From positions 2,314,501 through 2,378,500 of the forward strand of contig CAJHZI010000818.1 in NCBI GenBank assembly GCA_905160935.1: 64,000 nucleotides of DNA, given 5' to 3'. Of this stretch, positions 1 to 64,000 are shown piece by piece; position 1 is the first letter of the stretch; every line of letters starts with the position of its first letter. Under the pieces are notes generated by a model. That model saw only the letters and a program-made list of their open reading frames with translations, had not been told where the DNA came from and made no database searches. Origin of the DNA: Enchytraeus crypticus (lineage: Eukaryota; Annelida; Clitellata; Enchytraeida; Enchytraeidae). Made by a program: the position numbers and the translations under genes.

Positions 1-49
1 ATTAATTCAGGATCGGCTGCCAAAAGACGATTGAAATAAGATATGACAT

Positions 50-260
50 TGTTGTAGTTAGTTACCGTTGTTCGTCGTTAGACATACATGTAGCTGCTAG
101 TATTATTTTTAATTAGTAGTTACCGTTATTAGTCATTAGTCATAGCTGTAAGTTTTACACGTAATTAGTAGTTACGGCCGGTATTTTCATCAGTTGTAAA
201 TCGTTATTGTTACCGGTCGTTAGTTAGCTGTATTATTGATAGTTACTGGAAAATACTATA
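50..260. repeat. Degenerate GTTAGTTACCG-type repeat
   Basis: Loose, diverged repetition of GTAGTTACCGTT and CGTTAGTTAGCTG motifs about every 50-60 bases. No gene is visible here. Confidence 0.35.
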
Positions 261-489
261 CAGTCTTTGCTGTTAATAGCTGCTTCCTGCCAATCTTGAC
301 GCTAGTAACTAAGTGTAGGAGATGGAAATGGATAATTTGATTAGGTTATTTTGTGCTTCATTTTATTGTAGAGAAGGTTTTGAAAGGCCACTTTCTCTGC
401 AAATCTTTATTTATTAAAAGAAGACATAATTTCATTTCTGAATTTGATTGCATTAGTTATAAATCTATCCTTCCTATTGGTCTGATCTT

Positions 490-1027
490 TTTTCAATCCA
501 TCAACCCACTCGTAGTTTTCGCTCCTCGTGTAAAAATCTTTGTACTGTACCGGACAGTAGATCTACCATTGGCAGAGGCTCGCTTATACATGTTTTCTGC
601 TCCAACATTATGCTCCAACATAGAGAATACCAATACCCGTAGAGAATACCAATTCTCTGCCATAGAAAGTAGCAATAAATTTACAAAATCTTCTATCTTG
701 TAGATTCGTTGCTACTTTTCTGTGCAGAATAAAACCCCATCTCTTTCTTCCACCGGCCTATTGTTCAATCCTCTTGCTTCGGATCATGGACTGGCACTGT
801 TTTGATCTCGCTTTCTTTTGTGGTCTTTTTATTTCGTCGTCGTCTGGTATTTTGACGTCTGTTAGTGCAGAGTCTGATTGAAACGTCCCTGACATTGCCT
901 TATAGTGAACCTAGTGGCAACAAATATGACACCTAGCAATGTTTCAGTTAAACGATTAATCTACCGACAGCATGTGATCGTCTCTGACATATCATGCGGG
1001 TGAAAAACCGGACGTTAAATTTCTATT
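490..1027 (+). mobile_element. Retroelement family G, long copy with GACGTTAAA 3' end
   Basis: The stretch with CGTAGTTTTCGCTCCTCGTG and GATCTACCATTGGCAGAGGC matches, in inverted orientation, the element at 20971-21690. The 3' end carries CCTGACATTGCCTTATAG, and a second tail piece ends ACCGGACGTTAAATTTCTAT. The 116-codon frame over this interval is not conserved in the other copy, so I treat it as non-coding or decayed. Confidence 0.55.
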
Positions 1028-1340
1028 GTATATTTTGCTTAGCGACTGAGCTGCACAGCCTAATGAACTCTGAGTAAATTCCTATAATCTAATTATATGA
1101 TTGCTAAAGTGTGTGAGGTTTAAAAGCGTACTCACTGGTGGATAATTGTTGTTTAGGCTTGGCCTCGCTTGTTGAGTTAGAGAAATTACTAAGTTTTGTT
1201 TACAATATTTAGAAACTTTTGCAGAGTATATCCGACTTATTTCTCTTTTATTCACAATCTCGTATGCAAGGATTTTCAACGTAATATAGGCTAAGCTAAA
1301 GCTATGTTTAGCGTCTGTATCGTATCACACGGGATTCTGT

Positions 1341-1428
1341 CAAAGATGGTCGGCCGAAAATTCGAACATATGGACTCCTGCTTCTCGTGCAAGCGTGCTG
1401 TCTATTCGACCATCCGGCCAGTGCTTAT
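1341..1428 (-). mobile_element. tRNA-derived SINE head, family H
   Basis: Read on the minus strand: GGATGGTCGAATAGACAGC (A-box-like), GCACGCTTGC, GAGAAGCAGGAGTCC and TGTTCGAATTTT (B-box-like). A second member is at 36136-36215. Box B is imperfect and there is no clean acceptor stem, so it is a SINE or tRNA pseudogene rather than a working tRNA. Confidence 0.45.
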
Positions 1429-1744
1429 ATGAGCGGTAGAGGTTCTATATACGCAGTTTGATAACTTTCTTAATACGGGCGTACCATTATTGCATTAAGG
1501 GCTTTAGGCTACGCGAATTGTTCGACTGTATTATCGGAATTAGACCTCTAGATTTTGTAAAAATATTTTATTTTGAGCTAATTATAAAATAATATTAAAT
1601 TAAATTTCTAAAAATTTTCACATATTTTAACATTTTTTTCAAAGTTTGGAGAAAAAAGTAAAAATTATTTTATACTGGTTCTGAAAAATATTGTAAATAT
1701 ACAAGTATTGAAAATTGTAAATATACAGTAATTATTTGGGGGTG

Positions 1745-1812
1745 AAATTTGGCTTATTGATAGAGCTTGTATAAAGTATTAAGAGGGCTGAGTTCAAATC
1801 CCAGGCCATTCA
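1745..1812 (+). mobile_element. tRNA-like SINE fragment
   Basis: TATTGATAGAGCTTG and, 20 bases on, GAGTTCAAATCCCAGG give an A-box/B-box layout. It is a single degraded copy with no folded tRNA. Confidence 0.35.
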
Positions 1813-1969
1813 ACAATCTCTACTAGACGATAGGTGTAATGTGCACTTTCTTATGCAACTGCTGCTTATTCTCTTGGCAGAAAATAACAACAAAATTTAA
1901 TGCAAAAACGGGATCAGTGTGTTCAGTATAGCAAAGAAAACTGTAAACATGTGCTCTATGTCATGTACC

Positions 1970-2165
1970 TAACTTTCTCTCTCTCTCTCTTAGTGCACTG
2001 CCTACTGGCAGGTCCATGGCATATAACGCCTCCACTCTTCTCTGTCTTCAGCTTTCCTCTTTATGTCCACGTATGGGTGGAATTTTAATTATCTAACTTT
2101 CCTAATCTCGGCCTGACTCTGCCTCTACTTCCTTCTATTCTTCCTTCTATGACCTCATATTGTAG
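1970..2165 (-). mobile_element. LINE family F, 3' end copy 1
   Basis: On the minus strand it carries the decayed C-terminus of a non-LTR reverse transcriptase (GRPR..., AEDREEW-like) followed by ATGGACCTGCCAGTAGGCAG, GCACTAA and a (GA)n tail, seen here as the tctctctctc at 1977-1989. Related copies lie at 14990, 18368, 18785, 19192, 44915 and 46868. Confidence 0.6.
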
Positions 2166-2311
2166 ATTTTTCTCGCTAAGTAAGCTGAACTAAGCGAATA
2201 AAATTGCCATTCCATTCTTGACGAATTGTGTGGTAGGAATATACGCTGTAATCATTGGTTAAACTGCTCTTCTACGGAATGAAAACCTGACTAGAAGTAA
2301 AAAAGTAAACA

Positions 2312-2452
2312 TACATTATAGTGAAATATCAACTGTGTTGATATCTATCACTTTTAATACCACATATCTAAACCGTTAGGCAATTTAGACCACTTTCCGT
2401 ATAACCGGTCCAGTGAATATCCGAGATTTTACTCTCAGATCAGCGCGGCTGA
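2312..2452 (-). mobile_element. tRNA-derived SINE family C, 3' body, head missing
   Basis: Minus-strand body from AGCCGCGCTGATCTGAGAG through CTCGGATATTCACTGGACC to TTTCACTATAATG. The promoter head seen in the copy at 30331 is lost here. The nearby TAT/ATT-rich stretch at 2463-2515 is simple sequence. Confidence 0.65.
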
Positions 2453-2781
2453 TTGTCTTCTGACTATTATTATGATTATTTTTTACTATTACTGCTATTA
2501 TTATTATTATTATGTAGATTTCTATTTTATTATGACTATTCTAATCATGATAAATTGTAATGCTGTCTTTGATAATTCTAGAATAAACCGCTATGTAGTC
2601 AAGTTGCTCTGGGCCAAATACATACTCAACCACTCGCTGGATAATCGCAAAATATGAAGTCTTAACCATTAAGCTATCTTATCTCAGTCCAGCTTGGTCT
2701 TTCAGCCGGTTAGGACCGGATACTGAGTGATTCTATCAGCGATTGATGGAAGGAGTGAAAATCCGGTTAACCGATTTGACT

Positions 2782-2985
2782 GGTGATCTGACTTAAGCCT
2801 TATTTGAACTGACTTAAGTCCTGTGTGAACTGACTTAAGTCTCGTGTGGAGTGACTGAAGTCTTATGTGAATTGACTTAAGCCTTATTTGAACTGACTTA
2901 AGTCTTGTGTGAACTTACTTAAGTTTCGCTTGAATGGAATTACGTTTCGCTTGAACTAACTTAAGTCTCATGTGAACTTATCTAT
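2782..2985. repeat. 21-bp minisatellite
   Basis: About ten diverged units of GAACTGACTTAAGTCTTGTG plus one base. Confidence 0.8.
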
Positions 2986-3764
2986 TAATAGTTTGTTAAC
3001 CATTTCTAAGTAAATCTTTTTCAGTTTAAGCGAGTAATGGTAGTTGTTGTAAAGGTAAACAGCGATCCATTCGATGGAACGAAACAAGCTCCACCACACG
3101 AGCTCTTGCTCATTCCAGTTATTTACTTCTTGCTTATCTAACGGCTGAGTGCGTCTTGTTACGCAACGGCATCTCGCGCATAGTTAAAGATAACTAAAAA
3201 CATCTGTTCCTCTAGGTCAGATTTTGGTTGTCTCGCAACCTTTTAGCTAAATCTGCAGTAGCTTTAACTGGTTTTTGAGCTCTTTGAAAGTTACGCCTCT
3301 AAACAGCAGCATATTGAATTGGTTACTGGGGTATGTGCCAATGCCTGTTTTCCAAGATACGAATTTGGTAAAAATAGCTAAGAAAATATTTTTAGCACAA
3401 GCATCTTCTGAGATGCTTGATCTTCTTCATTTGGGTTTTGTGTTAAACTAACAGCGATAAAATAAATATCAATAAGTATCAATAACGTCATAGGAGCAAT
3501 CAAATAATAAATCCATTTATTAAGTTATTACCACAGGATTGGTGGGTGGAATTTTGAAATGATTTATTGACCGATTACAGATACGGGGGAAAGGGGAGGG
3601 ATGATGCATTCATTTTGGTGTTGCATACTACGGATCTCATTAATTTGTGTCTACGGATTAGATCTTCGGCTGGCAGATCGCTATATATTGCTCTTTAGAG
3701 AGCAATAGCGACGAACAAAATAATAGTTGTTTTGATTTCTTAATGATTGAGTGATTGACCTTCT

Positions 3765-3812
3765 GACCCTAGTTAAACTGGAATTATAGTAAGATGATGT
3801 TGATGAATGATG
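3765..3812 (+). mobile_element. Family D 3' end fragment
   Basis: CCTAGTTAAACTGGAATTATAG followed closely by GATGATGTTGATGAATGATG resembles the 3' end of the SINE-like family D (see 9398-9680), whose copies end in GAT-rich tails. Confidence 0.4.
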
Positions 3813-3813
3813 A

Positions 3814-4408
3814 GATCTTGAGCTAATGATTGAATAGATCTTGAGCTAATGATTGAATAAATCTTAAGCTAATGATTGCATAGATCTTGAGCTAATGATT
3901 GAATAGATCTTGAGCTAATGATTGAATAAATCTTAAGCTAATGATTGCATAGATCTTGAGCTAATGATTGACTAGATCTTGAGATAATGATTGATTAGAT
4001 CTTGAGCTAATGATTGACAAAATCTTGAGCTAATGATTGACTAGATCTTAAGCTAATGATTAAGTAAATCTTTAGCTAATGATTGAATAGATCTTGAGCT
4101 AATGATTAAGTAAATCTTTAGCTAATGATTAAGTAAATCTTTAGCTAATGATTAAGTAAATCTTGAGCTAATGATTAAGTAAATCTTTAGCTAATGATTG
4201 AATAGATCTTGAGCTAATGATTAAGTAAATCCTTAGCTAATGATTAAGTAAATCTTTAGCTAATGATTAAGTAAATCTTGAGCTAATAATTGACTAGATC
4301 TTGAGCTAATGATTAAGTAAATCTTGAGCTAATAATTGACTAGATCTTGAGCTAATGATTAAGTAAATCTTGAGCTAATAATTGACTAGATCTTAAGCTA
4401 ATGATTGA
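3814..4408. repeat. 23-bp minisatellite
   Basis: About 26 units containing GATCTTGAGCTAATGATTGA, with subtypes carrying TTTAGC or TTAAGC and AAGTAAATC. The subtypes are interspersed rather than blocked, suggesting local gene conversion or unequal exchange. Confidence 0.88.
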
Positions 4409-4831
4409 TTAACCCTGATCTAGCAGGTTGAGTGACTCTGTGTAACAGGAGGCTAAGACTTAAGAAATTTTATTCGGAGAGCTCTCGCGTAGGCTGACAC
4501 TGAAGTCCTACAATCTGTTTCTTTATGCTCCAGTTTCTGTACGAATTAAACTGTTATCTCATCAGCATTTTACTTGATCTTGTATCCTTGGTAGGCGGGT
4601 GTGGCTTATGCAAGGGGTGTGTCCAGAAATATTCGTAATGGGGTAATCGGAAAGATGGAATTGGCAAATAAAAGGTCGTATTGTGCAGCATTTTTCAAAA
4701 TCTTGTATTAATCATGATTCCAAATATTTTTAAAATTCCATTGTCGGGCGGTCAATGGGATAGCCAGCACAGAACGGTTCATCCTGAGGTCAATGCCCTC
4801 AATGGCTCATCTCCCCAGAATCGTCCTGGCT

Positions 4832-5046
4832 ACCCATATTGTAGCTGCTGTTCATATTGTAGCTGCTGCCCATATTGTATCTGCTGCCCATATTGTAGCT
4901 GCTGCCCCTCTGTAGCTGCTGCCCATATTGTAGCTGCTGTCAATATTGTAGCTGTTTTCCTTATTTTGGCTAATACCCATATTGCAGCCACTGTTCATAT
5001 TGTAGATGCTGCCCATATTGTAGCTGCTGCCCTTATTGCAGCCGTT
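4832..5046. repeat. 18-bp minisatellite, open on both strands
   Basis: About twelve units of CCCATATTGTAGCTGCTG. Because the period is a multiple of three, both strands stay open as six-residue repeats (plus: CCPYCS; minus: SSYNMG). I see no splice or start signal that supports translation. Confidence 0.8.
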
Positions 5047-5566
5047 GCTGGAATCTAAATAGAAAGTGTTGGTCATTAGGAAGAAAGAGTCTTGCAGCTG
5101 TTCCTGTAAGTAAGAAATGTTAAGTAGGTCATTTGGCATTCCATGTCGAGAGTTCATATATCAGTTTCCTGCCTGTGTAGTGCTCTGCCAAGTGTCAGGT
5201 ACAATATATATAATCCTAGTCAGTTTACAGTCCCATTCCATAAAGAGCACTCTATCGAGCAAGAAGTTAAGCCATTCAAAAAGGCCTTATCCGTATTTCA
5301 GCGTAGAAAATAGCCTAGGAAAACTATGACCTTTCAGGTGGTTTCCCCTTAGTATCTTCAATTCTATCTCTTACGACACGTACAGATACGGTTGGTCTAT
5401 TCTTCAAACGCCCGGACGTAACACAGGAACTATAGATCAGTAAAAACATCGGCCTATCTTCTAACAAAGATAGTCAGTCTGTTACGCGTATTGCTTATTA
5501 TTATTATCGGCACACTGGGTCAGGAAGCGCAGATGCTTGTTTAAGTCCCATTTCCTCCTTCCTCTT

Positions 5567-5772
5567 CATGGTTATTAGTTATCGTTGCCTTTTAATGGAG
5601 CATTAATTACAGCCGGCGCCGATTTAAGAATAATCTTCCAACACCCTGGGATTTTTTCATTCCAAGCTGCCAACACTTTGTTTTCCGAGGTGGTCACCCA
5701 ACCATGTAGTAACCGAGGCCGAATTAGCTTGCCTTTGATTATTGACGCGCAACTAAACCAAGTGCTCTAAAT
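5567..5772 (-). mobile_element. 5S rRNA-derived SINE family E, copy 1
   Basis: On the minus strand AAGCTAATTCGGCCTCGGTT and then ACATGGTTGGGTGACCACC match the 3' half of 5S rRNA (AAGCTAAGCAGG...TTGGATGGGTGACC), including the box A and box C parts of the internal promoter. An unrelated body (CCCAGGGTGTTGGAAG, TCTTAAATCGG) follows. Copies also lie at 10588 and 38190. Confidence 0.55.
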
Positions 5773-5850
5773 CCCGCCGTAAATCTATGCTTGCGTGTGT
5801 GTATGCGCGATATGAAATTATGTGAATTTGTTAAATAATTTTATTTACAG

Positions 5851-5909
5851 GAAGACCAAGAGCTTTTGCACGTGATCAGTACGATCTGATGGAAGAACTG
5901 ACTGGAAAG
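5851..5909 (+). CDS. Internal exon of an unrecognised gene (first of two)
   Basis: Acceptor ttatttacag| is strong. Nineteen full codons follow two phase bases and encode RPRAFARDQYDLMEELTGK. A donor AAG|gttcat ends it in phase 0, exactly the phase in which the exon at 6298 opens, and the joined reading ELTGK-IWDRSHF looks natural. The donor is weak after GT; otherwise the frame runs eight codons further to a TAA at 5931. No upstream exon was identified with confidence. Confidence 0.45.
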
Positions 5910-6099
5910 GTTCATATCAAACAGTTTCAATAAGCGTAGGGCATACATGTATAATAGATAAATTTAGTTCTGCTAGAGAATAATTGCTTTAAGGACTCTA
6001 TGATGGAAGCATCGAAAACATGTTTTGGTGGTTTTAAACCAAACATGCCCTATTTACAAATTATAGTTTCTGTTTATATAAACGCTGAAGACAAGATGG

Positions 6100-6275
6100 G
6101 CAGGCGTAGATTATCAACTATTTTCATTTAGCATAGATTATCACATGTCTTCATTTAGCTTAGATTATCACCAGTTTTAATTTAGCTTAGATTATCACCA
6201 GTTTTAATTTAGTTTAGATTATCACATGTCTTCATTTAGCTTAGATTATCACCAATTTCAATTTAGCTTTGTGAA
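6100..6275. repeat. 27-bp minisatellite ending at an exon's acceptor
   Basis: About six units of TTAGCTTAGATTATCACCAG plus seven bases. The last unit runs almost into the polypyrimidine tract of the exon at 6298. Confidence 0.75.
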
Positions 6276-6297
6276 TCACTACTTTTGGTTCCTGCAG

Positions 6298-6501
6298 ATT
6301 TGGGACAGATCTCACTTCCTGGAGAACCTCGCCAGCTATGACGCTCGCTGTGACCTCATCCAGTCGAAGGACGCCAAGCTGGAAGAGACGGAGAAGTTTG
6401 TGAAGGAGTGGAAGATCCAGGTGAAGGCGGAGTATGGGTTTGTGGAGAACAAGGGAAGCACCGACAAGGCTATCGTGGAAATCACTAAGCATTTCAGAAA
6501 T
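6298..6501 (+). CDS. Internal exon of an unrecognised gene, charged helical segment
   Basis: Sixty-eight codons, phase 0 at both ends, acceptor ttcctgcag|ATT and donor AAT|gttagt. GC content and codon use are clearly higher than the surroundings (AAG, CTC, GAG rich). The peptide is charged and probably helical or coiled coil: HFLENLASYDARCDLIQSKD, then KLEETEKFVKEWKIQVK, ending ITKHFRN. I cannot assign a family. A 27-bp repeat array abuts the acceptor side, and a 26-bp array starts at the donor GT. Confidence 0.62.
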
Positions 6502-7012
6502 GTTAGTAAATCAAGAGTGTCAATAGCTGATAGTAAACTAGTGTATCAATAGCTGTTAGCAGAGTATCAAAAGCTGTTAATAGACTAGAGTATCAATAGC
6601 TGTTAATAAACTAGAGTATCAATAGCTGTTAGTCAACCAGAGTATCAATAACTGTTAGTAAACCAGAGTATCAATAGCTGTTAGTAAACTAGAGTATCAA
6701 TAGCTGTTAGTAAACTAGTGTATCAATATCTGTTAGTAAACCAGAGTATCAATAACTGTTAGTCAACCAGAGTATCAATAACTGTTAGTAAACCAGAGTA
6801 TCAATAGCTGTTAGTAAACTAGAGTATCAATAGCTGTTAGTAAACTAGTGTATCAATATCTGTTAGTAAACCAGAGTATCAATAACTGTTAGTAAACCAG
6901 AGTATCAATAGCTGTTAGAAAATCAAGAGTATCAATAGCTGTTAGTAAACTAGAGTATCAATAGCTGTTAGTAAACTAGTGTATCAGTATCTGTTAGTAA
7001 ACCAGAATATCA
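6502..7012. repeat. 26-bp minisatellite starting at an exon's donor site
   Basis: About 19 units containing GTTAGTAAACTAGAGTATCA plus ATAGCT. The first unit begins exactly at the GT of the donor of the 6298-6501 exon, so each unit carries a GTTAGTAA donor-like sequence. Confidence 0.85.
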
Positions 7013-7159
7013 ATAAATAACTTAAAACGAGATAAATGAAGTAGACAACTCCTCTAAATTATTATCTGACTATTAATTGACAGATCAATAAAATATTAAA
7101 TGAAAAAATCATAACAATAGGTCACGTCTGTCAATCAGTGAATTAGTTTAACTTTAACC

Positions 7160-7235
7160 GTATTGTAGGCATTAATATTGTAGTGTAGACATTAATATCG
7201 TATTGCAGACATTAATATTATATTGTAGACATTAA
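7160..7235. repeat. Short 20-bp tandem repeat
   Basis: Four units of GTAGACATTAATATTGTATT with substitutions. Confidence 0.6.
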
Positions 7236-7239
7236 TCGG

Positions 7240-9397
7240 CGTATGACCTTATCCAAAAAGCCCAACTGTTTAAAACTCCTCTAGAATTCACGTAATATAT
7301 GTATATGTAGGAAAATATACACTTTTACAGTATTTGAAGCAAACGCCTGTCTGTACTGAATTATAATAACTAAAATTATGTAAATCTAAACTTTCACTTG
7401 TCCATGACAACATCGTGCTGTACAAGCATATATCCGCCGCTTCATGTAAACATCTCTCCGTTCTATGACATCTATGACATAAACAACTTACTAGCTTCTG
7501 TTAAATTAGCATAAAATGTTATTGTAGCTGTTATATGCATTAAAATAGCTAATGTTGTTTATATAATGATAGGGTTACGCAGAAATGACGAAGATTGGCT
7601 GCTGCCTGATATCTGATTGCTCTCAACCGGGCAAGGAAAATCTCTATGTTGTCGTGGTCTGTCTCTATTCTTAAAATGAACAACTCAGAATACTATCGTC
7701 TACCACCCATCCACCACTCTACACAGTCGCCGAATCGTAATGCATATTCCTCAATATTGATTTATGCGATTTCGCTTTAAAAATGAAAAATCTTTCGGTT
7801 TCCTTAATACCATATTTTATGGCACTGCCGTATAGTACTTTCATGTAGTATTAATATGATGCCTATGACTGAAGCAATAAGATTCTGGTGCGAGTGTTTG
7901 TTCTTCCGTCGTAGTATGTATTTAATTTAACCGCTTAATAGAACGCGTAATAAATATTAGTGAGCTCAGTAGCTGTATTGAATCATTGAGAAAAGCTACT
8001 TTATGACTAGTCTACCATTTGCTACCAATTTGGGTTTCGTTGTACGCTTGTTATAATTAATTCTTTCTTAAAATATAGTGTCTTTAATGTCATTTTTCTA
8101 TGTTTTGTAGCAGTAGTGTACCTATAGCGGCCCTGTAGTATAATTCGATGTTATCTTTAATAGATATGTTTTAATTCTGACTGGTTCTTCAATACGAAAT
8201 GTATAAAGTATATATCGCTAGCATTCAATCAAGTTGAAAAGCCAATGCACATATTCCTCCTGGTGTAATCAGGCATTCTACACGAAGAGCGCGGATATAT
8301 TTTAAATAGTTCAACTAATGTAATTTAATTAATAATCATTATGGTCATTAACTTATAAGTACCAGCTTTAGTCTGGTGTAGATATAAACAAAGACTAACT
8401 GAAATAACTAAAAATAAATAAAACTTGTTGTGGTCGTCGTCTGTGGAAAGCAAATGCAAACCATTTCAGGAGCCTTATTTCCTGCAGTTTACAGACTATA
8501 ATAAGCTTTGTTTATTTGATAACTGTGTAACCCTATCAAATGTGTGGACTAACTGTTAGACGAAATGATTTTTAATGAACGTGACAGCCCTTGTGAGCAG
8601 GAATATGTGCTTTAACCATGCTATTTCACAGTACACTAGAGTGAGACGGAGAATTATTTTTGATATTCTGGATAAATATATATAACAGAATATTTGACCT
8701 TTTAATAGCTCATTATCTTGGCTTTGGCTTTAGTGGTCTATCATTTGTGTTATTATCCACTCTATGTTGTCGTAGACAGATGGTAAAATGTGATTTGTGC
8801 AGCTAAGATATCCGCTAATGAACTATCTTTACTGCATAAAACAGTAATGTAATATAGAATATGACATCCTATATTCTAATTTGACATCACGTTCACGTTT
8901 GAATTTAAAGTGTTTTATCGATATATCAAATTCAAAAGTCTGCTAAAACATTTACGAAACCGAATTGCTCAATCTAAATTGCTCCTAAATGCAAAGTTAT
9001 ATGCCTACAATCTGGTGAAGTAGCACCGAAATATATGCACAACTGATTGAATAATTTCATTTAAAAGTGCCTTTCATAGAGTTTGTACTACAATTTTAAA
9101 CAATTTTATTCTTGCTAAATATTTTTCAATCGGTACAAGTGGATCTTATAGTACTTAGTGATAAAGATGGTGAATCTTAATGTCTTACGCTATAATTTTT
9201 TTACCCTTTGTCTATTTTGCTTGTTGTGGATTGATTGATTTGCCATATTAATACTTTAAGTGTTTGGATTACCATTCAGTTGGGGTAAATAAATTGAAAA
9301 ATATAGAAAATATATTAATGATTTTAGAATTTCTTTTTTAATTCTATATCTGGCTTATCAAAATAAATTTACATTTTATCCTGGATAATATATTAGC
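7240..9397. other. AT-rich non-coding stretch
   Basis: No ORF with coding character, tRNA-like fold or tandem array was found on either strand. Intron or intergenic sequence. Confidence 0.4.
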
Positions 9398-9680
9398 TAT
9401 TTCCCGGTGTTGTGTCCGGGATGTTTGAAGAATTAGCCAACCGGTGACTGCACGTGTCGTAGAAGGCGACTAAAGCACTAAGATCCACACCAACGTCAGA
9501 AAGGGCATTCGGTTGGTGAGCGCCTAGGCTCCAGAAATTGCTACAAAAATTTAAACGAATGGAAAAGTCTCAAATAGGGATTGGCTGGTGGTGTGGTGTA
9601 GGGCAGAGAGGATTTGAAACAGTCTATTTGTATCTCGACCCAGGTTAAACTGGGATTCAAGAGAGGATGATGGAGTATAT
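9398..9680 (+). mobile_element. SINE-like family D, copy 1 (most complete)
   Basis: Blocks GTGTTGTGTCCGGGATGTTT, GCACGTGTCGTAGAAGGCGA, AAAGCACTAAGATCCACACC and GAGCGCCTAGGCTCCAGAAA, ending CAGGTTAAACTGGGATTCAA and GGATGATGG. The same order recurs at 17289-17482 and 42692-42860; shorter 3' ends occur elsewhere. It has no coding capacity, and most copies end in GAT-rich tails. Confidence 0.65.
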
Positions 9681-9885
9681 TAGCTATTTATCGTTTCATA
9701 GTAAATACAGGCGAAAACAATCTATGCATGTATAACTTTTATTCAGAGTCAAAAATAGTTCGAATATTTTGCAAACGCAATCATAGCTTACCACAAACGG
9801 CATTGTACAAAATGAAATTTTTAGAAACTTCAGTTAAAATTAATATTCAAAGAGGTACGTTTAATTAATAATAATAATAATAATA

Positions 9886-10090
9886 ACACGTATTATAGTG
9901 AAATATCTCGATGATATCATGATATTTATCACATATTAAAACCGTTAAGCAATTTAGACCATTTTTCGTATAATCAGTCTTATGAATATCTGAGATTTTA
10001 CTAGCGCGACCGAGAATCGAACCCACGAGTGTTGAATTCACCTCAGGATCTGTCATTTAAAATTTCATGACGTTACCAGACGCCTCTAAC
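9886..10090 (-). mobile_element. tRNA-derived SINE family C, near-complete copy
   Basis: Minus strand: GTTAGAGGCGTCTGGTAACG (A-box region), CTGAGGTGAATTCAACACTC, GTGGGTTCGATTCTC (B-box), the body to CACTATAATACG, then a (TTA)n tail seen on the plus strand as ataataat from 9868. Confidence 0.7.
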
Positions 10091-10587
10091 TACTGTAATA
10101 TAAAAGGACACTCAAGTTTAATTATAGTTAAACCTCCAGCATTTTCTAGCATTTAACGCACAGTTCACTGCGAAGTACCAAAGAAAGGAGTAAGGCTGAA
10201 TTAAGTTGTAAATCAAAAAAATTTATAAGTTAAAGTATCTTTTTGTATCGAAAGGAAAAAATTATTAGTTTTTTGTCACATACGATCCAACCTGAATTCA
10301 TGTGACGAATGTACTTATGTGAAAAATTGTTACACTTATATTTCAGATCCAATAGTAGTCATTACTTGAGTTTCTGATCGTGTCGTTAAACATACTGAAG
10401 ATATGGTACTACGCTACTGACAGTTAAAAGCTATTTGTATAAATACAGAAGAGTTAGCCATTCATTTCATTTCAGTTCTTTTTTATCTTATGGTTACGCA
10501 CATGAAAATCGTATTATTGTGTTTACAAAGTTTCCTTTCTCTGATGTTTGGTATTTTTCGTTATTTCCTCACTATGATCCCCCCATG

Positions 10588-10800
10588 ATTAATAATAATC
10601 GTTGCTTTTGATAACGCACTAATGACAGCTGGTTCGGATTTAAGAATAACCTTCCAAAGGCCAGGGGATTTATTTTTTTCATTCAAAGCTATCAACACTC
10701 GATCTTCTACAGTGGTCACCCATCCTTACTAACCGGGCCTGAGGTAGCTTGACTTCGTTCATTTACTCGCACCTTCATCGATTGCGTTAACTCTCGCCCA
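10588..10800 (-). mobile_element. 5S rRNA-derived SINE family E, copy 2
   Basis: Minus strand has CAAGCTACCTCAGGCCCGG, TTAGTAAGGATGGGTGACCA, then the shared body through TGGCCTTTGGAAGGTTATTC to an AATCATGG/TTATTATTAA end. Same order and orientation as copy 1. Confidence 0.55.
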
Positions 10801-10809
10801 CTTAGCGTA

Positions 10810-11630
10810 TATTATTATTATTATAGAATACTTCATCCCCTTACAGTATATTATTTTATTTTATTTTAATTGCAAAAATGATTTATTTACCCGGGTATAA
10901 AGAATCCGAAGTTTGATAAGAATAATTCGATCAATACTTACTGAACCACCGTCCGGCTACGGGAGGTCATCCAGCTGAGTAATTAGAGTAAAGGTATTGA
11001 TAAAGCAGACTGCATTAAATCTTGCAAAGTCATCGAAAGCCTATTCAAAAGAAAAGAGGTCTCTCGGTTATCGCCGACTTGCTCTGCAATAAGTCTGCCT
11101 ATGCCATTAATGAAGTCAACTCCATCGAGATTCATAGGGCCTATGGTCTATAGGTCATGCGAAAACATTATTAGACCTAACGGATCATATAATTACGATA
11201 TGAAATATGAAAAATCCCAGAATAGTAACTAGATAATTGACAAATGTAATTAGATTGAACTTATTGTATTATTCTGTAATCCCTTGATAAATGTTTAAGG
11301 TTGGAAACTGGTTCATATAATTAAAATTTGACACCCAACCTGAAGTCTAAATCTATTAAATACGTTTTTTCCAATGTCACGGATGCTTTCAATATGTTAA
11401 CTATCGAAGCATCCCGTTATAAAGAGGCCTTAAATAATTTCTCATAGTATTGAAAAATAATTAAAATCACAATCTTTCTGATAGAAAACATCTTATTCTG
11501 CTTTAAAGCTTTTAAAACTAAACTCGTCATGAAATGCATTGTGTACAACTCAATGGAAATGATAATCGCCTTCTGTTGTTGTAAAACAACAAAACGGGCT
11601 AACTGCTATAACGTGGTAATAGCAACAGCA
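10810..11630. other. Non-coding AT-rich stretch
   Basis: No supported gene. A mildly GC-richer part at 10940-11160 has no open frame or copy elsewhere in the window. A short CAR-type run (caacagcagcagcaacaac) lies at 11623-11650. Confidence 0.35.
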
Positions 11631-11654
11631 GCAGCAACAACAACAACAAATAGC

Positions 11655-11790
11655 TCACGATAGACAGTTTATGACAAACAGCTTACAGTAAACGGCTTAT
11701 GATAAACGGCTTACAGTAAACGGCTAACGATAAATGGCTTACAGTAAACGGCTAACGATAAATGGCTACGGTAAACGGCTTATGATAAAA
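11655..11790. repeat. 14-15-bp minisatellite
   Basis: About nine units alternating GTAAACGGCTTAT and GATAAACGGCTTACA, so that the better period is a 28-29-bp dimer. Confidence 0.7.
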
Positions 11791-11799
11791 GAATTACAG

Positions 11800-13535
11800 C
11801 GGTACAGGAAATAAATTCAAAAGATTTTGAATTAGGTATTTTTCATCTGATTTGAAACATATAAGATGTGACAGGAAAAGGCACACACATACAACTCTCA
11901 GGGACATTGCGCAGTGTCTCTTGATTAAATTGTAGTTTTCACCTTACTTTTGAATGATTTTATTCTTAAACACCTAAACTATAATAAAATTGAGATTTTC
12001 AATGAAAATATATTACATTTTAATTGAGACATCGCTATTTCACAAGGCAGTAAACCTTCTAAAAAGGGCTAGAACAAAACTAGTCACTGTAATTGGCTTA
12101 AATTGAAAATGTCTCAGGTTTACATTGACATTATTAAAATGTTAAAACTTTAAGTGTTCCAGACTTTAATTTAATGTTCCCGGCATTATTAGAAATTGAA
12201 TTATAATATGTATATTACAAACCAAAATCCACTGATCACAATATAACACACAAATAAACTGAAAGCAACTAACATCTCTTTATCTAAATTAGCTTAACGT
12301 CCGTTCCCTCGCTTAACTTTGAGGAACTCGGTCCAGTTAAACTTGAATGGTAATAATACATGGGCAAATAATAGTCAGTATACCCTTAAACGAGCATTCA
12401 CGAACTGAGCAGATACAAACAGTAGATTGAACGCAGATTTAATTAAATCAATCAATTAATTAGGATTTCAAGGTCCCCAATTCCTCATCCGAAAGCGATG
12501 TCGAAAATCTTTTGGAACATTACCCGAATGCTGGAAATTAATTCGAAATATTACCCTAAATCCGAGCGTTCAAAGTAACACAGCAAAACGTTTAGAAATT
12601 CAACAATACATGTAAACAAACCATCAGCACGAAACGAGCAAAGTTTATTCTGCTGAATACTTACTGCGAAAGCATTTAATTAGGAAACATAAAATAATAT
12701 CGTAGACATTGTTACGTAAAGTACAAAACGGCCGCTTTACAGATTGAATGATTGTGCCATACCGATTGAAAACGATATTTATAAATTTCTTAAATCTTCC
12801 AGGCAACGAGTCAATAATTGCATAATTTTATCAAGTTTTTCACGTATCAAGTGCAAGAATCGTTATTGTCACCTTATATAGAGCATTATGATGTACTATA
12901 ATGTATTGTGTCCTAATCATGAGGTATATGAACATCATTAATAGTATTAGTATACATGTAGTAATCTATAAATAATTGTCTTATAGCTCAATCTATGCGC
13001 AGCCTATTTGCTTTTCTGGTTTTTGCTGCATTGTTGTATGTGCAAGATTCATGTATGGGTTATTTCGCCTGAAATAAAGCAGTAAATAAAATAAAATAAA
13101 AAAGTAGATAAAGATCAAACGTAATTTATCTTAACGTTATCTATCATATAATTTAATATAAAAAAGTTCGGTTTAAAGTGCCGCTAATCCCTAATCGGGG
13201 TCGACACGGAGGGGACTAGATAGGAAATGGAACATTATGGTCGCCTATCCATCGGCATGACCACCAAGTGTAAACGGCTTGAGTTTTTATACACCGCTTG
13301 GAAGAGAAAAACAAAATAAAAATCACATAATTTAATATAATGGTGACTTCGCATCAAATATCTTATAACTTAAAAGACCTAACATAATATCGTGCCTACA
13401 TAAATATTACTAATTATACTTACTTCAGCATAGCGTGGCATGCAATTAACATAATCCTAACAAAACGCATCGTGTACCACGTGTCATTATTAGTACACAA
13501 AGTACCACATACATTGTTATCCCGTACAATATACA
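11800..13535. other. AT-rich stretch with a retroelement-like 3' end
   Basis: Mostly featureless. At about 13060-13110 CCTGAAATAAAGCAGTAAAT followed by repeated AAATA looks like a polyadenylated insert end. A moderately GC-rich block at 13165-13310 (CGGTTTAAAGTGCCGCTAAT, GGTCGACACGGAGGGGACTA) has no open frame and could be an unrecognised repeat. Confidence 0.3.
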
Positions 13536-13539
13536 TGTA

Positions 13540-13672
13540 CGATAACATCAAATATCATATACTTTGACATAAAGTATCATATACTTTGACATAAAGTATC
13601 GTATACTTTGACATAAAGTATCATATACTTTGACATAAAGTATCATATACTTTGACATAAAGTATCATATAC
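13540..13672. repeat. 22-bp minisatellite with palindromic unit
   Basis: Six units of ATAAAGTATCATATACTTTG plus AC. Each unit contains AAAGTATcATATACTTT, an almost perfect inverted repeat, so the array can extrude a row of small hairpins. Confidence 0.85.
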
Positions 13673-14214
13673 ATACATTTTAACATTAAATAACAATGAA
13701 ACTTAATAACGAACACCACGTCATGTCATAGTTATTAGTTTTTTCAAGCGCTTAACAACGCATAATTCTTCAGTACACTAAAAATCAGTATTTTAAGTAT
13801 ATAATGAATACTTAGCTAATTCAACAAGCAAAGAATACTTAAGCAGAACTTTATTATTAGTCTAGTTATTATTGGTTCTTAACTTATCACAGATGAACTT
13901 TGAATAGTAATAACTAGATACTAGAGACAAACCTGAATCCACAGTGGTTAGCATTCTATTGAAAGTGTTACATGAAAACTGAACAAAATACATCAGAGTA
14001 AAACAACCAAACTTTAATGAACAAGTGAACATAAATTTACATCCAACCGGTAGAAAATTCGAATTATAAAAATGGAATAAAATATTGTAACCAATTTCTT
14101 ATCGCAAAAATATAGCTTATGCATTACGCTCACAAAATAATTCCTGCACGACAAATCACTAAACTTATTACACTTATAATCAACAGTATAGCAAAGGATA
14201 ATAGCCAAAGTACA

Positions 14215-14755
14215 GTCAACACTTATAGCCAACACTATAGTCCATACCTATAATCCAATCTTTGGTCAACACTTATAGTCTACACTTACAGTCAGTTCTT
14301 AAAGTCAATACTATAGTGGACACTTATAGTTTACATTTATAGCCACAACTTAAAGTCAACTCTATAGTCCACACTTACAGTCAACACTTAAAGCCAACTC
14401 TATAGTCCACACTTAAAGCCAACTCTATAATCCACACTTACAGTCAACACTTAAAGTCAACTCTATAGTCCACACTTACAGTCAACACTTAAAGTCAACT
14501 CTATAGTCCACACTTACAGTCAACACTTAAAGTCAAATCTATAGTCCACACTTACAGTCAACACTTAAAGTCAACTCTATAGTCCACACTTAAAGTCAAC
14601 TCTATAGTCCACACTTACAGTCAACACTTATAGTCAACACTATAGTCTACACTTATAGTCCAAACGTATAGTCAATACTATATATAGTCAGCACGTTTAG
14701 ACTACACTCATAGTCAACACTGTAGCCCACACTTGGAGTCAACACTCGTGTGTGT
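14215..14755. repeat. 38-bp minisatellite with an internal 12-13-bp subrepeat
   Basis: Units built from CACACTTACAGT, CAACACTTAAAGT and CAACTCTATAGTC, regular in the middle (14340-14620) and decaying toward both ends. It appears to have grown from a 12-13-bp ancestor into a 38-bp trimer. Confidence 0.85.
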
Positions 14756-14804
14756 CAGTGACGTTAATAGAATATTTAAACGTTTGTTTAGAAGAGACTG
14801 TTTT

Positions 14805-14885
14805 GACGTCCCTGACATCATCCCGACGTCCCTGACATCATTCCTGGATGAGGAAACGGACGTTAAACCTTTATTTATTTATTTA
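14805..14885 (+). mobile_element. Family G/B 3' tail
   Basis: GACGTCCCTGACATCAT is duplicated, followed by GATGAGGAAACGGACGTTAA and a (TTTA)n tail. This is the tail shared by family G and the tRNA-derived family B. Confidence 0.55.
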
Positions 14886-14989
14886 TTAAAGCGAAGCTGG
14901 TCACTTTATAGCTCATTGATACATCATTAACTAGTCCAGACAATCAAAAACAAAAATTATTCAACGTAAAATGATAGCATACGCTCATA

Positions 14990-15182
14990 ATCTCTCTCTT
15001 AATGCACTGCTCACTGGCAGGTCCATGGTATATAAAGCCTCTACGCTTCCCTGTCTTCCGCTTTCCTCTTCATATCCACATATCAGTGAATCTTTAAATC
15101 ATCTAACATACCTAATCTTGGCCTTCCTCTGTCTCTATTTCCTTCCATTCTGCCTTCTATGACCTACTTTAATAAACTTTCC
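14990..15182 (-). mobile_element. LINE family F, 3' end copy 2
   Basis: About as complete as the 1970 copy. The minus strand reads as a decayed reverse-transcriptase C-terminus, then the TGGACCTGCCAGTGAGCAG block and a short GA-rich tail at 14993-15000. Confidence 0.6.
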
Positions 15183-15617
15183 CCTTAGCATGTGTCCTAT
15201 ACAATTCTTCTTCCTTCTACGCTCGTAGTATAGTGAAATATTTCTTTAAATAGATCCGCATTCAAAATTTTAATTCTCGTTTTCTATTCCATCCAAGTAA
15301 AAGAGCATCTGAATACTAGTCCTTGAGTAGACATCAAAGGAAAGCGAATGTGAATATATAAAACATGGTTTTCTACCACTTGACAATACTATTCGTATAT
15401 GTTACAAAGTGTCTAGAGAGCAAACGAGCATTTGGTAGCAGCATAAAATAGGCACACGGAGTTTTCATATTGACTTGTAGGTAAATCTACCGACTGGTAC
15501 AAATATATGACTAGTAGTACGGATAATAAAATAGATATTTTTGGCCAGTGCTTCAAGCAGCACAAACAAATATAATTGGAAATATTGGCAAGAAATGGTT
15601 AAAATGTTATTTATACC

Positions 15618-16299
15618 TCAGGTTAATGGAATGCCCATATTTTGACGAGCTTTATGCTCTAGCAATAAGTTATCTATTTTAACATGTATTTCATTGAGTT
15701 TTTCGGCCTGAAAACTTTCACCTGACGTTATCTTTGCTCCTTCTCGAACTGAGTCCGAATTCTTGGAAACGGAATCGATTTTCCCGTTCTCTAGCATCAG
15801 ACCGATGCGCCCTTTTTGAATCAAGGTGACATTGGAGCGCCTGTTGATAAAATCCAGCCCACTGACGTTTAGAAATCCGGCGTTCGGTGGTGGAAGCAGT
15901 AGTGTGGAATGACGCCGCTGATCTGATCCAGAGAGAGGTGGAACCTTTCCACCTGGATCAGGATTCGAGTCCTTCAGGCACCCATGCTGAGATTCTGATG
16001 TTTTCGACGGAGAGGTGACTATGTGTCCTGGCAATGTGATAGGAACACCCTGAATGTTCGAATAGGAGTAGGATTGGTTTAGGTAGGCGGCCAGGAAGCA
16101 ACCGACCGGGATAGCGGCGCACATACACGTGCTTCCGAGGATGATGTAAAGCAGGGCGTAGCGAGCTAGACGAGGCACCTTGTGTGAGCGCTGGGTCACG
16201 TGAGCTCTTCTTGATCGCAGCGAGTAGATGAGAGCCGGAATGCCGAACAGTGGAAAGAAGAATAGAAGTAGTATGGAGCAGATGACGTAGAGTTGAATG
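15618..16299 (-). CDS. Exon 3 of the dispanin-like gene, both membrane helices and the C-terminus
   Basis: 682 nt including the TGA stop. The first base completes a Leu codon left by exon 2. Two hydrophobic helices of about 23-25 residues are separated by a basic loop (RSRRAHVTQRSHKVPRLAR). The tail has three N-glycosylation sequons and a Pro-rich stretch (LLLPPPNAGF). A gag|gtataa donor-like site overlaps the stop, but the frame is already closed. Confidence 0.7.
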
Positions 16300-18631
16300 C
16301 TGAAATAAAAGTTAATTTATTGATTATTAGCATAAACTACTAGATACATCGATTAATAATCGTCGATCAAATAAGATTATAAATCAATGAAACATCTTAA
16401 CCACTACAGCAATAAAAAAAGCTAATGTTAACGTCCGTTTCCTCATTCGAAAGCTATGTCAGTGACGGACGAGCCCAGGATTTGAACCGGCAGATACTGG
16501 TCCGCGGTCGAATGCCTTACCGACATCGCCATTAGCTCCAGCAAATGTTAATTATCACTTATTAAATACGTCAATTTTATCGCTGAACGAGTAATAACAA
16601 AATGAATCACTAGTACGCCTACAGCAGATATCTGCTGCAATTAATTTAACTTACAGCCTGTGCTCGGTGATCAGATTTATATGACAAGCGTCGCAAGCCG
16701 GAGGCCCTTGACATGACGAGCCTCCCCTGTCATTCACCAGGGGTTTGACTCGACATATTCGACATTCGAGAGACGGCGCCAGCAGTCTCATCGTAGCGCA
16801 TTTCTCGTCGTGACTGCTGCTGCAGGTTGAGAGGGAAATATTGGGCGACGTCATGGTGGCCGAGGCATTGCTGAGCTTAGACTGACACGCCTAAATAATA
16901 ATTTTAAAAATTACAACATTAAGATCATAGTCAATCATTCAGTTCCTCACTCGGTCAGTCGATCATGCAATCAACCAATCAATAAATCAAACAGTGAGTC
17001 AATCAACGAGTCAATCAACTAGTCGTCGGCCTCAGGGTCAGTCAGTATCCGCCAATCAGTCAAATAATTATTTGATCGTTTATTATTGCACATGAGCACT
17101 AAAATATCTACAAAACTAAACCAGCGACTTTTGAGACAGAATGTTAATATCAATCCTGTTAAACTTGTGAAACGACAAATTGTGGCAGATTATCGTCAAT
17201 CAATCAAAAAAACTAATCAATTACGGTTCAAAGATCAGATGATAAATTCAATAGTTCAATAATAAAGTAATCGGTATTTAATACTTAGTCCCGTGTTGTG
17301 TCCGAGTTTGCTGAAGAATAGACAAAACTTAGACTGCACGCTTTGTAAAAGGCGACAAAGCACTAAGATCTAAACCAACGTCAAAAAGGACATGCGGTTC
17401 GTGAGCGCCTAGGTTTCAGAAATTGCTACACAATTATCTAATCACGACCCTGGTTAAACTGGGATTCAAGGGAAGGTAATAATGATGACTATTACGAAAC
17501 TTGAACTATCGCTGATAGTGCCTCTATCCATCCATCCGTCTATCCATATATCCGTCTATCCATCCATCCGTCTATCCATCCATCCGTCTATCCATCCATC
17601 CGTCTATCCATCCATCGATGCCTATAATACGGCTATCTCTATCTGGCTGCAGCCCTCAATCTAGTGCCATGGCTAAGTACAATGAATCACGCAAAAGCGA
17701 TTCTTACGCCTTTTCTTTCTTACACACTTCATTAATTATAATAACAAAACTGCACGCAGTGATCCGCTCGTAGACAGATTATAGAAATATTATCAAGTTA
17801 ACTGAATCTGTGTCAGCTCTGTTTTGTATTAAACAACAAAGTGAGTGGGTAACTGAGTGTAACTCCGTCAAGTTGGCTCCGCAACTTCTTCAAATAAATC
17901 TAACTTGTATGCTGAAAATTAGAGCTCAATTAGTGCTAATTTTTGCTGGAAGTCCCACAATTGGAACTCACTCAGTTTGGTACGTATTGAGTACCAAAGT
18001 TTTGCAGAGCCAACTTTACGCTGGCTCCGCAACTTTCACATTCGAATTTGAAGCCCATGCTAAAAATTAGAGCTCAATTTGTGCTAATTTCCCACAATTA
18101 GAGCTCGCACCGTTTGCTACTAATCGGGAACCAAATTTGGAGCCATCGTCAAATTGGCTCCACAACATTCTGATGTAAACTTAAAAACTATATTCAAAAT
18201 TAGAGCTCAACTAGTGCTAATGTTTGCTACAACTCTCATAATTAGAGCTCGCTCCGTTCGGTTCTTATTGCGTACCGGAGCTTTGTGGTATATTTTTTTG
18301 CCAGCGTCAAGTTGGCTCTGCATCATTCTTGTGTAAACTTACAAGTAATCTTAATTTATAAATTTAACTAGAGGTCATAGAAGATCATAGAAGGTAGAAT
18401 GGAAGGAAAAGAGGCAGGGGCAGGCCGAGATTAGGTATGTTAGATGATTTAAAGACTCACTCATATGTGGAAATGAAGAGGAAAGCGGAAGACAGAGAAG
18501 AGTGGAGACGTTATATACAATGGATCTGCCAGTAGGCAGTGCACTAAAATATATATATATATGTATGTATGTATATATATATATATATATGTAACATTAT
18601 ATATACAGTATATATAATATATATATGTAAC

Positions 18632-18682
<51 letters not shown>

Positions 18683-21600
18683 TCAACATTATATGATAGG
18701 CCTATGTCAAACTATACATATGCTAAATAGGTTTGACATAAGTACACGATTGATAATATCAAGAGGAATACAAATATAAAGAAACAAGGGCATTGTCATA
18801 TCCTTAGAGGGAATGGTTGACTAACAGGGGTAATTGAAGGAAGAATGGAAGGTAAAAAGACTAAAGGGAGACCTAGACTTGAGATTTAGGATGGTTTGAT
18901 AGCTAATTCGTATGTTGATATGGAGAGGAAAGCAGAGGATAGAAATATGTGAAGGTGTTATATGTAATTGGCCTGCCGATAGGCAGTACATTAAGACAGA
19001 GAAAGAAAAAGCATATTTATTGCATTTAATTGAATTGTACTATATATTAATTAGACTTCATTTTCCTGCAGCTAATTGTATCATACTATATCGTATTGTA
19101 CAGTATTGTATTGCAGTGTATGGCAACTATGGCATTGTACGTATTCTTCATGAAAAATGTATAATATTAGCATTATATTAGTATTATTGGTAAAAAGGAA
19201 GTCTAAGGATAAAATTGGTTGGAAGAGTTATATGCCATGGACCTGCCTTTAGGCAGTGCACTAGAAAAAGAATATTAGTATATCATTTTGTTACATTCAT
19301 TAAAACAATATTCTAAGACATTGTTACATCAATAAGCACAGTTACAGTTCATCATAAACAGGAAACGGAAATCACGAAGTGCCGAGAAGAAAGGTTAAAA
19401 GAACTACAGCCGCTAAACGCGTATTAATCACTTATGCTAAACGTTATCTATGTGTAGCCTATGTAAAATCTGATAAAGTTTATGTAAGTTCTCTTCTGGT
19501 ACTGTTATAGTAGTATTCTTCTAAATCCACTTTGATCAAAGCCCAACCAATCTAATCCCTGACCCCTATGGCATGATCATGGCCTAGTTGGATACCTTCA
19601 AGGTCACGATCAAGGTCGGCATGGTAGAGATTAGATCAATGACACAAATCGTGTTGTTTCTTTTCTAAATGTTATCTAATCTAACTATAATTCCATTTAT
19701 ATAACGCTAATTCACTTCAAATTAAACTCTAACCCTATCCCTAACCCTAAACATAAATCTAATCCTTAACTAAACTTAATAACGTCTATACACCAATTAA
19801 ATACATAATATTATTTTGTCATTGATCTAATGTCTACGGTCGGCAATTGCTGATCTCAAGGTACTACCATGACCTAGTCATGCACCCTCAAGGTCACGAC
19901 CAAGGTAGGTGATTAATTGACCTCAACTATACATGCATATTGTCAACAGTTACTAAACTAAGTCTAATAATTATATACAATTTAATTTGCCGTCTGTATA
20001 ATCATCAATTCGCTGAAAAATTCATCGGAACTGCATTTCATTCTGAAAGATAAGCTCAAACAAATCACATGCATCGAGATATAAGTAATAGCGAGATAAT
20101 TCAATCTTGGCTCGAATAAATGTATCCCGTTTATTAGTGATAAACCTAATTCAACGATAATTCTTATTCGGCCGCCTGTCGCTTCAAGCGATATAGGAGA
20201 ACGGGAACGGGTGCAAATCATTTTATACCGGCATATTCAAGCAAACTTTTGCGTTATCTCAGAATGTATTATTCTGCAAGTTACAGTAAATAACAGTGAA
20301 TATCATATCTATTTGCAATTAAATAAAACCTACGCATTTTCCAACATGATTTGTGGACATGTTGACCTGAGTGATATTGCCTTATGGCGAGGAACCGGAC
20401 GTCAAATTTTTATTGGTTGATTGATTGAATGATTGATTGATTGATTGATAGTAATGTCTCTAGAATCATAACCGATAATCGGAAGGGATGCAGAAACAGT
20501 AAAATAGGAAACCTCGGGGTTCGATCCCAGCCAAATAATATTATTATTGGAATGAAAACTGAATGAAATGGAAAATAAAAAGAACCGAACCAAATGAAAA
20601 CGAAAACTTAACTCTTGACCAAGAAACACTACATGTACATGATTACACTAATAATATACTACTTTGTACATTATATATTTCAAAGGTTAAGTTTTAGGAT
20701 AGCTAGATATTTTATAAATAGAAGCATAACAATATAAATATAGTAAAAAGAAATTCTAAAATTATACAGGGAAACTATGGTAATATTTTCGTTTATATTG
20801 TTCAAACATTAACGCAATTTGTACTTATAAATCAATATAAATTACGTTTCTACTCACACTAAGTATTTGCAGCCTTCGTTTTCAATATACATGTAAATTG
20901 ACTACTTGATGTTCATTTATATGCGCATACACAAGCAATATTAACTGCCTTAATTAAAGCATTTTACTATCAATCAATAAGAATTTAACGTTAGGTTCCT
21001 CGCCATAAGGCAATGTCAGGGACGTCTCTTGCAGACTTTACACAAACAGGCGTCCAAACATAACACGATGACGACTGAGTATACAAGAGAAAGCGATATC
21101 AAAACAGTGTTAATCCAAGATCCAAGGTAAGCGGGTCAAAATTTAGATCTATGACGGAAATAGTTGGATTTTTAGCTTGCCAAGGAAAGTGCCAATACAA
21201 TTACAAGATAGAAGATCTTGCGGCAGCGAGTTCCATATTGTCGAAGCAGATAATATGAAGGAGCGTCTGCCCATGGTAGATTTAACGCTTGGTACAGTGA
21301 GAAGGTTTTTACTAGAGGAGCGAAGACTACGAGATGGTTAATATATTGCTAAACGATCTAGGATGGTTTACCATAATTTAAACCTTTGAAAGTCAAAGAA
21401 GCTATCTAGCATTATTTTGGTTCGGAGAATGGAAGCCAGTGAAGTTTCTTAAGAAGAGAAGTGTAGGATTTGAATATTTTGACATTACAGACGACTCGAG
21501 AAAGAGAATGTTGTACGTGTTTGAGACGAATTCGAGAGGTTTTCGGGAGATCGTTCTTCAGGGAGTTACAGTAATCAAGTTTAGAATGGACAAGCTTTTC

Positions 21601-22042
21601 TGCTACCTTGATAAACTCCTTTGTATCCCCTTACGTCACGAGCAGCATACATTTAAGTCTATTTTCAATGGCATTCTATGACACACGTGCAATTAATGCA
21701 GATATTACTGATGTGATAAGGTTGCAAAAATGGTGTCGAGTCGCACGTGGTTATTCCTGACTACATTGTTTGCCATTATTAGATTAGTGTATAGGATTGT
21801 ACTTTAATATCGCTTGATAATTTATATACAATGTCTGCTATTTCACAAAACTTTATTCAAAGGAATAAACTACCGGCATCGTTGCGGAAAGAACTCGGAA
21901 CATCTTCCTTTAAATCCAAGCTTAAACATTTTTATTTAGTGGAGCAGATTGGGACTAGTGTGCTGCCCTCTTTTTCCCGTACCTTCGATTGCAAGTGTTG
22001 CTTGCACACATCGGTGCACAGAAGTGCATACTACTACTACTG

Positions 22043-22126
<84 letters not shown>

Positions 22127-24678
22127 ATATCAATTTGATTTTAGCATTTTATCTGTCGAATGCTTTGTCATTCATGTCTGTGAAGCAAACTCCTAACAGC
22201 AGCCTACACTCAATAATGAGCCATCGAATTGTTCCCAATGCAAATGAACATGACTTAATTCAGTCAGGGCAGCCTAAAATTATTTCGATAAAGCTCTGTT
22301 TTACTTCTGCAGCAATTTTCATCGAAACAGTAGCCATCTATCTACGAAAGATAAATTCAACTCCGAAAAGACATTGTATAAATATTTAAAACTTAAAAGT
22401 ATTCCAGTAAATCTATAATGATGTTTGCTTTATTACAATACAAAGTTCACCGAATTAAAATCTAGATCAGTATTAGTTGTACAACATGCATTGAGATGAT
22501 GGATTACAAGCACAATGCATTTGTAAATATATAAAACACTCTCTCGAAGAATTAAAGCCAATTAATTAATTTTAATTTTAATTTTAAAGTTTAATTTAAA
22601 GTTTAAGATAAATTCTAAGATTTAAAGATTTGATTTAAAGTTTAAGAGAAAAATATTCTCTTCACAGTATTAAAAAACTGATATTATTTTGTTGACCTAT
22701 TAAATCAGTTAATAATATTGCCCGAGGAACCCCTCCCTTGTATTAGCATATTGGAATGCATAATCTGTCAATCCTTAACAAAAACATAACAACAATTATA
22801 TAAAAACACAGCGATATCACGTTATATATGGTGACTAATTTATCACAGCCGGAATCTTCACAAATTATTTAGCATTAACAGATAATCCAGGCTTAGTTTC
22901 TTAAATATTGCGGCTCAAGGTACATTGTGAAGACATATTATTTATGCTTTGAAAACTTCGTTCACCATTTGCGTGAAGCCTCAGGAATCATAAAAAAATC
23001 AAATATTTTACATATATTTAAACCTAAGCTATTATAAATATCTGCAGTAAATTACAAAACTGGACTTTTATAGCTAATTGTAACATCTTAAACAAAGTGT
23101 TACTTAAAACGCAGAGTAAGGTGATGTGAAATGTTCACGGTATGGATGGCTTTGGCGAAAAAAATAAAATGCAATTAAAATATAACTTACCAAAACATTT
23201 CAGTGAAAATAAAAATATGGAAATATTTTATTTTATTTCTATATTTAATATTTTCTTCTTAATAGATATTATATTTGATTAAATAACGGTAATTTTATAT
23301 TATAAGCAATTTAAATAATTACAACAAATTATTAAGTAATTAATATTTGCTAAAATTATTATAATTTATGTCATTTGTAAAATATTACATTTTTAATTGC
23401 AAATCCACTGTCATCTTGTAATTTGTTGAAAATTGATCTAAAGAGCTCAAAAATGTCATTTTCAGGATATATCCGGAACCTTGAGAACAAACTTATACTA
23501 AAAACTGAGCATGCTTCTTAAACGGCGAACTAAAATATGGGAGAAGGTCATAGAGAACTACAGCAAACTAATAGTCCTCACATTCCATGTGCCCACTTTT
23601 ATCCCTTTACGGAGCATGGGATGTCCTCATGGTAACACAATAATAACAACAATTAGAGTGCTACAGTCATCAATGACAACATCGAGCACTATTGAGACAA
23701 AATCAAGCCGGCGAGCAAAAAGAAGGTTCAAAAACGGTGCAAAAATGGTATATCTGTGGGCACCCAAGGTGCCGACTGGCGGTGAGATTCTTACCACCCC
23801 TTCCCCATTTAAGGGGTGCACGGGACTGGAGGCATTCGTTTGTTTGAATTTGTTTGAGACCTTTCTTTTCTTGCGGGATATGTTTTGGATGAGGTGGGCG
23901 CCCATACCTTCCTCAGCTTCGACTAACATTTACTGGGCAGAGGCGTAATTCCCTGAGAAAACTGTCCTGTTTACCCTAGCAAACTAATATACAGTGTTCA
24001 AAGTTATAAGCATAAATTATACTTATACTTAATGGATTAAATTTAGGAATATAATTAATCTTAAGATGTAAAGTATTGCATTCTTAGCTCATTATTCCTT
24101 GAAGGACAAGTTATTAAGAAGTACACGATGACTCGAAACATCCGCCTTGGACGGCTTTTTGCTGGCCCTAGAAAGACAGATCAATAAATATATTGTCCAT
24201 TTATGAGACTTTATTCTGCCGGTAATCGTCAGACACAAAACGAAGCGAAGGTTTGCTGTATAACATATGATGCGATTTAATTTGATTTTACAATAGGGAA
24301 CACTACTCTATCTAATTTACTTACATCTTTCTGGAAAGCTTCACAAGACCTTTCGCTCGACGGACAATTCGCTGTCTCAGTATTAGCAACAGAAGCATTG
24401 TCCAGTATCTCCATATTAATTCTAGATGTACAATCCAATGCAGCAGTGTTCAGAATAGATCCACTATCTAGTATGACAGAATTTGTTTTATAATTGTTCA
24501 TATCAGGTGAAAGAGTTTGACTTTCATCGACTTGAGAAGTAGAGTTTAGTTTGCTGGAATCGCTGTCTGTATTGACTAACTCAGGGTTTTTCCTATTCTT
24601 TGTTTGACAGCCATCCTGAGTCTTTGTAGAAGTATTATCTAGCTTTATCCAAACTTCTTTATCCCGTGGGTCTGTCAT
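15618..24678 (-). CDS. Two-helix membrane protein resembling the dispanin/CD225 family, with a Cys-rich segment; three exons, about 423 residues
   Basis: Exons 24678-24325, 16890-16655 and 16299-15618 join in consistent phases with donors gat|gtaagt and ggct|gtaagt and acceptors tatttag| and atttcag|. Order: polar Ser/Thr/Asn-rich N-terminus (1-118); ECRIC and CDACH about 20 residues apart, a possible four-Cys metal site; first helix about 198-222 ending FGIPALIYSLRSRRA; basic loop; second helix ARYALLYIILG... to about residue 265; then about 160 residues with NQS, NVS and NVT sites and an amphipathic C-terminus. Helix, small-residue AxxYS, basic loop and second helix follow the CD225 pattern (compare IFITM and PRRT proteins). 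The family call is inferred from pattern; the function is unknown. A further 5' UTR exon is possible, since an acceptor-like tttgtag lies 7 bases before the ATG. Confidence 0.68.
16421..16542 (-). mobile_element. tRNA-derived SINE family B, copy 1 (intronic)
   Basis: Minus strand: GCTGGAGCTAATGGCGATGT (A-box region TGGCGATGTCGG), a box-B-like GGTTCAAATCCTGGGC, then GACATAGCTTTCGAATGAGG and the tail AACGGACGTTAACA. It lies between exons 2 and 3 of the dispanin-like gene. Confidence 0.7.
16655..16890 (-). CDS. Exon 2 of the dispanin-like gene, Cys-x2-Cys pairs
   Basis: 236 nt, phase 0 in and phase 2 out. It starts ACQSKLSNASATM and ends ACDACHINLITEHR. Cysteines fall as CRIC, a single C, then CDAC, with a following His, compatible with a small zinc site just before the first membrane helix. 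No exact RING, RINGv or LITAF spacing is seen. Confidence 0.65.
16922..17040. repeat. Degenerate CAATCA/AGTC simple repeat
   Basis: Irregular runs of TCAATCAAC and GAGTCAATCAAC-type motifs in the first intron of the dispanin-like gene. Confidence 0.6.
17289..17482 (+). mobile_element. SINE-like family D, copy 2
   Basis: Shares CCCGTGTTGTGTCCGAG, AAAGGCGACAAAGCACTAAG, GTGAGCGCCTAGGTTTCAGA and CCTGGTTAAACTGGGATTCA with the 9398 copy, ending in AATAATGATGA. Confidence 0.65.
17521..17617. repeat. 16-bp minisatellite (CCAT-rich)
   Basis: Six units of CCATCCATCCGTCTAT. The open frame across it (repeats of HPSI/YPSI) is a by-product. Confidence 0.85.
17866..18345. repeat. About 150-bp unit repeated three times
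   Basis: Each unit contains TTGGCTCCGCAACTT, AAATTAGAGCTCAA, GTGCTAATTT and CACAATTAGAGCTC. Three units plus a partial fourth, moderately diverged. Unit identity unknown; it occurs nowhere else in the window. Confidence 0.7.
18368..18548 (+). mobile_element. LINE family F, 3' end copy 3
   Basis: AGAGGCAGGGGCAGGCCGAG encodes the GRPR motif in one frame, followed by codons for LDDL, SYVEMKRKAEDREEW and then TGGATCTGCCAGTAGGCAGT. Frameshifts and stops break it. The expected (GA)n tail is replaced by the AT array at 18548. Confidence 0.65.
18548..18682. repeat. (AT)n/(ATGT)n microsatellite
   Basis: Interrupted runs of AT with ATGT and ATGTAACATT interruptions. Confidence 0.9.
18785..18992 (+). 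mobile_element. LINE family F, 3' end copy 4
   Basis: Begins near CATTGTCATATCCTTAGAGG (decayed GHILRGN motif) and runs through GAAGGAAGAATGGAAGG, AGGGAGACCTAGACTTG and GGCCTGCCGATAGGCAGT to an AGACAGAGAAAGAAAAAG tail. Confidence 0.65.
19192..19270 (+). mobile_element. LINE family F, short 3' fragment
   Basis: ATGCCATGGACCTGCCTTTA, then GGCAGTGCACTAGAAAAAG, the last ~70 bases of family F. Confidence 0.5.
19551..19912. repeat. Pseudo-palindromic repeat pair with telomere-like centre
   Basis: CAAGGTCACGAYCAAGGT occurs at about 19608 and 19892 in the same orientation, while GTAGAGATTAGATCAATGAC (19626 onward) is inverted relative to TCATTGATCTAATGTCTAC (19820). The middle has CTCTAACCCTATCCCTAACC, resembling short telomeric sequence. 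Possibly a small foldback element. Confidence 0.45.
20362..20448 (+). mobile_element. Family G 3' tail with (TTGA)n
   Basis: CCTGAGTGATATTGCCTTAT, then GGCGAGGAACCGGACGTCAA, TTTTTATTGG and about eight TTGA units: the tail of family G with its simple-repeat end intact. Confidence 0.6.
20971..21690 (-). mobile_element. Retroelement family G, long copy 2 (intronic)
   Basis: Minus orientation. The 3' end GGCGAGGAACCTAACGTTAA and a TTGATTG tail lie at 20971-21010. Upstream, CCATCTCGTAGTCTTCGCTC and AATCTACCATGGGCAGACGC match the 490-1027 copy. A plus-strand frame of 80 codons at 21439-21681 is antisense to the element and not convincing. Confidence 0.55.
22027..22126. repeat. (CTA)n microsatellite
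   Basis: About 33 uninterrupted or nearly uninterrupted CTA triplets. It opens homopolymer frames (Tyr, Thr, Val) that have no supporting gene structure. Confidence 0.95.
22390..23500. other. Very AT-rich intronic stretch
   Basis: Lies inside the large first intron of the dispanin-like gene. Short TTTAATTTAAAG-type repetition at 22560-22640; nothing else recognised. Confidence 0.4.
23634..23985 (-). mobile_element. LINE family A 3' end, split by a 200-bp insertion
   Basis: Minus strand: the shared end with TTTTTGCTCGCCGGCTTGAT, TCAATAGTGCTC, GATGACTGTAGCACTCTAAT, TGTTGTTATTATTG. The match to other copies stops after GCAAA at about 23745 and resumes with TTCCCTGAGAAAACTGTCC at about 23946, leaving 200 extra GC-richer bases. 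Confidence 0.6.
24325..24678 (-). CDS. Exon 1 of the dispanin-like gene
   Basis: 118 codons from ATG (context cgccATGa) to the donor AAAGAT|gtaagt, phase 0. Soluble, acidic and rich in Asn, Ser and Thr, with no domain that I recognise. Low-complexity NT, NS and DS pairs suggest a disordered cytoplasmic tail, which is where dispanins carry theirs. Reading past the donor adds only 15 codons before a stop. Confidence 0.65.
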
Positions 24679-24699
24679 GGCGAATCTACAAACATTATA

Positions 24700-25660
24700 T
24701 AACAGCGTAAATTTAAACTTAGAATATTAGTCAATGCTCTCTGAGGTCATTTTGCGTGGGCAACAGCTGATGATGATGGTCATTCGAAACAAAAAATATA
24801 TTGCAAGCACCCCCATATACATTTGCTCATCCTAGGCTAAACCATGAGACTCTGAATGCCAACAACAAAATAAACATTTCTTGTGGGCTGATCTTAATGT
24901 GAGATGCACGCCTGTTACAGTTATTACATGGACACTGCAGGTAACATGCATGTATTCCTACACTGGAAATATTTAATTTGACCCTACCGATATTCGCACA
25001 TAAATAACTTTCCTGATATTACAGACATTAAAACGAACTTTCTCTACATTTGAGGAAATTGTATGGCCAATTTCAAGAGTACCGGTCTGCTCGTTATGCT
25101 TTATTAGAATAAGAATTATGGGAATCGGTTATAGAGGACACAGTGTATATTTTGCTTGTACATGTATAATTGTCTATTATTCAGATGACTTTTTAATATT
25201 ATACATGATTTTGGAATTCAAGCATCTACGACTGGAAACTGACAAAAATTAAAAATTTCAGCTTTGTAAACTTTTATGGGACTATAACAAAAAATAAAAG
25301 CCATAAAAATGAAAGGAATAATAATAAAAAGTATTACTCAAAAATTCAAGAACAGAGTGATGTATCTAAGTAAACATCAGTACTATCTAATATCTAGACC
25401 CATTTCCATAAATTTCTTACTAACACAAATTAACGTAGTAACACATAGTAACACGAATAGGATAATCACATAATTAGAGTGCTACCTTTATCCGCGAACA
25501 CTGAGAACCTAAATTTTAAATACATTCTAGTCTATGATTAAATAATAATTCATGATCTAATATGGCGAAGTAAGGAGGGTGGAAAATCAGTCAAAGAAAA
25601 GATTCAAATAAATTTATATAATACGACTTACATAGAGGCACTATAATGAGCTGAGCCGTT
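24700..25660. other. AT-rich stretch upstream of the dispanin-like exon 1
   Basis: This should contain the promoter or a 5' UTR intron of the minus-strand gene. No TATA box, CpG-rich island or clear first exon could be picked out. Confidence 0.3.
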
Positions 25661-25667
25661 GGAATTT

Positions 25668-25790
25668 TGGCAAGTTGTTCCAGAGCGAATTACTAGGTAC
25701 AGGGTTCAAATCCAGAGCTCTCCCGGTCACGGTTGCTGACATGCTATCGACAAGCCAACATGCTAACCACAGCTGTTTGCGTTTTCATTA
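25668..25790 (+). mobile_element. tRNA-like SINE fragment, distinct family
   Basis: TTGGCAAGTTGTTCCAGAG and then ACAGGGTTCAAATCCAGAGC give a degraded A-box and an intact B-box. Body ACATGCTATCGACAAGCCAA. No second copy in the window. Confidence 0.35.
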
Positions 25791-26330
25791 ATTCGTAAGT
25801 GAAGTCTAGTTAAATTTTAAATAATAAAAGATTTAAGAAAATAACTGAACTAAAAAGTAAGAAATTCATGAAAAATTCAAGTAAATAAGAATAATAAACA
25901 AAATGTTATTTCCATTATCGGTTAAAATTTTAATCCGCAACAAAATATCTTGTTTGAAATAACTATAAATATATAAACAAAAAAGAAACGTTAATTAATT
26001 TCTAAGAACTATTGACATTTCTCAAGTAACTTCTCTTAATGCACTGTTCACGCGTGCTAAATTTGTCTTGATGAATATTATTGTGATAAGGAAGCACAGT
26101 GAAACTCGCCTGCGAAGGCTTTACCATGGGTTCAAATTCAAGGTTGCAGTGCTGGAAGATTGACTATTAAAATAAAGAAATACCAAACTTTAAAAAATTA
26201 TTAAGCAAACAATAGACAAGGTGACAATTAGTTATTGTCACTTAAATACAACTCCAAAGCAAACAAAATCCATACCATTCAAAATTTTTAATAAATTTTT
26301 TATTAAATGTAGTTAAAAGCTATTACCATA

Positions 26331-26551
26331 CAACTCAGTTCTATTAGTATACAGCTCAGTTCTATTAGCATACAGCTCAGTTCTATTAGCATACAGCTCA
26401 GTTCTATTAGCATACAGCTCAGTTCTATTAGCATACAGCTCAGTTCTATTAGCATACAGCTCAGATCTATTAGCATACAGCTCAGTTCTATTAGCATACA
26501 GCTCAGTTCTATTAGCATACAGCTCAGTTCTATTAGCATACAGCTCAGTTC
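26331..26551. repeat. 21-bp minisatellite
   Basis: About 10.5 highly uniform units of ATTAGCATACAGCTCAGTTC plus T. The minus strand is open as a seven-residue repeat (IELSCML), a by-product of the period being a multiple of three. Confidence 0.92.
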
Positions 26552-26559
26552 TCTATTTG

Positions 26560-28680
26560 ACATATAAGCCTATTGTTACTTCTCTCACAGTTACCGTAAG
26601 CTTCTATAAAACTTGAAGCGATGAATCTAATAGTAATTTCATGGTTCCAGAGTAAATTATACTCTACCGGATTGCACCAAACATTCCAAGTAATTCTAAT
26701 TAAAGCTCTGCCCTACGAACATACACAATCGACTGTCAATAATTCGTAAATTGCACCATCACAATATCCTTGTTATCGGTAGGAGTCTTTGATTTTAATT
26801 AATTAACAAGCTTTAGTAGCTTTCGCAATAATGAATTATATAAAATTATTTAAAACCTGATAGGTTCTGTTTTTAGGAGAAAAACACGGTAAAATTTCAG
26901 TTTCCGCTGCGCGTGTTGTTTAGATCATTGAACTTATAAAAAGTTAAATTGAATAGTTTTCAAATTCTGTTCATTATCTAGCATTAATCCAAACAAATAT
27001 AAGCTTCATAATAAAGGGGAGGATATACAATTTACATGTATTTGTCAATATCCAATGCAAGATCAAAATCAGAATAAAACCTGCCTTGTAACTAGAATAA
27101 ATTAGGATAGTTTGTGTAATTAATTAATCAATATTTATAATTATATCATTTCAGTTATAAATCCTGACCGAAAAAAATCACGCACTATATACTACACACT
27201 GGCCCGGATAGTAGAATAGTTATCAGCCAAACAGTACATCTCGGGTTGAATGAAATCTAATAATCTAATAATGGTTGCTCGTTAAAGATTTAAAAAAGTA
27301 CTTCTGCTATCACAGCAGAAATATTTGTTTGAAAAAGAAACAAACAACAGGTTTCATGAAATTTTAAACAGATTAAATTCTCTAAAGAATTAAGGTTAAC
27401 AAGGCACAAACGGCTCAAATAAGACAGCTTGTATAATAATGTTATATTTGTAACAGCAGCTTAAACGTCTAGTACGTTCTAGTCGCTACACCGATTGTGG
27501 CATTTACCACCATATTATATAATTTAAATATGATATTTAATAATAAAGGACCTATCAATAATTGCAATTGTCGGCTTCGTGTTCCTGAATGTAAAACCAA
27601 CCATTAACAGAATCCCAACGATAGGCCTACTAGTTTAAGCCGGGTCGAGGCTCGCATAATAAATCAGCAACTAATGCAGTAACTGTTTCAATTTCAAATG
27701 AGTACTGTTTACTCAAGTGAATTCTTTTAAAAGAAATGACAAAAATTTTAATGAAAAATTTCGTAGGAAAAATTCCATGAAAATCCATAAATTTCAAAAA
27801 TTGTATAAAACACCGTACAAAAATTCCACAGAGATGTTGCGAGTCAGTTACTATCTCGAATAACGCAAACAAATTTAAGTTATCGGAAATCTGGAATGAA
27901 CAGTTTGAGACTCATCGAGTAGACTTCTGTAACAAAATACAGAACATAAAGAATTTAGATGAAAAACTGTGTAGGCACAATGTTCAGTTTGACAGGATTA
28001 GCATATCCACGGTATTTAGCAGTAGCAACTGCTAGCTATTGTCTAGGGTCAACAACAAAATTCCAGGACTATTATCATTTGGAAAAGCACCAGTTTTAGC
28101 TAAAAGAAGAAAAAATGATAATAGTTTAAGAAAATCTGCTTTAGGTTCTACTCACAAAAAATTTGTGAGGATTGAATCTAATAAGGAACAAAATTACTAG
28201 CGCTTTTGGTATACATAGCATATTTTCTAACAGAAGCCCAAGCGTACATGACCAGCTCGATTACATGTAATGTAATCATCTGGAACTCTAAAATCATTAA
28301 TTAACACAGTCAGTTACCTACTTTCTTCTGATACACAGGCCGTCATTATTCCATCATAACTATATTTGCTTTGTTGATGTTCATCGTTGTCATTCTCTAT
28401 ATCAAATTATTCATTCTGTTAATTAATTGCCATGTATATGAACTTTAGACAGCTCTTAGGCAGACATTTTCCAACAATCTCGGAATAATATATATAAAAC
28501 AATGTCATAAAGATTTTTAAAGACTCTGGTTCCTCAGCGATCTAAAGACATACCCAGGATTCGTCTTTGGTGGCCCCAACTTCAGGTGTTGTGAGGAGTG
28601 AGTTACGGTTAGGAATAGGAAGAGAGGGGTGTTTTATATATACACGCATGCGAGTATAATTTTATATGTAGGCCTATACA
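26560..28680. other. Non-coding AT-rich stretch
   Basis: No supported gene. The 80-codon minus-strand frame at 27630-27872 lacks codon bias, homology or splice context. Confidence 0.4.
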
Positions 28681-28681
28681 C

Positions 28682-28683
<2 letters not shown>

Positions 28684-28747
<64 letters not shown>
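28684..28747. repeat. (AT)n microsatellite
   Basis: About 32 AT dinucleotides in a pure run. Confidence 0.95.
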
Positions 28748-28750
<3 letters not shown>

Positions 28751-29249
28751 GTAATTGAATGCGCGAGTAGTTAATTAGTTAATTGCAATTAATAAAAAAA
28801 ACATTTACTTGGTGCTGGTAAAATGGTAATTAGCTAGTTGAAAAGAACAAAATGAGACAGTCAATAAGCTAATTTTCAATAGAGTATTGATTAGAGCTTT
28901 ACCACTATAGAAATCTGCACAAGTAATTTTCAAAATATTGAAAATTTCAATAACTCAATCGTAGGCTTAGAGAAAATAATTATTGTAATTCTAATTACAG
29001 CATCACTTCTAACGTTAATAAACTGCTCGATTGTAGGTCTTGAATTTAATCTAAAAGCAGCAAAGCAGCTTTAATAGCGCAAATCAAAATATATTTAGGG
29101 CCTAGATAATAAAATTTCAGAAACTGCGTGCAACCGTCGTTCTTGACATAATGAAGTAAAGCTAACATCAATTGAATGGAAAGAAAATGGCAACCTGGAA
29201 TGTTATCATTGCCGGGGTGTTCAATTTTTAGCCCATTTTAAAATAAAAT

Positions 29250-29345
29250 AACATCATAACAACAATCAATCAGAGTGCTAGTGTCATCTATGACAATCTC
29301 TCTCTCTCCTCTCTCTCTTTCTCCTCTCTCTCGCTCTCTCTCTCG

Positions 29346-29376
<31 letters not shown>

Positions 29377-29500
29377 ATAGTGCACTGCTTAATCTATAGC
29401 GAGTAATATTGAGGCAAATCCAATATTGAGACAAACCCAAGCCAGTGAACAAAAAAAGTACAAAACGGAGTAAATTCCAAAATCCAGAAAACTGTCCTGT
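29250..29500 (-). mobile_element. LINE family A 3' end with a nested family F fragment
   Basis: Family A sequence on both flanks (CATAACAACAATCAATCAGA ... and TTGAGACAAACCCAAGCCAG ...). Between about 29298 and 29398 lies a CT-rich run ending TCATAGTGCACTGCTTA, which is the (GA)n tail and last bases of family F in minus orientation. Confidence 0.6.
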
Positions 29501-30256
29501 AGGGCTCTTTCATGAGAAATTGTTTACATTTCTAAGCCTCAATCCGAACATTTAATTAGCGAACACAAATAGGTGCCAGCACTCAACTAAACAGTTAAAA
29601 TCACTAAACGGATAAAATCAACTAAAAAATTAATAAAATCAACTAAAAAATAAAAATCTCTATCAAGTCACGCGCAGTCAATATAAACAGTAAACATAAC
29701 TGCCCTAGTTATAATTGTGTGACGTTTGTGTGACGTACCTTAACCGAATTACTAGGACATTAATTTTGATTCGTCAGTTAAGTAGTGCCACACCGTTTAA
29801 TAAATATTTTACATGGCTTTATTCAAGTCTTTGCCCAATAGATAGGCCTAATTGTAATTTATACATTTACTACGTAGTACATGCATGGGCCATATTGTCT
29901 ATATAAATTTGGCTGTTTCTGTCAAATAGCAGTAATTCACGTTATTCTTATGTGGCATTTAATTAATTCTATAATTATACAAACTCTAGAGAACCTCCAT
30001 TCATTAGCCTACTATTCAAATTGTAAGTTATGCTAGCCGATTAGTGATTAGGCTACTACTTATTTTTTATTTTTTTATTTTCTTCAAACCACTACACTTT
30101 ACAAAACAAGACAACAATAGAAAATAGTCTTCGCTTAGCATTTACACCATATACCTAATTGAGAAATAAAATAAATTCATTAATTAAGAACTATTAATTA
30201 AGATACTTATGTTAACAAATTAACGCGTTAAACTATTAATCACTGGTAAATTCAGT

Positions 30257-30260
<4 letters not shown>

Positions 30261-30299
<39 letters not shown>
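30261..30299. repeat. (TA)n microsatellite
   Basis: Pure TA run just before the SINE at 30331. Confidence 0.9.
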
Positions 30300-30304
<5 letters not shown>

Positions 30305-30330
30305 TGAATATATAATTTATATATTGAATG

Positions 30331-30567
30331 TCTCAATAGCGCAATGGTTAGAGGTGTAGATAACGCCATGAAGTTTTAAATGAAAGGTCCTGAGGTGAAT
30401 TGAACCCTCGTGGGTTCGAATCCCAGCCGCGCTGATCTGAGAGTAAAATCTCGGATATTCACTGGACTGGTTATACGGAAAATGGGCAAAATTGCCTAAC
30501 GGATTTAACATGTGGTATTAAAAGTGATAGATATCAACGTAGTTGATAATTTCACTATAATGTGGGT

Positions 30568-30568
<1 letters not shown>
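30331..30568 (+). mobile_element. tRNA-derived SINE family C, reference-quality copy
   Basis: The head has AGCGCAATGGTTAGAGGTG (RNA polymerase III box A) and GTGGGTTCGAATCCCAGCC (box B, consensus). The body is CTGATCTGAGAGTAAAATCT ... TATTCACTGGACTGG ... AACATGTGGTATTAAAAGTG, ending CACTATAATGTGGG and a (TA)n tail. Seven other copies or fragments are in the window. Confidence 0.82.

Positions 30569-30570
<2 letters not shown>

Positions 30571-30605
<35 letters not shown>
30571..30605. repeat. (TA)n microsatellite at the SINE 3' end
   Basis: Begins right after the 3' end of the family C SINE, consistent with an expanded SINE tail. Confidence 0.9.
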
Positions 30606-30611
<6 letters not shown>

Positions 30612-31112
30612 ATACTGTATATTCACCAAAACTATGGATAAATTCTTCTTTTCTTAATTCTATGGAATTTTCGTATTTTACGCAATTCGTTTCTTCCATA
30701 GTGACAGAGTTCGTATTTAGAGGAATTCGGGCGGTTTAACTGAATGGAAGGAATGGCGTATGATATTAACTTTTCAATTAAAAGATGAGTTTAAACTTCT
30801 TAAGATAGACAAAAACTTGACACTTTTTTTTAAATCATAAATATAAGCTATTTTTAAAATTAGCACATATTTAATTAGAGTAGGCAAGGCAACCAACAGA
30901 GAACGCCGACACACTGAGTTCAAATTTGCAACATAATTTAAATTAAATTGGTGCTTAAAACGAGTATTATGTGTATGCGCATCATCATTTAGACAAAATA
31001 ATATAGATATATCAAAAGGGAGGGTTTGGAGAAAATGTATAAATCGATGCATCATTTTAGTAGGACAAAAATTATGCAACAAATTATTCAGGTTGGGTAT
31101 TAATCATATCAA

Positions 31113-31400
31113 AATCGTTCACAATAAAATTAATTATAATCGTAGTTCACAATAAAATTAATTATAATCGTAGTTCACAATAAAATTAATTATAATCGTA
31201 GTTCACAATAAAATTAATTATAATCGTAGTTCACAATAAAATTAATTATAATCGTAGTTCACAATAAAATTAATTATATCGTAGTTCACAATAAAATTAA
31301 TTATAATCGTAGTTCACAATAAAATTAATTATAATCGTAGTTCACAATAAAATTAATTATAATCGTAGTTCACAATAAAATTAATTATAATCGTAGTTCC
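31113..31400. repeat. 28-bp minisatellite
   Basis: Ten near-identical units of GTAGTTCACAATAAAATTAA plus TTATAATC; one unit lacks a single A. High uniformity suggests recent expansion. Confidence 0.93.
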
Positions 31401-31439
31401 TACAACGTAAGAAGAATCATTTTATCCAAAAATTACTGT

Positions 31440-31502
31440 AGACCCTTTGATGGCAGTAGCGCTCGAAGTACTCTTGTTGCTGTTGTTGTTATTGTTATTA
31501 CA
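31440..31502 (+). mobile_element. Possible LINE family A terminal fragment
   Basis: GATGGCAGTAGCGCTCGAAG followed by TTGTTGCTGTTGTTGTTATT resembles the last 50 bases of family A (GACAGTAGCACTCTAATTC, TTGTTGTTC). Confidence 0.35.
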
Positions 31503-31504
31503 AA

Positions 31505-33640
31505 AATTGTACAAAGTTCACTAAGTTTAAAAATTGCTCAGTTCAACGATATACGGTAATAAAGATTTTAAAATAATAATTCAAATTATTATTATGTGAA
31601 ATTTCAGAAACTGCTAGAAGGAGGGCATCCATCTCCTAATTTTAACCTTATTACACGACTCAATGTCAATCTTCAATCAGTCATTCCCCATTGCAACAAA
31701 TTATCCGTTGCCTTTGTGTTTGACAGCTACAAAATCAAGGCACATATTCTAAACTCATTTTAGGGCGCACGTAATTCAAAGAAGAAATATCTCAATGTAA
31801 CAACAAAACAAAACCTTTCGGACTGTTAATGAAGTACGAAATAGGTCTCTCTTTGAAACCGTATATAATTGAATAAACCGGATACGAAACAGTTTTACTC
31901 CAGAATAATAAAATTATACCTGCAGCTTCTAATAACTCAATTGCAACTGTATCGTTGTTTTAATTCTTACAACAATTTTTAAGTCAGAATAAATGAAAGT
32001 ATATTCGACATCATGTGCATCTAGGCTATCAGATAGGCCTACATGTACAGGCATGCGTCCCACGTGTTAACTATATATAATGTAGTTAGCACGTTTTTCT
32101 GCCAAATAGCAGATTCAAAATACGTACTTATACAGTCATACTGTCTGGCTTCAAACAGTATATCTACCTGATCATATCTAACTGATCACATCTCAAAGGC
32201 TATATTTTTATGAATTCTTTAATGTACATGAAGATCTATGCTCTGCTTGATGTTTGTTGTAATGTTTGGTGTGATATATAAAAAAAGAAATAAATTAAAA
32301 GATATGAACTTACGGCAACTTAGGATGCGTTTAATATAGCTGCTGAGGTTGCTGCCCATTGCATACCTTAGTTAATTCGTGCAGAAAATAAAGCCTCTTG
32401 CAATGCAAAGCGAATATTATCTTTCACTTCGTTGCTATTATTATTAATTAATTATGCAATTAACTGATTTTATGCTTACTAATAAATAAATAAACATCTA
32501 ATTAATTAATTAATTAATTAATGAAGAAAGAAACAAATAAATAAGTTTGTATAGTTTCATTTCTTGTCATTAATAATTATTTAATTTAGTTGTTTACTTC
32601 GTATTTGAAATAAAAATTCAAGAAAGGCCCAAAAAAGCAATTAAACTCCATTGACTACAGTAAAGTGCACACAGAATACGTTAAACTGCTTGAGGGAGAG
32701 GAACATCTTTTAAATTTTTTAAATAAAAACCTTCTCTAGGCAAATTGGTTAATAATCGTCAACTGAATTGACTCAAATTCATATCATTTTTACTGCCGAC
32801 GTTTCAATCAATTATATCTTTTCAAGTTAGAAACTTTATTAACACCTGCTTTTGCTTTTAGATTTTTAACGATTAAATTCTTTACGCTCTATAAACCAAG
32901 TTTGACTAAATTTCTGTGCAATTGAGCGCAGGCGTTTATTAAAATTCGTTGAATTTTGCTTTATTTTTCTGATCTAATATAATTTCACTGTATTCATACG
33001 TTTATTTTCCTACGGTCTCAAACTCTGTCAATAAACTTGCTACTAAATATATCAATAGATTATCCTTAAATGGTACTTCATCATCGTCAAAGCTTTTACC
33101 AAATGAAAAAAACCATTATACACGAACTCAAGGATTAAAATAAGGCCTAAGCCGATATTAACAACTTATAATTACACAGAACACAAAAGAGCTTAAACGA
33201 ATCCGATGGTTTTAACATTTACAACGTTAGCACCTTTTCTGACGTAAGGGATTAAGGTGACTGAAACAAATTCCATCACAATCATTTAATGTCAGTTGCA
33301 GTAAATTGCCGTCATATCAATTCATTTCACTTGCAGTGATTACTTCAGCTATAAAACATAAATATAAAAAATTCATAAGCACTTATTCTTAGTGTCCTTG
33401 TGTGTTTACTGCTCGGATGATTTATATATCCAATCTTTGTTTCAATATTCTTAGAGGTAAATCCATCGATATCCATATAGTAATCAAACGCTAATTAACC
33501 GTCAATCAGGAAAGGGATATGAATAACTATCACGATATATTAATTATTAATTATGATTTATTATCATAATTAGACTTTGTCCCTCTAATTATTATAATCT
33601 TAACGTTTCAGTAAAAATATAATAAACCATCTGGCTTCTT
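31505..33640. other. AT-rich non-coding stretch
   Basis: No gene seen on either strand. Short (TTAA)n at 32496-32522 and a small inverted repeat around 33550 (TAATTATGAT / ATCATAATTA). Confidence 0.4.
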
Positions 33641-34936
33641 CATTAACGTTAAGGTAAACATATGTATATTTATTAACGTTATCTTAAAACATCTGAACGT
33701 TTATTAACGTTATGGTAAAACATCTGAACGTTTATTAACGTTATGGTAAAACATCTGAACGTTTATTAACGTTATGGTAAAGCATCAGAATGTTTATTAA
33801 CGTTGTGGTAACACATCTGAACGTTTATTAACGTTATGGTAAAACATCTGAACGTTTATTAACGTTATGGTAAAACATCTGAACGTTTATTAACGTTATG
33901 GTAAAGCATCAGAATGTTTATTAACGTTATGGTAACACATCTGAACGTTTATTAACGTTATGGTAAAACATCTGAACGTTTATTAACGTTGTGGTAAAAC
34001 ATCTGAACGTTTATTAACGTTATGGTAACACATCTGAACGTTTATTAACGTTATGGTAAAACATCTGAACGTTTATTAACGTTGTGGTAAAACATCTGAA
34101 CGTTTATTAACGTTATGGTAACACATCTGAACGTTTATTAACGTTATTGTAAAACATCTGAACGTTTATTAACGTTGTGGTAAAACATCTGAACGTTTAT
34201 TAACGTTATGGTAACACATCTGAACGTCTATTAACGTTTTGGTAAAACATCTGAACGTTTATTAACGTTGTGGTAAAACATCTGAACGTTTATTAACGTT
34301 ATGGTAACACATCTGAACGTTTATTAACGTTATGGTAAAACATCTGAACGTTTATTAACGTTATGGTAAAACATCTGAACGTTTATTAACGTTATGGTAA
34401 CACATCTGAACGTCTATTAACGTTTTGGTAAAACATCTGAACGTTTATTAACGTTGTGGTAAAACATCTGAACGTTTATTAACGTTATGGTAACACATCT
34501 GAACGTTTATTAACGTTATGGTAAAACATCTGAACGTTTATTAACGTTATGGTAAAACATCTGAACGTTTATTAACGTTGTGGTAAAACATCTGAACGTT
34601 TATTAACGTTATGGTAACACATCTGAACGTTTATTAACGTTATGGTAAAACATCTGAACGTTTATTAACGTTGTGGTAAAACATCTGAACGTTTATTAAC
34701 GTTATGGTAACACATCTGAACGTTTATTAACGTTATGGTAAAACATCTGAACGTTTATTAACGTTGTGGTAAAACATCTGAACGTTTATTAACGTTATGG
34801 TAACACATCTGAACGTTTATTAACGTTATTGTAAAACATCTGAACGTTTATTAACGTTATGGTAAAACATCTAAAGTTTATTAACGTTATGGTAAAACAT
34901 CTGAACGCTTATTAACGTTATGGTAAAACATCTGAA
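33641..34936. repeat. 31-bp satellite array with 93-bp higher-order units
   Basis: About 42 units containing GTTTATTAACGTTATGGTAA plus AACATCTGAAC. Three subtypes (ATGG-with-ACAC, ATGG-with-AAAC, GTGG-with-AAAC) recur in fixed order through much of the array, giving a 93-bp trimer. The ends are more diverged than the centre. Confidence 0.95.
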
Positions 34937-34939
34937 TTC

Positions 34940-35905
34940 TCAGTAAATTTATTGAAGCATCCGGAATGTTTTTCGTCAAGTTTGTTCGTCTACGTTATTC
35001 TACTTTTTCGAAACATATGCCACATTTTGATCTATATTTCATTTAACCTACCTCTATATCTCATTTAACAGGAGCTTTTCATGCGTGAATATGCATGTAG
35101 ACTCGCGATATATTGATAAAAGCGTATTTTCAACAGTCAATTGTTCAAAATTCCCGCTAAAGTAGCTAGTTTGTCCTTCATTGAATCAATCAATAAAGCA
35201 TTCAATTAAATCGTTATTTAGGAAAACATTAAACATTTCTTTATCACCTGGGCAATGAATTTATCATTACAGTATGACAAATAGCAATTAAACAATAATT
35301 TAGGAAATGGAATCATGGATCTGTATAACTGTGCTACTAATAGTTACATAGCAATACATAAATATATTAACACAGTGTTAGTACACTCATTATGACTGCA
35401 TTATTATCATAATTCTTCCAGAAGACTCTGACAAGATCAGTATTTCTATAAGTTGAATATTATTTCATAGCAAGTTCTGTCTTTAATCGAAAAACAAATG
35501 CTTTAGCATAATTTTAAAGTAAAATTTGCTACGAAATAATCATGAGATACTTTCTATGTAAAATAATTAAAATTAGTAGATATTAAACACAAAAGAAACA
35601 CAAGACTTCAGACTTCTCATTCTGCACAATCGAGTCACAGTCACAAAATCTAGTTAAGGCTTACAGCTTTTACTAGATATCGGGTATAGAGTTTAAAATT
35701 TAGGATATTTTAGGAAGCTAGGGATTCAAGGGAAGATGATGATGTTTAAGGAAGCTTAGGATTCAAGGGAAGCTGATGATGATGTTTAAGGAAGCTTCGG
35801 ATTTAACAATAGGCGGAAACCTCACAGTCGATAAATCCTGGAGTCATTAAATTCATTTCCCACTCGTGTTAGAAACATGTTCGATTGGTTTAACTTCTTC
35901 TTGTG
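34940..35905. other. Non-coding stretch with a short GATGATG-bearing duplication
   Basis: Nothing coding. At 35705-35800 GGATTCAAGGGAAGATGATG and GGATTCAAGGGAAGCTGATG are near-duplicates resembling family D 3' ends. Confidence 0.4.
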
Positions 35906-35909
35906 GTTC

Positions 35910-36035
35910 TCGAATTGCCTTAAAGCTAAAACTTCGTTAAGCTTCGGATATGATCATGGTTATTAGAATAACTTGCACATCACTTTCGCCGACTCCTTCT
36001 CATCAATTTCATGATTATTTCCTATCTTACTAGAG
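35910..36035 (+). repeat. Left arm (source) of a 126-bp inverted duplication
   Basis: Its reverse complement lies at 37175-37300 with three mismatches in 126. Starts TCGAATTGCCTTAAAGC, ends TATCTTACTAGAG. No ORF. Confidence 0.9.
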
Positions 36036-36135
36036 ATTCGACCTAAAATGTCAAATGAACGATGATAAAAGCAAGTCTACACTACATCAATATTGTTGCT
36101 TACCAATACCAATAGTTGGATTGTTGTATACCTAC

Positions 36136-36215
36136 ACTGGTTGGATGGTCGAATGGATTGCACGGTTGCCTGACCAGCAAGAGGCCATCGGTTTGAATCC
36201 CAGCTGGACAAGTCT
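36136..36215 (+). mobile_element. tRNA-derived SINE head, family H, copy 2
   Basis: GGTTGGATGGTCGAATGGAT (box A region), TGCACGGTTGCCTGACCAGC, then ATCGGTTTGAATCCCAGCTG (box B). A tRNA Leu/Ser-like layout, but the arms do not pair cleanly. Sister of 1341-1428. Confidence 0.5.
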
Positions 36216-36837
36216 CTGACAATATTACTATTGATATTGAAACATACATTAAACTGAGCTTTACTGAACTCAGTTACGTTTAAAGTATTTCGGTCAACTT
36301 CAGAAGCTTCTATAGAGTTGCTCTTATTCAGTGCTCACTTTGCTTTTAATCCTCGTTGAACTTGCATATTGAGATAATGCAGGTCTTGAGCGAGATCGCG
36401 TTATTAACTTACGCGCTAGAGTAGAACATAGGAAAATCTATACATCATTAGTGTAAATTTCAAAGTTTTCATCACGCAATATTATTTTATATTTCATACA
36501 TTAGTAGCTATCAACTTACCTATTGACTTCAGTAGGTTAGGTGTAATTATATCCAAATAGGTAAAGCATTACGAAACCGATAAACTTTATGCTGCATATA
36601 ATAGTCAAAAGCTAGTCTAAATAATATACAAGTATAAGCATTATACACTAATTTGTATTCTAAATAATATATTTATCCTTCCGTTCACGAGTAACCAAAA
36701 ATCGTCGACCTTAACTTTGAGTTCGTTATAGAAGAGTTGGTAGCAAGCTGGTCTAAAAAACGAGAGGACATACATGTATGGTCGAACCCCACTCGATCAT
36801 ACCGTCAACTATCACAAAATAAAGGTAAAAAGAGCTA

Positions 36838-36960
36838 AAACTAAGGTTATCGTCAGTTTGCTCACTGAAAAGCGATGTCAGTGACGGGAGCCCAGGATTT
36901 GAACCCGCACATACTGATTCTCGGTCGAATATCTTACCGACGTCGCCATTGGCTCCAGCC
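36838..36960 (-). mobile_element. tRNA-derived SINE family B, copy 2
   Basis: Minus strand from GGCTGGAGCCAATGGCGACG through CGGGTTCAAATCCTGGGCTC to TGACATCGCTTTTCAGTGAG. Same organisation as the 50986 copy. Confidence 0.7.
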
Positions 36961-37129
36961 AACAACAAAGAACTAGTTATAGGATTATGTGGAAGGATAT
37001 CGTTCCATCAATCTGGTCAGGGAGCAAAATCTCACGATCAAGAAGCATGAAGAGAGGATGGATGGGTAGTGGTTGAAAATAAACAAATGAAAAGTATGAA
37101 AATTCGGAAGCACTTAAAGTCAAGATTAT

Positions 37130-37174
37130 GAAAAATTGACATATAAGCTCAGAATATTCTTAGTCTGAGGAGAT
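37130..37174. repeat. 45-bp direct repeat, left copy
   Basis: GAAAAATTGACATATAAGCT through GTCTGAGGAGAT; repeated at 37301-37345 on the other side of the inserted arm. Confidence 0.88.
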
Positions 37175-37300
37175 CTCTAGTAAGATAGGAAATACTCATG
37201 AGATTGATGAGAAGGAGTCGGCGAAAGTGATGTGCAAGTTATTCTAATAACCATGATCATATTCGAAGCTTAACGAAGTTTTAGCTTTAAGGCAATTCGA
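37175..37300 (-). repeat. Right arm (inserted copy) of the 126-bp inverted duplication
   Basis: This arm is bracketed by a 45-bp direct repeat (37130-37174 and 37301-37345, two mismatches) that has no counterpart next to the left arm. That marks it as the inserted copy. Confidence 0.9.
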
Positions 37301-37345
37301 GAAAAATTGACATATATGCTCAGAATATTCTTAGTCTTAGGAGAT
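37301..37345. repeat. 45-bp direct repeat, right copy
   Basis: GAAAAATTGACATATATGCT through GTCTTAGGAGAT; two differences from the left copy. Confidence 0.88.
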
Positions 37346-37526
37346 GACTTGACACAATTTTACATAACTACTATTGTGCAGAAATGAAAAGTATGTTAAA
37401 ATTCACCACGAATATTGTTTTAAAGGCGAAAACAATTTTTCTGAGATAACGACTACAAACAATCACATGCATAACTCTAACCATATTCTAAACTCTAACC
37501 GTAAGTCCTAGAATATCCCGTTATAG

Positions 37527-37528
<2 letters not shown>

Positions 37529-37595
<67 letters not shown>
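37529..37595. repeat. (AT)n microsatellite
   Basis: About 33 AT dinucleotides. Confidence 0.95.
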
Positions 37596-37598
<3 letters not shown>

Positions 37599-38189
37599 AG
37601 GATATGTTATAGTTACTATAGTATTTGAGCGTAGGCCTAATACTTTAAATAAAATCATTACAATTTAAATTAGTAAACATCATGTGGATATTTTGTTTTA
37701 TCAATTAAGAATTAACCGATAATAAAGTCCTCCTTGGATGAAATCACAGCTCTCTGGAAACAACTATTTCCAACACAGGCCTACTCCTGAAACCCTGTAA
37801 ATGCTTAGTCGCAACCCCTTCCTCTATACTACCCAACTATTTCTAAATGAAACACTGATTGTAACTTTTATGGACTCAACATCTAGAAGGCTCACATACC
37901 TCTACTTCAGAGGTGGTTATGAACGCCGGTGAAGCAAGCTTCAGTTATAGAGACAATCGCAGGTTTTGCTGTTTTATAGACGAGGCTGGGTCGTAACGGT
38001 GTAACATGATAACTTGCTGATGACTGCATTTTTACAGAATTATTTACCAACACAAAAGAGTTGTATGCAAAATTGTAAAGAAGATTGTTATTATATCGAT
38101 CTGTATAATTTATCAATATTACCAGGCGTGATTATTTTCGATTACTAGGATTTGAATGGGTTTAACTACTTTGTAGACTCCAAGATTAT

Positions 38190-38368
38190 TAGTATTCGTT
38201 GCCTTAATATAACGTAATTGAAGCTTGCTCGGATTCAAGTGCAACCTTTCAATACTCTAGTGTTTCTCTCAGAAGCTGTCATCATACTGTCTCAAAGTGA
38301 TCGCCCATCCAAGCACTAATCGAAACTACTTTGCTAAACTTCTCTGATAACGCGCACGCTCTACGAAT
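38190..38368 (-). mobile_element. 5S rRNA-derived SINE family E, copy 3
   Basis: Minus strand AGAAGTTTAGCAAAGTAGTT, then CGATTAGTGCTTGGATGGGC and GATCAC align with 5S rRNA positions around AAGCTAAGCAGG...TTAGTACTTGGATGGG, the clearest 5S match of the three copies. The body continues to a CGTTGCC/ATTATTAGT end shared with the others. Confidence 0.58.
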
Positions 38369-38940
38369 TGCGACAAAAGCCTCGACCCATCATATTTTGC
38401 AAAATGAAGAAATATGAAACTCTCATTTTCTCAACTTTGCCCTCTTAATAACTGCAAGTGAAGATATTATGAAAGTTACAACATCTCACCTCTACCTAGA
38501 GACAGGTGTCATTAAATAGTTAATACCGCCCATTGGATGATCTACTGAGATCTCCAGGGCTCAATGGAATGTTCCTTGACATTTTGAAGTGACCTGCGAA
38601 AACCTCTCTAGCGTTCTAGCTAATGACCAATCCTAAGTACTCATGCTTAATTACAACCTCTTTTTCTTGCTCAAAAATGAGCAACTATAGACTGATAAGA
38701 TTTCAAAAAAATAATAATTAAAATTGGTCTATCAAGGCCAAACATTAATTTTGTCCGAACAGTCAATCAAGAATACCTAACTAAAAATAATCCATCGATT
38801 AAATTTAGATTGAATATAAACATATTAATCTACACTACTTTATAAATCTAAATAGAGATTAAACAATAATAATTGGAATGTTACTTTCTAGTTCAGTGTT
38901 TAGTCTATTAAACTAAATAACTAATTGAGAGGGTTTAGTT

Positions 38941-39200
38941 CGCTTCAGCCTGCGGAATATCTTCAATTCTGACGTACCAAGGAGCATTTGCAATGTTTCT
39001 TAGCACTTTATTCTGGAAAGTTTGAATAATCTTAGTATTAGATGATTTCGTACAGCCCCGCATTTGACATCCAAAAAGCCAGACTGGCATCATTACCTGG
39101 CAATAAATTATAAATTTATTATGTAGAGAAAGTTTAGAATTTTGTCCATTGAGTCAGTAATACTGCCTGTATTCGAAGTTGAGCTCACTTCTCTTCTTCG
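38941..39200 (-). mobile_element. Jockey-like LINE reverse transcriptase, C-terminal remnant
   Basis: Minus strand encodes MPVWLFGCQMRGCTKSSN, then TKIIQTFQNKVLRNIANAPW and YVRIEDI before a stop. This is the conserved C-terminal region of Jockey-clade ORF2 (PxWxYGxQLWG..IxxFQxKxLRxIxxAPWYVRN). Upstream (39120-39150) LSLHNKFIIYCQ also fits. A 5'-truncated dead copy. Confidence 0.75.
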
Positions 39201-39664
39201 TAGACTATTAAGATGACCTGAAAACTTACATTTTTTAAAATTGCATTTTACTCAGGGAAAGGATACTTCCCGTTGCTTTTCACAGCTGCGTTGCATTTTC
39301 ACTAATTCGACAATCGAAGCGTTAAGAAAATGCGTGGTAGTATATTGTACGGGAAATAATAATTACGTTACAGTACTAATTAGTGTTTACTTTTGTATGG
39401 CTTTCAACGCACAACATGTATTGAAGGGAGAAAATAATTCTGCAGACTGCGAGAGGCGTTCATTGAGTGCGAGATTGCAGAGCTCACGCTGCTTGTAATA
39501 TATGAGGTTGAACTAAGACTTGCCTCGACGAACTTTTCGGCAAATCCATACAGACAGGTTGACTAGATGAAGCTCCCAAGATTGTTCAAGGGAGATAAAA
39601 AATGTTGAGCTGAGTTTTTTATGAATCAAAGGTGAGAGAGAAGTTTGTCGGAGAGTACAAGGTA

Positions 39665-40305
39665 TGGTAGGTTACCCTTAGATCTGGCAGGTTACCCCTA
39701 CATCTGGTAGGTTACCCCTAGATCTGGTAGGTTACCTCTAGATCTGGTAGGTTCCCCTAGATCTGGTAGGTTACCCCTAGATCTGGTAGATTACCCCTAG
39801 ATTTGGTAGGTTACCCCTAGATATCTGGTAGGTTACCTCTAGATCTGGTAGGTTATCCCTAGATCTGGTAGGTTACCCCTAGATCTGGTAGGTTCCCCTA
39901 TATATCTGGTAGATTACCCCTAGATTTGGTAGGTTACCCCTAGATTTAGTAAGCTTCCCTAGATCTGGTAGGTTACATATAGATCTCGTAGGTTAACCCT
40001 AGATTTGGTAGGTTATCCCTATGTTTGGTAGTGTCCGCTAGATCTGGTAGTTTACCCTAGATATCTGGTAGGTTACTCCTAGATCTGGTAGGTTACCCCT
40101 AGATCTGGTAGGTTACCCCTAGATTTAGTAAGCTTCCCTAGATCTGGTAGGTTACATCTAGATCTCGTAGGTTACCCCTAGATTTGGTAGGTTATCCCTA
40201 TATTTGGTAGTGTCCCCTAAATCTGGTAGTTTACCCTAAATATCTGGTAGGTTACCACTAGATCAGGTAGGTTACCCCTAGATCTGTTAGGTTAACCCTG
40301 TAAGA
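39665..40305. repeat. 20-bp minisatellite
   Basis: About 32 units of TAGATCTGGTAGGTTACCCC with one-base indels and a repeated block (a ~200-bp higher-order duplication with AGTAAGCTTCCCT variants at about 39950 and 40130). Confidence 0.93.
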
Positions 40306-40424
40306 AAAGTCTATTTTTGTACTCATTTATTCAAGATAAAATAGAGTAACTGTTTATTAAGAAGAGCGGAAGAGGTCAATATGCAAAATTGCATAAAAAA
40401 GAGCCCTTAAAAGGCTCCATAAGT

Positions 40425-40651
40425 AAACACGCATTATAGTGAAATGATAAACTATATTGATATTTATCACTTTTAATACCACATGTTTAAATCGTTAGGC
40501 AATTTGACCAGTTTCCGTATAACCAGTCCAGTGAATGTTCGAGATTTTACTCTCAGATCAGCGTGGCTGGGTTTCGAACCCGCAAGTGTTCAATTCACCT
40601 CAAGATCTGTCACTTGAAACCTCATGACGTTACCCCTACTCTATTAAGACA
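40425..40651 (-). mobile_element. tRNA-derived SINE family C copy
   Basis: Minus strand: AGAGTAGGGGTAACGTCATG (degraded box A side), TGCGGGTTCGAAACCCAGCC (box B), AGCGTGGCTG reversed body, and the terminal TTTCACTATAATGCGTG. Confidence 0.7.
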
Positions 40652-40969
40652 TTCAAACAACTTCAAAGGCATTCAAACTCATTCAACCATAATAGTTCTT
40701 GTTATCACAATTACTCTTCTGAAATAAAGTGATGACCATTCAACTGAATTGAATTTTTCTAGAGTCTAATTACCCGTTGAGACATCGCGTTACCGGATAA
40801 ACCTTACGAGTGTGGAGCTTCCCCGTAGTTATCATTTTAAAATGGTTAAGTGATCTATTCGTTACAGTGCCAGGGTAATCACTAATGAGCAGGTGATCAC
40901 TGGATCGAGCTTCAGTTTATTATCTGTAATTCTCTTCCTTCAACTTTGCGCACCCCCTCATCTTCTCCT

Positions 40970-41238
40970 GATCATCCTTTCCTTCTGTATGAACAGTTTC
41001 ATAGACGGTTGAAGGCTTTTCTCTTTGACCTCTCCCATTCAACCATTGTGCAGGAACTGAGACAAACACGTAAAACTCCATTCCACTAGTACCCTCCCTT
41101 GGACTGACTTCCTGGATTTGGCTTGTACCGTTTTAGACCCCACAGTCTTCTCATCGGATTGGATTTGGTACCATAGTGCTCAATATTGTCATGGACGACA
41201 GTAGCACTCTAATTCAGTTGTTGTTGTTCTTATTACCC
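40970..41238 (+). mobile_element. LINE family A 3' end copy
   Basis: Decayed ORF end reading YEQFHRRLKAFLF, the typical FxxxLKxxLF C-terminus of non-LTR ORF2, then the shared 3' region CCTGGATTTGGCTTGTACCG, GTAGCACTCTAATTC and a (GTT)n tail. Confidence 0.65.
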
Positions 41239-41889
41239 TTATGATTCAAAGTGTTTTGAGATTCAGAGATTTTGCTCTGTAATTTCTCTGTATTATTCGA
41301 CACAACTGCGGGAACATGAGATACTGAATTTATAAAGCAAGAACACAGGTAAAAGTAGCCGAATGACGGTGAATGACAAGTCTAATTAAATATCCCAGAG
41401 TATTTAATATTGTTGTAGTTCTTTCTGTTGCATTGTCTTTGTTGACATGTTCCTCTGAATTAAAATATTTGATAGCCTACATAAATAAACAAATAAATTA
41501 TTTATTTATTTATTCATCACATCATAGACAATTCTGACCAATATATATTCATGCAGACTGAATGTTTAAACCTTATATGTGATCGGTATTAAAGGGCATG
41601 ATGCACTTATATATACCGGTTTTGTAATTAATAAAAGCAATGTGTAAAAGTAACGACTAAAAATAAGACGTAAAGTTAAAAATATCTCATACTATAAGAT
41701 CGTTTAGAAATATAATTGATATATATTTAAATAAGTATGAATAAATAAATAAAACACTTAAATACACATTCCATTCGTATCTTCAGAAATGGCGGCTAGC
41801 AAGCAGTCTAGCTCTAAACGAATCTATTCTGTAGAAAAAATCTAATTTTTCATCCCAGTTACTTTGATTTGTCGATAAAGAGCTTGACC

Positions 41890-42383
41890 ATGCAGGTCTG
41901 GCGAGTGAGGCAAACAAAGGAGATGTGGAGTAACGAAATGATAATATATCAACCACTCTTTATCAGTCTGTCTCGCGCAACTGTGTCGACGAGTGCTCGT
42001 GACCTCGTTATCCACCTGATGCTCGTGACCTCGTGATCCACCTGATGCTGAGCCGATACGTTGACAAACAATACAACGAGAGCTGTGGGGATATAGCTTG
42101 GTTTTACGAGCACTGTAAGGATATAGCTGGGTTCTACAAGCACTGTAAGGATATAACTGGGTTCTACAAGCACTGTAAGGATATAACTGGGTTCTACAAG
42201 CATTGTAAGGATATAGCTGGGTTCTACAAACATTGTAAGGGTATATCTGAGTTCTACAAGCACTGTAAGGATATATCTCTGTTCTTCAAGCCCTCGACTT
42301 TCAACATTAGCCCGATTGGTCTTTTTGGGCTAGCGCGCAGCCGCCACTCTCAATTTTGGCTTTGTGATGCAAAATTTTCGTGA
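41890..42383 (+). pseudogene. Uncertain frame with a 10-residue tandem repeat, broken by a 26-bp duplication
   Basis: From ATG at 41890 the frame runs 48 codons to a TGA at 42034, inside the second copy of a 26-bp direct duplication (41995-42020 and 42021-42046). The alternative frame that enters after the duplication stays open to 42383 and contains seven copies of a ten-residue repeat (HCKDIAGFYK). I know no homologue. It may be a decayed or young gene, or chance openness over a 30-bp repeat. Confidence 0.25.
42079..42291. repeat. 30-bp minisatellite, open on both strands
   Basis: Seven units containing CACTGTAAGGATATAACTGG and GTTCTACAAG. Plus strand reads HCKDITGFYK, minus strand EPSYILTVLV-type repeats. 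Confidence 0.9.
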
Positions 42384-42420
42384 GCGGAGCAATTGAAAAT
42401 TTATTTTGCGTCGTCCTAAG

Positions 42421-42545
42421 AGAGAGAGTCAGTCTGAGAGAGAGAGAGAGAGAGAGAAAGAAAGAATGAAAGAGAGAGAGAGAAAAAAAAATGAAAGAGA
42501 GAGAGAGAGAGAGAGAAAAGGGAGAGAGAGAGAGAGAAAGAGAGT
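42421..42545. repeat. (GA)n-rich purine tract
   Basis: GA dinucleotide runs interrupted by GAAAGAAAGAATGAAAG and poly-A; strongly strand-asymmetric. Confidence 0.92.
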
Positions 42546-42691
42546 AAATTGGTAGTCCTTCAATGCATGAAGGGACAACGAATGGACGACGATGAAATAC
42601 ATGTAATGTGCAACAAACACAATTAATGGTTGCATAGCAAGTGTATTACAGACATATCAGTAAGTAGTATGCATAACATTTCAACTAATTA

Positions 42692-42860
42692 TGCACGTGT
42701 CGTAGAAGACAACAAAGCACTAACATCCAAATCTGCGCTAGAACTTACATTCGGTTGGAATTTCCGGAGCACCTAGGCTCCAGAAATTTTCTTAAACCAA
42801 TGTAAGAGTTTAATTCTATTCGTAGCCCAACCCTAGATAAATTGAGAGTCAATGGAAGAT
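42692..42860 (+). mobile_element. SINE-like family D, copy 3
   Basis: GCACGTGTCGTAGAAGACAA, AGCACTAACATCCAAATC, GAGCACCTAGGCTCCAGAAA, ending AGTCAATGGAAGATGAAGAA and merging into the GAT/GAC array that follows. Confidence 0.62.
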
Positions 42861-43086
42861 GAAGAAGAAGAAGAATATGATGATGATGATGATGATGACG
42901 ATGATGACGACGACGACGACGAAGACAACGACGACGACGACGACGACGATGATGATGATGATGATGATGGCTGTTTTGAGACGACGTCGTCGTCGTCGTC
43001 GTTGTCGTCGTCGTCGTTGTCGTCGTCGTCGTCATCGTCATCATCATCATCATCGTCATCATCATCATCATCAGCATCATCATTAT
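42858..43086. repeat. (GAT/GAC)n next to (GTC/ATC)n: long near-palindrome
   Basis: The left half is GAT and GAC triplets, the right half GTC/CGT and ATC/CAT triplets; the two halves are close to reverse complements around GGCTGTTTTGAGA at about 42968-42980. Long poly-Asp, poly-Ser, poly-Arg and poly-His frames arise from this and are not genes. Confidence 0.93.
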
Positions 43087-44577
43087 TTTGAGATTATATT
43101 AGACTTTTAATAGTCAATAAACGCTGATAAAGGAATTGTTATTAGGCTTCCACCGCAATGACGATGACTTAGTTTTATAGAATCAATTAGTGGATGACTT
43201 TGTCCGCCATTTCTGCATGAGAAGGCGTTATGAAGCAACTGTAATGCGTCTCTTTGCAGAATTACTATTGTCTAGAATAAATGAGGAAAAGATTATGACG
43301 TTGGAAACCTGAAAATGCCGGAAATGTAGAAAACACGCAATTTGAATTCGATACGTAAATATGTTAAGATTTTAGTAAAGTGGCGAGACATTGCGTTAGC
43401 TATTTATTCTGGAAAAACTAGACGTAATCTAACCCAGTGGAGAATTTTTGATTTAAGTTGGAGGGGGGAATTAAAGTTTGTGACCACTTTGTTAATTTGA
43501 GAAACTAAAATGTGCGACTTGACTTTAATTAATTTTATTCCAGGAGAAATATCTCACAATTTTAGAGGAACTTCGTTAAGATCTAGAGAAAAAATCTCAA
43601 TCACTTAAAAATAAGAAGGTTAACAACAATGACGAATATCGTGCATCTGCATAATTTGCTGAAATAGGTGAGAGACAAAGCAACAAGCCAACTGCAGTAG
43701 CTAGTCTTGTTCGTTACTTGCTCGAGTGAAATAAAGATGTTTAAAATGCAGTAACAAGTTACCTGCAGTATACGTTACATGCTCGATTGAAATAAAAGTG
43801 TTTAATGCAGTAATTAGTAACTAGTTATCTGCAGTATACGTTACTTGTCAACTGAAATAAGGGTGTCTAATGCAGTAACTTGCAATCTATATATGATTTT
43901 GCCCGTTATGCTACATTTGAGTCTTTATTAACAGTTTGGACAGCAGTTACATAGCATAGGCCTACTGCAAAATGAAAGTCAAATAACAAAGCAATTCCGT
44001 GGGCTTTTGTTTTAGTCTGAATGATATTGACGATTGACGGCTGTACCGTGGTTATACATGTGCTGCAGACATCAGGGTGACCGACAAACCTGTTAACCTC
44101 TTTCCCTCATTCGTCCCTCTTGAGCAGAAAATTCATAGTGAAACTGAGGTCGAAATAAAATAAGAATCAAAATTGAAAATAAACTACAACACATAAAATG
44201 AATTAGGAGTCTAAATAACTGCTAGAAGAGGCCTTCTAAAGCTTTCAGTTTTAGAGCATTTTGTCAAAATCTGCAACTGATATAATATTAGGCCAACGAC
44301 AAATTAAAAAAGACTAACATTTTATGAAATAAATTTTATGAAAAATTCCTCGAATCTATAACAAAAATTGACGGCAAATAGTTTCTGGAATGTGAAATAC
44401 TAAGATCATTTTACGACCCGGCTTCTCTTTCTTTTACTAAAAATAAAGAAATCATTTAATTATGAGTCGCAGGCTCGCAGCCTTGTGAAGGCTATGACAA
44501 GTAACAATTAAATACGAGATCCAGAATGGTATCGCAAGTAACTATAAAAAATCTCCAATGAGCGAATGAATGTATGA

Positions 44578-44845
44578 ACGAAAGAAAGAAAGAAAAATAA
44601 AGAAAAAAATGAAAAAAGAAAGCATGGAAATAAGGAAGGAAAGAAAGAAAGAAGAAAAACAAATAAAAATGTAAGAAGGAAAGAAACAAGGAAGGAAAGA
44701 AATAAATAAATAAAGAAGGAAAGGAAGAAAGAAAGAATTAATTAATTAATTAATTAATTAACGAATGCATCAATCAATCAATCAATCCATCAATCAATCA
44801 TAAAATAAATAAATAAACCATTCAAACTAACAATCAATCAATCAG

Positions 44846-44878
<33 letters not shown>

Positions 44879-44885
44879 CAATTAA
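44578..44885. repeat. GAAA, TTAA and CAAT simple-repeat cluster
   Basis: A purine tract (AAGAAAGAAAG, 44578-44738), then (TTAA)n at 44738-44760, then (ATCA)n runs to 44885. The minus-strand Phe/Leu/Ser-rich frame over it is a by-product. Confidence 0.9.
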
Positions 44886-44914
44886 TCAATGTCTATACAT
44901 AAATAAATAACCTT

Positions 44915-45120
44915 ATCTCTCTTAGTGCAGTGCTTACTGGCAGGTCCATGGTATATAACGCCTCCACTCTTCTCTGTCTTACGCTTTCCTCTACATATCC
45001 ATATATTAGTGAGTCTTTAAATCATCTAACATTCCTAATCTCAGCCTGCCTCGGCCTCTTTTTCCTTCCATCCTGCCTTCTATGCCCACTTTTATTAGAC
45101 TTTCCCTCTTAGATGTGTCC
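44915..45120 (-). mobile_element. LINE family F, 3' end copy
   Basis: Minus strand matches the 1970 and 14990 copies end to end, from AAGTGGGCATAGAAGGCAGG to ATGGACCTGCCAGTAAGCAC. It follows directly on the simple-repeat cluster. Confidence 0.62.
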
Positions 45121-45129
45121 TATCCAACG

Positions 45130-46500
45130 CTTATTCGTATTTCGTAATACATTTATCAATTATCTATTTAACAACTCTCTCCAAAACTTACTCATATGTA
45201 CATGTATATCTATCATATCTGTACCACTATCATATCTATGTTTATCGCCTCGTAAGATCACCTAGCATTGTAGTTAGTCTCAATTTTTAATTTTCTCAAA
45301 CCTATTCCGTTCAACAAGCCATCAGGGACGTATCTAGCCTAATGTATCTAATTAATTATCAGGAATCAAATATAAAAAGTACCAGTTCATATATAAGCTT
45401 AAGCTAATATTGTTCAGCAATCGTTTGGTTGTATCAACGAATTAAAGCATTTTAATTTAATTAAATAATTAATTATATTTAATTATTATATTTCTTTGAG
45501 AAAATGCAGACGAGTGCAATAAATTACCAGCGCGAATGAAGATTTAAGATTTACTGATTTAGAAAAAATGATTAACGACTATTTCGCTTAGAACAGATCT
45601 ACAGATTAAGAGCATCTATAGTGACATCATTGACTTGTTTTAGCTGTTATCTAAATCAGTTAAATAGCCTATTTAAAAAATATTTACACATAATAATAGT
45701 CTCTTCTCACAATTGGTTGTATATTTCTTAATCCCACCGCTGTGCTAGCGTGTGTAAGTACTTGAGTAGTTTATATGAGTTGTTTATTAGAGTAGTTCTT
45801 CATTCGTCAAAGCCGCGCATTTGTTGAATGCTATTTTCACTCCACACTCCGGAGATTATTATACTGGAATCAAATTTCTTTTCTGTGTTCTGATTTTCTT
45901 AAAGACCAAGTTAGGAAAATAGAGCTCGATTAATAAACGTCAAAGATTACCGTAAGTCCAAAACAGTGGCGTGATCAGAATATTTGCTAAAATAGGGCAG
46001 CAAGACTTCTCTTTTCCTGGCATCTTTGAGTATGTGTTGTGTTACTAATGCAATGGCTTAGTACTGGTGTAGTGTAATGTAATGTGTAATATAATGTGTA
46101 ATATAATGTGTAACTGCATGCAATACATGTACAATACATGCGCACTGAAATATGTACGAACGCAGCACAGGTTTACGTGGTTATAGTTTTACGTATTTAT
46201 ACCATTCATACCGACTGTTTATTACTCTTATTGCAATGGTGTGTCTCGCACAATTTTCTCTAGCTTTCTCAAGTATTCTGCTGAGTGATAGATCCTAGGT
46301 GCATATTCCAACTCACATGCTGCTTTCACGGTCTATACATGTAAATATACTCCATCGATTAGCGACTCAATCTCTTCACAAAAGAAGATACTTTATCCAT
46401 ACCTTAATGGAACCTATGGAAATTTTCCATAGTTTCTAATTTATTTGTCATTTTAATATGAAATAAGAGTAATTTGAAAGACGAACCTGCATGGTAATAT
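45130..46500. other. AT-rich non-coding stretch
   Basis: No gene seen. A short TGTAATATAATG repeat lies at 46074-46112. Confidence 0.4.
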
Positions 46501-46529
46501 CGATATTTAACGTACTTTACAATTACTCA

Positions 46530-46695
46530 ACTGCTACTACTATTGCTACTTTAACTATTACTACTACTACTATTGCTACTCTTAACTATTACCACTAATA
46601 CTACTATTACTAATCCAACTATTAGGCCACTACTATTATTATTACTACTCTAACTATTACTACTACTACTATTGCTACTCTATTACTACTACTCT
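46530..46695. repeat. Degenerate (CTA)n/(ATT)n with ~55-bp period
   Basis: TACTACTATTGCTACTC and AACTATTACTACTACTA recur three times with drift. Confidence 0.75.
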
Positions 46696-46867
46696 GAAGA
46701 TCTCACAGGATGCGAGATATACTGAAATACTTAACTATTAAATTGATATGTACATGTATTAACACTGATAAGCCTCTATACTGTAGTGACTAACTTGTAT
46801 CGATAAACTTCTACTGTATTTTCATATGGATTTCAGGCTTACTTTCATACGGAATAGATAGAAGATA

Positions 46868-47080
46868 TGGATGGGTCATATACTGAGTGGGAATGGTTTA
46901 CTAAAAGGGGCAATTGAAGGAAGAATGGAAGGGAAAATGGCTAAAGGAAGACTGAGACTTAGGATGCTGGATGCTTTGGTAACTTGCTCGTATGTTGTCA
47001 TGAACAGTAAATCAGAAGATAGCAATATGAGGAAATGTGGATAGAAATAAGCTATGGACCTGCCAGTAGACAGTGTACTA

Positions 47081-47113
<33 letters not shown>
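46868..47113 (+). mobile_element. LINE family F, best copy, with (GA)n tail
   Basis: One frame reads WMGHILSGNGLLKGAIEGRM, then EGKMAKGRLRLRMLDALV, SYVVMNSKSEDSNM, closely matching the C-terminal RWLGHVLR...EGRRxRGRPRxxWxDxV...AxDRxxWR pattern of non-LTR reverse transcriptases. The block GACCTGCCAGTAGACAGTG follows, then (GA)n to about 47113. Confidence 0.75.
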
Positions 47114-47728
47114 CCTTCTAAAACTGATTGCTGTGGGCATTTAGAGTTTTCACTATTTTTTAAAGATTTCAAAGAGGGTATTTTATTTACACTTTAAATT
47201 ATAACAGTTTATCTATTTAATGTCATGAGATTCTAAATTTTTATTTTCTTTTTAAACAATAAATTCTTTAGATTTAGATTCGTATTTCAATTTCTCGAGA
47301 TCCTTGACGAATATGATATAGGCCTATTGCCTAAAGACGAACCTCGGCAGTTATTGATTCGTCAAAGAAAATAATTAATCAAGTTAGGCTGCTTGCTATA
47401 AACAGCACAACTGTTAGATCAAGTAAAAAGAGAGCAATTGCCCCATGGGCCAGAACCCACGAAGACAGTAAATTATAATGTGTTCAAATATGTGTCCAGG
47501 GATGTTTTTTAGTTTTAAATCGTTTTTTGTTCAGCATAGCACAGAATATGCAAACAATTGAAACGTTCATGCAGATAGATAAAAAATAAAGAATAACTTA
47601 ATTCTATTTTTTCTTTCAAGAATTTCCATAGACACTATTTATTGTGACATGTTAACAAATACGGTAGTGTGTGGTTAAATAATTAAAAAAAATAACTAAA
47701 GCTTCGCCCTGGTGTATCTTTCCGCCAT

Positions 47729-47766
47729 CATGTTTTCGCTGCTAGCAAAAACATGATGGGCAAAAA
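47729..47766. other. Perfect hairpin sequence
   Basis: CCATCATGTTTT and AAAACATGATGG, 12-bp perfect arms about 12 bases apart, close to the left limit of a family A copy. Confidence 0.7.
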
Positions 47767-47794
47767 CAAGCAAAAACCAAACATGCTATTTGAA

Positions 47795-48064
47795 GCACAT
47801 CGGCCTTTGCTTTACTATGAGGAGTTCCACAGACAGTTGAAGACCTATCTTTTCCATCCAGTGTCCAAGAGCAGCGACCTGCGCCTAAACCTCCTTTTCT
47901 TTAATTCCCCTTACTTTGGACTGATTATCTGGATTTTGGAGTTTGTACCGTTTTTGGACCTTCTTTATGCTTGCCGGCTTGATTTTGTCTCAATAGTGCT
48001 CTATGCTGTCATTGATGACTATAGCACTCTAATTGTTGTTATGTTATGTTATGTTATGTTGCTA
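47795..48064 (+). mobile_element. LINE family A 3' end with (GTTAT)n tail
   Basis: The frame from 47753 ends an ORF2-like C-terminus (YYEEFHRQLKTYLFHP); the rest is 3' UTR read through: TGTACCGTTTTTGGACCTTC, GCCGGCTTGATTTTGTCTCA, GACTATAGCACTCTAATTGT and a terminal (TTATG)4. It defines the 3' end of the family. Confidence 0.68.
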
Positions 48065-48069
48065 TGACA

Positions 48070-49220
48070 CACTGTGTATGAATGAACTGGTTTAGGAAAA
48101 GAATGTTTGATTTCCTCATCAAATAACGTGTGATTTATAAAATAATAGGCCCAAATGCGGTTTTAGCTTCTCTGTCATTCAAATTCACAGCTATATTTTA
48201 TCATCGGTACCACCTCTGAGCCGTTAATCATTTAGCTAAAGAATGTGCCGGCCGCTAAAGCATAGTTGTATTGACTAACTAATCACATTCAACTGTCGCA
48301 AATGAATGGATAAAGCGGTCGAAGCTTTGATGCTGCATCATTCGAGACACGAGCCGACTCGTGCCTGAGATTTATGTAAAAAAGTTTTCTTCCACAATTA
48401 CGATCTCGTGGCATTGTTCTGGTCTCTAAATGCTACACTGATGACTGGTCCATTGTGGGAAACCTGTCAAGAAAAAGCAGTTACACTTAATCGCAGCTTT
48501 GAACCAGTTAATCAAACGCCTAGTCTACTGTGATTTTCTTCTATAGTCATAAACTAGTTGTCATGCATTGCATAACATTTAATTGGTCTACAATTTGATA
48601 AATAGACTCAAAATGTGAAAAGGGTCTTATGTTGAGACAATAACGATAATTTTTAGAGCTACTGACAGATTTGCGCTGAAAATCTTCTGTAGATATCTGT
48701 ATAAATTGTGTTAACAACTTTAGTTAAAATGTTTCGTTAAAGATAGTTGTCTAAAGTTATTTCAGGCTAGTTTAACTTTTCACAAGCTTACATTTAATAC
48801 TTTTAATACGAGTCAATGACTTGTAAACTCGCAAAATTGTTTGTGCCCCTGCTGTGATTATTGTACAGATTGCTTAATGTAGTGCCTGAATTACGAATGT
48901 CTTATTACATCTATCGCTTTCAGTATTATTACTACATCTAGACCTTACTACACCGTGAACAATTTCCATTTGTTATAATAATTACACTATATTGTATCTA
49001 ACTGCATGCATATATAAAATGAATAGGCCTACTGTTCTGGGCCTTTTACAGGTAGTTTTGCAATTTACCAACATTATTAAAGTTCAAAAGTCTAACTTTA
49101 GATATCATGAGAGTTTAAAAACATAAATGTAAAACTCTTATCTAATATAGTATCTATTTCTCTTTGATAACACTTGCTGACTAAATTGTTAGTTTAATTA
49201 TAGTTCATTGCTCTTTTTCC
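48070..49220. other. Non-coding stretch
   Basis: No supported gene. At 48315-48380 AAGCGGTCGAAGC and TTCGAGACACGAGCCGACTC hint at a tRNA-like head, but the boxes are too poor to call. Confidence 0.35.
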
Positions 49221-49304
49221 GCTAATGTTCGATATTCTACTCTCCGATCGAATCCAAGAGAATTTAATTCACCTGCAGGCTCGTTCATTTAAAATGTCAT
49301 GACA
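49221..49304 (-). mobile_element. tRNA-derived SINE family C, short diverged fragment
   Basis: Minus strand: TCATGACATTTTAAATGAAC, GCAGGTGAATTAAATTCTCT, TTGGATTCGATCGGAGAG. Box B is degraded. Confidence 0.5.
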
Positions 49305-50465
49305 TATTTATTTATTTATTCATTTATCACACGCATTCCACAAGAGCTACATGACAAATGTTCTACAATAGAAGAAAAAGCGTATGAACGGAAATAAAGG
49401 CCTTGGTGAGTCACTTACATATTCCGAGAGGATAAATCGTAGGAACCAAATTAGATACGCATTAAAAACATATATCAGATAAATTAAGCAATTTACGCTT
49501 ATTCAATTTAGTCCCATAAAACAGTTGTGAGACAAATAAAGTTTAAAAATTACTGTGAATTATGTTTGAAGTTGTAGAATCAAAGGTCCTTGAATATCAC
49601 TATCAAATATCACTTGAATTTACTTAGATGATTTAGAGTAATATAAAAACAACAGAATAACGCACTGGGCTAAAAATTGAACGAGAACAATAAGAGGTTA
49701 AAATATAATGTCAAAGCGCATAGCAGTTTCTCATAAATTTGCTAAGATCAGTTTCGTTAAGCCTTTTCTTAAACGAATCCACAGAGGGAGCATTTACTGT
49801 GCTAGGCGGTAGTTGGTTCCATATGCTTATACATCTATTTCTAAAGTGGTAACGCTCAGCGTTACATATAAAGGGTTTAGGATAAAGAGTTTAAAAGAAA
49901 AAAATCTTGAATAGGTAAATCGATCAAATGGTTCATAATTTTATAATGGGATATTAGGTCTAATTTAATTCGACGAAGTTCAAGTGGTTCGGCATCAAGT
50001 AATTTTAGTCTATGGCGGTAAGGATGTTCTTTTAGTCCAAAAAGTAGTTTGGTAAATCTTTTTGCATTGATTGGATTAGGTCAATATCTTGCTTTCGATA
50101 GGGTGGCCAAAGATTTGAACAGTACTCTAATATTGGGCGGACAAATACAGTGAAAGCTTTAAACAGTAAGGTTTTATCTTTTGATTTAAAGGAATTTAGT
50201 CTAATTGCCGCCTTTCTACGTGCCTTATTACACAGGGACTGGATATGTGATGAAAAGGAAAGATCCCGGGAAAAGAGGATTCCTAAGTCCGTAACCTTAT
50301 CCACTCTGAGCAAGGAGACTGACCCTAGTTTGTATTTATACTCTATTAAAGGACCTCTACTATGACTGAAAGATATAACTTGGCATTTGTTGCAAGCAAG
50401 CTCCATTGCCATTCTTTAGCCCAATGAAGGATATTATTTATATTTTATTGAAGGGAATCACAGTC
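49297..50465 (-). mobile_element. CR1/Jockey-like LINE, reverse transcriptase C-terminal third and 3' end
   Basis: Minus strand encodes MELACNKCQVISFSHSRGP, TDLGILFSRDLSFSSHIQS, KDKTLLFKAFTVFVRPILEY and CSNLWPPYRKQDIDLIQSMQ, the thumb and post-RT region of non-LTR ORF2. A frameshift at about 50410 separates it from ILHWAKEW, and shifts near 49880 and 50030 separate HRLKLLDAEPLELRRIKLDL. The 3' end has GGAAATAAAGGCC reversed and a (TTTA)n run near 49305. A dead copy. Confidence 0.8.
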
Positions 50466-50985
50466 AGTAGGTGATATATACTGTACAATATCTGCGCACA
50501 TTTACGCACTACAGCTCTTCTGGTGTTTTATAGAACTGGTCTATACTCTGCACAGAAATATTTCGAACATATTTGTGTGAAAACTTACTGTTCTGTGCAC
50601 AGGTAGAGAGAAAGTCTTGTATAGTTCGTCGAATTAAGCTTTATAAATCATTATCACTCTCCCTAGTTTTCTGTCAAATGACGGACCCATGCATGCGCAT
50701 ATTCCTAATCACAGTCTGCTGCCACGCAGCGTGCTATATAAAGAGCACTCCATCGATATTATAAGTTAATCGCTTCGCTATGTGCAACTGTAATGCAGTC
50801 TATAACTGGGAAAATATGGCTTCTAAGATGGTTTCCTTTTGCCTTCTTCAGTTATTGCTTAGTCGCCTCTTGCGACCCTTCTGTTTACTGTTGTCTATTC
50901 TTCAGTGGCCTGGGCACAACACAAGAAAAGCTATAGAATTATCCAATGCCCTCTTAAATAGTAAGTCAGTAGCGGTATGATATAA

Positions 50986-51110
50986 AGCTAAAGTTAACGT
51001 CAGTTTCCTCACTCGAAAGCGATGTCAGTGACGGGAGAACCCAGGATTTGAACTCCGCAGATACTGATCCGCGGTCGAGTGTCTTACCGACTTCGCCACT
51101 GGCTCCAGCC
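50986..51110 (-). mobile_element. tRNA-derived SINE family B, best copy
   Basis: Minus strand: GGCTGGAGCCAGTGGCGAAG, TCGGTAAGACACTCGACCGC, GAGTTCAAATCCTGGGTTCT, TCACTGACATCGCTTTCGAG, GAGGAAACTGACGTTAAC. Box A (TGGCGAAGTCGG) and box B (GTTCAAATCC) are intact; the tail matches family G's 3' end. Confidence 0.75.
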
Positions 51111-52009
51111 AATACATAGCATATAGCGTCGTACTGCAGACAAGCAGGAACTTTGTACGAGATATCATCCGTCAACCGTATTTCTTTTGATAGCCAAAAC
51201 TGATTTTATGACTAAAAAGCATCAAATCGACGCTCTTGAGTTGTAGTCATCATCAAAACGGATACGTCTCTCTTCCCTAAGTCAGTAAATAGTTGCACCT
51301 AATTGATAATTAATTAATATATCTCCAACTGATTTGACTGCGGAAACAGATGTCTTTCATTGCAGACTTGAGCTTCTTCAAGAATGCTCCATATAATCTT
51401 CGTATCGTCATTATCGTGTAATGCGAATACTGAAGGATAACCTATATATTCTGAAAATAAAATAGCATTATGCAGTGAACGCTACCGGAAGTAATCCGTG
51501 AAATGATGTTAAGTGGAGATTAATTCTTTTCATTTCATTATAGCGACCTCGCTATTATTGAAGGCTATTCAAGATTGAAGAAGTTAATAGAAATATTTTC
51601 TGTAGGCTAATTAAAACTCTACATCTTTGTGACCAATTAAAGCTGCGAAATATTCCATAGAATAAGAGACCTCTCCAGAATCTTATATTATTACTATTTG
51701 TAGCTCAATTATTAGAATTTTATTATTAATGAATAATTATTAGTTATTTAAGAATGTATAAATAGTTCAATGTACATGCGTGTTAGGTAAGATCATGAAA
51801 TAATATTTTGCTTATAGACCTCCTTGGTGAAAAAGTAAAATTTTTAAAAATATGCATTCTGTATTTTTTGAGATTTGTATAAATGTCACAAAATATTAAG
51901 TTTCTACTTCACTCGGTTACTTAGTTACATAACATCTAAGCTCCAGATTACGTCAATTGACGCTCTTGGCTGTTCTAGTATTTAACGGTTGTTCCTGAGG
52001 TCCTGAGAT

Positions 52010-52756
52010 CAGAGTCGGATTAAGGGCCGCGGGGGCAGAGTAGTTTCTGGAGTTGTTTAATAAGATGCCAATTAATTTACTTTTCTTAAGAATTTAATTG
52101 CTCACTGGTTCCCTCTGACATCAATTAATACCGTAAAACATCTCTTCCATGTATTATGACTTTTTAGTAGGTATTACCTGTCAGACCGTCATTGCTGATC
52201 AGGATCAATTTACTTTGCGAGCCTTTCGGTGTATTAAGTTAACCACAATATCGAACACAATACATGAAAGTCAATGTGTCGCAGAATATTTAACCCAAAG
52301 CTTATCAAACACAGCTTATTCAGTTTATTGTCTCTCATGGTTGAACTAATAGTGTTCTTGATTCATTCTCATCAAGGTAGAAATACTTGGAGAGAAGAAC
52401 ATACAGCTGTTGCATATGGAAAAATTGTTATGCTTTCCATGAAAATACTAACTGCATATTGTCCAACCAGGTTGACAGAGAGCCCAATAAATAGAACAAA
52501 TGAGGTCAGTGGGAAGCGTTGATAATAATAGACTTACATTACATTGTTAAGGCCCGATATGTTCTATGCGTATGTCACGACCTCTGGCCTACCCTAGGCA
52601 TTATACAATACAGTACAAAAATCAATTTAATATTCAAAAAGATACGGAAGGACGATAGGCTATCCAAATAACGTGTTGCTAATATTTGGCGGGGGCCGCT
52701 CTGGAGGCTGAAGCCGGGAGCATTTGCACCCGCTGCCCTCGGTTAATCCGGGCCTG
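52010..52756. mobile_element. Non-autonomous hAT-type DNA transposon, 747 bp, with target site duplication
   Basis: The left end CAGAGTCGGATTAAGGGCC and the right end GGTTAATCCGGGCCTG are terminal inverted repeats of the CAGGGCCGGATTAAG type common in animal hAT elements. The flanks CCTGAGAT (52002-52009) and CCTGGGAT (52757-52764) form an 8-bp target duplication with one mismatch, as expected for hAT. The interior holds two short frames (52149-52349, 52274-52522) with no transposase motif. Orientation is not determined. Confidence 0.8.
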
Positions 52757-52772
52757 CCTGGGATCAATTCCC

Positions 52773-52892
52773 TGCTGAGATTATCAGAGTATAAAATCTC
52801 GGACCTTCATTGGACTGGCAACGTGGATAATTTAACCAAGTTAGCTGTCTAATGATTAAACATGTGGTATAAAAGTGATAGGTATCATCACT
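52773..52892 (+). mobile_element. SINE family C, 3' body fragment
   Basis: AGAGTATAAAATCTCGGACC, TCATTGGACTGG, then AACATGTGGTATAAAAGTGA. It starts just right of the hAT element's target duplication. Confidence 0.6.
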
Positions 52893-52985
52893 GATTAATG
52901 TTTTTGATCACTGATTAATGTTTTCGATAATTAGTCATTCGATCATTAGTCATTCGATCATTCGTCATTCGATCATTAGTCATTG
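52888..52985. repeat. Short repeats GATCACTGATTAATGTTTT and GATCATTAGTCATTC
   Basis: Two units of a 19-20-bp repeat, then about five of a 15-bp repeat. Confidence 0.75.
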
Positions 52986-53079
52986 AAATCACAACCTATA
53001 AATGTGTTGTCGTTCCTAAATCTGGTAGACGCGTATACGGATACCGTTTTGGGAGCTAATAGTTCCATTTTTCTCATAT

Positions 53080-53215
53080 TTCAATGGCGCATTGGTTAGA
53101 GGCGTCAGTACGTAGCGCCATTAAATTTTAAATGACAGATCCTGTAGTGAATTGAACTCTCGATGGTTCATAGCTCGGCCACACGAATCTCGAACATTCG
53201 TGTCATTCTAGTTAG
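53080..53215 (+). mobile_element. SINE family C, head-containing copy
   Basis: TCAATGGCGCATTGGTTAGA (box A), CTGTAGTGAATTGAACTCTC, CGATGGTTCATAGCTC (box B broken). It lies about 240 bases upstream of the UQCRC1 start codon. Confidence 0.6.
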
Positions 53216-53454
53216 CCATTAAATTTGACTAGTTTGATAATAATATTGCTATGTCCATGAATATTCTTCTCTATTGCATAATTTCTCCCTTTTGCTATAT
53301 TTACTTTTTGATGTTGCTGTATTAATGTGAAGAATAATGTCATGTTAATGTTAGAGCACACACATGTCGAGAACAAAAAAGTCTTGCTAAGTTAGCCGGC
53401 AAGTTAAAAGTTGAAGTGTGGCATCACTGCAGAGAACTGAGAGAAGTAGGCAAG

Positions 53455-53517
53455 ATGGCGACTTATATGAGAGTTGCTGTGGGGTCAGCTGTTAAAAATT
53501 TCGCTAAACTTAATCGT
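53455..53517 (+). CDS. UQCRC1: UQCRC1-like exon 1: start codon and mitochondrial presequence
   Basis: Twenty-one codons from an ATG in a good context (caagATGG), ending in a strong donor (CGT|gtaagt), phase 0. The peptide contains Arg and Lys, no Asp or Glu, and can form an amphipathic helix, as expected for matrix import. No earlier in-frame ATG is needed. Confidence 0.8.
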
Positions 53518-56500
53518 GTAAGTTAATAAAATTCCTAGTTCGTTCTGCCTAAAGGTCATTTAATATTCTTTATACCTTTAAGAATATGTGTGACTTTACA
53601 AAAGAATATTTAATATAAAGATCGTAAAGTTTTTGCAGTTCCTTTTTGCACTGCAAGGTCACCTATAATAACAACAACATTAATTATCACAACTGTTATG
53701 TTAATATCAGATTTTTTACACTGGTTCAGGAAGTCGTTAAGACTTGTAACACCAGTCTGGTTGTAATAATATACATCATCAGACATAAATTGTAAAGTGG
53801 AAAATTACACCATTTCACACCTTGATGAGTCAATCCAACTACTCAAATATAATATAACAACAGAGAGCTACAGTCGTCAGTGACAATGTCGAACACAATT
53901 GAGGTCAAATCAAGCCGGCGAGCAAAAAGAAGGTCCAAAAACGGTGCAAATTCCAAAATCCTGAAAATCTGTCCAAAAATCTTTCGATAGATAATTAATT
54001 GAACTGTCAATTTGTTAACTAGTGCTATACTTTTGTAGTAATATTAATGTGTATCAGAGAAGATATTAATGATGCAGATTTATTTAATATTTTCTTAATC
54101 TTTTATTATGGTTGTACATTGAGTTGTTGCATGTTGTAGAATGGTCACGTTCTAGCGAGCGTGCGTCCATCGTCTCACGCCGCTAGTTATGAAGAAGTTC
54201 TTTCCGTTCCTGAAGGCAAAGTAACGACGCTAAAGAATCTGCTTAAAGTTGCTTCGGAGGAATCTAATGCTCCAACTGCGACTGTAAGTATAACTTTGGG
54301 GTACTTTGTAATGAATTTTCTTTATTTACTTTGGAAATATCACATTGTAATTAATTTATGAAGTGTTTAAGATATTTTTCAGGTTAAATTGCAAACTGAA
54401 CTTCATTTATTATCTTTTAACAGAGTTTTAATTTAATGCAAAATAGTAAGATGGTGCTTATACTATTAACAGGAGTAAATACTGGTTTAATATTAATTTA
54501 TAGAAAGCATTATATAGCCAAATTAATGCAGTCATAGAATGTTGTAAAACATTATAAATAGTCCAGGTTCTGTATAGAATAATTTAAGGCTGTAAAAAGC
54601 CGCAAAACCAATTTTAACGTCAGTTTCATCTCTCGAAAGCGACCTCAGTGACAGGAAACCCAGAATTTGAACCTACCCATCAGGAGTGTAGCTGGCCAGG
54701 CACTTCTGAGGGTCCGGACCCCAATCCATGGCCTAGGGCACTTACACAATTCGTCTAAATGTGAAGTTTTGGGTATTAAGTTAATTTGGTAAATGTAAGC
54801 AAACAATTATAATTATCACAATAAATATTTAACCTCTGATTCCTCACCATTAATTAAGCAATGTCAAGGTGGCTTGTTCGGAGAACATACTCACAAATTT
54901 ACTTAAGGATTTCCGCTAAAGTCCGAAATCTGTTTCTTGAATTTATGTTAGCTGATCTACATGATAAATTTAGGTCTACCTGACATTATCGTCTCATATA
55001 GAGTAAAGTATACTCTATGCGAGAAGATAATGTCACAGTAATGCAAATACCAACAATGCATTCAATGCTTATTTAAATCAAGATTAAATTAGCTATATTA
55101 TTATATTATTATTTATTTATCATACACATCACAATTGTCATTCATAATAAGCAGTTAGAGCGCATGAACAGAAATAAAGGCCCTCGAGTGGCACTTATAT
55201 ATTCAGAATTTTAAAAATACAAACATTTGCATTAATTATTACTTATGTTCAGTAAAATCCATAAGTAGTATAAATATGTGCCAAGATAAATTTAGCAGAT
55301 CATGTAGTAATCAATCCACTATAGTTTTATAGCATCACTTACCATGCGAGGTATGAAGTTTTTATCATTCAAGGAGCTATGCTTAATTGGTAGTTGGTAT
55401 GGCATAGCTTCTTTTGGCAGCGTTTCTTTGGGTTTGATATGAATGTTGGTTTAGTGGAGGCAAAAGTGGAGCCAGCAAGTGGTCAGGATGGTAACAAACT
55501 GCACTAAACAGCTTACTATCAGCTGACAAGCAGATATTCTCAAAAGTTATCTCTTTATTGTAGAAACAAGCCCTTTTTGCACCCTTAGAAATGCTTCTAG
55601 GCGGTTTTTATCATCAGCATTGGTAAACCCCCACAAAATTGTGATGGGTAGAGTAATTTCACAAATCTGTGAGCGTGTAGGTGTGATGTGCAAGTGCCAA
55701 ACTGGTTGGATTGTTTGAATAAATTTAGGCATTGGATGTGCATGCTAAGCTATCAAATTAGCACTGGACGTTATACTGAATGTTAATGCTAAACTATCGG
55801 CTGAGCACTGGATGTTATATTGGATGTGAGTGCTAAGCTATCGGCTGAGCACTGGATGTTATATTGGATGTAAGTGCTAAGCTATCGGCTGAGCACTGGA
55901 TGTTATATTGGATGTGAGTGCTTAGCTATTGGCTGAGCACTAGATGTTATATTGGATGTAAGTGCTAAGCTATTGGCTGAGAACTGGATGTTATATTGGA
56001 TGCGAGTGCTTAGCTATTGGCTAAGCACTGGATGTTATATTGGATGTGAGTACTGAACTGTTGACTGAACATTTGATGTTACCTAACCATTACTTGTAAT
56101 GCATGTAACAGGTTGGAGTGTGGATAGACGCTGGCAGTCGATACGAGAATGAGAAGAACAACGGTGTAGCTCATTTTATTGAGCGTTTGGCTTTCAAGGT
56201 TTGTCACTATGCTAACTCTGCTGTTATACTGTAGCCTATGATTGATTGACTATATCCTATGATTGATTGACTGTAGCCTATGATTGATTGACTCTAGCCT
56301 ATGATTGATTGACTGTAGCCTATTTTTTAAAATACTTAACTTCTCACTGACCTGTGTTCCTTAAATTGGATATGAGATCCCATCATGTCATACTATTAAT
56401 TATTAGGCGTAGACATTGCACGTCTGATATTGTCGTATTTAATTCCATAATCAATTATCTTATCGTTATGTATGAGTGCTTAGCTATCGGCTAAGCGCTG

Positions 56501-59500
56501 GATGTTATATTGGATGTGAGTGCTTAGCTATCATCTAAGCACTAGATGTTATATTGGATGTGAGTGCTTAGCTATCAGCTGATAGCTAAGCACTAATACT
56601 TATGAATAATACTTATGAGTTTTATGTAATTTAAAAATTTTCAATTAACATTTTCTTCGATTCAAGATGTTTTGTATTCTTTTTTATAGGTTTTGTAAAT
56701 GAAACTGTGTTAATGTTAAGCTGTTAAGCAATTTAATGTTCATGTGTAAGTACCAGAGAGGAATAGAAAAGGTCTATTTGTATTCCAATCCTTGTAAACT
56801 GAGATTCAAGGACGATGATGATGATATTGATGTGTTTGTTTGTTACAGGCTGAGACAAACATGTTTAATTGATTTATTGGCATATTACTGGCTTGACTAA
56901 TTGTATGGTTTAATTGATTTGTTGGCATATTACTGGCTTGACTAATTGATGATTTCTGAACCTCCAACAGGCCTAAGGTTGAAAGTGGACCCAGACTTGA
57001 GAATGTATTTGCGTACTTGGAAAATAAAAAAATATGCAGAGATTTGTCGATCAGCTTTGCGTGATTACTAGCTGATTGATTGATGTATTGACTGATTGAT
57101 GTATGAAATAATTAATTGATATATTGTCTGACTGATGTATTGCTTAATTGATTTATTGATGACTAATTTATTGATTGATGCAATTAATTAATAAATTGAT
57201 TGATTGATGTTCAGGGCACTTCAAAGAAGCCTCAGACTGATCTGGAGCAGGAAGTGGAGGGTCTTGGAATGCACCTGAGCTCTCACTCATCGAGAGATCA
57301 GATTGCTTTCTATGCCAAGTGCTTGGCCAAGGATGTTCCTAGAGGTATCTGGAGATTTATCTAGGGAGTGCTGTTTATTGTTTATTTAGTGTTTATTGCT
57401 GTTTGTTTCATCATCATCATCATCTTCCCTTAAATCCCAGTTTAACCAGGGTCGGAATACGAATATTATTTATTTACTGTTTATTGCTGTTTATTGTATT
57501 GTTTATTATTTATTTAAAGTTTCAGAACAATAGAACAATGGTTCAATAGTCCATGAAGAATGAGAATCCAGTTGTCGCAGTGGCTGAGATGATGCGCAGT
57601 CCAAGCCTATGCAAGCATGTAAAGAATTTGATCTACCAGCCAGTAGTGTCGTTCTACACGTGCTAACTAGTTGTCTTTCTTGTAGCTAGATAGCAGCGTG
57701 CGTGTATTGTGTAGGTCAGCTGTTATCCTATACCCGGCTGTTATTTTGTAGATGGTAGCTTGTATGTGGTATGCATTGCAGCTGTTGATATCAGAGCAGA
57801 TGTTTATAGACGGTAGCTTGTATTTACTAGATGTTATTGCTGTTAAGGTTTCAGCTGATGTTGTACAGATGGTAGCTTGTATTTATTGTGCATTGCAGCT
57901 GTAGAGATCCTAGCAGATATTTACAGATGGTAGCTTATATTTACATTGTGTCTTAGCTGTGGAGATCCTAGCAGATACATACATATGGTAGCTTATATTT
58001 ACATTGTAGCTGTGGCGATCATAGCAGATATTTATAGATGGTAGCTTATATTTTACATTGTGTTGTAGCTGTGGGGATCCTAGCGGATACATACAGATGG
58101 TAGCTTATATTTACATTGTAGCTGTGTAGATCATCGCAGATATTTACAGATGGTAGATTATGTTTACATTGTGTTGTAGCTGTGAAGATCCTAGCAGATA
58201 TTTACAGATGGTAGCTTATATTTACATTGTGTTGTAGCTGTGGAGATCCTAGCTGATGTTGTACAGAATGCAACGTTCAGTGACGCAGAGATAGAGAAGC
58301 AGAAGACTAACATGATCAGAGAGTTCCAGGTACGTTACTGTAACTGCTTCAAGAATTTCTAAGTTGTATTTCTACAAGTGGCTTGCAACAGAGTTCTATA
58401 AACTCTACAGAATTTGCATCGTTTTTGTTAAGTTAAAGGTCTAATCATGTTTCCTATGATATTTTGCCTATACATTTATTGCACAAATTTTGTATAGTCA
58501 TGCTAATTCATAAATGTCTAAACAGTAATGTAGCAATGTCTGCAGTATTCACTGCTAGGTTTGATCTCAATCACATTAAGCAAAGTTATTATTCTAATAG
58601 ATTGTGTGGATCTTACTATGTATATGAAAACATCAGATCTGGTATATTAAAAATCGTATATTAATGATAATTGTACTGCTTGGAATCAAATTACACCTTC
58701 AGCATTAGTTCTCTGTCTATTTCTCTAGAAATTAAAACGATCGTTACTAGGTAATTGGCAAAAATTCTTTACGTAATTTATAATTATGTTGAGTTGTTAA
58801 ACTTGGAAACAAGAATAATTAATTGAAAATAATTGACTTTTGCTTTCCTAATTAATTTGGAGCATTTTGTCTATATTTTTGGCTTGCTTTCTTTTTATTC
58901 ACTTTCCTGTGTTGTGTTTATATATATTTTATATTAATAATAATATAAAGGTTTAGCGTCCATTTCCTCATACAAAGATGATGTCAGGGACGTCATATTA
59001 ATATATATGTCAGGGAAGGGTTCCAAAGGCGAACCCTAGCCTGGACCAGGTTCATTAATTCTAAAACGCTAAACTTAAAAATATTGATCTTTAATAGTAG
59101 ATGACTACTCCTCATTTACAATTTCTAATTACAGTTGTATTTCTAACTGACACATTGGTAAAGTATTATAAATGAAGTGTATTGAGTTCACTTAAATTAT
59201 ATTTTATTTAACTCAAACACGATACAAGAAAACAATATATTACATGAAACTAAAATGTCCTTATATGACAAATAATGGAATTAAATCTAATAATCAAATA
59301 TTAATAATAGAGTTGAAAATAACTTAATAATATACAAAATAAAATGAAAGAACTGATACTACTATTAATTAAATATCAAACTAAAAAAAGTTTGAGAAGT
59401 ACTCTGTTATAGAGAAATCGCAACACTCGTCACTAAATACTATCTCTCAGAACATAAAGGCAAACTAATTCCTATTTAACATCCTCGTTTCTTCCATCAC

Positions 59501-62500
59501 AAAATCACAGAACTATGTCACATTTCAGCTTGCCTTATCCATGACAATATCTATAATGATATAATATACTTAATGACTACAACATCAAACCCTAGAATCC
59601 TCTCTTAATGAAATGGTTCAAGTCTATCACAACTTCCTTGAGTTCAAAACACCCAACTCAACTTCCGGCCTTCTCGAAGTAACTATCAGCAACGTACGAC
59701 CCTAGAACCCACAGTTTCCTATGACTGTCTGACGTCTTGTTATCTCCACTGGCAGTTTCTAATAAACCACTATAAACACAACTCAGGGGATACCTATCCA
59801 TAGGACTTTCCCCTCTTTTGAAGTGTTAAAATGAGTTTAACACTTCCTAAGCCTTTCTTAACTTACAACATGTGAGACTGAAATTAATCCATACTAATTA
59901 ATCCATACAATCGGATATAATCTTACTATCTCATGTGGATCGATACCGAGTCAAAACAATGTCTATTACAACAAAATAGTCACTTCGAATAGCTGGCGAT
60001 AAATAAAAAGTTTAATAAGACTTATCTTAAATCTTAAACTAAAGTTTAATAACAATACAAAATCAAGCTTCTCGCTTGCGGCCAACTGTCGAAGTCCAAT
60101 CACTTGTGTTCACTCCAGCCACAGACCCAGGCACGGAACAATAGACGTACAGGGCAAGAAACTTGCCCTGTGCTAGTGGAAGTACAAAGGTTATTGGTGG
60201 AGTTTATTGGAATATTTAATATTATCTCTACTCCTACCTTGACAATATATGTACATTTTAAACATTTATATGATGACTGATAGCTAGGTGGTTAACAAAA
60301 TAGGTTCCATGTACCTTTTTTGAATGCCTAGTGTTCATTTGTGTGCATTTGTTTGTCTTTGCCTATACTGTGTATAGATATAGTGATGTATTGTCGAAAT
60401 AAGCGACTCTTTATATTGAACAACTGATCAGCATGTCTCCTATGTAACGAGCAACGCTCCTTGTTAGAATTATTATAATTTATTTGAAATTAGTAAGTAA
60501 AAGCCCAAAAGTAACTTGATTTTAATAAAAGTAATTGTCATCAATAATGCTGTAATCAAAGAACAGCAATTACTTCTATGATGGTTGAACGTAACTTGTT
60601 ACTAAATCCCTTTGATACTAGTCATTTTCAATGCCACTAATGCCTTATTTTTTACTACTGGAGAAAACCACTAATTGATCGATTGATTTATTGATAGATT
60701 GATTGATTGATTAGGAAGCGGAGAGTAACCTGACTACTGTTGTCATGGACTACCTACACGCCACTGCCTACCAAGGCACGCAACTTGGTCGTTCCGTTCT
60801 TGGCACTACCAGCTCTGTCAAGTCAGTAAACCTTCTCTAAAGCGTTGCTTAATTTTCCTTGTTATTATATGGAGTTTGATACTGCTTAGAAATTAATAGC
60901 ATTTGTTGACTTCAGGATACTCTAGTTTGAGCATGATGTTGTTTCTACTGCAGCTATGATTCGTAGTAAATATTCCATCGCCTGTGTTAGAGCTAATGAT
61001 TTCACTACTGAAGAAAAAGCTGGTCAAGCTGATGTTAACGTCAGTTTCCTCACTCGAAAGCGATGTCAGTGACGGGCGAGCACAGGATTTGAAGCCTGCA
61101 CATACAGATTCGTGATCGAGTATATTACCAACGTCGCCATTGGCTCCAGCCAATGAAAGTACTATAGTGTTGAGTTAGCTGTAAAGTTTATTTATTTCTA
61201 CAATGTAGCAGTGTTAATGTCATCATCATCATCATCATCTTCCCTTGAATCCCAGTTTAACTAGGGTCGGGATACGAATAGACTGTCTCAAATCCTCTCT
61301 ATCCTAGCAGTGCTAATATATAATTATTAAAATGATCCATGTTTATTTTAAGAGAAATTCAGAGTAATAGTATTTGAACATGCATGCCATGCTGAATTAT
61401 TGCAGGAACTTTTTTCCATATATGATTTGCAATGTTGTAAGTAATCTTGGATGGATTTAGAATAATTGATTTGAGTGTCTTCTTTGTTTTCTCACTTTAT
61501 TGGATATTGTACATACAAATTACGTTAAACGTTAAAATTTAAATGTTAATTTAATTAAATGTTAATTTAATTAAATGTTGATAATGCCAAATGTGAAATT
61601 TGATATTCAGGAATGATTTTTGGAATTGGAGAGAGCATTTGTGAATTTAAATTTGGCGAGGATTTCTCCTGTTAAATAAAAGAAACAGGAATTGGCTTAA
61701 TTCAGTTTTGATCCTGATACTTAGATGTAAAACGGAATTTGACAGAATCTCTTTGATTTTAGCTGTGCTCTCTTTTAGGTTCTTTTATGTGGCATGCTAG
61801 ACTAATTTATGATGAGTGGGATCTAATAAAGTCTGCCATTGATTGATTGATTGATTGATTTACTTATTGGTATGCAGGTCACTGAAGCGGAGTGATATAA
61901 CTGAGTTTGTTGGCACTAACTTCAAGCCACCCCGCATGGTTCTAGCCGGAGCTGGAGGTTTGATTTTTCTATCAATTAATGTCTTCAAATTAATTTATAA
62001 AATTAAATGTTTTAGCTTAACTACTGTAGCAGAAATCGTGGCTTCAACAGATCAGTCTTTATCTGGTGGTTCTTCAAGGGCAGATCCTTTGATAGTTTTT
62101 TATGTTATTTTAACTAAATATATTTAGGGTTAATAAAATTATATTTGGCTAAAATTAGGAATGCTATAACTTTAATTTTCCATGCTATATCTGGGCCATT
62201 GAAGAATAGACCAGTTGTAAACTACTCATATCGTAGGTAATGAGAAACTTCCTCAGAAGTCATATTTTTTCATAGTTATATGAGCACTGCAAAAGGTATA
62301 GATGAGGCATAACTTTTTGTGCAGGGATTAACTTGTTGATCATCTATGGAGTGTGAAAGCAGATTCAAGTATGAATATGTCTCTTGACTGAATATATACG
62401 TGTACAGTGTATATATAGAGATAACTTTAATAATTTGAGCTTAGCATTAGAGTCTAAACTGCCCGGAGATCAAAATTAACCAATTATTTTCAGACCTCGT

Positions 62501-63122
62501 TTTCATTAGTTTGCTAAGACTTTGACAACTTCGTATATCTCTGAAAAGTATGACCAATTAATTATTTTTTTAGCTGAATGAAATGAATCTATTAATTTTA
62601 AAAATATAGCAAATATCAATTGGTATATCAGAGAGAGAAAGAGAGAGAGAGAGAGAGGGTGTTGCTATATTTACGTAAGTTAAATGATTGATTGCAGGAG
62701 TAAAGCATGATCAGCTGGTTAATTGATTGATTGCAGGAGTAAAGCATGATCAGCTGGTTAATTGATTGATTGCAGGAGTAAAGCATGATCAGCTGGTTAA
62801 TTGATTGATTGCAGAAGTAAAGCATGATCAGCTGGTTAATTGATTGATTGCAGGAGTAAAGCATGATCAGCTGGTTAATTGATTGATTGCAGGAGTAAAG
62901 CATGATCAGCTGGTTAATTGATTGATTGCAGGAGTAAAGCATGATCAGCTGGTTAATTGATTGATTGCAGGAGTAAAGCATGATCAGCTGGTTAATTGAT
63001 TGATTGCAGGAGTAAAGCATGATCAGCTGGTACAGCTGGGAGAGAAGCTGTTCAGTGGAATGTCTCTAACGTACGAGAATGAAATCCCTGTCGTCAGTCG
63101 TCCACGCTTCACTGGTAGCGAG
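53455..63122 (+). CDS. UQCRC1: Cytochrome bc1 complex core subunit 1 (M16 family, MPP-beta-like), 5' eight exons, partial at the right edge
   Basis: Core scaffold subunit of respiratory complex III, on the matrix face of the mitochondrial inner membrane; a paralogue of the mitochondrial processing peptidase beta subunit (PMPCB). Exons: 53455-53517, 54140-54283, 56112-56198, 57215-57344, 58238-58329, 60715-60821, 61878-61957, 63010-63122. Every junction is GT-AG and phase-consistent, giving 272 residues of a family usually near 480. The start has a basic, acid-free presequence ([16 protein letters not shown]). Recognisable blocks are [66 protein letters not shown] and RFTGSE. The M16 zinc motif HxxEH reads HFIER, so peptidase activity is unlikely; this favours UQCRC1 over PMPCB, although several positions ([15 protein letters not shown]) are PMPCB-like. 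The remaining exons must lie beyond 64000. Confidence 0.88.
53848..53980 (-). mobile_element. LINE family A 3' end, in UQCRC1 intron 1
   Basis: Plus-strand view: ATAACAACAGAGAGCTACAG, GTCAAATCAAGCCGGCGAGC, AAAAACGGTGCAAATTCCAA. Here TTCC follows GCAAA directly, without the 200-bp insertion seen at 23746. Confidence 0.65.
54140..54283 (+). CDS. UQCRC1: UQCRC1-like exon 2
   Basis: Forty-eight codons between acceptor ttgtag| and donor ACT|gtaagt, phase 0 at both ends. It encodes the segment before the M16 fold plus the first strand ([20 protein letters not shown]), matching the family pattern VPETxVxxLxNGLRVASE. Confidence 0.85.
54610..54682 (-). mobile_element. SINE family B, truncated copy in UQCRC1 intron 2
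   Basis: Minus strand keeps GGTTCAAATTCTGGGTTTCC and the tail GAGATGAAACTGACGTTAAA; the box A half is missing. Confidence 0.55.
55100..55735 (-). mobile_element. LINE reverse transcriptase C-terminus and 3' end, in UQCRC1 intron 2
   Basis: Minus strand reads [20 protein letters not shown], then FLRVQKGL, matching the LPAWxGFxxxxxxNRxxAFLRR motif near the end of non-LTR ORF2, followed by pieces such as [17 protein letters not shown]. The 3' end AGGGCCTTTATTTCTGTTCA is shared with the 49297-50465 element. Frameshifted and dead. Confidence 0.62.
55735..56075. repeat. 44-bp minisatellite in UQCRC1 intron 2
   Basis: About 7.5 units containing GATGTTATATTGGATGTGAG, TGCTAAGCTATCGGCTGAGC and ACTG. 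A smaller block of the same unit lies in intron 3 at 56471-56594, on the far side of exon 3. Confidence 0.88.
56112..56198 (+). CDS. UQCRC1: UQCRC1-like exon 3: degenerate zinc motif
   Basis: Twenty-nine codons, phase 0 at both ends, acceptor aacag|GTT and donor AAG|gtttgt. It carries [18 protein letters not shown] followed by HFIERLAFK. In active processing peptidase this motif is HFLEH; the Arg in place of the second His should abolish zinc binding. Confidence 0.9.
56234..56320. repeat. 21-bp minisatellite
   Basis: Four units of CCTATGATTGATTGACTGTA plus G, in intron 3. Confidence 0.85.
56471..56594. repeat. 44-bp unit block ending in a perfect palindrome
   Basis: About 2.5 units of the intron 2 repeat. 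At 56563-56594 the last unit forms a 32-bp perfect palindrome with arm AGTGCTTAGCTATCAG. Confidence 0.85.
56752..56830 (+). mobile_element. Family D 3' end fragment
   Basis: AGAGAGGAATAGAAAAGGTC, TATTTGTATTCCAATCCTTG, AACTGAGATTCAAGGACGAT followed by (GAT)n. The 3' end of family D with its tail. Confidence 0.55.
56861..56951. repeat. 45-bp tandem duplication
   Basis: Two units containing TTTAATTGATTTATTGGCAT and ATTACTGGCTTGACTAATTG, with only one or two differences. Confidence 0.85.
57068..57208. repeat. (TTGA)-rich tract before exon 4
   Basis: TGATTGATTGATGTATTGAC-type simple repeats run up to the exon 4 acceptor (gttcag| at 57209-57214). Confidence 0.8.
57215..57344 (+). CDS. UQCRC1: UQCRC1-like exon 4
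   Basis: 130 nt, phase 0 in and phase 1 out (AGAG|gtatct). It begins [18 protein letters not shown] and ends LAKDVPR. The stretch [11 protein letters not shown] replaces the usual AHLNAYTSREQ-type sequence of the family, a mild divergence. Confidence 0.88.
57405..57460 (-). mobile_element. Family D 3' end fragment
   Basis: Plus-strand view: (CATCAT)n, then CTTCCCTTAAATCCCAGTTT and AACCAGGGTCGGAATACGAA, the inverted 3' end of family D. Confidence 0.6.
57700..58237. repeat. 52-58-bp minisatellite built from exon 5's acceptor and 5' end
   Basis: At least six good units (from about 57896) plus older diverged ones contain TGTAGCTGTGGAGATCCTAG, CAGATATTTACAGATGGTAG and CTTATATTTACATTG. The first half equals the exon 5 acceptor (tgtag|) and its first coding bases. 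The array ends exactly at the real exon. Confidence 0.9.
58238..58329 (+). CDS. UQCRC1: UQCRC1-like exon 5
   Basis: 92 nt, entered in phase 1 (tgtag|CTGTGG) and left in phase 0 (CAG|gtacgt). It encodes [20 protein letters not shown] and then [11 protein letters not shown]. The acceptor and first 25-30 coding bases are the founder of the minisatellite that fills the upstream intron. Confidence 0.88.
58330..60714. other. UQCRC1 intron 5, mostly unannotated
   Basis: A family G 3' tail in inverted orientation lies at 58950-59000 (GTTTAGCGTCCATTTCCTCA, ATGTCAGGGACGTC). The block 59170-60230 differs in composition (C-richer on the plus strand) and may be an unrecognised insertion; it contains the hairpin GAAGTGTTAAA/TTTAACACTTC at 59819-59847. 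No ORF. Confidence 0.35.
60715..60821 (+). CDS. UQCRC1: UQCRC1-like exon 6
   Basis: 107 nt, phase 0 in, phase 2 out. It encodes [20 protein letters not shown] and continues through [15 protein letters not shown]. The donor is set at AA|gtcagt (60822) because only this choice keeps exon 7 open; the nearby tca|gtaaac alternative would run into a stop. The acceptor follows a (TTGA)n tract. Confidence 0.85.
61029..61151 (-). mobile_element. SINE family B copy in UQCRC1 intron 6
   Basis: Minus strand: GGCTGGAGCCAATGGCGACG, GGCTTCAAATCCTGTGCTCG, TCACTGACATCGCTTTCGAG, GAGGAAACTGACGTTAACAT. All five family B copies in this window are on the minus strand. Confidence 0.72.
61216..61306 (-). mobile_element. 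Family D 3' end fragment
   Basis: (ATC)n, then CTTCCCTTGAATCCCAGTTT, AACTAGGGTCGGGATACGAA and TAGACTGTCTCAAATCCTCT, the inverse of the family D end at 9600-9670. Confidence 0.62.
61570..61862 (+). mobile_element. Possible retroelement 3' end with (TTGA)n tail before exon 7
   Basis: GGGATCTAATAAAGTCTGCC followed by about five ATTGATTG units looks like a polyadenylation signal and simple tail. The element body has no second copy in the window. Confidence 0.35.
61878..61957 (+). CDS. UQCRC1: UQCRC1-like exon 7
   Basis: 80 nt, acceptor tatgcag|GTCACTG, donor GGAG|gtttga, phase 2 in and phase 1 out. It encodes [20 protein letters not shown] and then VLAGAG, matching the family pattern LTEYxxTHYKxPRMVLAAAGG. 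Confidence 0.88.
62633..62657. repeat. (GA)n tract
   Basis: Short GA run in intron 7, just before the 39-bp array. Confidence 0.85.
62680..63009. repeat. 39-bp array of eight duplicated 3' splice sites in UQCRC1 intron 7
   Basis: Each unit is TTAATTGATTGATTGCAG followed by GAGTAAAGCATGATCAGCTG and G. The first AG is at 62696-62697 and the genuine exon 8 acceptor at 63008-63009, exactly 8 x 39 = 312 bases later. Units are almost identical; one (about 62812) has AAGTAAAGC. The array therefore copies the acceptor, its upstream (TTGA)n and the first 21 coding bases of exon 8. Confidence 0.95.
63010..63122 (+). CDS. UQCRC1: UQCRC1-like exon 8, last exon in the window
   Basis: 113 nt, entered in phase 1 at attgcag|GAGTAAAG and left in phase 0 at GAG|gtaaat. 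It encodes [19 protein letters not shown] and ends [11 protein letters not shown], the end of the first M16 domain. Its first 21 bases also occur eight times in the intron just upstream; only the last copy continues into open coding sequence. Confidence 0.88.
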
Positions 63123-63552
63123 GTAAATCTTCTGCTGCTCCTGTCTGCTCTATGATCCTGAACTAGTTTTCTGGTTTTCTACTTGTTTCATTGCACATTT
63201 GCTTTCCATGGGTGGAAAACTATGTAGTGTTGGATGTGTTTGAAGACAGTCTTCTTCATATCTATGTGTTCCCTTTATTTTAATCCGAGAATTGAACATT
63301 TTTTAGCTACTGTTTGTTATATACACTTTTTCAGATAAAAGAATTTGTTGTAGCCTTTAATTTGTAACTATTTGTTGAAAGTTTTTTTTTAACTTTTAAT
63401 TTATGTGTTTTAAACTGTCGTAGTTTATAATTCTTCTTTTTCTATAATTTAGCGTTAGCTTGCTCTTAACGTGCATAATTGCAAAGTTCTTGGAGGTTGA
63501 GAACAGCAGGTGGTGACAACATTTCTCTCGTTTTGTTTCTTGCTCTGCTACA

Positions 63553-63553
<1 letters not shown>

Positions 63554-63601
<48 letters not shown>
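63554..63601. repeat. (GA)n microsatellite
   Basis: About 23 GA dinucleotides in intron 8. Confidence 0.95.
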
Positions 63602-63603
<2 letters not shown>

Positions 63604-63744
63604 GTTTATTCATAAAAATAGTGTCAGATATCATAAACATTATGCAAACAAACATCCTACACAAAATATAAAATGTGCAAAGAACCTTAAATTATCTAAT
63701 TAGTTATCCTGCATAACGTTTGATGGATTGTAAAGTAAAAACAT

Positions 63745-63976
63745 GCATTATAGTGAAATGATCAACTATGTTGATATCTATCACTTTTTAATACTACATG
63801 TTAAACCGTTGGGCAATTTATACCATTTTCCGTGTAACCAGTCCAGTGAATGTCCGAGATTTTACTCTCAGATTGGCGCGGCTGGGATCTGAACCCACGA
63901 GGGTTCAATTCACCTCAGGATCTGTCATTTAAAACTTCATGACGTTACCTCTCCGCTATTAAGACATTCTAATTGG
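63745..63976 (-). mobile_element. tRNA-derived SINE family C copy
   Basis: Minus strand: GAGAGGTAACGTCATGAAGT, CTGAGGTGAATTGAACCCTC, GTGGGTTCAGATCCCAGCCG (box B with one change), and the body to TTTCACTATAATGCATG. The sequence after it (GGCTGGAGCCCGTGACG at the right edge) may be the start of another element. Confidence 0.7.
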
Positions 63977-64000
63977 CATTCTAGGCTGGAGCCCGTGACG

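Follow-up and report, generated by a model that had tools for sequence, protein, structure and literature searches.

The window (the whole stretch of Enchytraeus crypticus DNA that was analysed, 64,000 nt in length with a G+C content of 34%, lower than that of the lancelet Branchiostoma) contains on its plus strand seven exons of a gene for UQCRC1, core protein 1 of complex III. The gene was identified through the peptide encoded by exons 7 and 8, whose first matches among PDB sequences were complex III core protein 1 chains (best E value 5e-16). The best 22 of the 35 listed PDB sequences had core protein 1 or bc1 complex names, and mitochondrial processing peptidases ranked after these. The exons were located by a frame-by-frame search of the translated plus strand; exon 1 was not found in that search, and the gene model consists of exons 2 to 8:

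54140..63122, plus strand: UQCRC1 exons 2 to 8, whole model
54140-54283, plus strand: exon 2
56112-56198, plus strand: exon 3
57215-57344, plus strand: exon 4
58238-58329, plus strand: real exon 5
60715-60821, plus strand: exon 6
61878-61957, plus strand: exon 7, 80 nt, with donor GTTTGA
63010-63122, plus strand: real exon 8, 113 nt, followed by donor GTAAAT

When joined, these exons formed a single open frame of 251 codons, with GT-AG borders at all seven donors and all seven acceptors. As far as seen, the gene appears intact over the exons modelled. Exon 8 reaches to about residue 240 of the 446 in chain 1bcc_A, and a donor comes directly after it; later UQCRC1 exons are therefore expected.

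Pfam scans of the translated plus strand (4001-63999, three frames), the translated minus strand (4001-33999, three frames) and seven ORFs found Peptidase_M16 and a weak CD225 match, with all remaining matches having E values above 0.04. The CD225 (interferon-induced transmembrane) match was to a 232-aa ORF on the minus strand (15618-16316) and, at an E value of 4e-5, was below the Pfam cut-off. No near DNA match was found among phage records. Related 44-bp units flank UQCRC1 exon 3 in the same orientation (55731-56051 and 56473-56580). The TRF consensus of the second of these arrays has an inverted repeat around AGCTATCAGCT, and a strict pattern for this inverted repeat occurred at four places in the 55731-56051 array and at none in 56473-56580.

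The junction of intron 7 and exon 8 is occupied by a 39-bp tandem array, for which TRF reported 9.1 copies with 99% matches (62679-63031). The features of this region are:

62679..63031, plus strand: nine head-to-tail copies of the intron 7/exon 8 junction, 39 bp each
62698..63009, plus strand: stretch from the first decoy acceptor to the true acceptor (CAG ends 62697 versus 63009)
62698, 62737, 62776, 62815, 62854, 62893, 62932 and 62971, plus strand: decoy exon starts
62670..62674, plus strand: TTTAC, branch-point-like (yTnAy); its A (62673) lies 25 nt upstream of the first decoy exon start

Each unit consists of 19 nt of intron end (GTTAATTGATTGATTGCAG) and 20 nt of exon start (GAGTAAAGCATGATCAGCTG), a composition that supported the proposal of the initial annotation that the units are copies of a genuine intron-exon junction. 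The CAGs of the eight decoy acceptors end at 62697, 62736 and so on to 62970, and that of the true acceptor at 63009, such that the first and last acceptors are separated by 312 bases, or 8 x 39. Together with the TRF result, these positions confirmed the eight decoys at 39-bp spacing that had been described, beginning 312 bases before the true acceptor. The exonic part of the repeat, given there as 21 bases, required a correction: the exon start is indeed copied, but the repeated part is 20 nt, and the match of the real exon 8 to the unit extends over 22 nt, the next two bases (GT) agreeing as well.

Two substitutions in total were found across the nine units, one in the intronic part of unit 1 and one in inner unit 4, in which the first exonic base is changed from G to A. 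Apart from that one exonic base of unit 4, units 2 to 8 do not differ from the true unit in any of their 19 intronic or 20 exonic positions. With two substitutions in nine units the array looks young, in agreement with the recent expansion that had been suggested. A 31-base pattern from the array was not found in bacterial and archaeal contigs. The other strand has a 145-aa open frame with a 13-residue repeat (62628-63065, minus strand), which exists because 39 is divisible by three and which has no sign of being a gene.

When exon 7 was joined to each of the nine acceptors, the frame was open to the end of exon 8 only from the last, and that open frame is the one that matches core protein 1. 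Joining to any of the eight decoys kept the frame and led to an in-frame TGA nine codons past the junction-spanning codon, after the peptide GVKHDQLVN in seven cases and EVKHDQLVN in unit 4. This bore out the earlier statement that use of a decoy would preserve the frame yet truncate the protein. Judged from protein homology, the last acceptor is most likely the one used. The decoy stops precede a later exon junction (exon 8 being followed by a donor), as in a poison exon.

The TTTAC motif at 62670..62674 is presumed to be the ancestral branch point of intron 7. Motifs of the yTnAy type were also found in the other copies, with their A at -15 and -11, as compared to -25 for the motif in the first copy's own flank. 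In plain scanning, as outlined in PMC1431707, the AG closest to the branch point on its 3' side is taken, and by this rule the first exon-8 decoy should be preferred. What distinguishes the last acceptor is that the real exon, with a 5' splice site of its own, directly adjoins it. The true exon 8 is 113 nt in length and the decoy exons are 152-425 nt. An RNA fold that hides the decoys was considered and rejected, because repeated units give nothing to single out the last acceptor from the first. The fold of 62660-63122 consisted of nested pairing between units; its energy was unremarkable, with a z-score of -1.53 and 11 of 100 shuffles folding at least as well.

The exon-8 array is not a singular design, as intron 4 of UQCRC1 ends in a second, older array of like layout, composed of nine diverged copies of the exon-5 junction that are 53-59 bp in length:

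57753..58267, plus strand: second array, nine copies of the intron 4/exon 5 junction

In the units of this array, an intron end of 24-30 nt (in the true copy, TGGTAGCTTATATTTACATTGTGTTGTAG) is joined to 29-30 nt from the start of exon 5. Compared to the true copy, its eight decoys together had 199 matches, 20 mismatches and 17 gaps in their intronic halves, and 195 matches, 38 mismatches and 7 gaps in their exonic halves. The AG was retained in seven of the eight, and the intronic mismatch rate by itself would predict about the same number (0.91 squared x 8 = 6.6); there is thus no visible sign that the exon-5 decoys have been either purged or specially maintained. Joined to exon 4, all eight, the AG-less decoy included, met a stop. 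The boundary-spanning arrangement thus arose twice in UQCRC1, and the divergence of the copies suggests that the exon-5 array has been borne for a long time. If all acceptors with an AG competed equally in both introns, 1/9 x 1/8 of transcripts, or about 1.4% (about 1/72), would be productive by simple arithmetic. Such a level would be implausibly low for a core subunit of complex III, and we infer that the position of an acceptor must be discriminated.

Minisatellite-like tandem repeats that span an exon-intron boundary have been described by at least two papers in genes of the lancelet (Branchiostoma), where they are called "mirages" (PMC3087553, PMC3902484). Elsewhere in the window, two other arrays adjoin an exon-like ORF (about 6298-6501) that had no Pfam or PDB match and whose acceptor is likely the CAG ending at 6297. 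Just before this ORF there is a 27-bp array with a repeated TTTAG (6107-6286; seven listed). At its 3' end a 26-bp array begins (6501-7015), in which 19 GTTA-type sites were listed, the first in the context TCAGAAAT/GTTAGTAAAT; this array is possibly a donor-side mirage.

The load of tandem arrays in the window is considerable, with 37 arrays listed that cover 12.1% of all bases and 18.2% of those within the gene; the list was taken by hand from 82 TRF rows with overlaps merged, and does not include arrays with a period below 12 or a small number of short rows, among them 25290-25329 and 22566-22651. Random placement, in which 19 arrays longer than 100 bp were used out of the 37 listed, covered a mean of 1.38 of the 14 splice junctions. 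The probability that at least two of the seven acceptors would be covered was 0.15 over the window, and 0.20 when the gene's four arrays were placed within the gene. Based on these values, an excess of arrays at splice junctions was rejected, and the junction arrays would need no special cause beyond selection sparing those that leave the exon whole.

These results bear on the suggestion of the initial annotation that the array sets UQCRC1 dosage. Under such control the decoys would be used in part, their TGA would lead to nonsense-mediated decay and the number of copies would tune UQCRC1 output. The presence of a stop within ten codons in all eight exon-8 decoys, the match of units 2 to 8 to the true unit bar one exonic base in unit 4, and the position of the best-placed branch-point-like motif, which belongs to the first decoy, are all consistent with this. 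However, no mark of selective upkeep was found on the exon-8 array, the exon-5 decoys diverge, and the junction arrays are not above chance level. In addition, the published mirages are said to leave regular splicing undisturbed, as RT-PCR evidence described in PMC3087553 and PMC3902484 indicates that it continues. Together with the existence of a second, older array, these points left control of dosage by nonsense-mediated decay unsupported, and we consider it quite improbable.

Runs of (TTGA)n were found before the following acceptors:

57195-57208, plus strand: (TTGA)n run before the exon 4 acceptor
60697-60712, plus strand: (TTGA)n run before the exon 6 acceptor
61838-61860, plus strand: (TTGA)n run before the exon 7 acceptor
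62995-63006, plus strand: (TTGA)n run before the true acceptor of exon 8

A sense run of at least 10 bases thus lies within 30 nt of four of the seven UQCRC1 acceptors (exons 4, 6, 7 and 8). The binomial probability of this was 6e-8 against the window and 5e-5 against the gene, in a test that was conceived after the pattern had been seen, that left the 39-bp array out of the background, and in which one of the four acceptors is the exon-8 array's own true acceptor. Sense runs also occur in the gene away from acceptors (four in the 56228-56323 array, plus 57073 and 57170), and one of the seven UQCRC1 donors has a run within 50 nt. There was no antisense run of ten bases in 54140-63122, and three further acceptors of the window, inspected by eye, all lacked a run within 30 nt (two in the CD225-like minus-strand gene and one at the ORF at 6298). 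A broken, TTGA-rich stretch was observed further upstream of one of the CD225-side acceptors, at about 16930-17020.

The overlapping TTGAT sequences of a tract all conform to the yTnAy branch-point motif. They would supply uridines as well, so that the tract plus any AG would make an acceptor. We think it rather unlikely that (TTGA)n tracts are ready-made 3' splice-site modules that seed boundary-spanning duplications, with their copy number modulating splicing. If they are, splice sites would give rise to minisatellites and minisatellites to splice sites.

We consider it probable that the exon-8 array is a mirage-type minisatellite which arose from the splice junction and is tolerated since the acceptor adjoining the real exon is used. 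Its origin would have been a short tandem duplication at a 2-bp GT microhomology, whose breakpoints lay 19 nt upstream and 20 nt downstream of the intron 7/exon 8 junction. By eye, a microhomology common to both breakpoints was seen at the unit joints of both arrays (GT at exon 8 and AGA at exon 5), which would fit a duplication of the microhomology-mediated or slippage type. Growth to nine units could have proceeded by slippage or unequal exchange, the ordinary behaviour of a minisatellite. As the duplicated block lies upstream, the last unit continues into an intact exon 8, and consequently the protein would be unchanged as long as the spliceosome takes the last acceptor. The choice of this acceptor would most likely come from exon definition, by means of the real exon and the 5' splice site that lies downstream of it, and the eight copies upstream would be tolerated as part of the intron, affecting output little or not at all.

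With two substitutions among nine units, the array seems to have grown recently. This would also fit a variant (allelic or somatic) in the sequenced individual which lowers the function of that copy and is leaving the population. Length differences between haplotypes and in the soma, of the kind that the initial annotation proposed with its variable copy number, have been reported for mirages: in the account of PMC3087553, BflGb6 has 6 and 3 units on two haplotypes and the Adh3 mirage shows somatic instability. The exon-5 array, however, suggests that arrays of this kind persist until their copies diverge, and we regard a short-lived, harmful variant as very unlikely. Tandem arrays can also be misassembled, and PMC3087553 states that one mirage seems to be wrongly assembled in the draft genome. 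An assembly artefact or a pseudogene is nevertheless extremely improbable here, given the seven exons with their intact open frame and GT-AG borders, the diverged exon-5 array, which is not expected from repeated copying of one read, and the dozens of other tandem arrays in the window. The exon-8 array may represent a minor allele, with an error of assembly being the less likely option; our preferred reading is still that of a tolerated, mirage-type minisatellite.

NAGNAG tandem acceptors are competing acceptors that lie 3 nt apart. They are named in PMC1431707 and resemble the exon-8 array in that acceptors compete ahead of one exon. The UQCRC1 acceptors differ in their spacing, which is 39 nt and not 3 nt, and in that every upstream choice leads to a stop. 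Rogers' intron gain through duplication of an AG/GT proto-splice site, as cited in PMC3087553, likewise creates new potential splice sites. By comparison with that process, the duplicated segment in UQCRC1 sits at an existing junction. Within the exon-8 unit the GT-AG distance is 19 nt, and the 20-nt "exon" would shift the frame. Animal introns need to be longer than 19 nt, and nothing in the UQCRC1 array points to a new intron.

By the anatomy of its sequence, the UQCRC1 exon-8 array joins the known class of mirages, and the existence of such a class is not new. Lancelet mirages are described in Adh3, the globin genes BflGb6 and BflGb9, troponin C and PGBD5 (PMC3087553, PMC3902484), with troponin C and PGBD5 added by PMC3902484; Canestro 2002 and Yuasa 1998 are cited on lancelet mirages through these two papers. 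As in those genes, an intron-exon boundary is tandemly duplicated in UQCRC1 and splice signals are kept in many units. The units consist of an intron end and an exon start (19 + 20 nt at exon 8 and 24-30 + 29-30 nt at exon 5), as described for BflGb6, and the 39 bp of the exon-8 unit falls inside the 10-72 bp range given for Adh3. The authentic junction persists as the copy adjoining the intact exon. With respect to edge and inner units, edge unit 1 of the exon-8 array differs by one base and inner unit 4 likewise.

UQCRC1 differs from the lancelet mirages in having two arrays in one gene, each with nine copies, and its exon-8 array differs in its 39-bp units at 99% identity and its (TTGA)n acceptor tract. 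The identity of the acceptors in units 2 to 9 over 19 intronic and the first 20 exonic bases, bar the one base of unit 4, would make this array a clean test of acceptor choice, for which first-AG scanning predicts use of the first unit, exon definition use of the last, and equal competition use of each in 1/9 of cases. Since UQCRC1, an essential gene, has two mirage-type arrays that differ in age, the question of acceptor choice could be asked twice.
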